From NCBI GenBank assembly GCA_000310025.1, contig FN648692.1, forward strand, positions 28,269 through 77,004: a stretch of 48,736 nucleotides of DNA, written 5' to 3'. Positions within the stretch are counted from its first letter, which is position 1; the number at the start of each line of letters is the position of its first letter. The notes under the pieces are model-generated. The model saw nothing but the letters and a program-made list of their open reading frames with translations. It did no database searches and was not told the origin of the DNA. Source of the stretch: Ectocarpus siliculosus (Eukaryota; Sar; Phaeophyceae; Ectocarpales; Ectocarpaceae). Both the position numbers and the translations under genes were made by a program. Below are positions 1-48,736 of the stretch, in pieces.

Positions 1-289
1 CGGACGTCAAACGGTTGAGATGGGGTTACGAATTAATCGTGGTGGAGAGGGGGGGGGGGGGGGACAGCAGGGGGTCATCCCCGAGAAACGCCCTTTTCGA
101 TTCCTGTCAGATTTTGTGTTCAACACTCCGTCCACAGCTTCTCGTTGTCTCGTGCTCTCCGCAGCAGCACCTTGAACTCGCTTTCGTCGAGTCAACTAAA
201 GGAGTGTCGGGCGCTCTGCGAGAACAGCGTAGTTCTTGGCTTGCGCGCACTTGGCTTGTTTGGGTGTGCCGAACGTACCAACGAGAAAG
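1..289. other. 5' flank of the glutamyl-tRNA reductase gene
   Basis: This stretch lies upstream of the first coding exon and presumably holds promoter and 5' UTR. The only distinct item is a G homopolymer at about 50-63. No TATA box or other element could be named. An in-frame ATG at 236 would add 18 residues to the next protein, but the ATG at 290 places a hydrophobic signal peptide close to the N-terminus and is preferred. Confidence 0.4.
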
Positions 290-3200
290 ATGTCTGCGCC
301 GTCAGCATCCGCAGGATGCCCGTTTGTGCGGGTGCTCTACCTGCACTTCGTGCTGCTGCTCGCGTTCTTCACGTCGGTCGAAGCAACAGCCATGACCAAG
401 GGCGGTTGCCCTGTCTCTCGCCTGCAGGCGGCCTTCCAGGCCCCCTTTAACTCTCTGTCGTTGGCCCTGCACGGGCAGCAAGCGACCATGAGCAGTCTAA
501 CCGCACGCGATAGGTCGAGCAGTCCACCTATCGCCGCTGGCAACACCGGAGCCCCTCGGTGGGTCTCCGAGGGGGTGAGGTCCCGCGTCGTCCGCTCTCG
601 CACGGTGGACGTGAAGCCGTTAGGGATGTCGGCGGTGGAGACAAAGCCGGGCAACAAGCGGGCGGCGGAGGGAGAGCCGGAGGAAGCCAAGGAGACCAAG
701 GCCCAGAAGAAGGCAAGGAGGATTGCTGCGTCCTCCACCCCGCTCAGCGTCCACGTTATCGGCCTGTCGCACCACAACGCCGGCGTCGACGTCCGCGAGA
801 GGCTTGCTGTGCCCGAGGCGGAGTGGAACCTAGCATCCGCTAAGGTGTGTGTGTGTGTGGGTGTTAGTGCTTTAGGCGTTACAGCGGTATTGCGACGGGT
901 GTCGGAAATCCCGGTGTTGTTCTCGGGGCGTCGTCGAGCTATCCTGCCGCGCTCTTGTTCTCCACGCTCTCTTCGAAAATTGTGTTGTTTTGTGACTGGA
1001 GACGCGTAACAGAGCTCTCGGGTTGTTGTTGCATGAACTGCTGTAGGCATGATGCTTACTGACATTGTGGGTGGTCCAGCATTGTAAAGGGTGCGTTGTT
1101 GCACTTACACCGGCAACAGCAGCGTTTCAATTCTTTGGTGATGTACATTGCACGTAAATAGTACGTACGGTGGCTGCTTGATTGTGCCCCTCAGGAGCAT
1201 GCATGTTTGTTCAACCACAGCGTCACGAGAAGTCAGCGTTGCCAAGCCGCTCTCCCTGACTGTGAATACGAGCGGTTCATGTCTTGGAGCACGTTGTCGG
1301 TTGATAGGCGTGGATGTCACCAGCCCATTGCACTGCTATATGACGATACCCGGTTTCCGATGGAATCTTCATGTCTGTTTGGTGTAGTCTCTTGTGTGAC
1401 GTGTCCCCCCGTCATTCTCTCCAGAAGAAAGTGGTCTCCGGATGTATGCGCGTTGTCATGTTTATGAACGAGTGTAGAGTTCATGTGTGGCGCAGACTTG
1501 ACGGAGGCACCCACAACGGCACCGTGGCAGGGTTCCGAAGCAAAACAACGCGCTGCTCAACATATGGACGTGTACGTGTAGGCAGGATCAAATGCAGCTG
1601 CAGCAACACCGCGAGACACGAATCCATTATTTGATCATTGAAGTTTGGCGAACAACCCCCTCCTTCCTCCTGCTGCCTCTTCGCCATCTGTCTGCGTTCT
1701 TCTCCTCTTGGGGAAACCCACAACAACCTACGGCGGAAAATGGCGACCAACCCCAAAAGCTGTGCGGCTACGAGAACATCCGGGAGGCCGCGGTGCTGTC
1801 GACGTGCAACCGGTTCGAGGTGTACGTCGCCGCCACCGACGCCCACGCGGCCATCCGAGACGTGATGACACACCTGCAGGAGTACTCGGGCCTTTCCCAG
1901 TCGGAGCTACGGCAAAACCTGTTCATGCTCTCCAGGGAGGACGCGGTGTGGCATCTGCTGAGGGTTAGCGCTGGCTTGGACTCGCTGGTGGTGGGAGAGG
2001 GGCAGATCTTGTCGCAGGTGGGTTCTTTGACAGCAGCAGCGGCGGTGGAAAGTTCGCTCGATATGTTTACTCCCTTACCTTTGCGACTCATGATGATAAA
2101 CGTCCATTCTCGTGTTCAAGGAGGCTTCGGAACACATGGCCAAAAATTTGCGGTCCTGTGTTGGCTGCTTCCATGTTATGGCATCTCACCGAAGAATCAA
2201 GCTGGTGTCATATGTCCTTGATAAATAGACTTGCAAGCAACGATAGATTCGTCGGAATATAACGGTACCTCTTGGTTATGTTTGCACGCTACAAGTACAC
2301 AATGATCCCTCGTTGTGAGTGACTATGTTTGTAAGTTGTCTAGTTATTAACAAGCCAGATACCCAGAACACGTACACTTGAAACTCCGAGCTGGCTGTGT
2401 TGGTCGCCCACCAACGGCACAACCACAACAAAAGAAGCGCCCCGTACGTGCGTTTCCAGCGTGCATACAGCAGTAAGGCAGCGACACGATAGTAGGATGC
2501 TGTCCAGGGTGAGCTTGTCTCGAAATACGGTGAAGAGAGGCGCGCTCTTTCTCGACCATGTGGGCGCTCAACCCAAGCGCTGAGGTGGGGATGTGGCGAA
2601 AGAGGAGAGCGAGAGCAATTCACAACGCAGTGTGCATGACAGCACGGCAAATAATCTCGAATAATCTCCGACGCCGGTCGCCCCGGTAGTCTATTTAGTC
2701 TACTGGCCAGGGTCAGGGGTTCGATTCCCGAGGTAAGCGAGCTTTTCTCGCGATATGAGTTTTTCTCTCGCTTCCGTTCCTGTCCTGGGTGGAAATCGCT
2801 ATAACAAGTTCGTGTGTACACATATATCGGGAAGGGAGTGCTGCCCTCTTCTCGCATAAAAACATCCCGTTCGACTGTGGGTATATCTCGAATGGGTAGT
2901 CTTTCTGTGTGTGTATTTATTGTTCCTTAATTAATATAGAATCGACGACAGACACGAAGTCGAGCTATTAAAATGAAATATCCACTTGAGAAACGTATAT
3001 TCAACAAAAACTGCGCCACGTATGCAGCAAAAATGTCTGTGTGTCTCCCGTCACCTACGAACCCAATGCATTGGCCCCTGCAAATATCTCCAAACCGTCA
3101 ACTCCAAAGAATGATACTCAAAAAGAGTACCAAAACAAGCATCTGCGCTACGTCAGAATAGCGTCGAAACGGTAACGGACATTGCTCGAGATACACAGCT

Positions 3201-6158
3201 TCAAGGAGTTTGTCGCAAAATCCTCAAAGAAAGAGCATTCGGAATGCACGAACGCCCCAACTTTTCATCGAGTACATGCCAAATCCTTCCTCCAATGCAA
3301 TGTCCAAGAATCACCAATACCAAAGAAGTAGTATCTTGTACTTGAGCCACCCTGCTGTAACGTGCCCAGAGATGAGCAAATCTGTACCCTCCCTTTCGCT
3401 GGTAGCCCAAAACACCAATATCAAAATGCTACATGCCCCCAGCTGACACATTCCACGAAACATGTCCGCTCTTTCGATGTCGTCTTCTCATGGTACAGGA
3501 GGTCTCAAAGCATCTTAAGTACAAAACAGTCCCCCAGCTGAACCTCTCGCTCTCTAGGGGGAGGAGGGGGGGTCCAACAGTACACACACACATATAATTC
3601 CCGGATCGGATATCGTATCGTACCCAAGTACTGTACCACTGCTGTACCACGAACAGTAAGGTTACGTGTAGATGTATTCTCAACCTTTTGCGTACCCCAA
3701 GATCCAATTTTGTTTGCTCGGTACATCATTATCATTTACCATTTATATGGTATTTCTTTTCTTGTCGTTTTTGTTGGTGAAATCAGGTCCGGCAGTGCTA
3801 CCTTCACGGCACGGAGAAAGATGGGTCAGCAGGGAAGGTCGTGGCGAGGATGCTAAACACGGCCGTTTCGGCTGGGAAGCGAGCTCGGGCGGAGACGAGC
3901 ATCAGCAAGGGTGAGCGTGTCTGCCGGAAAGATTTTGGCCGTGTCGAGGCGGACTTCTGTTGGAAGATGCGCACAGAGAAGAGTCTTGGGGCGGCGGGAC
4001 ACGGCGTACGTGTTGCTTGGACGGAATTTCTGGTAGCAATGTTAAGGTTGGCTGTCTCCAACAACGTGAGCTGCGAATCTATCAAAAATGCCAATTTCCG
4101 TAAAAGCGACGACCTCCTGATCGTACCGTCTGCGGGAGGACAAGAAGAAAACGCTTGACGACAAGGTGGTGGGAGCGGTAGTGCAACCAGCCACGCATGC
4201 GATTGCGACGATGCTATGGCAACGACATGTTGGCAGGGTCCTTCGTTTCTGTTATTATCGACCCGAGATGAGCTGTTTTTGTGTTGAAGGAGACATCGTT
4301 TGGCAGCTTCTTCGTACACATGCCTCGCTTTCGGAGGACGTGGAGATGTCCAATGACCACCGCTGGCCTTGTCGGTTCGGAACTGTCGGGACTGTCACGT
4401 ATGCCCAATGGATACTGGAGCATTTCCAATTGTAATAATGAAACCTTCCTTAACTCCGGCTGAAGCGTCAAAATTACACAGACACGGAGATGTTTAGACC
4501 GGAGATCCGACGAACACACACACGTTCGTAAATGCAGCGGCAATGTATCTCCCGCTTTTGTTGTACTGATCGGCGAAGACCCTGGAGACATGTTGACATC
4601 TTGACAAGGACGACAGAGACTTGAGCCTATTCCTATCAGATCCTTCGTCGTCGATGTAAGTGAAGATGGAAGGGCACCAAGTCTCTGTCGTCCTTGTCAA
4701 GATTTGTTGCGGTCGTCGTGAACGCGACAAAGCTTTTTGCCCATCGTATTGGTCGGCAGCAGTAAACCATATATATGGTCATCATCTCTGACCCCTCTTA
4801 ATCTCGTTCGCTGGCACCTTCAGGCGCGGTGTCCATCTCCTCCGCCGCTGCCGAGTTCAGCAAGATGCGTGCCGAGAAGGACCTGGGCAAGAAGCTCGTT
4901 GGCTCCTCGGTGGCCATCATCGGCGCCGGCAAGATGACCCGGCTGCTGCTCGTCCACCTAGGCTCCCTCGGCATCAAGAAGGTCATCCTCGTCAACCGGT
5001 CCATGCCCAAGTGCACGGAGCTCATGGAGGAGTTCCCCGACATCGAGATGGATGTCCGGCTAGGGGCGGAGGACCCCACGGAGCTGGAGCGGGCTATCGG
5101 CGAGGCGGATATCATCTTCACATCGACGAGCGCCACCGGGTGCATCGTCGGGAAAGAGCAGTTGGAGAGGCTGGAAGCGGGCAAGGAACGCCCGGTGATG
5201 TTTGTTGACATCTCGGTGCCGAGAAACGTGGAGGCTGACTGCTCCGATGTGCCCGGGGTGTTCGCGTACGACGTCGACGACCTGAAGATGGTGGTGGCGA
5301 GAAATACCGCGCTGCGACGCCGGGAGATGCTGGAGGCGGAGGACATCCTGTCGGAGGAGCACAACAAGTTTAGCGGGTGGCAGCAGAGCCTGTCGGCGAC
5401 CCCTGCCATCTCCAAGATGCAGGAGAAGTTCGAGGGCATGCGCGCGCAGGAGATGCGAAAGGTAAGGCGGAGGAAGACGAATCGTGACTAATGACTACGG
5501 TGAAATGCGTGTTGTCTCATGGTACGTGTTAGGTGTCAACGCGGGGTAAGAAGAACAGACGAGAGCGTTTCGTAAATTGCCGTCGTGTTCTCGAGCCCTT
5601 TGTTGGGCGCCTTGTTTTGGACGCCATCTACCCCCCGAGAGTTACACCTTGCGCGGTTCGACTTGTCACACCACCCGTCTACGTACGTGGTCACCGAGCC
5701 CGGGCTATTGTTTTGCACCAAAGCATGGTTGGCCAAAAGATCGGCATGACCCACCTCCCTTGGGCTGTCACTAGTGGCCCCTCAGCACGCACGTCACCCC
5801 TTGCCAACAGAACGCCTCATTCTCTGCACGAGACCCTCCCCGTCACTGTCTGGAAATCGCCGCCCATGTTTGGCGATCGATTGTGTCATCGTTGCGATCA
5901 ACCCGATTAACTCACCCGTCCCATTTCCTCGGTATTCCAACCCCTCTGCTGATGGTGTGACATGACATGGCGCAGGCCGGCAACAAGCTCCCAAATCTGT
6001 CCGACAAGGAGCTGCAGGTGGTGGAGAAACTGTCTCAGGGCATCGTCAACAAGATGTTGCACGGGCCCATGTCGGCGCTCCGCCAGCCGGGCGGGCCTGA
6101 CGAGAAGAAGCAGACCCTCAAGATTCTCAAGGACATGTTCAAGCTCGAGAAGCTTTGA
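290..6158 (+). CDS. hemA: Glutamyl-tRNA reductase, plastid-targeted, five exons
   Basis: The enzyme reduces glutamyl-tRNA(Glu) with NADPH to glutamate-1-semialdehyde, the first committed step of chlorophyll and haem synthesis in plastids. Exons read from splice sites are 290-844, 1760-2017, 3787-3910, 4824-5461 and 5976-6158; their phases agree and give 585 residues. Family motifs appear in order: GLSHHNAGVDVRERL (158-172), LSTCNR with the catalytic Cys at 201, GEGQILSQ (264-271) ending exon 2, SISSAAAEF (316-324), the nucleotide-binding GAGKM (346-350), and a helical C-terminal dimerisation tail. The N-terminus has a hydrophobic signal (about residues 12-30) followed by AAFQAP (47-52), resembling the ASAFAP-type cleavage motif of stramenopile plastid proteins, so import across the plastid ER is inferred. 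The second acceptor (AG at 1758-1759) is the first AG after its pyrimidine tract. Introns carry repeats but coding is intact. Confidence 0.95.
2671..2862 (+). repeat. tRNA-derived SINE, copy 1, in hemA intron 2
   Basis: The head holds a pol III A-box-like TAGTCTATTTAG (2687-2698) and a consensus B box GGTTCGATTCC (2718-2728). A body from GTAAGCGAGC (2733) to the A-rich end near 2862 recurs on the minus strand at 34680-34811. The clover-leaf arms do not pair properly, so it is not a tRNA gene. Confidence 0.5.
4598..4703. repeat. Perfect 26-bp inverted repeat, 54-nt loop, in hemA intron 3
   Basis: Arms 4598-4623 and 4678-4703 are exact reverse complements, starting ATCTTGACAAGGACGACAGA. The transcript would fold into a long stem. 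It may be a small foldback MITE or a hairpin RNA precursor; the sequence alone does not decide. Confidence 0.75.
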
Positions 6159-7360
6159 GCTTGTTGGTCCAGTATCTTTTGGTTATGCGGGAGAGTGTGG
6201 GATGCAGCTCGTGGACGTTTTAGACAGGTGTAGAGATTCCACGTGACATCACAAAGCACGAGTGCTCGTTCGGGATAGTACTTTCGGGGGGATGTTGTAC
6301 CGCAGGTGCCTTGGTCATTGCTCTAGAAAGAAAAGAGGAAGATTAGACTCGGGGACACCGCGATCCCCGCTGTGCGTGATATCTTTGAAGTTTTGAGCGA
6401 ATTTATGATTGTGGTCCGTTTTTGTTCTTGTCTTGTTCAAAGTATTGTCACAGCTGTGCTTGTATGTATACCAGAGGGCGCGACCAGTCTAGAAACAGCA
6501 CGAGAAAAGAAGTTGCGAGTTTTTGGCGCATTGTTGTAGTCCGTGGTTCGCCGAAGCGAATGGAGGTCCAAAGCGTCGAAGGCGTTTGCCCTCTTGCCGC
6601 TAACGATCAATTCCGGTTTGTGTGCTCGTTGTCGCTCAGTGTTGATACCGTTACTGGTGGTACACCAGGACGTTGGCCAGGTAGAAATAATGCTCCGTAT
6701 AAGCACAGCTGCTGCCGTAGTGCATGGAGCGGGGAAAAGAGAGAGACGGAGCACGATAAAAAAACACCTGCATGGCGAAACCACGTTCGTTTAGGTGCCT
6801 AGTTACAGATGAACATGGGTCACAAGTGCCTTGCACATGAGTGCCGTACCAGGTGCATCGCCATCATGATTTGTGACGACCGCGGTCGCTTGTGTGATTT
6901 GCACTGCACGCCTAGGACCAAAATCAAAACACCGTGTCTGGGCTATACACGTATGCTGTCTGAAACACGCCGTTGCTCTTGGGGCATCCGTAGACAGACG
7001 TGGTACACAGACCGTACTGGTGTCCATCTATGGTGGCTTCAGTGTCGTCGCTGGGTGACTGACTTGTCGTACCTTGGGAAACCAATACCCGAAGCAGAGG
7101 AGCGGAGCGCATTTTTCGCGGTTTTTTGTTGTTTCTTCGCGTTGGAACCTCCCATCCTCTTCGAACTTGATTTGAGCCAACCGCCGCGTGTCAGATTGGA
7201 GATTGTGACAAGAACGGTTGGTTTTTGTTTGTCGCGCAGTTGGTGCCCAAGCCTGGAGACAACCGCCCACCCCATGACGAAGCTAAGCTAGTATGTTACC
7301 CGAAAATTCTCTCGCGGCGCCAACCACTTCCAGTAAGCGTGGGGTGAAGTTGATGTCGAT
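6159..7360. other. Intergenic region after hemA
   Basis: This contains the 3' UTR of hemA and then sequence in which no gene could be recognised. Open frames here are short, overlap on both strands and lack motifs. Confidence 0.5.
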
Positions 7361-7594
7361 TACCGTAGAGGCGGAGAGATGACACCTACCTCCCGTAGAC
7401 CGACTTCCAAAGCTCGATTGCTCCACAACAAAGTGGGTGCAGAAAATAGCCCGGTACGTCCTTCGAAAAGAGCCCTCAACGACATTTTTCCAAAACCACC
7501 ATTTTTGGTGGTGGCGAAGCTTCGATTTGGAGTAATCGAGCTTTGCAAATCGGTCTACTGTAAGGGGGTGCCATCTCTCCGCCTCTTAAGGTAC
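7361..7594. mobile_element. Foldback MITE, about 65-bp terminal inverted repeats
   Basis: Left arm 7361-7424 and right arm 7529-7594 are imperfect inverted copies, both carrying AGAGGCGGAGAGATG near the end and AAAGCTCGATT further in. An inner hairpin CCACCATTTTTGGTGG lies near 7492-7513. Both ends abut a TA, which fits a TA target duplication of Tc1/mariner type (inference). No coding capacity. Its left part (7409-7450) resembles 21298-21340, so the two belong to one family. Confidence 0.75.
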
Positions 7595-8511
7595 CAGCAA
7601 ACACAACATAGCTAGCTAGCTCTTGGTGCAAAGAGAGGCCTGGCCAGCACGCGTAGCTGAGGCCCGAGAACTTGCCCAGGGGTCTACAGTATTGAGTTGT
7701 TTTGTTTCAATGAGCTCCCTTCCTGTACGACGGCATGGCAACAAGCGACGACACGTGCGTGATGCAACGCGTGACATGCGTGCACAATCTCAACACCCCA
7801 TCAACGGCACATCCAGCGAACGACGTCTCGAAGACAGACAAAAAATATCCAGAGACCCAGAAGGATACGGTACCGTACTACAGCAGCACGACGACCAACT
7901 CAAGCCCGGTGAGCGTCAAAGCAACGCATTGCAGCCAAGGCGCACGTGCTTCAAGAAACATAGAAAAATGTGTCAAAACAGTTCATCGAACGATACAATG
8001 GATGTCGAGGCGACCTTTAAAAATGGTCCGATGGTCAGATCTCGACGTCCATCTTCTAACGTTGGCGCCGACGAAAGACATGTTTAATGGCTTTCGAAGA
8101 TAACCCGGGTTCAAATCTCGCCACCCCAAAACGTACCGTGAACCGTAAAACAGATGCTCAACTGGTGGAACCTCAGATGGCGTGGTGAACTTAGGGCACA
8201 CGCACAAAATATCGTGAAGCAGTGAATAATCGACAAGTCGGGTGTGACGAGTACAAAAGTTCAACAAAAGTCTTGCTTTGACAGCTCATAATTTCTACGC
8301 AGGTGTGACAGCTTTTCTTTCGACACGAGAACTGGAAGTCGCAATCACCGCTACGGCGGTACATATGCAATGCATGCATGCACAATCTTGTTCCCTCGCA
8401 TGCACAACCTTCCGAACACAACCTGTCTGTGCAAGGCATCATCCATCTACAACAGCCCGAGCACCGGCACCTCCACAAAACGTGTTCCCCATATCAAGAT
8501 CAGCGCAGTCC
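7595..8511. other. Intergenic region with a lone B-box-like motif
   Basis: No gene was recognised. GGGTTCAAATCTCGCC at about 8107-8122 resembles a tRNA T-arm or pol III B box, but no acceptor or anticodon stem can be built around it. It may be a decayed SINE. The 3' UTR of the minus-strand PDZ gene should lie at the right end. Confidence 0.35.
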
Positions 8512-11500
8512 TCAGACAAAGGTGAGGGTGATGCTGTCACCGCCGCCGCTCTCAAGCGCCGGCAGCACCGCCGCCGCCCACCCTTCCCCATCCCCGAACG
8601 CGCGCGGAGCGAGCGATCGGTAGGCGGGCGGAGACACGTCGAAGCCGTTAACGTGGGTCAGCAGCGAGGTCTCCCCCACGGGCACCCCCGCTGCCGCGCA
8701 AGGCGACGCATCCGCCGCGGTGATCGTCACCCACGAGCCTATCGCCCCCCCCCCCCCCCTCGTCTCGACGTGCAACAGGCCCAGCTTTTCCAAGGTAGCT
8801 TGTCTCTGGAGGGTGACCGTTCGCTCCCCCGGGAAGGAAAACCACAGCCGCGCCGCCTGCTGGAAGGACGACGGCCGGCCCTCGAACGTCCCCGCGTACG
8901 CCGACTTGACGTTCCGCGGCAGGGCCACGGTCTGCATGCTCAGCACGTCCACGCGGATGCCGACCGACCGGAAGCCCGTTCACGAACCGGTGCGCCCGTG
9001 CCATGGTCGCCTGGACGCCCTCCCACTCCTCTCCGCCCGTAACCGAGCCCGATAATGCCTCCGCCTCCGCCTCCGCCGCCGCCGTTCTCTCCGTCTCCGC
9101 TCATCGTGACCCCGGCGCGTCGCTTGAGCAAAGGTTGCCAAGTGCCGACGTGCACCTGAGGCACCTTTGACTGCTCTAACGCTAGCTCGGCCGCCACGCT
9201 CGCTCGGTAGATTGGAGGCGCGCGCCGGAAGAGGATTTTCACCTGGTGTGAGTGACGTCACGGGTGCAGGAAGGGGAAAGGGGCGTTGCCGGTGGAAACG
9301 CGAGGCCCGAGGGTTAATCAACACCCGGGATGGAAAATTATGATTATTATTGAAAGTCGACTGCATCAAGTGCTTGGCGTACGTGTCGGTACAACGTGAT
9401 GCCACGTGCGCAACGTTGCAAAACGTTGCAAGTGCACGCGAACAGAGACTGTTTCGGATGCAGATAGATCGTTTTCAAGGTTGCGGCAAACTGATGCCAC
9501 TCTCCACCAAGAACTATATATACCCAAGGGTGAATGTTTATGTTCCTCCTTCGGGTACCCTGCACTCCATACTGATTTGAGGGGACTCTGGGGGTAACGT
9601 GAGTGTGTCGTACCGACCCCATCGGGCACCACGTTCTCTCTCTCTCTTTCGTTATTTCTGTGTGGTATACCGTAGGTGACACAAGGTACCACACCCGTGT
9701 GATAGCATTTTTGAAGATCCAAAAGTTATCACACGGGTGTGGTACTCTGTAGGGGGTGTGATATCTTGTGTGACCCGTGTGATAAACGCTCTCAGAGGAT
9801 TCCACCCCGCGGCGGGTGTGATAACAGGGGTGTGTGATACAAAGGGGGTGTTACAATGTCACCCATGGGATGAACTGCGCCTACACACGACCCCACCCAC
9901 AGGGGGTGGGGTAACAAGGGGGTGAGATAAAGACGGGGTGTGAAAATGTCACCCGTGGGAAGAAGTCCGCCCACACGACCCAACCTACAGCGTGTGCGAT
10001 AACGAGGGGCGTGATAACCATGGGGTTTGATAACGTTATACCTATCATGAAGTTCTCCCACAAGATTTCTGGGTTGCGGGTGGGGTGTCGTGTGGGCGTC
10101 AGCAGCACGGGCGGTACCACAGCAGGTGTTGTTGGGGGAGCGTCAGCGGTAGGTTCTGCTGCGCGGGCCTCGACAGCACGGGCGGTGGCAGGCACACCGG
10201 GTGCTGCGGGAGTCTCAGGCGCCACAGAAAGAAATGACGTAATTGGGCGTGGCGCTGCCGCTGGAGTCTGAGCCGCGATACTTTGAGCAGTGTTGTGTGT
10301 TTCGTTCATCTCCGCGGTGTTGTCGGTCGCCATCGCTGGAGTGCAGGGTTGCGGCGTATGCTATGTGCGTGATCACGGCCTACCACACCGGTGTGATAGG
10401 GGGCTCCGTGATATATATCTGCGGCTCAACTTTGGGGGTGTGGTATCTTCTGTGACCGTGTGATAAATCGATGCTTTTTTCCAGGACGCAAAAAATTGTC
10501 ACACGGGTGTGGTTTTCTGTACAATTTCATTAGGGGTGTGTTATCTTGTGTCACCTACGGTATTCAAGGTCCTGAGGTCAACGTTGTGCCCTGTGCTTCT
10601 ACAGTGTCCGACTCCAAACAAGATACAGATACATCTCACTCACCGCCGAGTGCTCCACCGCCGCCGTCTCCAAAGCCTTCCTCACCCGTCCCATCCCTTT
10701 CCCCTCCACGTTCTGCCCGGCCACTCTCAAGATCAAGGCTCCAGGAACTAGCAAACCCTCTTCCGGGCCATCGTTCCGCCCCCCACTCCCTTCCTCGCCG
10801 CCGCCGCCGCCGCCGGCGGCCACACCCGCCGTCCCCGCCGACACGACCCCCGCCTCCTCCGCCACGATCAAGTGCTCCGCGTAGTCGTCCCTAACCGCCG
10901 CGACGATAACCCCAAGGCCTCCGACGACCTCGGCCATCGTAAACGGCAAGTCCTCGACGGTCTCGCTCCCCGTCGAAAACGTCAGGGGGAAGGCATCGGG
11001 CACCGCTGCCGCTGCCGCCGCCGCCGCCGCCGACGGACCCGCGCCTCCGGCAGAAACGTTGGAGCCGTCCCTCACGGCGCTGCCCGCCGTTTCCTTTGCC
11101 TGAAACAGGTTCCCTATCCCCGTCGCCATGGCCTTCATCTTGTTGCGGAAGACCTCCCCACCGGCCGACCCGGTCTCGTGCTGCGGCTTCATCTTCTCGC
11201 GGAACCGCACCACCAGCCCGCCACCGCCGCCGCCTGCCGGGTCCGGAGGCACCTCGACGGAAAGCTTGTCGCCGTTATCCTTGGCCGGGTCTTCTTCTCG
11301 CCCTGTGTCGAGGTCCTTGCCGGCAGCCTCCAGGAGCTCCAGCACATCTGCCAGCTTCTTCTCGGCTACCGACTCGCCGGACACGGCGATGACAGCGGCA
11401 CCGGATGGCGGCACGGGGGCAGGGGCGCCGCCGCTGTCCGCAGAGGGTGGTGCCGTACCGGTGTCCCACGATACTACGGCGCCCCTCCCGTCCGCCCCTT

Positions 11501-12149
11501 CCACGAGCGAAAACGTGGGCTTGGTAGTAAAGGTAACCTCGTATTCTTGGAAGTACTCCATCGCCTGCTGCTGGGGGTGCTCGCTGGCGGGTGGGCCAGC
11601 AGAAGCGGTACCACCCTGCGGCGCTACCTGTGCCAGTTCGCTCGTCGCGTCCGGGGCGGAGAACTTTTCCGCTACTCCCGAAGTCGGCGATCCACTTGCC
11701 GCCGCGGACTTGCTGCCGTGCTCTTGGATAATGTGTCCGAAAGCGGCAAACCTCTCTCCAACCCCCGCCCCGAGCTTGTTGAATCGGTCCTTGAAGGAAG
11801 GTTCCTGTGCGACAAGTCACGCGGGCAAGGTGTTTGAATGGTAATGATGCAATTGGCAGCACGTGGCGTGTCATGGGCATTGGGCAGAATGAAGGGGGCA
11901 GAGAAAAGTGCTCATCAAGGAACTCGTCTTTGCGCACAGATGCACAAGAGTGTTGAGAGATCGTGTAGAGCCTCGGGGCCACTATCTCCATCAATACATT
12001 CACCTCTTGGAGTACAGCAGTAACGGTGTGATCACCATCGACAAACACCGATGCTCGAAGAATGAACACGGGAGGCCGCAGTGGAAATGTTATTATTCCA
12101 TGGCACTTCATGCTCTCCCTCTCTCTCTCTGTCTCTCTGTCTCTCTGTC

Positions 12150-12190
<41 letters not shown>

Positions 12191-12407
12191 TTAAGTACAT
12201 CCATTTGCAAGTGCAAGAACATCTTTCTTTGCCGACGCGATAGGACAGCAACAAAACCAGGCCAACAAAAAAACTCACCTCTTTCGACCCAACGCCCTTT
12301 TCGCTCTTTTTCCTCACAAAGAGTACCTTCTTCAGTCCAAACGGCCCTCCCGCAGTGCCCTCGCCAGTCACCTCCAACTCTTCCGCACTGTCCTTCTGCT
12401 GCTCGTC
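8512..12407 (-). CDS. PDZ-like repeat protein (three supported exons; 5' end incomplete)
   Basis: Three exons join in phase 0: 12407-12279, 11804-10644 and 8931-8512, coding 569 residues of the C-terminal part. Donors are GTGAG and GTGAGT. Three segments look like PDZ domains: a starting strand such as YEVTF or LWFSF, a glycine-led core, a loop such as GALILRVAGQNVEG or LLTHVNGFDV, a helix (ADVLELLEAAG, RVRKALETAA) and a closing strand (DSITLTFV) just before the stop. PDZ domains bind C-terminal peptides and build scaffolds; no partner can be inferred. Long Gly, Ala and Ser runs separate the domains. The last acceptor (AG at 8933-8932) was chosen because the open frame upstream of it lacks an in-frame alternative; a nearby frame that also looks coding could mean a different exon edge. 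The first intron holds a CT tract and the second a TIR element. The domain call rests on pattern only. Confidence 0.6.
9668..10562. mobile_element. TACCGTAG-type TIR element in an intron of the PDZ gene
   Basis: The ends are inverted copies over about 29 bp: TACCGTAGGTGACACAAG at 9668 and its reverse complement ending at 10562, with TA at both borders. Near-palindromic 12-mers of the form CACACSSGTGTG lie inside both ends (9690, 9730, 10384, 10500), as expected of subterminal transposase sites. An internal minus-strand frame (10333-9881, Ala/Thr/Pro-rich, 150 codons) has no recognisable domain. Probably a non-autonomous DNA transposon. Confidence 0.7.
9858..10037. repeat. Two tandem units of about 90 bp inside the TIR element
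   Basis: Units begin GTCACCCATGGGATGAA at 9858 and GTCACCCGTGGGAAGAA at 9948 and continue with related CCACACGACCC-like and GTGATAAC-like blocks. Divergence between the units is moderate. Confidence 0.55.
12113..12185. repeat. CT microsatellite
   Basis: A nearly pure CT/GTCT tract lies in the intron between the first two supported exons of the PDZ gene. It creates false open frames rich in Arg-Glu on the minus strand. Confidence 0.9.
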
Positions 12408-12589
12408 CTGGTCTGGTGGGTTTGCGACAGGTGAGTGACGGACGGGTAGCGGGCTTTCGATAAGGAGCAACGACATTTCCACGTTCTATCGCAACTTTCC
12501 TAGATGGCAGGCGGGTGAAGGGGGGCGTCATCAACGGCCGGGCATGCGAATGAGCACCATATTCATTCATATGATGACAACACACACAA

Positions 12590-12930
12590 CATGACGCATA
12601 CCACATATCGTTCACCACCGTCCGTGCAAGCAACTCCGAAAGGGTCATCCCCGAAATTACATCCGTCGTAGTCCTCCAAGCCTTCGACGTGCCCGCCGGT
12701 GTTCCACCGCATAGCCTCGACCTCAAGGTTGTGTGTTCATTCATCTTGATCCGACGTTAACTTCGAAAGCGTCGTATAGTCAAAGGGATACAAGACTTTG
12801 TGCACGAGCATTTCTACATGTATTGTGGATGTAGAGGTGGGGTTTCGCCTGGGTCTACCCTCACCAATGTGCCGCGCATAACTTTCGAGGTCAAGGTTAA
12901 GGTTGGCAAGCAAGGAATCTCTTTCAATCG
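12590..12930 (-). other. Possible duplicated 5' exons of the PDZ gene
   Basis: On the minus strand, segments near 12730-12690 and 12890-12850 are similar (both ACCTTGA followed by STCGA and TATGCG). The first continues into a frame with DVISGMTLSELLART and a GTGGTG or GTATGC donor; the second ends at a GTGAGG donor. This looks like a duplicated exon, but acceptor and phase could not be fixed, so no model is given. Confidence 0.25.
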
Positions 12931-14136
12931 CCAACACTGCCCACTGCGACGACTTGGTTGTTGTGCAATACCAACAACAGCAGTACCAAACTTTTGCTTT
13001 TAAGTACGTCCGTAATAGCGTTTTCTTGTTTCTTGCTATGGACAGCTAGCTCTATTTCTGTGGTGTTGAGTAGAACCACGTCAAGCAAGAACATGGCAAT
13101 TTTGCCTCCATCAAGCATCCCGAACGCCTTATTCAAACAGGAAGTGCCCCACATTGCAAACTGCTGTGTCGATGAGTCATTCATCTGGCTCCGCCTCTCC
13201 CTGCCTGTCACCTATTGAGTAAGTAGGGCTGCCCACACCAACGACACGCCTAGCAACAGCCAAGCTTTACCTCTTCTTCCAATGCCCACCCATACCCCGC
13301 AACCTACATGTAGTGTTGTCCACAAAGCAGGTGATGGAGCATGCCTCCTCAGAACAAATGGCAGAAAGGCATTTGGTGATACCCAGGGCATCATGCACAA
13401 GGTTCGTCACCACCAAAATTGTAACCACATGCACACAGAACCATCATACAATTTCTTCATGCGCGTATGTATCAAACGGCTTTGGAAACGAGCGGATCAA
13501 TACACCCCCCCTCGATAGCGTTTCTACAATTCACTTCAAGCCAAACTCTCCATTGTGGCTCGATCCTCCGATGATCCGTACATGTGAATAAGCACATGTG
13601 CCGGTTGTATTGGGCGTGCCGCTGCAGAAGATCAAGGATTGTACATGCAACACGGACCCGCGATCATCGAAGTAGAGCTACTGCTGCTGTGGCGGGGGTC
13701 GTCAACAATACCGATTGATTAGCGCCGGTGGCTCAGTGTAGCGCCGGTGGAATTGCTGGGCACAGACTGAATCACCAAGCAATTCTGTACATTGAATAGC
13801 GCCGGGAGATGCGCCGGGCAAATACCACCCTCTGGTATCGTATCGTATGCATACGTACAACAAGTACATCGTCGCCGCCATCTTCCCCACCGCAGACTCG
13901 TTCATGTCTGCAACCAAACCATTTTGCATGCTATTTTCCAACTGCATGTACTCCAATCTGTTCCCTATGTACTATTGTAACGCACCCAATAGAGGTACTG
14001 TTGGTGTTTGCTTTCTCTTCCATCGTCTCTCCCCCGTGTCGTGCTCAAGGTGACGGGACACTGGACACACCCACTCCCGCGCCGGCGTTTGCATCAACCA
14101 AAAATCCAAAAATGGTCAAACATTGCTGTTGCACTC

Positions 14137-14138
<2 letters not shown>

Positions 14139-14173
<35 letters not shown>
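14139..14173. repeat. CT microsatellite
   Basis: An uninterrupted CT tract just downstream, on the minus strand, of the candidate first exon of the PDZ gene. Confidence 0.9.
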
Positions 14174-14175
<2 letters not shown>

Positions 14176-14213
14176 TTTGCAAACCTTCTGCTTGTTGGTG
14201 CTGGCTGACATAC

Positions 14214-14323
14214 GAAGATTCCGGAGGGAAATCCACCTCGTCATCCGTCCGCTCGCCATCTGTGTCCTCCCCCCTGCTGAGAATACCGCCAACCTGCTCC
14301 ACGCGTGGGGACTCAGGCTCCAT
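14214..14323 (-). CDS. Candidate first coding exon of the PDZ gene
   Basis: On the minus strand an ATG at 14323 opens MEPESPRVEQVGGILSRGED and continues for 36 codons of acidic, charged, low-hydrophobic sequence to a GTATGT-type donor (exon ends 14214, phase 2). The composition looks coding and unlike the flanks. The link to the exons at 12407 and below is not proved, since the intervening exons are unresolved. An (ACA)n tract lies just upstream at about 14382-14403. Confidence 0.35.
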
Positions 14324-15199
14324 GTCTTGTCCCTGTCCAGTGTTGTAGCCAGAATCGAGGCACAAGCCAAGCCGTTTCAGACAACAACAACAACAACAAC
14401 AACTACTGTGCTGTTCTCCGTGTGCTGGGGTCTTCCAATTCGGGTCGACAGAGAGGTTGGAGAATTTCCTGGCACGCAGGCACACAGCAGCTGGCACAGC
14501 AGTAGCTGTGCCGTGGTGGGAATGATCAGGCTGCAGGCAGGCACACGCACACGCCATATGCCCCGCGAAGTGCCCTAGAGGCGCCGTGATATCATAGATC
14601 CTTCGCAGACCCCGCCTGGAACCTTTTTTTTTTTCCGCTTGAGTCGTGGTCGGACTGCTGTGGGTGTCTTTCCGGCTCTTTCTCTCTGTTCCGCAGCTGT
14701 CGCTTTGGTCTCTCTCTCTCTCTCCTCTCCGCCGCTTGCCGCTACCGTGAATGGAGTCACCGACCGCGCCGTAGCTTCCTGTGTAGACTGTATCGTTTGT
14801 GAATGCCACGAGAGGCCTAACGTGGGGGCCAGCCTATCACTCCGAGGGGGCGAGAAGTGGGTTCCAACCACAAGACATCTTTCCGGTCACGTTTTTGCCT
14901 GTGAGTGAAGCAGAGCAGCAACAGCAACAGCAGCATAGTCTTACGAGTGCGCATGCCTGTGTTTCGAGAGGGGCGAGCCACGCAGCGATGTCCATGAAAG
15001 ACAAGGGAATTGTTGATTGTTGCAGCTCACCTCTGCAGCCAAGTGCGAAGAAAGAGGCGTGGACAGCAGTTCTATCGCACTGCTTTTGCCACCAAATAAC
15101 TTTCCTCGCCGCGTCTGCTCTTTCCAACAATTCAACCAGCGTAGCAATCACGACACCAAAGGCTAGCCGCAGCAGCAGCAGCGGAGAAGGTGCAGAGGG
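14324..15199. other. Divergent intergenic region
   Basis: If the first-exon call for the PDZ gene is right, this 0.9 kb separates two genes transcribed away from each other and must carry both promoters. It holds a short CT tract near 14708-14727, a T run at 14627-14636 and small CAG/AAC triplet runs. No specific site was recognised. Confidence 0.35.
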
Positions 15200-18100
15200 A
15201 TGGCGGGCACGGGGACAGAAAGCTTCGTGCGGAGGCACCAGATGCTGTCGCTCTCCTTCTGGGTGACGCTCCTCTTCTCCATCCTGTTCGCGATGGCGGC
15301 TATGGATGTGACCGGCCAGTGCTACGTGGATCCGTGCTCCACGAGCTCTCCCGCTGTCACCAGCGGCATGAGCTTGGTCACAGCAATGTCGGCGTTCCTC
15401 TTCATCGCACAGGTATGCTGCCCGTTTCACCTCTATCTTTCTCTCTCTGTCGTGTGTTGTCCGTTTATTTTATCTACTGCATCTCCAGATCGGAGTGTCA
15501 CCATCGTCACAAATGGTATCCACCAACAAGCCGATCTTGCCCTTTTAGAGATAAATAATTTCTTCGGGTGTGTGTAGTCTAGTCGTCGGTCATCATGATC
15601 ATCGGCCCGCACAAGGTCCCTTTTGTCAAATGCGCAGGTGCTGCGATACGTCAGCTTCCTGCGTCCAAAGAGCTAACCATGTATCTCTACTAACATCAAC
15701 TAACATGGACCAGGGGCTCGACAGGCAGGAGTCATGGCCCGGTTCATGGCGCAGCTTAGTGGCGTTGACCAGCACTTTGCCTAATCTGGGTATAGGGGAT
15801 GGTGCCCCTAACTCTCTGCACTATGTACTCTCGACCGCTCGCTCTGTAAACGTTAACGTTTGTTGGGTGGGGCGTGAGCGTACTGCTCAGCGGCTGCTGG
15901 GCATGCATGAACACACCGACAGGGGCAAAAGCCGTACCCCCCCCCCCATCGTGTCTGCTCGTGTGTTCGAATCTGCTGTGTGTCTTTAGTCTGTAGTCTT
16001 TGGTAGAGATGACATTATGCTGTTCTTGGGATGACGGAGCGTTTTAGACTGGGTCTCGACGTCTGGACCACTTTATTTATGCGCCAAGAATTCACACCGC
16101 AACAAAGAGATAAGAGCGGAAAGATCCACAAAAGTCTACTGGTAGGTTTGATTGGGTAGAATAATGACTTCCCAGCATAACATACAGATAGATACACAAG
16201 ACGGCTACCAAACTGTTTTGTTGTTGGCCCTGTTACCCACACGGGGGAGGTATCACTTGTTGTGTGCTGCTCGGGAAATCGTGGAAAAACAGAATCGCTG
16301 ACGCTACAAAATGGATCCAGTGCCAATCTATCTTTAGACTGTTTTCTTCTAGATAGAGATGGATTCGTTGGGTCGTACTGACTGATGAAATAAAAAAATA
16401 ATGACTAGAACCCGCTTTTTGTTTTTCCACCTGAAGTCCCCGCAAGCTGACTTGGGGGTCAGAATAGCTTACCTAACACTTAGATAGATCTATTGAAAAA
16501 TGATCGAAGGTTTGATTGGGTTAAGGGGGGGAAGACCCCGCTCTTTTTGTTTTCCCACCTGATTTTCCAGCAAGCTGACTCGGGGTCAGAAAGCGGACTC
16601 ACATTAGTTTCAATCAAAGATGAAATCAATAGGCCTGTACTCCGTAGTCGATTCCGCGATTTAGATACACTAAATAACTTTTCCTCAACTCTATTTTCAG
16701 TATATTAACAAAAATCGACATCGAAAATATCAGGCAATCGCCTACGGAGTACAGGCAGGCCTAGAAATCAACCTTCAATTCCCCCGAGTTGGGCGAACCG
16801 CAACCCCGAGTTCCCCAAAGGTGGTCTACTCGAGGTACAACAGTAAGATGGTAAGAGATGGCTTGACGGTAGTGTTGGATATCGTATCGATTTTTTCGAT
16901 GTATCGTATCGATTTATCGTATCGATATCGGATATCGAAAACATTTGAACTTTTCGATATTTCGATATTATTTCGATATCGATACGATAAGTCGATAAAC
17001 ACTCCACGGAACCCCCACAGCTGCACACCACACAGCACACAGCAGCTGCACGCAGTGAAATGCACGCATTCAACGAAGTAGCTGCAGCTTCTATCCATTT
17101 ATCTCTCATTATTGTGCCATTTATCTCTCATTGTTGTGAGAGCTTGGCTTTTCTGCGACAAGCAAGCTTGCTTTTTTTGTTGCGGCGTGCGATACCGCTG
17201 AGCTTTCTTTAAGCAGTAGTGTAGAATCACTGAACTGATTAATATGATTCTCATTTTTCGGTGTAGATGATAGATAAGACTATTACCCACGTACATTGTT
17301 TTTTCAAGCAGTTGGCTGTACACGGACGGCAGGTTTCGGAGGCCTATTTTCGGGTAATTTTGATGGGAAATGAAGCGAAATTGCTCCAATTTTTTGGCCT
17401 CCGGCGGCGCCTCCAGCGGGGCCCCCTCACCAGCCGTCGCCGGCTCGCTTCGCTCGCTACCAGCGGCTCGCTTCGCTCGCCAATATCGATATCGATATCG
17501 ATACCGAACACTTCACGGGCGATATCGTATCGAATCCATTATTGAATCGATATCCAACACTATTAATACTTGACGGCGACTGCTGTTGTGTCGAGCTCTC
17601 GCCACGTTACCACACACGGCGCGAGGGGACGTCTTTGCCACGCGAGGGACAGTCTTCGCACTCGCACACCATGCCCAGCGGGCTCCACAGCCATCCCGTG
17701 AGCACAAGAGAATTATGTCTGTCCGCCTCGTATGCTGGCCAACAGCACCGTGACAAAGTAGCCGGAGAAGCCGGTGCCGCAAGGATATCCTTCGTAAGTC
17801 GCAGCACGTGCTGCCGTTCTTTGTGTTTGTTTGTCAGAACCCCAGGCGCCTCCTACCTGGTATGTACTGTACACAGACCCGTTGGCAGTCCGCCGGGGTC
17901 CAAGTCGCGACGCCATCTTATCCATGCCTGTACCCCTTCGGCGCTGTTTTGAGATTGGTTGCGTGAATGTGGAGGTCCTACAATGTACAAGCGTTCCGTT
18001 TCCGTTTGCCTCCTATGCATGTCGTGTCTGCACACAGGCGCAAATGAATACGTGCTGTCGAATGTATATACATTGCTGTACGCGTACATTGATGGTACAG

Positions 18101-21100
18101 ACCTGTTGCTTGATATCTTGGTTGTAACATATCTCGCAATGTCGAGCCAATACTGATTACTCACATTGAGTATTCCAAGATACGTATGCATACCCATGTT
18201 TGATAAGTATGCTTTTGTGAAGTCATCCTCGCGTTCGGGTATGTTCCCGTCTGCTGTTGCTGCTGCTGTTTTTCTGCATCCTGCGTCGTGTGCCTCGCCT
18301 CAACACCGGTCATATGCGTAGATAGACACGCTCTTGTTATTCTCGCACAGACCATAGTGTCCCTATTCGAAACGGGGCTGTCCCCATTGGTGTGTACAGC
18401 GAGAGAGAGAGAGAGCAATTGCCTGCGGACGTTACCATGTGCACCTCATTCCAAAGACCTAACCTCGGTTCCCATCTCTCTCCAACTGAGCGAGGAACTA
18501 CTGTACCTGCTTGTGCTTTCGGAGTCACGTTCCGCCGCATCCCAGAATCGCTGGGCCCACCTTGGGTACAAACTCTATCTCCAGCAGCAATGTTTAACTG
18601 ATCGCTACATATAGTCACAGAAGACAGCATTTTTTTGGGCCTGCGGTTTCATTTTATTTGACTCCCGGCCTTCCTCCCTCCCTGCACCTCTTCCTCCTCG
18701 GCGCTTGGCAACGGCGGCCCGGCGATGTTGCTGCCCCTGCGGTGACCCACCCGGATGGGCGTCGGATTGGTTTTTCATTCAGCCATGCTACGGGCTTTAT
18801 TTGCTTCGGATCCAGTGCTCGGAGTTGGTGGTGAGACTTGCTTTTTGCTTCCTCTCGCCGTTGCTTTTTTTTTGGCGATTTAGGCTCATGCCATAGCAGG
18901 CGGCGTGGCAGGCGGGTCGAAGTAAAATCGTTTAGGCCCACTGCCGGGGGCGGGCTGATTTCTCCGATGGAAAGGAGAGAAGAACCATGATGCCAGCAAG
19001 CGGTATATGGAAGATCCGTGCACCCATTAGTGGTCTCCCGACTCCCATGGTTCTCGGGACGCTACTAAGGATCTGTTCTTGCAATACGCGGCTTTGTAAT
19101 GTATCCGCATCAGTCTTGTCGCTCTTGCAATATTTCTGTCATCCACATCAGCCCCGCCCCTCGTTTCATGCGATTCAATTCCATCGCCGGACTATGTACT
19201 GCTGTGGCGGCAAGCCGTATGAACGCTTTTTTTACGTGGTTTAGTGACTTCGAGCGCCCATCATGTTAATGTCGCTCAGCTGCATTTTTGTTGCGTGCCG
19301 TTGAGAAGGTTTGACTGTTACGGGCAACCAGCTGGTGTCTTCGCCACAGTACTTCGAAGTATACATATGTTTAGCGGCTGCCCAGTGACATTCTCCCTTG
19401 CTGTGTCCCACCTACCGCCTGGCTGCATGCGAACGCTCTCCGGTTGTGTTTCTTTGGGACGGCGTTGCCGGGTGACCTTTTCTCCAAGAGCGGGATATTC
19501 ATCGGCTGCAGCACGTTCACAACATTGGGGGCTTTGGGCCAGGGGGTTCAATGGGTGAGTCGAGTACCCCCCCCCCCCCCCCCTCCCCCCTCTTGTTAGG
19601 TCTCTTGCACGAAATCGGAATTGTTGCTGTTGTTGGTGGAAGTTTCAACTTGCTGATTGGTGTGTGTTGCATGGCGTCATGTGGCTGCTTTGTTTCATGG
19701 TCCTTGGTGCCGCTGTTGTTAGTCCGTACAGCAGTCTCTTGACACGGAAGTTCATGAGAGCGTGGCATGTGCTGTATCTTCGTTCCTACATCACGGCGCG
19801 GAGCAAGCTGCTGCTGTGTGGCACCAGTTCGTGCAGGACATGTCTTGTGCTACTCTATCTCGGGGCCTTTTACCGTCTGTGCGCACGATGTTCATGCTCG
19901 CTTGTGGGTTATCGTCTCCACGGCTTCCTGCCGTGCCCCCATGTCTTTTTCATGTGCCCAGTGGTTTGTTTACCCCAGTAACCCCGCGTCTCTCTTTTGT
20001 TATTGGTGTAACAACGACGTGAAAATATGGATCCGATTTGAACAGGGGTCTGAGACAAGTTTAGCAACCGCGATAGCAGACGAGGCGGACACAGATGTTA
20101 ACTCGTCGGGGGTGATGAGCTTCAAGGCGCTAGCCATATTGGTGAGTGCTCGTGTTTTCGATGTTCCGTACTTGTAGGGTAAGTTGCGTTTTCAAAAGTG
20201 GTTGCACCAGTTGGGGGTGTTGAGATCCAACGCGCTAGCAACTGTTGGTTGGTGTGTCGCCTTGCCGTTAGTGGGCACGACTATTGTATGGTCATTTTCC
20301 ATACTGCAAGGGGCTCCGTGAGAAGGCGTAAGTCAGAAGGGGTCCCGCGAAACGACTTGGCACACACGGGGTAGTGCAGGGGCCGGATGTAGGCATTCGG
20401 TTTGCTCTCTCCTAGCGAGGTTCCGCTACATCAGTGCATCACACGGCACGTAAGCGCCATGAGGGAATCACGATGACTGTTGTTATCTAGCAGCGCTAGC
20501 AGCAGCGACTGCCGCTGTCCGACACCAGTGTACCCACGTAGCACATACAGCCTGAGCATCCAACCGTGGTTAGAGTCTTGCAACAGAGCACCCCGTGGTT
20601 GAGATGCCTCTATTAATAGCACCAAAGGGGGCTAGTGGTGCTCGAATGAGTAAAGGGTCTCTCTGTCTCTGGGAAATATTACGTAACCTTGAGGAAGACA
20701 GACGACATGACAAGGCCGTCTCGCCCTGAAACGTGTTTCGAATATCCCCCCCCGCCTCCCGCTGTTCCCCGAAACAACCCCCCGGGGATGTTGGATGGTA
20801 TATCGCAGGCGTGGATACTGTTCGCGATGCAGCTGTTCACGACGTACTGGTGTTGCAAGGCTAGAGATGTGCTGCTCGAAGTGTCATGGTCCGCGGGCCA
20901 CGACTACACACAACGTGAGCGAGCGTAGAGGGTTTCGCCAAGTATGGTACACGGCAGGGATGCACCAGCAAATTTATACCAGGGTACTGTTTTCGGCAAG
21001 CGGTTGAGGAGAGGGTTCCTGTGTGAGGACACTGACCCCTGTTGTGACGGTAAGAATGGGGATCAGTGTGTCAGCTCTGCTCGGCTGGAAAGCCTGGTTC

Positions 21101-22305
21101 AAAGCTTTGCCGTCGTTTCGTTTCCGCTCCCGAAAACTTGCGCATGGAACAGCTCCATTCCCTCTTCAGGTGCTACTGCTGCCTTCGGGCTAACGTTAAC
21201 GTTTGGGCTGCCCAACTCTGCTGCTGACTACCGTTGCTGGCTTGTCGCCGCTATACCGTAGGTTGCATAAGGTACCACACCCCCTGGACGAATTTTGAAA
21301 GCTCGAATGCTCCACGACAACAAAGAGGGCACCAAAATCGAAAGATGCGTTTTCGGAAAGATCTCGACGAGACGGAATCAGCGCCGCAATTTGCGGCACC
21401 CCCACTGACTCTGCTGCAGAGCGATCGAGGTCACAAACAGTTTCGCTAATTGTGATGACCTGCCGTGACTTTCTGTTGATGTTGCTCTTGGTGCACGGAT
21501 GGTGGGTGGATGACGTTGCCGCCGGTGTTCCCGCGTCGTGTCCCCCTCCAGTACCCACCCGAGCGGGGCTTCACGGGAATGGGAACAAATTTTCGTCTTA
21601 TCAGGTGAGGGCGCCCTTTATTGTACACCCTGTGCATTGACGCGTTTTTGGTTTGATGGGCAGCAGTCGTGGCCAACATTTTTTTTTTGGTTCCCTGTAT
21701 TTTCCCGATGTGTCGTTTATTTCTGTTGTGTGGAGGGCATATGTCGGGAATATAACCAACCATTTGTGCACATACACAGTATAGGAAGATACGATCCATC
21801 GGAGTAACTCGCCATCTAGAGAAGTGACAAGAAATGCGCCTTTTGAGATGTGCCTGTTCCGAAGTCCTTGGCCGCTTGCCGAGAGCGGAGGCGGAGAGTC
21901 TTGGACTCTCCTCCCCCTGCCCTCTGGAGGCCACCCTCTCTTTTTCTCTACGTCTCTCCTCATTACATCTCACGAAAGGAAATAGCCACCCTTTGCAGTG
22001 GAAGAAATACTCCAACGACACCGGCTTCTGTCTCTGACGGTAGCCTGTGTCCTCAGTTTGCTGTTCCTCGTTATTTGCCTGGGGAGTGCAGTATGATTTT
22101 CAAATCCCGTTAACCACGGGTTGGAGTAAACGGCACTAGTGCTGTGAGGGTGAAGACAAAAAAAAAAAAAATAACCAACTGACTCTAGCTGACGCCCGGC
22201 TTCCTGGTATCGTTGCGTCATGTCTCTCAGCAAGCGATGGATGACGAAGACCTGGAGGCTGCGGCGAACGGGGACCCGGGGGCATCGTTAGCGCACTACT
22301 TGTGA
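15200..22305 (+). CDS. Small multi-pass membrane protein, proposed five exons
   Basis: Proposed exons are 15200-15412, 20046-20141, 20809-20914, 21552-21604 and 22231-22305. Each has AG/GT borders and the phases agree, giving 180 residues ending in an acidic tail (QAMDDEDLEAAANGDPGASL). Exon 1 carries a hydrophobic segment (about 16-35), a loop with CYVDPC (Cys 41 and 46, possibly paired outside the membrane) and a second hydrophobic stretch (57-71). The junction of exons 2 and 3 forms a third (about 96-118, with AWILFAMQLFTTYW). The family was not recognised. The first intron is 4.6 kb and holds a hAT-like element; a further exon there cannot be excluded, for example a fourth membrane span. 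The chain of phases is good evidence for exons 3 to 5; the link from exon 1 to exon 2 is weaker. Confidence 0.5.
16408..16593. repeat. Direct repeat pair, about 60 bp, offset about 125 bp
   Basis: Segments at about 16408-16467 and 16532-16593 share CCGCT, TTTTTGTTT, CCACCTGA, GCAAGCTGACT and GGGGTCAGAA in the same order. They lie in the first intron of the membrane-protein gene. Confidence 0.6.
16862..17576. mobile_element. GATATCG-rich element, possible hAT-like
   Basis: TAGTGTTGGATATCG at 16870 faces its inverted copy, ending CCAACACTA at 17562. Both ends are followed inward by many GATATCG/GTATCGAT units. CTTGACGG occurs directly before the left end (16862-16869) and again at 17569-17576, close to the right end, which suggests an 8-bp target duplication as in hAT elements, apart from a six-base TTAATA between end and repeat. 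No transposase was seen. A hairpin-rich block (17398-17480) lies inside. Confidence 0.55.
17398..17480 (-). repeat. Hairpin-rich GC block shared with 39757-39795
   Basis: Read on the minus strand this contains CTGGTGAGGGGGCCCC followed by GGAGGCGC, matching plus-strand sequence near 39763-39790. It also holds two copies of GGCTCGCTTCGCTCGC (17441 and 17465), each with the GCGAAGC mini-hairpin core on the other strand. No coding function. Confidence 0.6.
21254..21340 (+). mobile_element. Left end of a third TACCGTAG-type TIR element
   Basis: TACCGTAGGTTGCATAAGG at 21254 resembles the end of the 9668-10562 element, and 21298-21340 resembles 7409-7450 of the foldback MITE. No matching right end was found downstream, so this is probably a truncated copy. 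It sits in the intron before the fourth exon of the membrane-protein gene. Confidence 0.5.
22105..22172 (+). repeat. Poly(A)-ended short repeat, copy 1
   Basis: The block CCACGGGTTGGAGTAAACGG, then CACTAGTGCTGTGAG, then GTGAAGAC and an A run (about 22159-22171) recurs in inverted orientation at 34546-34628. An A-tail on both copies points to retroposition. TTCAAATCCCG just upstream resembles a decayed B box. Confidence 0.6.
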
Positions 22306-24190
22306 CGCATCATTTGCCACGGTTGGTTTCACATTGTGAAGAAAAAGCATCGCCGCATTTTTTTTTCAGGAAAGTAGTACTGCTGTGTGTCATATGTTGT
22401 CCTCTACGAATAATTGCCTAGCTAGTGTGGCAGGTAAATTACTTCTTTTTTTTTCACTTTTTTGTTTTCTTGAGGTCTAGTCTTTCGGCTGGGAACATTT
22501 TTCTTGTGCTCAAAAGGGGGGGGGGGGGTAAGCGCCGCCATTAAGAAGCATACGCTAGCAGTGCCCGCACACCCAGGCAGAGAAGAATGCACGATCACCC
22601 CGTTGTTGGGATCGCACCTTGCGTTGGAGTTGTTCAAGTCCAACAACGCATGGGGTACTTTAGTGGCAAGCATAAACGGGTAACAGAGAAGAGGAGTCTC
22701 ATTCCAGCTGGCGTGGATATAGTCACGCCTACTTTTGCGCGGCAACGCCCTACTTTTGTGCGATTGATGGTCACATTTCTCTTGGATGATTTCGACCTCT
22801 TCGCGTGCCAATGACCTTTCGCTAAGTTTCAATGCCAAGATACTGGTATTTGCTTTTGAGAGGCCTGGATCTGTGTGTTGCCATCCTGAGTTCAACCTTG
22901 CCAAATCGGAAGTAAGTGGGCTGTAGACTTGGGACGCGCTTGAAGCAGGTTGATGTGCACTGTACGTACATGCCGCCAGAAACACGACCGTTTTGTTGTT
23001 GTCAAGGCAGAAAGACCAAGGAACCCATGTCGATCTGATCGAATTGTTGCTGGTGTGTTTTTTGCTGTCGCCCTCCGCAGACAGCCCTCCGTGTCGATTG
23101 TTGTTGTTGCTGATTGTCGTGGGGTCGCACGCCTGCCGCGGGGTTGCTATCAACTAGCATCGTTCGAGTGATTTTTCGTTCTGTGTGCTCGGTTTTTGCC
23201 AAAGAGGTATAGTAGCTACTGTAGCTGCTGTTCTAGAGGAACAGAATTCGGTGTACACAAGATTTGCACGTGTGCGTTTACAGTAGCATAACTTGGTTCG
23301 ATGTTCACTCGACGTCAGCTGGGCAGGTGTTGGACAAATAGTCTAGCGTGCGTACGGGCTTGCGGATCACAGCAGTAGTACATGCATATTCCACGCTGTA
23401 GAAATGGTTTTTGGTGCCCTCATTTGCGAATGAATGGATGGATGTGTTTCGACCTCCCGGACCTAAGTTTTGGAAGTCTGTCGCTTGTGCCGTTGGTTTG
23501 GTGTCGGGGGGGGGCGGCGGGCGGGTGTATCCCGCAACTCTGCGACGACGCCTGCAGTGTGTGCGAGTCAGTTTTTTTTTTTTGGGGGGGGTGCGGATTT
23601 TTTTGTCGAATCCGAGCAGCAGTAGCGTTCACGCACAGAGTGACTTGGTTTAACAGTTAGCGGCCTTGGGGTCGTTTCTACGTCCCTCAATTGACACAAG
23701 CATGTCAGAACAACCCTCCCTGCTGTGCATCGAACAATGGTGGTGTGCATAACATCAGTTAGTTGTGGGTCATTTTTTTTTTCTGGTTTGACGAGAAACA
23801 ATCATTGCGTCGGCGGCGTCATGACGTCTTGTGTCACGTCACTTGTCCATGATCCTTCCTCTTGCCGTAGCCGTGATGCCAATGTCCAGTGTGCGTTGAT
23901 TTGATCGTTGACCCTGCGTAGCTCTCACCAGGAGTCTATGCATATGACGCTCGGTCGCGCCTTCTAGTCCCCTCACCCGTACCTGCCGCACATTACCAAC
24001 ACACACGTACAGTAACACTTGGGCAATAAGTCATAATATTTTGAACATTCACCCGAGATTGAGCGTCATTTACGTACGGTGTGTGTCGGTCGGGCTCTTG
24101 CTCTCGTGAAAACTAATGTAATTTGACGATGAAAATGAAAAGAGGTCTTGATTGGCATGGAAGTGATGAGATGTTTTTTGCCCTCCCTAC

Positions 24191-24299
24191 CGGCGTTAGA
24201 AGGCCAGCTGTGGTGTAGGAAACTACAATGCTGATGATCGACGCAAGGTTGCAAACAAACATGAGCCACAGGCCACGGGTCGCCCATGGCTCGACACCA
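24191..24299 (-). other. Possible orphan exon with a membrane segment
   Basis: On the minus strand a strong acceptor (TTTTCTTTCAG) precedes a 109-nt segment that ends at a GTAGGG donor. One frame reads GLWLMFVCNLASIISIVV, a plausible membrane span. No neighbouring exon that fits was found, so this may be chance or a gene relic. Confidence 0.2.
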
Positions 24300-26697
24300 C
24301 TGAAAGAAAATGACAAGAACTATTTCCAGAGCAGCATCGTCCATGGCGTGACTCAGCAGACGCGCATGTGACGCGTTTGCATGCACGTACGTAGGTATGA
24401 CGTGCGTACTACACGCGCGTCGCGTGTGTTCGTGATCGATTGCTCTTCCGACGCACGTTCGGTCGAAACTCTCTTTCCACGACAAGGGCAGCACGCACGT
24501 TTGTTTGTTCACGTTACATTTTTTTTGGCAAGAACACATGTTTTCAAAGAAAACGTTCGTTGTCGCGCGTTTCGAGTCGAAACGCCATTGGTTTTGAAGT
24601 TCAGTTTTATTGATTCTCGCAAACATGCACATGATATTAAGAATAATCTGGTAGCTCTGAAACACATATAATAAATACACATCATTTTGGTCGCCGAGCT
24701 CAGTAAACACCTAGCCACCACGTAGCACATTGTGGCCAAACCAATCTAAAAAAAAAGAGTCAGATGTGCATGAAGGATGCACTCTTACCCACAGGCTCAA
24801 CCAGAAATCCAAGGCGACCAAGTCAAGTACTACAGAAAAACAATCTCATGGGTGTACAGTATGCAGGCGCCAAAATGTATCGTCTACAAGTTGGCTTTCT
24901 TTGTGGTTCTAGCCTCCTCCTCGTCGCTCTTTCTACCATCCATCCCTCTATCCACCAACCGCATCTATACCCTGAAAAAAAATCGGTACTGTACACACGT
25001 GATGCACGTGTATCGAGACCATCATGAATGACCGTGGTGGCAAACAGGTTGGATTTGCTGCCGCTGGTGGAGGAGCGAATTCAACAAGGAGCACCCGACG
25101 GCTGTAACGCAGCGATGCATCAACTCACTCCTACCGTACTTCGAATACATGTGAAATCACTTGTAATAGTTCGGCACACAAACTACATGAACTACCTACT
25201 ACAAGACCATACGTTGGACATCCCCATCCGTACCAGGCTAACCACTCGACATGCTAGAATACGTACTGAAATAAGTGATAGCCCCCGTGTTTCCCTTCTT
25301 GCCCCCCCGGCTGATACGTCAAATATATATAATATCGAATGGTGTATATGGATTCTTGTCAGCACAGACGAGACGAGACCATACACACACCACCACACAA
25401 ACGTGCAAAAAACAGACCACTATGGTCCAGGCAGCCAGCAAGCGACACTTACGCGCGTATCGGGTACGCTCCAAGTGAGGGGAGCATGCTGCCCTCCTTG
25501 CGTGCACATTTGCCGAGAGAGCTCACGAGGCGGCGCGTAACCATTGTCGCGGCCGCCTCAAATCAACCCAAAGTCGACCAGCACTACAAGTACAAGACTC
25601 AAACAGTGCTCGATTTCCGAGCGGCACCTCTCCCCCATTGTCAACACAGACAACAAGCGCTACCCCTACCTAGGGGTCCTTGCCCAAAGGAAAAAGGAAG
25701 CACAACAACACTTTTTATGGAATCGGACGAAAAACAGCACATTTTCTCCCCCATACTGCTGTGCCGGCGAAAACCCGGCCTATCGTTCCGTCCCGACATT
25801 GTAGGGATGGATGCGAGGTCCATGGTCTACCGGCCACGGCATGCGTCTACATGAGTACACTCCCGCCCCCCGCCGTCCTTTCAATACCATACTTTTTTTA
25901 CTACCCAGCCCTGACGCCTCCTGTACACCTCATAAAGCTTTCGATGAGTGCAGGCGTATCTATGTTTGTGCATAATCGACTTTCGCAACTATGGGAGGCC
26001 GCCTCCGCAAGCAAGGTGGTACCAGAACATCGCTGTTCGGCTTCTTTGATGAAACCGAAAAAAAAAAGGTGAGCCGCAAGATCAAACTTGACGCTCCACA
26101 TTTGTTTCACGTGTGAGCTTTTCTGTCATATTTTGAAGAATATATGCATACAAAAAACAAAAAACAAGAAATGCAACAATAAAAAAAAAGGGACAAGCGG
26201 GAAACGGTTTTAAAAACGACACATGCCACCTGAATCACCTCACTATTATACTATCAACACTCCCCCCTCTTTCCATCGTATGCATTATCGTATTCAGGAA
26301 GGGTGCAATGCCCTCTCACTTCACCTCACGGGGAGACCAAGCCTTGCACGTAGGCCACGGTGCTTTGCCAGCTAGCCGCGACACTTACGCCACATATACC
26401 GTCCCGGCCACCATGACCACTACCACCGTCGTCGTACAAGCACAACACGGACAACATGGCGGCGCAAGTCATCTTGTTACAACCTCACGTCAAGCCCTAC
26501 ACCTTCCTTCCCCGCCCGCCCACCGTTGCCGGAAATCTCCCATTCAGGATCTCACAGCCGTGCCTGTGACGCTACAATCCGGCACAGAACCAAATCCCTC
26601 CCAAGCTAGTTACCTCCTTCGAACAGCAACAAACCAATCAGCACCAAGAAACGACAGTCTCGTCCATGACGTATGCATAACATATAATGGGGATAAC

Positions 26698-26799
26698 TTT
26701 CCCCGTCAGCCGAACCGGCGATTCAGGGTCCCTCCCGCTGTTCCACATCAATGAAATATATAGTTTTCCCCGTCAGCCGAACCGGCAATTCAGGGTCCC
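26698..26799. repeat. Short tandem duplication, period 67 bp
   Basis: TTTCCCCGTCAGCCGAACCG followed by GCRATTCAGGGTCCC occurs at 26698 and again at 26765, with one base difference in the shared 35 bp. Confidence 0.85.
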
Positions 26800-27621
26800 G
26801 CTTTTCCAGAACAACGAAAACATGAAAACTACAACAACCGGGGCGTGCGGGTGCATCTCGAACAAGTGTCGTTCTTTGCTCACTCTCGATGATGCTACGC
26901 AGTGCCCCTGGGAGGAGAATCGCACGCCTTCAAAACCCAAACATTGGCAACACTGATGCTTCAGTCATGAATGATTTGGCTTCACCCACCCCTTCATGAG
27001 GAAAGGAAGGGCGGGGGAAAGGAACTGCAGCCCTTTCCCTTCGATCGCCAAATCATCGACCAGCTCGTTGCGCGAAGAAAAAAAAACGACAGCATAATTT
27101 GCTACCATGCCACTACAAAAAAAATTAGCTGCTGAAACATCAACCCACGGAACGGAGGAACAGTTGCATAAGGAAGTCTTCCGGTCAGGGCGGCTGGCAT
27201 GAGCACAGGCCGGGATGAAGACAGTCAAGAGAACAGGTCAACATGTCCATAGCACATGCTTGTGTAAGCGTCCCAAGTCGTCTCCGAGACGATCTGTCTC
27301 GCACCCGCTCACGACGTACCCTCTTGGCAGCCGCTCACACACCGTTATACGCATTCCTTCGAAGGCTATTGTACAAAAAAGCAACAAACACGCCATCTTC
27401 TCCATATGGGAGTAAGTATATTGTTTAGGAAATTACGCAGCAGCCTCCGCCATCAACCCCGGCGACTCCACCTCCTCCTATTGGGCCGTTCTGTTTCAAA
27501 GGCAAAAATTAAAGGGCGTGTAGGGGGGGGGGGGGGGGGGGGGTTAGTGGGGTATACGCCAACATTGGTCCCAAAAAAAGGTTGTGAACATACAGAACAA
27601 AACTACACCAACAGAACAAAG

Positions 27622-30600
27622 CTACACCATCTCAGCTATAGCACATGGTAGTCGGATACACAAAAGTGGACACCACAAACTGTCTTTGTTGACTGTTTCC
27701 CGGACTCTCCTCTGTGGAAGAGATTCAACTACTTGTGTTCGGGTAAGAAAAAAAAGGACAACGAAAAAGAAAAAGAAGCCGCTTCTTACCCGAACCTTGA
27801 CCCCTCTGAGGCTATCGCTGATGCTGTCGTGACCACCATGCGAACTCCAATCCAAGGCCTTTCCCGTGCATCCCTCTTTCCTGTTGGCGATGAGGAAATA
27901 GACAACCTCCGTGTGCCCCCTCGCCGCCGCCCAATCCATGGCATTCGTGCTGTTTTCAGCAGAAGATCAACAGAAGAAATAAACATAGCTTTCAAGTGAA
28001 CATGGCTTTCAAGTGAACAACTTACTGCGAAATATGCATAATTGCAGCAAAAAATTGTCAAAATTATTTCGGGGGGGATGCGTTCGTACGGTGTTAAAGG
28101 GGGGATCAGAGGTAACCAACGACAACTAGCAGCAGCAACAACAACGGCAACAAGCCGCAACAAGCAACCGCGAGAGTACCAAACAGACCTGCAGCCCTCC
28201 TTTCTGTTGAAGTGCAAGAACTTGACGATGTCGAGGTGCCCGTTCTTCGCGGCGTTGTCCATCGCGTTGTTCGTGCAGTTCCCCACGTGGGTCTCGTGCA
28301 GCCACTTCACCACGTCAAGGTGCCCGTTCAGCGCCGCGTGGTTCATCGCTCGGATGCTGCAGCCCTCCGTTCGGTTCGCGTTGAGCCACTGCACGACTTC
28401 AAGGTGACCGTTCCCTGCCGCTTCGTCCATCGCCGGCCGGGTGCAACCCTGCCGATTTCGATTTCGTTACAGACATGCCACCACGAACGAGCACGTTTGT
28501 CCCACGAGCAGGGTTAAAATGACAACTTCTTTCCTTAGGGTGAGGGTCACTTGCACATTTTTGGATGCACACATCGCCGTTTTTCAACGGACGGAGGCCG
28601 AGAAAAGCTCCATCGCAATTTCAACCCTAAAGAGCACGTCACCAACAAATGCTGCTGTGTATTCTCTTGAGTGCTTTTTGTAGTCGCCCAGTCTATGCTG
28701 GGCGCCAGCCTACAACTACACCTTTCTGTATACTTCGTACGTTTGACACCCCAGCCTGGGTAAGTCATACAGGAGGAAGTCAAGCGAACACCGGAGGTTT
28801 CCGGCACACAAAAAACGAGGAGCTATGATAGCCCACTTCCCGTGCTCGAGACGATATGCCCTCTTTTGCTTTCGCCGATGACGCTCTGCTCTGCTCTCAC
28901 AATTTACTTACTTTCGCCACATCCCTGGCTTTACACATCGCTCTTAACATACACACACACACAAACACACAAACACACCTCTGCGCGGTTCTCGTGTAGC
29001 CAGATCAGAGTCTCAAGATGACCGTTCTTGGCGGCCCAATTCATGGCTCGAGAGGAGCACCCCTCTACCCTGGCCTCGTGCAGCACCTCGAGGACCTTGA
29101 GGTGGCCGTGATTGGCCACCCAGTCCATGATGCTGCGGTTCGCGGGGCACCGCTCCGTGCGGTGTCTCAGCAGCCACCGCACCACATCCGCGTGGCCGGT
29201 CTGGATCGCGTCATCGCGTCCACCGACGATGATAAAAAGACAAGAGGGACCAGGAGTGAGAGGTGACAAAGTCGTGTGTTATACTACCAATGACGTGATC
29301 GTTGAGTGTGGATAGCATGTTTGCGTCAACAACATCGTGAATAAGCGACGACAACAGGAGAGGGAGGAGGCGTGAGAGGTGCCGAAATCGTACTCCGTGT
29401 GTTTCGTCAACAACGACAAAATCGTCAACAAACAACAGCAGAAGCACATGACCACAGTTGTATGCAGCGATCGTGTTGGATGATTCACTACCTTGGCTGC
29501 GAGGAAGAGAGCGTCGCCCGTACACCCCTCCTGCCTGTTCTGGTGAAGCCACTTGACTACCCCTAGAGACCCGTTCTCTGCCGCACCGTCCATCGCGTCA
29601 GTCGTGCAACCCTGAAGTGGTCGCCACAAACAAAGTCGGACAGCAACAACGGGGACAACGAGTAACACGCAATCGGAAGAAGACAAGAGTGTTTAGTTTG
29701 AAGGGGAAGAAATCGATCTTGTTTCGGCGGAAAAGGAGTCGACACACGAAGGCGAACCGGAACCATTGCGGGTGCATACCCGTCGACAACATAAAAAAAA
29801 AAAGTGGAAAAAAAAGAGAGAAGTGGGCCAGTGCGGCACGCCAATATACGGCAACAGGTAATGGCACCGTCATGGTTATAAAGAGCCAAGTAAAATACCC
29901 AACATGAAGACGGCATTCCGACAGAGGAACGTAAACAACCGCCGGGCCCCTCCCCTACCTCGACAGAGGCAAGAGATAACGTACCGACAAGTTTCCGATT
30001 GGTTGGAAGAGGCTAAACGACTCATGAAAGCAGTGACTTCACGCAAGAGGGGTTAGGGTGAACGACAAGACAGCAGTCGGCAACGGTAACGGTAACGGTA
30101 ACGGTAACGATAGCGCACCTCTTGTCTGTTGTTATGCAACCATTCCACCATCTTCAGGTGGCCGTTCGCCGCTGCTCCGTCCATCGCCTTCTCCGTGCAT
30201 CCCTCGGTACGATTGTCGTGTAACCACTATCAGTCGGTCCAGCCATGATCATTCCAACAACCACGCATCAAGAGCACCGAGTGGGGTGGACGCAACACAA
30301 AGCGCAGCACAGACAACAACAGGGGAGAGGGAGATCGAACATCGTGAGCGAAAGGAGAGTAACAAGCACACCCGCCTGGCGGTGTTGCCGGCACACCAGC
30401 AGCGTCAAATCGGTTCTACATTTCGCCTCTGAACACAGGCACCTGAAGACAAGGGTTAGCCACCGCGGGAACCACGCACGCCGCGTACACGCCGGCTGCA
30501 AGAAGCCGCGGTAGGAGAATGCGTACGACTTGGCAACTCTGCCGCATTCGCTTCATCGTCCGCGTTTGTGTGGGCAGCAGCAGTGAGCGTTTTCGTCGTT

Positions 30601-33222
30601 TTTCTTCATATTTTTGGTCCCGCTGGGCCTCCAACATGCGGACGGCCCAATTCCTCATGTGCTTACTCTCGCTACTTTTTCCCCTGTTCGGGGGAGGCGT
30701 GTTTATGCCCCTTCTCAGCGCTGACGGTTGTGTTTGCTGTTTGACCCTTTCACCATTGGGAAAATCATCTCTCGCCTTTGCCCTCTGTCGAGAAAACCGA
30801 TCACCCCCAACCTATCGCCAACCTGCCTGCGTTACACGTGGATGAATCTCGGGGTTGCAGTTGAACCAACCCGGGCGAAGGTAACAGGAAGAAGTAGAAT
30901 AACGTAGGCGAACCATACAGAGGGTATGTATCCCCAGCTGAATTATCTTCTTCCTCACCTTGACAACCTCCATGTTCCCCGCGGCCGCGGCTCCGTTCAT
31001 GGCGAAGCGAGTACAATTACCCTCACCGCGATGCTCTTCCAGGAACTTGACAATCTGCCCCATCACGGAGGGGGGTCGGGGTAGGTTGAGGGTGGTGGGG
31101 TGGAGGGACTTGTAGGGCTTGGCACCGAGGTGCACCAGCAAATCACTCACGTCAATACGTGCACTTGCGTACGTACGTTGCGTCTCCGCCGAGATGGTGC
31201 AACATGGACTTGGGGAGTCAATTGAATTCATAATGTAGCAGACCATTGGAAGTCGTCGGCAATCGCGGGCAAACACACAACCACCTAGAGCGAACTCGGG
31301 GAAGAAATATCAAAGGCAAATATGTAGGTATGCTATGACTATAGGTGCACAAGCCCGGGAGGGTTGAGGATCATCCCGCCTGCGTTCGTCAAGGGTAGAG
31401 CAGGACTCTATCCCCGTCACGACTGCGCCGGCTAACTTTCACCTTAACAGTACCAAACCTACGGCATAGCAGTGGCACCCCCCAATGTCCCGCTATTCTC
31501 CAGCAGCCTTCACGGCCTCTTTTTTCTTTTTTCGGTAGAATAGAAAACCCCGTAAATACTATACCAGAAGAAAACGAAAAAATACAACAGATGTTACAGC
31601 AGTGTAGAAACGGGTCTTAAGATAGATCAGCCATGAATCCATGGTGTCAGCGGAAGCTACCTGTATTTCTACGATTTCCTGAGCAGCATTCAGCGATATC
31701 TCCTCCTTGTTTTTATTTCAGATGTCGTCGAAATAATTGGAACCCAGAGAGTTACACGTAGGACGTAAAAAGCCGCGCTTGGGTGTGGGTGTGGGTTGGG
31801 GTTCGGCTTTTCCTCTTCTCCTCTTGCTGTGTATTGACGGTACCGTGATGCAACCAGTGCTCTTCTGTTGCAACCTGCTCTAGATGCATCACTTACGCCG
31901 AATGTCTTGATAACATTTGTCACGCGGTTCGTGCACATGGCTATAATAGGAAAGAAGTGTAATCGACGAATGATCGCGTCCGCGCAAATCTGGCACTGAT
32001 GTCTTCTAGAAGAGAAACAAGGTATCGTGATGAGGGCAGTCTAGTACAGGTAGAAATAGTCCCTCCTGTGCTAGACAGGACGCCCGGCACAAAGCCAATG
32101 CAGATAGTTGGCACAGGTGGAACACTCAAGTTGCCTAGTATTATACTACTCTCGAGTTGGAGAGCCGAGTGCCCGGCATGAGGCCGGCCACATCCTTTAC
32201 ATGACAGTACTAAATACTGCTGTTGCGACGAAAACATAAGTCATCGCATGGAAGGAGCCAACCAAAGCGGTTTTTGGAAAAATATACTGCTGCAGACTCG
32301 TTTCCTCCCGAAAAGGACAGCAGCAGCCCCCTTGAGGAGAAACTGCATCCAGGTCTAGTCTCCAATGTACCAACATGCACGACAGCCAGGTTACCACATT
32401 TGCAGGCCTGGACTATGCATAGACTACCTAATTAATTATCAGAGCGCTCGCCCGCCGGTGCCTGTGCTCTGAACATTTGCCATCGTGGTGTGTGCGGGCT
32501 ACCAACAAATTCGGGTCCGGTACGGTCTATCTCTCTCTCTCCCTCACCTCAAGGTGCCCGCCGGCCGCGGCAGAGTCCATCGCGCTCGGTATCTGCGGCA
32601 CGTCGGTGTAGTCGTGCAGCCACCGCACGACGTCCATCCGGCCGTTCTTCGCTGCCCTGCTCAAGCCCAAGTGGGTGTAAGAGAGGGGGTCGCGCTCGGC
32701 GTGCTTGGAGATCATCAGCGACAGGTGTCCCTCTGCAGCAGCGACGTCACCGTTCCAGAAGTCCGACCCGCTCTCGCCATCCTGGCACTGGCCGATGCGC
32801 TCCCACAGCCCCAGGTCGGCGAACAAGGCGTGCGCTCGCTGCTGTTGGGTTCTTGCCGGAGATGCCTGTTGCCGTTGTTGTGGTTCATGTCCTGCCGGCC
32901 TCCCCCTTGCTATTCGCTCGTCCATGTTGCTGCTGCCGCTGCTGCTGCTTGCAGCCAGGGCGTTTGTGCCATTCGTGAAGGTGGAGCGCAAGTTGTCCTC
33001 CGATTCGTTGTCGTCGACGACGTCGTTGATAGCCTCGCTAGTGGTCGGCGAGTACACGGGTGAGCTCGAGATGGTCGTTTGGCTTCCGTCGCCAATGCTG
33101 GGACGTCTTGCTTTGGTCTCGTCCTGCTGCAACCAGAAAAAGCACGCCGAACGAGGGCACACGTCCCTCAGGCTGTGTTCGCGACGAGCTCTTGCGGCAG
33201 CACAGCAGCATGGCCCGTACAT
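27622..33222 (-). CDS. Ankyrin-repeat protein, eight exons
   Basis: Exons on the minus strand are 33222-32548, 31054-30959, 30226-30119, 29611-29492, 29200-28979, 28448-28189, 27949-27790 and 27711-27622; phases agree throughout, giving up to 576 residues. About 13 short ankyrin repeats of some 28 residues follow the pattern EGC..AMD.AA.NGHL.VV.WLH.NR. Splicing rebuilds repeats exactly, for example [30 protein letters not shown] and, through a split AGC codon, EGC|S|TNAMD. Ankyrin repeats bind other proteins; the partner is unknown and no catalytic domain is seen. The first ~100 residues are Ser/Gln-rich. The start is uncertain: the pyrimidine-rich acceptor ending GGTTGCAG near 33125 suggests that the open frame above it may be intron and that the true first exon lies upstream. 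The last intron (27789-27712, 78 nt) may be optional because it stays open when unspliced. Confidence 0.85.
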
Positions 33223-34545
33223 GTTCTAGGTTTGGATGATAGATTAGAAGACGCACCTCGACCCAGTGCTACCTCAAGATGCTGTGCACAACAAATACGC
33301 ATGTACGTTGCCGCTCGGCAGATGGTTTCGCGACCCTCGTCGTGACGCGTCGAAAACAAACAAGATGCAACTCCACAATCTTGCAACGAAATCTCTTGGT
33401 TCCTCTCTGTCTCTACTGCATGAAGGCAAGAGCACGTCCGTGCCGTCTCACCTCCTCTCCCGTCGCGCACAGCAGCACCTCTCCCATTTCCCGCGTGTGG
33501 GTGCACATGTAGGGTTCTCTCTCTCTCTCAGCTCGCTCTCTCTCTACTCTCTACTCCCGGCTCCCACTGGCAGTCCTTTTATGAGATGGTTTGTGCCTGA
33601 TCTCCGAAAAGCGCGAGCCAAAAGATGCAGCTGAATCAGTCCTTTTCCTTCGCTGATGCCGCACCACAAGCGCGATGATCCCGCTGTGAGGTGATACTGC
33701 TCGCTAGAAGCTGTCACGATGCTCTGTTTCCCTCCTGGGACAAGGTTTGTGGCAACTGGCAACGGATGCGTGTCCTACCACTGCTGCGTCGCACGGGGGA
33801 GAAATCAGTTCGGGTCGACCACGTCGAGATTGACCAATGAAACGACGTGGCCGCGTTTTGTTTTCGAAGATCTGCGACTTTGCTTTGAATTCGTGACGTC
33901 ATGATATCGTCTTGATTTTTTTTAGAAGGGAAGTAGATTCAGTTCACTGGGAAACACGGGATATCCAACCAACCGGATACATACCGGCTACCGTTTGTGG
34001 TAACCCACATGCTACATACCCAGCCCTGTAGAGAAACCACTCCGCCTGCTGGTCGAGGACAACAAGAAGTCAGGTTCCGCCATGCGTGAAAATAATCGAT
34101 CGCGTTCTGAGCGTAATAATGGGTGATGACTCGAAGAACGTTTGGCATACAGTACCTCACAACTACAGCAGTCTAACCTTTCGGTTGGTTTTTCTTTCGC
34201 AACGAACGGAATAAAAATATTAGTAGTTTCTACAGCAGCAGTAGTGTGGTGCATGCGAGTACGGTGTTTGCGAACATCTGATTTTGGTCTTGTCTTGGTC
34301 TTTTTTATCCCCCCGAGCGCCGAAGTCCGATGGATCTTTAGAAATCTGGTCTTTTGCTTTCGCGAATTGCCCCTGAAGACCCGAGAAAAGCTCCGATTTT
34401 GTCTTGCTCAGTTTTGTCTTTGATTAATACACCCGGCACACACCAACGCACGCACGCGCATTTATTTTGACGGGTGGTGGGTCGTCTCCTGAAAGCGGCA
34501 AGGGTAGAGGAGGCTTGTTCAATAGGGAGGTGAGGGAACGCAAGA

Positions 34546-34628
34546 TGTTTTTTTTTTTTTTGTCTTCACTTCAAATCATCAGCGCTCACAGCACTACTAG
34601 TAGTGCCGTTTACTCCAACCCGTGGTCA
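34546..34628 (-). repeat. Poly(A)-ended short repeat, copy 2
   Basis: Inverted relative to the copy at 22105-22172. On the minus strand it reads CCACGGGTTGGAGTAAACGG, an expanded CACTACTAGTAGTGCTGTGAG-like block, AGTGAAGAC and then an A run (34546-34561 as T). An insert of about 15 bp separates it from copy 1. Confidence 0.6.
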
Positions 34629-34679
34629 CACAGAAGAGCCCCTCCCTCCCCTCCCCTCCTGCGGTACTTTGCCTCCGAT

Positions 34680-34811
34680 TTTTAATGCGAGAAGAGTTCA
34701 GCACTCACTCTCTTCCCTCTGTCTACACACGAACTAGCGCTATCCACTAGGTAGGCCAGGAGCGGAAGTAAGTGAGATAAAAGCTCACTTTGCAAGAAAA
34801 GCTCGCTTACG
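34680..34811 (-). repeat. tRNA-derived SINE, copy 2, 5'-truncated
   Basis: On the minus strand it starts GTAAGCGAGCTTTTCT, passes GTTCGTGTGTA and ends CTCTTCTCGCATTAAAAA, in the same order as 2733-2862. The A/B-box head of copy 1 is absent, as expected of a truncated retroposon. Confidence 0.6.
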
Positions 34812-37800
34812 CCAACACACTTAAGATTTTCTAGATATTTGCCCGATATATTGTACGCCGCTCCTCCCGAGGCAGGTTTCTTTGTTGGCTTGTCGTTCGT
34901 GAATCTGATGTGTCATTGCATGCCGTGGACCCCATCAGCAACGACATCATGACACCACGTCTTCTCGGTGATCCCTCGCGTTATTATGTAGTCACTCCAA
35001 AAACTAAGCAGCACGCTGTTGTTACGTTGCAGTACTGCTGTACACTGCTGACTGATGCTATGCAATACCATGTATTATTGTGTGTGATGCATAGTCTGCG
35101 GAAGGTCATTATTTACTAGTGTTACTCCGGAGACGTCCCGAAACTATTTATTGTTTTGCCGTGCGGTGAAGACGTGGGGTGAGTTTGACTTTCGAGGCCT
35201 GAATGCGGACAACAGACTGACAGAAGAAGATGAGGGTCTAAAAACAGATTGGGTGATGAAAAAAAAATATTAGTAGACTACACGTTTTAGTAGAAGTTGG
35301 TGGGAAGTGGTACACGGGAAGGTCGGGCAACACATTCATTTCCCATACGACCTGCGTAGTAAATACTTCATTGTCTCCTCGTCCTCTGATGATGATCATG
35401 ATAAGACGCTCGGGGATCGATCGGGAATCAAACATCTGTCCATCCACCACTCACTCAGTGTCGTCCGGGTGACATGTGTTTGGTGTCGAAGACTTACTTG
35501 TTGGTTCGGTGGGAGATGGTGCTGGTTTGTGACATACATCCAGCTAGGTGAGAGGCAACAATACAAGCACGTGAAATCTCGTCACAAAGTCACGAACATA
35601 TATTTGTTGTACAGCCGACACCTTCTCTACGCCGAACCCTCCACGGAAAGGGTAAACAAACATGGTATGCCCCGTTTGAACCTGGATGCCATGGGAATCC
35701 AGGGCGCCATGGAAGCCGATCAGCCCAATCACAAATACCAGTCATGGCATCAAACTCTCAACGAAACCAACGACGGCTGAGATCCATGGGCTTTGCAAGT
35801 AGCAGCTACATGTAGGGTACCAAGCAGCGTATGGCAGTGCGCATTCTCCGGCCGCTCGCAATCCTATGACATGAAACATGGATAGCAGCTGCTCCACCTG
35901 TAGACCATTGTCCAACCGGGTTTGCCCATTGCTTACTCAGGCTAAATGCACGGCCTGTCCAATCTAAGCATGCCGCTACGCTCCTTGCGCAGTAACAACA
36001 AGAAACTAAACGGCGACGAGCAATGGTGGAGTGCGCACTATTACAGTACAACACTTCCTCATGGTGTACTTGTAGGGCACCGAGAGACAGACGTCGTTCA
36101 GCGAGGACCTACAAAGGTCCGACTGTTGAAAAACGTCAAAACGTCACGTTTCCATCTTCTATACTCCACCCTTACAACCTCATCTAAAGACACAATCTCC
36201 GGCGTTCTTCTTACTCCTCATCAGTCAACGCGCGACAATTCCCGCGCACAACCGTTCACCTCTCAGGAGCCTAAAAAAATGGAAAATGTGTAAATTTTGA
36301 GGAATGCGTCGCTGATCGCTCAGATCAGGAACGCCGGCGTTCTATGCACTTCCGCAGTTTCCTTGGGGTAAACCGGCGACAAACATGTGCCAAGTCTCAA
36401 TACAATCGACGTACGTTCTTGAAAGGGTGAAAGTGCAAGTCCATCCTACCACAGCCGGTGGCTGTGTTTGCCGTGACTGACGCAGCGAGCACTGCCAAAG
36501 AATCGTGTCACATTCAACCCTACACCTGTCCGGCTTGCCATTGCTGCGTGTTTCCCCCAACTCTATGAAAGTCCCAAGCCCGTCGAAATTCTCTAACCAT
36601 TCTGCCCTCCACCTCACACCCCTGTCTATTGTACGGCATGTGACGCCCTCCCGGCGCACGTGTGCATTCGTCTTGCAGTCGTCCCGCCGAAAAAACGAAA
36701 AATGGAAACCGCCCATCGTGGCTGCAGGTGGAAATATTTGTTCTTCCTCCACTTTTGCCCACGAGCTTGCCTGACTAAAAATGGAGGCCACGTGATTCTC
36801 TTCAAAACTCCACCAAGGAGGAAAATTTTTCCGCATGCACTGTACAAGCGTCAGAGAGAGATACAAGCGTCTTTCCCTCGACACACTCACACCAAAAGAT
36901 ACACAAGTATTGCCAAGAGTCTTTTCGTTCCTTCGATGAATCAACAAATAGGCTTTTTTGTAGAGCCCTTTCGTCGTGTGACCCTTCCACTCTCTCCCTT
37001 ACACACACACACCCGCCAAAAGGCCCACCGCCCTAAACCTATATTCCGTCATTCGTATCCTCCCTGCCCCCTTCCACGAATCCCTCACGGCGCTTCGGGA
37101 GCATGCTTGTATTTTTCATCGCCTGCTCAGTGGAAACGACGTTGATCTTTCACAATGAGGGCAGAACCCCTCGCTTCCATTGGGCGACCCCTCATTTTAC
37201 GCCCAAACCCAACCGACAAATACCTAGCTCCTTCCTGGAGTTTCGATGAGAGACGAATCAGCAAGCGGCCCGACACGGACAATGCATGACACCGACCGAT
37301 GCTTCAAATCGCCGCTCTGCCCGTCTCCTACACCCACTTCTCTAACCCTTTAGGTTGCGTTGATCTGACCATCGTCTCATCGTCTCGGAGGTTTCCATGA
37401 CATCACGTGGGCGTGTTTCACGAGGTGCGCGCGCGAGGGGTAGGGTTGACGGGCTCCGAACGGTCATCGCAAGCGTTTGCCAGGGGTATGTGGCCCAAGT
37501 GTCCCAAATGTTGCAGCGGTAGCTGCAACAACGTGGAAGGCCAGAGCAGAGCAGGGAGAGGGGGAGAAACACATGAGACTCCTTACTGGCCGCTGTTTTG
37601 TTCTCGTTCCCCTTTGCGAGTTTCCTTTTTGTTACTTCTATTTTCCTCTCGATATCTTCATCATCAGTTCACCACTGTATTTGGAAAAACCCGCTTGTTC
37701 TCAGCTTACTGTCGGCCGGGTAAATGTTGGTTGATGTTGTTTGTCCACGGGTAAAAGCGATGCTTGGACCCGCGAAGGCGATACTTGGCCCAACGTTGCG

Positions 37801-38254
37801 TATCGCCGATGGGGGAACGAAGATAAAAAAAACGAGCATTCCCCCCCATCTCATAGGGTAATCAGCACCGGTGTCCACGTGTACAAGTAGCAGGGGGGTT
37901 TCAACGTCGAGATGCAACGACGGCTTCGAGGTGATGAAGTTGTTTCTACAACGACGCAAACGTTCGCCGTCAGGAAAGGGGAGTGAATCAAGACGTACGC
38001 GAGGGGCAACCGCTGCAAATGCCAACGAAACAAGCAAAAGCGGAAAATAAAAACAACACCAACATCAACAAACGAGAGTGCTGCTGGAACACAACAACAA
38101 CAAGAAACGATGGTGCTGTTGATACAATTTAAACGTTTAGTGATATATTTTTTTCTCCGTCCTTTCTACATGTACCACTCAGCAGTTTCATGTGTTCGCG
38201 TGCAAGAACAGAGAACGTGCAGAACTCTTAAACCGCGGTGCACCTTCACTGCAG

Positions 38255-41200
38255 CTAGATCGACCGCTCGTTGTTGGCAGGCGCGACGTCTGGAGCACCC
38301 TCAGCGGCATCATCGTCACCATCATCAACGCCTTCCCCGTCCTGGGTTCTCCTGTTCTTGAGCCCCATCACGAGCTCCGCCACGGCGGCGTCTTCCGCGG
38401 AGTTGGCGGGCGGGATCGCTGTTGCCGCCGCCAGCGCGCCCTGTAGAGCGCCCCCCGGGCCGGCGTGAGGGTCCCCGCTGCTGATCGAAGAGGTAGTCGC
38501 GCCCGCACCGCCATGTGGTTCGAACATGTTGCCGCCGAGTGCCCCCCCGCCGCCGCCGGCGGCGGTGGTGCCCTGCCCTATCATGGACCCGGCAAATCTA
38601 TGGGTGACCATTGGGGAGTAGAGGTGCCGGTCGAAGCTCCCCGTACCTCCAGCTACGGGGTGGGTGTCGCTGAGGAAGGATATGCCGCCAGGACCTTGCC
38701 GCTGGAACGGCGTGCCTCCCCCGCTGCCGTTGTCACCGCCCATGCGCCCGCCAGTTCCTGATCCGCAGAAGGTCCTCGAGTAGTTGGTGGAGGAGTCGGC
38801 GACGCTGTACACCCCGCCGTTCACGTCGGAGTCTCCCCCTGCCTGCTGCTGCAAGTCTAGCTTGGGGCGGGCAGAAGCGGCCGCCTCGACGGCGAGGCGC
38901 GCATCCCTCAGATCTCTCGCTCTCTTCCGGCTGCAGACGTTCACCATACCTTCTTTCGCATGCTGCGCACAGAACTCCCGCTTCTTGGAGCCGGCCACGC
39001 CGTACGATGGCCCCTTCGTGCAGCCCTGAAAGCCGCACCTCTTGTTGTACACGTCGACCATCCCTCCCTTTGCATGTGGCGCACAGAACTCCCGCTTCTT
39101 GCTGCCGGCGACACCGTATTTTGGCTGCTTCGTACAACCGGGGTGAGCGCAGCGCTTGTTGCACACGCCCACCATCCCCGGCCTCGCATGGTTTGCACAG
39201 AACTCGGCCTTTTTGGAGGGGGGCATGCCGTACGACGGCCACTTGTTGCAACCGCTGTGCGCGCACCTCTTGCTAACGACATCGATCATCGTCTTTTTCG
39301 CGTGATGGAGGCAGAACTGGGGCTTCTTGCTACCCGGTGCGCCGTAGGAAGATCGCTTGGTACACCCCGCATGGCCACACCTGCTCGTGGGCATACGGAT
39401 GGTGGTTGGATAGTCTGCCGTGCGTTTTTGCGTTACACAGGTGGTAGAGACTAGTGTAGGGGGTGCCGTGATGATACACGGGGACCTTTCCTGCTTGGTG
39501 TGCTGCATGCAACCGCTCCCTTTCAACGCCACGCCCTGGTACGGGCGTTGTCTCATCTCCTGGAGTTAACCCTGTTGAGTCTACAGGCGCTCGGACATAT
39601 GGTTGATAGATCGTTTCATAGGGTCGGGGACTGGCGCTCCAGCGCCAGTCTCAGGAATACTGGCTGCGTGCCGCAGCCAAGTAACCAGGACATTATCAGT
39701 ACAATGGCCACGCGGCGAAGCCGCGTGGTCGCGGTGCAGCCGCGACCACCGTCCCCCCCCGGCTGGTGAGGGGGCCCCGCCGGAGGCGCGTTTTAACGCG
39801 ATTTGGCTTCACTAGAACATTTATTTTGGGTGATTTTGGGTCACTTTGACGACACCAGAGTCAGGGATTAAATCCTTGAAATCCTTGAAGAACGATCAAT
39901 ATGTTGGCAATTTTTTCTTGAAGCGTTGGTTGGGTGTGACAACACGCATCGGATTTAGCATGTAGCTTCGGTTGGGTGTGACACACACATCGAATTTAAC
40001 ATGTTCACCATGAAGCTGCTTCCAAACCATCTCCAACTTGAAAGCCTTCCAAGATGGTTCTCATTTTTCATCAAGATGGTGCTCATTTTTCTTCAACAAA
40101 TTTGTGTGCTTCGTGTTTAGTTTTTGGTTTGGGTATTTTTTTCAGCAATATAGCAGCAAAACTGGAAGGCATTTAGTTAAGATCACGCTGCTGGTGGCCA
40201 GCCTGCATCTTTTGCTGGGGAGAAAAAAACAAAAAAACAGATTGACTTTATGCATACTAAATTATGGCCGTTCTACATGATGAGTCAAGAAGGCCCGGCT
40301 GTTTTTTTTTTTCGAGGCCGAGGCGGGTTCTGTGCTTCGTCCTTGCGCTACTCTCTCACCCCCTCATGCGGCGCAATGGTGGGTTTCCATGTGGTTTAGG
40401 AGGCATAATGCGGGACGTACGTAACATGCGTCAGTACTGGGTGTACTGGCACCCCTCTGAACTAGTCCTAGGAAACTGTCCAGTACAGGAATACTGTCAG
40501 TACCTACTGGTCCAGTCCCCAACCCCATCGTTTTTATCATTAATTATATTCTAGAAAGCCTCGACCAGACGGTCTCGTCGTAGAGGGGAGGATAGGGAAA
40601 AGCACCGAACCGCACACGCAACAAGTTGAACAGCACAGCAAGCTAGCGAGCGCCCGCCACCAGCTCCCCGCCACACACAAACACAAGAGCTCATGGGGAG
40701 GCCTCTACGCCCCGAGTGGTCTGCCCTGTCTATCTGGGAGGCGTCGTTGGCATTCCTGTTTGTACATCAGATTTCGACCCCTATGAGGCTAGTGATGATG
40801 ATGATGAGGATGACGATGGCATGTTTGATATGGGCCCAATGTACAGGCCGCGATGTGGTGCGAACTCGCACAACACTGGTCTCAATATGCGGGGGGCAGC
40901 TCGGCAGCAACGACAACATCCGACCCCGACATCACCGGTCACGCCGCCGGTCCAGACGGCATCGCGTGAGCCGCAACAGCGGCAGAGGCAGCGGCAACGG
41001 CAACAGGGCAGCAGGAACGATACCCACCGGAGCCTGCTCCGGCCAATAACTCGAACTCGCATGACGCTAGTGACAACACCCGGGGCGCAATCGGCAACAG
41101 CGAGCACAACAGCGGACGCCGGCCCGACCGGTCACGCAGCAGCTCCGGACGACCTCGACCTCGCGTGAGTCGCAGGAGCAGCAACAGCAGCAGGAACAGC

Positions 41201-44200
41201 AGCAGCAACCAGCCCCACCGGATCCTTCTCCGGCCAACTCTGCCGTAAATGTCGCTATCTTAGCCCGCGGCCGGAACAAAGGCCAAAAGTGCGGCAACAA
41301 GGTTGGAGGTAGGACGGCAGGACTTCGCAAGCACCATGACGGCATCTGGCGCAGCTCTTAGAGTGGGGAGCACCGGTGGGGCAGCCAACTATGATTCGGA
41401 CAACGAGTTGGGTTGTGGCGTGGACGAACTGCAGATTCCTCGTGCGGATCTTCGCATATGTACCACAGTCCAAGGGCGTGCACTACGCCCAGGCAGCGAA
41501 AATCGCTCATGACGGCTTCAAGAGGGCACAGGAGAGTGTGTGGCACCTCAAGCGACAGAAGTCTCCAAAAATAAACGTGAGGCAGGTAGAGTTTCGCCTA
41601 AATTCGAGCGCTGGCGCATATTCCTAGAAAAGTATCCCTGCATGACAAAACGATAAAACGCCGTGAGTACACATTGGTGCCGCTTTGTCTTTGTTCGATA
41701 ACCATACACATGTTTCTCATGTAGGTGTTTGGTTCACAGCAGTATCATCGACCGCGCTAGCCGGCTGACCAATGCGAAGTTTTGGAGTCGCTAATTGCTC
41801 TAGGCGAAATTGTCATCTGTCTCTGTGGTACTCTGACCAAACGTACAATCTGAGGCTGCCTTGTGCCATGTGTTTTTCGGTGCTGTTGTACGACTCAGTT
41901 CTTTCAGGTGCATCGTTAGGTTATCCTCTATGATACCCCTCCCCATAGGTGTTTGTTGTTGACATTTTCCAGGAAGGTCAACCACCTCCTGGTCCGGGAC
42001 TGGGGTGTCTTTCAGGAGGTTCCCTCGAAGAAGATGGCGGACGGATCTCGAGAGTACGCCTCATACATACATGCAATTGTCATCTACTGGTGTGTGTGCT
42101 ATTCTATGGGGCACACCTGGCGTGGAGGTTCAGTCGAACTGGGACGATCACCGGGGCATCGGAGCCCACGACAACTACCCCCTGGTCCGGGCCCACATGC
42201 CTCGAGACCTGTTCATCCTGTTCTACGGCCGTTTCTTCCACTTGGCCCCAGCCACCGGCAAGCTCAACAAGGATGATCCCCAGTTCGACTGAACCTCGAC
42301 GTCAGGTGTGCCCCACAGAATAGCACACACACCAGTAGATTACAATTTACAATGGTATGTTTGGTGGGTGGGTGTGTTCTACCATTTCGTTTAGGGAGTA
42401 TTTATAATTTTCAGTTTTGGGAACGCAACATAGGTTATTCTTTCCCATCGGCGCTGTGTTGTCTCCTCCGCCCTCTCAGCAGAACGGCCTGCATATTGCC
42501 GAATAGAAATTGCAAGAAAACGAACCGTTTGGGCCCGATGTAAGCTGCTTTGGATGAGAGTGTATGTCGTCATCGGAACACGAAACATCCGTATCGTTGT
42601 CGGCCTCAAAATGCGCTCGGGTTGCATAAGTGATAAATAGTTCAACGCCGGTTGGGAGAGTAAAACTCATGCAGTCCTGCGGACCCCCGGCCCAAAGCAG
42701 TAAACTGCAATTGTACTTTCATCACTGCTCTCTACGCGAAGCCCGCCGGGTAGCTCCACCGATGCCGCGATTCAACGGTTCTGTGTTTGCCGACAAAACA
42801 CGTGTGCACTCTGTCAGACCGTGCAAATGACTCGTGCTAATGTGAGCATGATTTACATCTGCTACTCTTGGCAGGGAGCTGGAGGACGTGTTGAACATGA
42901 AGTCAGACGCTGCAGAGGCATCAGAGAGGTATCTAGCAGAAAACCGGGGAGGCGGCGCCCCGTCCGAGTTCATGGTCGTGAGATCTGACAACGGAGGAGA
43001 GTTTTGCGAGAGAGAGTTCTGAAAGCTGTGCCGCAAGTACTGCATCAAGAAGGAGTTATCTCCGCACACAGCCCAGAGTACAGCTCTGTAGCTGAGAGAG
43101 CACTGGGTCTGATCAAGGATGCAACACTACCCGCCCGTATCCAAGCGCCGATTCTTTACCCCGGAGCGCCGAATTACCCCTCCCTTTGGGCCGAGGCCTT
43201 AGCTTGGGCATGCAACGCCCTGTGCTGCACCTTCACCACATCCACCCCGGAGAAGAAATCGCCGCTTGAAATGTGGCACGGGCACCCCCCTTCGCCAGGG
43301 GTGACGTACCCGTTTCTCAAACCCGCCGTATGCAAGGTCAAGCGCACGTACAAGTCAGAGCCGAAAGCCCAAAAGTGTTACTACTTCGGCCCTGGGGTCA
43401 ACCACAACCGTGACTGCGTACGCATCCTGACCGAAAAACACCAAGCGATCACTACTCGCAACTTCATCTGGCAACCCGTGCCCGCCGTCCCGACCGCGCA
43501 CCCCCAGCCACTGCCTCCCACCACAGGGGAGGAAGTGACGCTCACAACCGGGGAGCACGAGGGAATAGAGGGTGCGCCATGCCAAGGTGGAGGGGGGGCG
43601 GAGGGAGAACCTGTGTATGGAGGACCAGGTTTCAACCTTGATACGACGGCAGCCGCGCGGCCCGGCCCGGGCGCGATGCACCGGCGGCGCCGCCGGCCAC
43701 GCCCCAGGAGTCCGGAGCGGGTTACACAGGCGATGGCGCCCCTCGGTTAGCGGCGGCAGCGGCAGCGACAGTAACAGCGACAGCGGCAGCAGCGGCAGCA
43801 ACAGCAGCAGCAGCAGCAGCAGCGACAGCGAGACGAATCTCTTGGCGCTCCGCGGGCCAGAGGCCCGGAGTCTCTTCCGCTTTGACGAGCCGGCGGAACT
43901 CACCAGCTGCCGCACCAGGGAGAACCCTCGCCGAAACCCGATGTACGAGTCGCCACCTTCGCCGACGAGTACGGAGGCCCTGCGCCTCGGTGGCGAGCTT
44001 GCCCATCAACAGCACGGAGGAATTCACCCGCTGGATGCTCGCGTCGGTACTTCGCGTGGCGCAAGGGCTAGAGGGGGTATGAACCTCAACCACGGGAACG
44101 TAAAACAGGCATGCACACATGCCACGTTGGATGAAGAAGTGTACGCGAGGCTCCCCGCTGGGTGCGGGGGAAAATCGCACAACATCGTGAAGGCTGAGCG

Positions 44201-46930
44201 TGTTATTTACGGTTTGAACCACTGCCAGGCAGTGGTTCATTGCAGTGGTTCAAACCGTACACAGCACGCTCAGCCTTGACGATGTTACGCGATTTTTCCC
44301 CGCCCCCAGCGGTGAGCCTCATCTACACTTCCTCGTCCAACGTGGTATGTGTAGGTACCATGCTGCCGATAAGTTACCCGAGAACGGGTTCGAGCAGCGC
44401 AAGGCGGATCGGTGTGTTTTCCGCAAGATGGTAGACGAAGTCGTGGTGATAACTATCGTCATATACATGGATGCCATTTTGGTGGCTGGGTCTGATGAGG
44501 ATTGCGAGGAGTTGGACCCTTCTCTCAACAACACATTCCCAAAGACCATGGAGAGTGCGTGTGGTTTGACGGGTGTGCCATTGAGAAAGACCGTAGAGGC
44601 TGGGACTCCTAAAATCTCCCAAACCACGTACATTGACAGCATGGTGAATCGCTTTGATGTACAATCGCCCTCGCCCATCCCTGCTTTTCCCCTGGTGCCG
44701 ACCTAGGACCCAAGCGAGATGACGAGAGTGGAGGGGGGTGGCAGGTGCATCGGCAGCATGATGTGGGTGTCGACGTTCTCGCTCCCGGACGTTTCGTTCG
44801 CCATGCGTGCGGTAGCGCGCGCCAACCGAGAGGCACTGGAAGGCCATCATGAAAATCCTCGGCTACCTGAAAGGGACGAGGGGTCCTCGGCATCACTTAC
44901 CAGCGGGGATCGGGGTTAGGGCTGGTGGTATACGTAGACGCCAGCTGCGCCGACGCGGAGGATAGGCGTTCGGTGTCAGGGATGGCGACGACGGTTGGAG
45001 GTACCGTAATCAGTCATGGTAGCAAGACGCAGAGCATCGTGTCTGTGTCTTCGGCCGAAGCCGAGTATATAGCTGCCGGAGAGGGTGTGAAGGAGGCTTT
45101 GTTCGTGCGTGCAATGCTTTCGTTGTTGTCCAAGAAACCAGTGGCAGCAGCATCCAGGTCGTTGAGGACAACCAAAGGGGGCATGGCTTTGGTGCAGAAC
45201 CCCCTAAGCTCAGCTCGCAGTAAGCACATTGACATTCGATACCACTTCATTCGTGGGTTGTTCAGGTTGGGGGATATCTCGACAAAGTTGTGTCGACGTC
45301 GGAGCAGCACGCCGATCTGCTCACAAAGGCCCTTGGCAGGGACAGTCTGCAGTACCACCGGCGCAAGGTGATGAATTTGCCGGAGTAGCTGTAGCAGCTT
45401 TATCACTTGGGAAAGTTCATGTATGTCATGGGTGGAAAGACAATGCCATCTCGCGTACAATTGTACGGTCGCGGTCGGTGTACCTATGGTAGGAGTAGGG
45501 GGCATTGGGAGGCCTTTGTCCGGGGGAACGTAGTTTCTTGCGATCTCTGGTACTCTTGTCTTTGTCTTGGCCTGTCTAATAAGTGCGGCCGTTGAAATCC
45601 GCTGTGGTAGCGACCGTTTTGTTTTGGATGGGGTTTTTCGAAGGGGCTTTGCCCGGGCACCGGGTTTCCCTTCGACCACCGCATTGGCGGTCTATTGATT
45701 TATCACGGTTAATACATATGCCCCACTGATCGCTAGTCACTTGCGTGAAGAACAAGGGAGGGTGTTCGTGGGTATACGGATATTGGTTGGAGATGTCTGC
45801 CGTCGTTCTTGTGTTACACAGATGGTAGAGACTACCGGTGGTACTATTGGGGTGCCGTGATGATACACGGGCACCCTTCTGGGTGCTCTACATTTGCACA
45901 TGCAGCCACTCCCTTTTAAGGGCGCGGGGGCGTACGCAGTGTGTCCTCTTCAAAAATCCAGGAAACGCCTGTATATCTCACTTTTTCGAAAGTGTCGTTC
46001 CGGTACGAAACTACCATCGCAAATTAACCGTCCGCAGCGGTCGCTCGTGTACAATATTAAATATAATAGCATCTGAGATTGTAGCCCTTGTGATACAATG
46101 CAGACTAGCGGTCCGCGATTTTCCAAACGATCCTTCTATCATCGAGATCGGTGAGGTACAGGCAGGGTTTTTGACTCTTCAAGCACCTTTGCTTATGGTA
46201 AGACTTATATACATGACCCCAGGTATTCAAATCGATTATGGCGACGAGTAGGACATGTAAGGGATCAGCTGCGCTGAAGTTCGCGGCCCCACACACTCAC
46301 ACAGACAGGCGCTGTTCGCCGTTACTGCTGTGGGCTTGAAGCGTTTCAAGATCGGACCGCACAGCAGCTTAAAAAAATCCTGCTTGAAGCTCACCGATCT
46401 CGATGATACACAGAAGGATCGTTAGAAAAATCGCAGACCGCTTTTCTGTTCAGACACTTCGGTTGTACACAAGCGACCGCCTGCGGACGATTAATTCGCG
46501 ATGGTAGTTTCGTACGGGTGTACATAGACTTGAGAAAACTGAGATATGCAGGCGTTCTGGGTTTTCGAAGAGGTAACACTGCGTATCTCCCCGCGCCCTT
46601 AACGCCACGCTCTGGTACGGGCGTTGTCTCATTTCCTGAAGTTAATACACTTTCAAGGAAGTGTAACCTCGAAAAGTACGCGGTACGGCTGCAAACATAC
46701 CTCTTGCTGCACACGTCCACCATATCCTTGGCAGCGTGCGCGACACAGAACTCCGCCTTTTTCGATCCCTTGTGGCCGTACGAAGGGTGCTTGGAGCAAC
46801 CCGGGTGGTCACACCTCTTGCTGATGACATTGAGCATCCCGTCTTTAGCGTGGGTCGCGCAGTATTCTGCCGTCCGGGTGCCTTGCACCCCGAATGAGCC
46901 AACCTTGCTGCACCCGTGCTCCTTGCATGT
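38255..46930 (-). CDS. EsV-1-7 repeat protein, interrupted by an LTR retrotransposon
   Basis: Two minus-strand exons code six tandem C-x4-C-x16-C-x2-H-x12 units. Exon 46930-46701 carries two (from Cys of TCKEHGC) and ends at a GTATGT donor in phase 2; exon 39380-38255 carries four and then a Gly/Ser-rich tail of about 220 residues. Joining them makes AG|G, an Arg, and keeps the 12-residue spacer exact (MVDVCSKR|CGHAGC). The EsV-1-7 family is named after a brown-algal virus gene and includes the Ectocarpus developmental regulator IMM; the Cys/His spacing suggests metal binding, but the biochemical role is unknown. Earlier exons should lie above 46930 but were not found. The long frame continuing to an ATG at 39556 reads into the LTR, so a shorter four-repeat product started from the LTR is also possible. 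Whether the gene still works is unknown. Confidence 0.75.
39382..39570 (+). repeat. 5' LTR
   Basis: About 189 bp, matching 45763-45915 plus 46603-46646. It abuts the four-repeat EsV-1-7 exon; its first base T (A on the other strand) supplies half of the AG acceptor used by that exon. An open frame from an ATG at 39556 runs through it on the minus strand into the exon. Confidence 0.8.
39630..39800. repeat. Array of perfect stem-loops
   Basis: Five exact hairpins follow within 171 bp: 39630-39649 (arms ACTGGCGCT), 39661-39679 (TGGCTGCG), 39708-39728 (CCACGCGGC with a GAA loop), 39725-39749 (GTGGTCGCGG, overlapping the former) and 39787-39800 (CGCGTT). GGGGCCCC occurs between the last two. Part of the block recurs inverted at 17398-17445. 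It lies just inside the 5' LTR and may be a separate insertion. Confidence 0.85.
40716..41627 (+). other. Unassigned open frames in the retrotransposon's left internal region
   Basis: A frame from 40716 reads an acidic run (ASDDDDEDDDGMFD) and then Gln/Arg-rich low complexity to a stop at 41168. A second frame near 41236-41350 reads ILARGRNKGQKCGNKVGG, AT-hook-like. These could be remnants of gag or of another transposon's N-terminus. No zinc knuckle was seen, and no firm assignment is made. Confidence 0.25.
42074..42348 (+). mobile_element. TIR-bounded segment with a piggyBac-like transposase fragment
   Basis: Near-perfect inverted repeats of about 40 bp (ATCTACTGGTGTGTGTGCTA and onward, left from 42082; right mirrored to 42340) enclose a frame that reads NYPLVRAHMPRDLFILFYGR and ends KLNKDDPQFD. 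This matches the piggyBac domain pattern of a Met-Ser/Pro-Arg-Asp-x-Phe helix followed by DDP. Only a short N-terminal piece of the domain is present and the catalytic Asp residues are absent. CAATT flanks both sides. Nested in the retrotransposon. Confidence 0.55.
42880..43500 (+). pseudogene. Copia integrase remnant
   Basis: FMVVRSDNGGEF, the core motif with the second catalytic Asp, is followed by a TGA stop at 43020-43022 and then a frameshift near 43080. The other frame continues with VAERALGLIKDA, WAEALAWACNALCC and SPLEMWHG, the usual integrase C-terminal landmarks, and CYYFGPGVNHNRDCVRI. The upstream zinc-binding and protease parts were not found. Confidence 0.8.
44077..44705 (+). pseudogene. 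Copia reverse transcriptase remnant
   Basis: A first piece reads NVKQACTHATLDEEVYARLP and IVKAERVIYGLNHC. An inverted copy of the same region interrupts it at about 44240-44354. The domain then resumes with FEQRKADRCVFRKM and an altered active-site box (YMDA in place of YVDD), ending at a stop at 44704-44706. The catalytic change and the rearrangement make it inactive. Confidence 0.8.
44112..44354. repeat. Inverted duplication within the reverse transcriptase region
   Basis: Left arm 44112-44230 and right arm 44240-44354 are inverted copies with about 85-90 percent identity by eye. The centre is a perfect palindrome with 11-bp arms GAACCACTGCC at 44216-44238. Both arms encode the same piece of reverse transcriptase, the right one on the minus strand. 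Confidence 0.85.
44912..45330 (+). pseudogene. Copia RNase H remnant
   Basis: VVYVDASCADAEDRRSVSG is followed by QSIVSVSSAEAEYIAAGEG and ARSKHIDIRYHFIR, the standard copia RNase H signature. Frame breaks lie just upstream (near 44880-44920, after a GYLKGTRG relic) and downstream of the last motif. It is followed by the purine tract at 45754-45762 and the 3' LTR. Confidence 0.85.
45754..45762 (+). other. Polypurine tract
   Basis: AAGGGAGGG directly precedes the TG of the 3' LTR, where LTR elements prime plus-strand DNA synthesis. The position supports the LTR border and the element's orientation. Confidence 0.7.
45763..46646 (+). repeat. 3' LTR, interrupted by a TTAA element
   Basis: Matches the 5' LTR over 45763-45915 and 46603-46646. 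The gap in the match is the insertion at 45920-46598. Short indels (near 45838-45850 and 45888-45905) distinguish the two LTRs, so the element is not recent. Confidence 0.8.
45916..46602. mobile_element. Foldback element with TTAA target duplication
   Basis: A 679-bp element (45920-46598) starts GGGCGCGGGG and ends with the inverted sequence CCCCGCGCCC. TTAA lies at both borders (45916-45919 and 46599-46602), the target duplication typical of piggyBac elements. The arms are very long, about 254 bp left and 229 bp right, with one indel of about 30 bp in the left. The centre (46174-46369) has no coding capacity. The 5' LTR shows the unoccupied site as CTCCCTTTCAACGCC. Confidence 0.8.
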
Positions 46931-48736
46931 CTGGGAAAAACGCGGCGGGATGGGAGCAACAACAAAGCAGACACCACAGCAGCGCGAGAAAAGAAGGCAA
47001 CACGGAGGGCACTCAAGGGAGACGATAGACACGCACCGAATGCGTCCACCCGACAGAAGGCGGTGGGGCGAGGAGGCCTGGTCGAGACAACAGTCTTTCC
47101 GTCGTTCGGTCAATCTCGAGCATCGCTGAAGGTGGGCGCACCTACGCTGCGTGTGTTTGTCTGTTGCGGAATGTGAACATATGAGACTCCTACGTACACA
47201 CTTCACCACAAGCATGCAAACATCCCTTGCGTTTGGTTATGTTACCGTTGCTTGCTTCGCAGGAAGCTCAACTCACCACCATGTTTGTAGCCGGTCCTGA
47301 CCACAGCTGCTGCTACTACGGGAGGAACAGGTGTGTAAGTATGTTCACAAACGGTTACCCGAGACCGGGTGGCGCAGATCTCTGCCTTGGGCGGTTGAGC
47401 CGTGTCTCCTTTGGGTTCCGCGGTTTCGCGATTCGGGAGAGAGGAAATTCAACGGGGCGCCCGGTCTATCTCCACGGTCCAGGCAGCAGGCAGTGTCGCG
47501 TTAATCCTCCGTTGCACGAAAGGACCGAGCACGGCGAGGTTCTTCGATCATTTGTTGAGGCGAGGCCCTCGAGGGGGACCTTCGGACAGGACCTGTTTAT
47601 TGTGACGGGTTATATATATTATGCGGGGTACCGCAATAAAAAATCTCCTCTTAGGTAGGGTCTCTCCGCGTCTCTGTCTGCCTCCACTGCTGTGTTGCTG
47701 CCGTCACTAGCTATGTAGATACACGGAGAGTTGTCTTGTTCCGGTTATTGGTGCATCATTTTCTCTGGGTTGTCGAGAGTAGTGAGAACACTGTCAGATT
47801 CGCACAGTAGTAAATATTAGAGGGTCTCACACGAAAAAGAGTGGCTACAACTCGGAGAATAACTCAGACACAACAAATTGAGTTTTCGTCCAGTCGGGTG
47901 TGTTCTCGTGGCACTGGACGTCTGTGCACGGCGGCATATAAAAACAGGTCTACTGACGTGCGTGCGCATCGTCACTATTGCTACGGGCTGTCTTTGATGT
48001 TCTCGGATGGCATTTTCTATTTTTCAGGTGTACCCATGCTAGCTTTCGCACGTGAGAATGAATGGATGTACTTGCGCGAATGCTGCACACGAACGACCCA
48101 TCGGGGAGAGCCAACCAACGCGCAAGTCCCTGGGTGTCAGCGCAGTGGCTGCAAATCCGTGCGGTAGGAAGGCGAAGCGGACGTGCACGCCACCAGCAAA
48201 GCAGCGGACCAGGCCATCACGAGTCTAGATGCCGCGGCAACAGCTGCCGCTCACGAAACAAAAAAGGGCACCCAAGCCTCCGAAGAAGAGGAGAGAGGAA
48301 GGGATAAAATGGGGAGATCAATTGATCGATCCACACCAACAAGCCTCACGCATATGGTATGAGCAACAACGCCCCCCTGCCCCCTACCCTCCTATCCAGA
48401 CGCCCATCAACTCTCGAGGTCTCAAAGCTCTAGCACGCTCTAATATCGAACGTCATGCAGATGGGCATGACGTCGCTTAGAGGCTGCCGGCCACGTGCCA
48501 CGCGCGGATGATCCCGTCGGTGTACCTGGTAAATTACCAACAACAACGCGAACGGAAATCACCGGGAACAAGAAACAGGAGTGAGATAAACCGGGAGTCA
48601 CAATCGAGTTTGGAATAATCTTGGACGTGTGCGCCTTGCCAAGTTCTCAACTCTCGAGGCGTTGTAAGAAAGAGAACCCGTACCGAACACTGCACTGACG
48701 CGCCGTTTACCTAACAAGCCGTTCTACATCATGCGC
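46931..48736. other. Region upstream of the two-repeat EsV-1-7 exon
   Basis: Earlier exons and the promoter of the EsV-1-7 gene are expected here on the minus strand. Short open frames exist on both strands, but none shows a Cys/His repeat or a convincing exon. A possible ATG GTG|GTGAGT exon end on the minus strand near 47281 is too short to support. Confidence 0.35.

What the first reader, a model, noticed from the sequence alone, without database searches (positions are those of the whole stretch)
38255..46930. A retrotransposon splits a six-repeat EsV-1-7 gene and appears to supply its new splice acceptor
Seen: exon 46930-46701 ends in phase 2 at AAGAG|GTATGT after two C-x4-C-x16-C-x2-H-x12 units; exon 39380-38255 starts with one base G and then four units. 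Between them lies an LTR element of 7.27 kb. The acceptor AG at 39382-39381 consists of the last base of the LTR (A on the minus strand) and the first base of the target duplication (G). Splicing across gives AG|G, Arg, and keeps the 12-residue spacer between repeats exactly. Without the insertion the two exons would have been about 55 bp apart. Inference: the host gene may tolerate the insertion by using a junction-made acceptor, or may now produce two separate proteins.
Basis: partly seen in the sequence, partly recalled or inferred. Interest (0 to 1): 0.9.

Follow-up and report, generated by a model that had tools for sequence, protein, structure and literature searches.

The report
Jumping element that became an intron
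In a brown alga, a mobile element landed inside the coding part of a gene at a spot where its own ends and the duplicated target bases form both splice signals, so the cell can probably cut the whole element out of the RNA as a new intron.

Summary
The exons, six EsV-1-7 repeats and junction-made acceptor are real. One key point is wrong: the "55 bp" beside the donor is not host DNA but the end of the LTR, because related LTRs elsewhere in the genome run TGTTCGTGGG...TGCAAACA to the same end. The element (39382-46697, Copia-like, decayed, antisense to the gene) fills intron 46700-39381 except for four host bases. Joined flanks read AAGAGGTGTGGCC, uninterrupted coding sequence. The insertion therefore made both splice sites: donor GT lies in the target duplication (GGTA/GGTG) and the LTR's TGT supplies donor +4 to +6; acceptor AG is the LTR's last A plus the duplication's first G. 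Splicing would restore AGG (Arg) exactly. Five of seven informative relatives read straight across the site; an Ectocarpus sp. 8 protein begins MPTSR, the codons at the LTR edge, so it appears to share the insertion; a partial sp. 12 protein stops at the junction Arg. LTR divergence (K2P 0.205) beside intact exons suggests selection kept both halves. Splicing itself is unproven: no RNA was available. Copia insertions acting as introns are reported in Brassica; my searches showed no brown-algal case. A well-resolved new member of a known kind.

The parts
47277..47282 (-). proposed first coding exon, ATGGTG|GTGAGT (Met-Val)
   Evidence: sequence; orthologues P0004 and P0077 begin MVTCK
46931..47276 (-). 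proposed intron 1, GTGAGT...TTTTTCCCAG, 346 bp
   Evidence: sequence; not tested on RNA
46701..46930 (-). exon 2, EsV-1-7 units 1 and 2, ends AAGAG in phase 2
39381..46700 (-). proposed intron 2, 7,320 bp: three host bases GTA, the 7,316-bp element, one host base G
46695..46701 (-). donor: last exon base G, then GTA from the host and TGT from the LTR end
39381..39382 (-). acceptor AG: A is the LTR's terminal base, G is host
46698..46701 (-). left copy of the target duplication, GGTA
   Evidence: duplication length by comparison with relatives
39378..39381 (-). right copy of the target duplication, GGTG
39382..46697 (+). Copia-like LTR element, antisense to the gene, decayed
   Evidence: LTR ends from relatives; RVT_2 match
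39382..39569 (+). 5' LTR, tail after 39569 not found
45751..45762 (+). purine tract AACAAGGGAGGG before the 3' LTR
   Evidence: a similar tract precedes several other 3' LTRs
45763..46697 (+). 3' LTR, TGTTCGTGGG...TGCAAACA, interrupted by a nested element
45916..46602 (.). nested inverted-repeat element with TTAA at both ends
44245..44706 (+). reverse transcriptase remnant (RVT_2)
   Evidence: PF07727 E 4.6e-5, 23.6 bits, below the curated cut-off of 31.6
38255..39380 (-). exon 3, EsV-1-7 units 3 to 6, C-terminal tail and stop
   Evidence: PF19114

Best explanation
A Copia-like retrotransposon inserted, antisense, into a continuous coding exon of a six-repeat EsV-1-7 gene, at the proto-splice site A^GGTG on a repeat boundary. 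The short target duplication plus the element's TG...CA ends made a donor (AG|GTR-TGT) and an acceptor (CA-G|GTG) together. The spliceosome most likely removes all 7,320 bp and restores AAG AGG TGT without changing a codon, so the element has become an intron. Shown here: element ends, host flanks, reading frames, uninterrupted site in relatives. Inferred: that it is spliced, and that selection kept both halves.
For: LTR ends defined by other copies, flush with both exons. Joined flanks give unbroken coding sequence. Five of seven informative relatives (P0001, P0003, P0004, P0021, P0078) read straight across; P0002 begins with the codons of the LTR edge; P0077 ends at the junction Arg. Six of six paralogue loci checked carry 5 to 16 units in one open frame. 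Exons intact beside LTRs that differ by K2P 0.205 over 186 sites; in neutral simulations exon 2 stayed open with both units in 0.04% to 7.8% of 5,000 runs at that divergence.
Against: No RNA evidence. Acceptor of middling quality: 60% pyrimidine in the 30 bases before it and a competing GAG three bases upstream. The LTR reads open in frame into exon 3, with a Met at 39556 and another at MPTSR, and the Ectocarpus sp. 8 protein P0002 is annotated from that second Met. At half the divergence exon 2 survived in 10% to 28% of runs. The two LTRs are not sisters in the free tree, though this is not rejected (p-AU 0.204). Relatives have a 5-bp duplication where clear; here it is 4 bp with one change or 5 bp with two.
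Confidence: 0.75

Rival explanations
1. The insertion split the gene into two products: a two-repeat protein that reads on into the LTR, and a four-repeat protein started inside the LTR (Met at 39556 or at MPTSR).
For: The LTR is open in frame upstream of exon 3 for dozens of codons, and exon 2 reads on for about 100 codons before a stop. P0002 from Ectocarpus sp. 8 is annotated from the LTR Met.
Against: P0002 lies on a 7,607-bp contig, so its model may simply lack the far upstream exon. The splice frame restores the exact 12-residue spacer. A consensus-like donor GTATGT is present.
Confidence: 0.15
2. One reading: a short host intron existed and the element only replaced its acceptor.
For: The donor GTATGT looks normal. 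Other brown-algal sequences (P0021, P0078) seem to have an intron at another repeat boundary, after unit 4.
Against: The 55 bp are LTR sequence: other copies match through to the end. P0021 and P0078 run uninterrupted across this junction. Only GTA and G of the intron are host bases.
Confidence: 0.04
3. The locus is a dead or misassembled gene and nothing is spliced.
For: No annotated protein clearly from this very genome was among the hits with the full query. The contig is a small one of 77 kb.
Against: Both exons are open with all units intact despite the LTR divergence. The same LTR-exon edge appears in an Ectocarpus sp. 8 protein. P0077 keeps all Cys and His of units 1 and 2.
Confidence: 0.06

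Closest known systems
Copia insertions acting as new introns in Brassica rapa (PMC9241368; passages seen)
   Same: Copia LTR elements of 4,819 and 4,716 bp inside exons, described as acting as new introns
   Different: Those are insertion polymorphisms within a crop; this one is older, nested, shared with at least one other species by its protein, and resolved to the base
AGGT model of intron gain by transposon insertion (PMC3443670; section 7 read)
   Same: Insertion at AGGT, with the duplicated target giving AG|GT and AG|G without changing the protein
   Different: Here the A of the acceptor comes from the LTR end, not from the duplication
Introners (PMC9860276; section 7 read)
   Same: Splice sites shared between duplication and element
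   Different: Introners there are short (median 30-654 nt) multi-copy families tied to DNA transposons; 'LTR' has 0 occurrences in that text
EsV-1-7 protein family (PF19114)
   Same: Six Cys-Cys-Cys-His repeats
   Different: Six of six paralogue loci checked have their repeats in one open frame; this one is split between units 2 and 3

Membership tests
EsV-1-7 protein family | C-x4-C-x16-C-x2-H repeats matching PF19114 | tested here: met
   six units; PF19114 E 9.2e-63 on the downstream ORF
LTR retrotransposon | two direct LTRs with TG...CA ends | tested here: met
   the 5' LTR has lost its tail
LTR retrotransposon | target-site duplication | tested here: inconclusive
   GGTA/GGTG with one change; two relatives have exact 5-bp duplications, one has 4 of 5, one is ambiguous
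Ty1/Copia superfamily | Copia-type reverse transcriptase (RVT_2) | tested here: inconclusive
   PF07727 E 4.6e-5 but 23.6 bits against a cut-off of 31.6; the other element ORFs and pieces gave no Pfam match
Ty1/Copia superfamily | order integrase, reverse transcriptase, RNase H | not tested
   seen only by eye from recalled motifs in the pieces
transposon-derived intron (AGGT model) | insertion at AGGT that leaves the coding sequence intact after splicing | tested here: met
   joined flanks AAGAGGTGTGGCC, frame kept
transposon-derived intron (AGGT model) | the element is removed by splicing | not testable with these tools
   no RNA data
Introner | many similar copies serving as introns in one genome | tested here: inconclusive
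   two junction patterns turned up one other copy of this LTR, without clearly coding flanks; a narrow test

The most novel reading that the evidence does not exclude
The TG...CA ends shared by LTR elements are half of a splice-site pair. Wherever an element lands on A^GGTR, in either orientation, its ends complete a donor (GTR-TG) and an acceptor (CA-G). Repeat genes such as EsV-1-7, with AGGTR at several repeat boundaries (4 of 5 here), are natural landing sites, and some long brown-algal introns may be intronised LTR elements.
Probability: 0.25. Interest if true: 0.75.

Novelty: new member of a known kind. Interest (0 to 1): 0.57.

Why it matters
Where new introns come from is still argued about, and LTR retrotransposons are rare among the resolved cases that I found. 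Here the birth of a 7.3-kb intron can be read base by base, the empty state survives in relatives, and the gene belongs to a family that includes the brown-algal developmental gene IMM (passage of PMC7457493). One RT-PCR would settle it, and a scan for LTR ends flush with exon borders would show how many long introns arose this way.

Tried and rejected
Pre-existing 55-bp intron: rejected, the stretch is LTR. A second intronised copy of this LTR: the C26 copy has an AGGT-like target but no clearly coding flanks, and by eye none of the 10 GGTNTGTTCGTGGG sites continues as this LTR; both patterns occur about as often as their controls (10 against 8; 13 against 16). Sister DNA in viral contigs: 56 pattern matches, none a relative. 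Lost tail of the 5' LTR and the sequence that follows it in relatives: not found within the mismatches allowed. LTR pair as sisters: unresolved. Pfam on element pieces: beyond RVT_2 no match. Another allele of exon 2 in the own genome: none; the other 39 matches are at most 79% identical. Splice-site scoring against a brown-algal matrix was not done. In some searches my 5' LTR began one base late (39383), which has no effect on the conclusions. The simulation's highest indel rate (0.029) rested on a rough count of 11 gaps; the alignment shows 8 internal gaps (about 0.021), between two rates that were run.

Full report
What is there. On the minus strand the gene runs from a small proposed first coding exon (ATG GTG at 47282-47277) over exon 2 (46930-46701) to exon 3 (39380-38255). 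Joined, exons 2 and 3 encode six C-x4-C-x16-C-x2-H units, each followed by 12 residues, and a tail ending in a stop. The downstream ORF matches PF19114, EsV-1-7, at E 9.2e-63, and more weakly PF24906. The window's genome is probably Ectocarpus: contig C18 has 4,589,578 bases, the length of the contig listed for P0073, which its source names Ectocarpus siliculosus; this is inference.

The element. Fifteen matches to the start of the LTR and twenty to its end were found in the genome, the window's own copies included. Most other copies end ...TGCAAACA or ...GACAAACA, followed either by CTCTAGAGTTT (inside an element) or by unrelated flank, and where the start was found they begin TGTTCGTGGG after a purine tract or a flank. 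A few are decayed at the end. That fixes the LTR ends in the window at 39382 and 46697. From four relatives with two LTRs on one contig I read by eye the duplications CAGCG/CAGCG, GTGCT/GTGCT, ACGGG/ACGAG and an ambiguous TATG repeat. A nested inverted-repeat element with TTAA at both ends (45916-46602) sits in the 3' LTR; its full-length relatives are at most 77% identical. RVT_2 is the only Pfam match among the element's ORFs that I tested (E 4.6e-5, below the curated cut-off). It lies on the plus strand, so the element is antisense to the gene.

The junctions. One search gives exon AAGAG | GTA (host) | TGTTTGCAGCC (LTR) on one side and CCACGAGCA (LTR) | G (host) | GTGTGGCC (exon) on the other. 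The four-base duplication is GGTA/GGTG, with one transition; a five-base one, as in the clear relatives, would need two changes. Leaving the element out gives AAGAGGTGTGGCC, coding without a break. So there is no host intron sequence left over from an earlier intron, and both splice sites date from the insertion. The target A^GGTG is a proto-splice site. AGGTR occurs at 6 places in the 1,356 coding bases, and 4 of these are boundaries between units (4 of the 5 boundaries), the insertion site being one.

Relatives. Of 76 hits with the full protein I read nine and later P0021; of 2 hits with exon 2, both; of 39 hits with the repeats, eight more, none of which covers the junction as an orthologue by my reading. 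Seven proteins bear on the junction between units 2 and 3. P0001, P0003, P0004, P0021 and P0078 read straight across. P0001 and P0003 lie on contigs of 6,055 and 6,417 bp, too short for this intron, though P0001 could be a transcript, and P0003 and P0004 are annotated proteins that could hide a short intron. P0021 and P0078 run into unrelated residues after GVCNK, as unspliced genomic DNA would, so they speak most directly for an empty site. P0002 (Ectocarpus sp. 8) begins MPTSR-CGHAGC, which is what the window's LTR edge encodes. P0077 (Ectocarpus sp. 12, partial) ends at the Arg of the junction. So the insertion appears shared with sp. 8, probably with sp. 12, and absent from E. fasciculatus as far as its protein shows. 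Six of six paralogue loci looked at carry 5 to 16 units in one open frame, out of 118 matches. No second allele of exon 2 was found in the assembly.

Function after insertion. The LTR pair differs by K2P 0.205 over 186 sites (20 transitions, 13 transversions). If both were identical at insertion, neutral exons would have decayed. At half that distance per lineage, exon 2 kept frame and both units in 0.04%, 0.98% and 7.8% of 5,000 simulations for indel rates 0.029, 0.010 and 0 per site, and exon 3 kept frame and four units in 0%, 0% and 0.15% of 2,000. With substitutions halved again, exon 2 survived in 10% (indel 0.005) to 28% (no indels) and exon 3 in 0% to 3.8%. This supports selection on both halves but is no proof. 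The two LTRs are not sisters in the tree, but their union is not rejected (p-AU 0.204), so their distance as a clock is uncertain.

Against. No RNA was available. The acceptor is of middling quality: 60% pyrimidine over 30 bases, with GAG three bases upstream of CAG. The LTR offers in-frame starts before exon 3, and the sp. 8 protein is annotated from one of them. These leave a real chance of two products or of mixed splicing.

Literature. Passages of PMC9241368 report Copia elements of 4,819 and 4,716 bp in Brassica rapa exons acting as new introns. Section 7 of PMC3443670 sets out the AGGT model. Section 7 of PMC9860276 describes Introners with shared splice sites; 'LTR' does not occur in that text. 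Passages of PMC12477816 (12 of 31 places shown) on Ectocarpus transposons give a median autosomal intron of 524 bp and discuss insertions in introns; those passages do not mention intron birth. Searches for 'Ectocarpus' with 'intron gain' (21 papers, 20 listed) and for LTR retrotransposons as introns showed no brown-algal case in titles and abstract beginnings; apart from the papers named here I did not open those listed. The held library lacks most subscription journals, so a published case could be missed. The kind is known; this is a well-resolved case in a lineage for which I found none.

Noticed in passing
window 45916-46602: Nested inverted-repeat element with TTAA at both ends, member of a family with many copies in the genome (127 matches listed, 40 of 194 candidates scored; full-length copies 74-77% identical).
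   Followed up: partly
window 44115-44352 and 42075-42347: Inverted repeats inside the element: a palindrome 83% complementary to itself and a 76-base pair of arms at 92%, possibly further nested elements.
   Followed up: no
window 39381-39556, minus strand: The LTR reads open in frame into exon 3 from a Met at 39556, so a start inside the LTR is possible.
   Followed up: partly
proteins P0021 and P0078: Both leave the gene after GVCNK, the end of unit 4, as if an intron lay at that other repeat boundary in those brown algae.
   Followed up: no
L010 (G000:C26, about 779985-780221): Another copy of the LTR sits on an AGGT-like target (GGTT/GGTG on its minus strand), without clearly coding flanks.
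   Followed up: partly
P0002 and P0003, C-termini: Both annotated proteins end differently from the window after NNER (WDTWAT... instead of SI-stop), perhaps an alternative last exon or an annotation choice.
   Followed up: no
window 1592-2221 (+) and 27786-28430 (-): ORFs matching the glutamyl-tRNA reductase N-terminal domain and ankyrin repeats.
   Followed up: no
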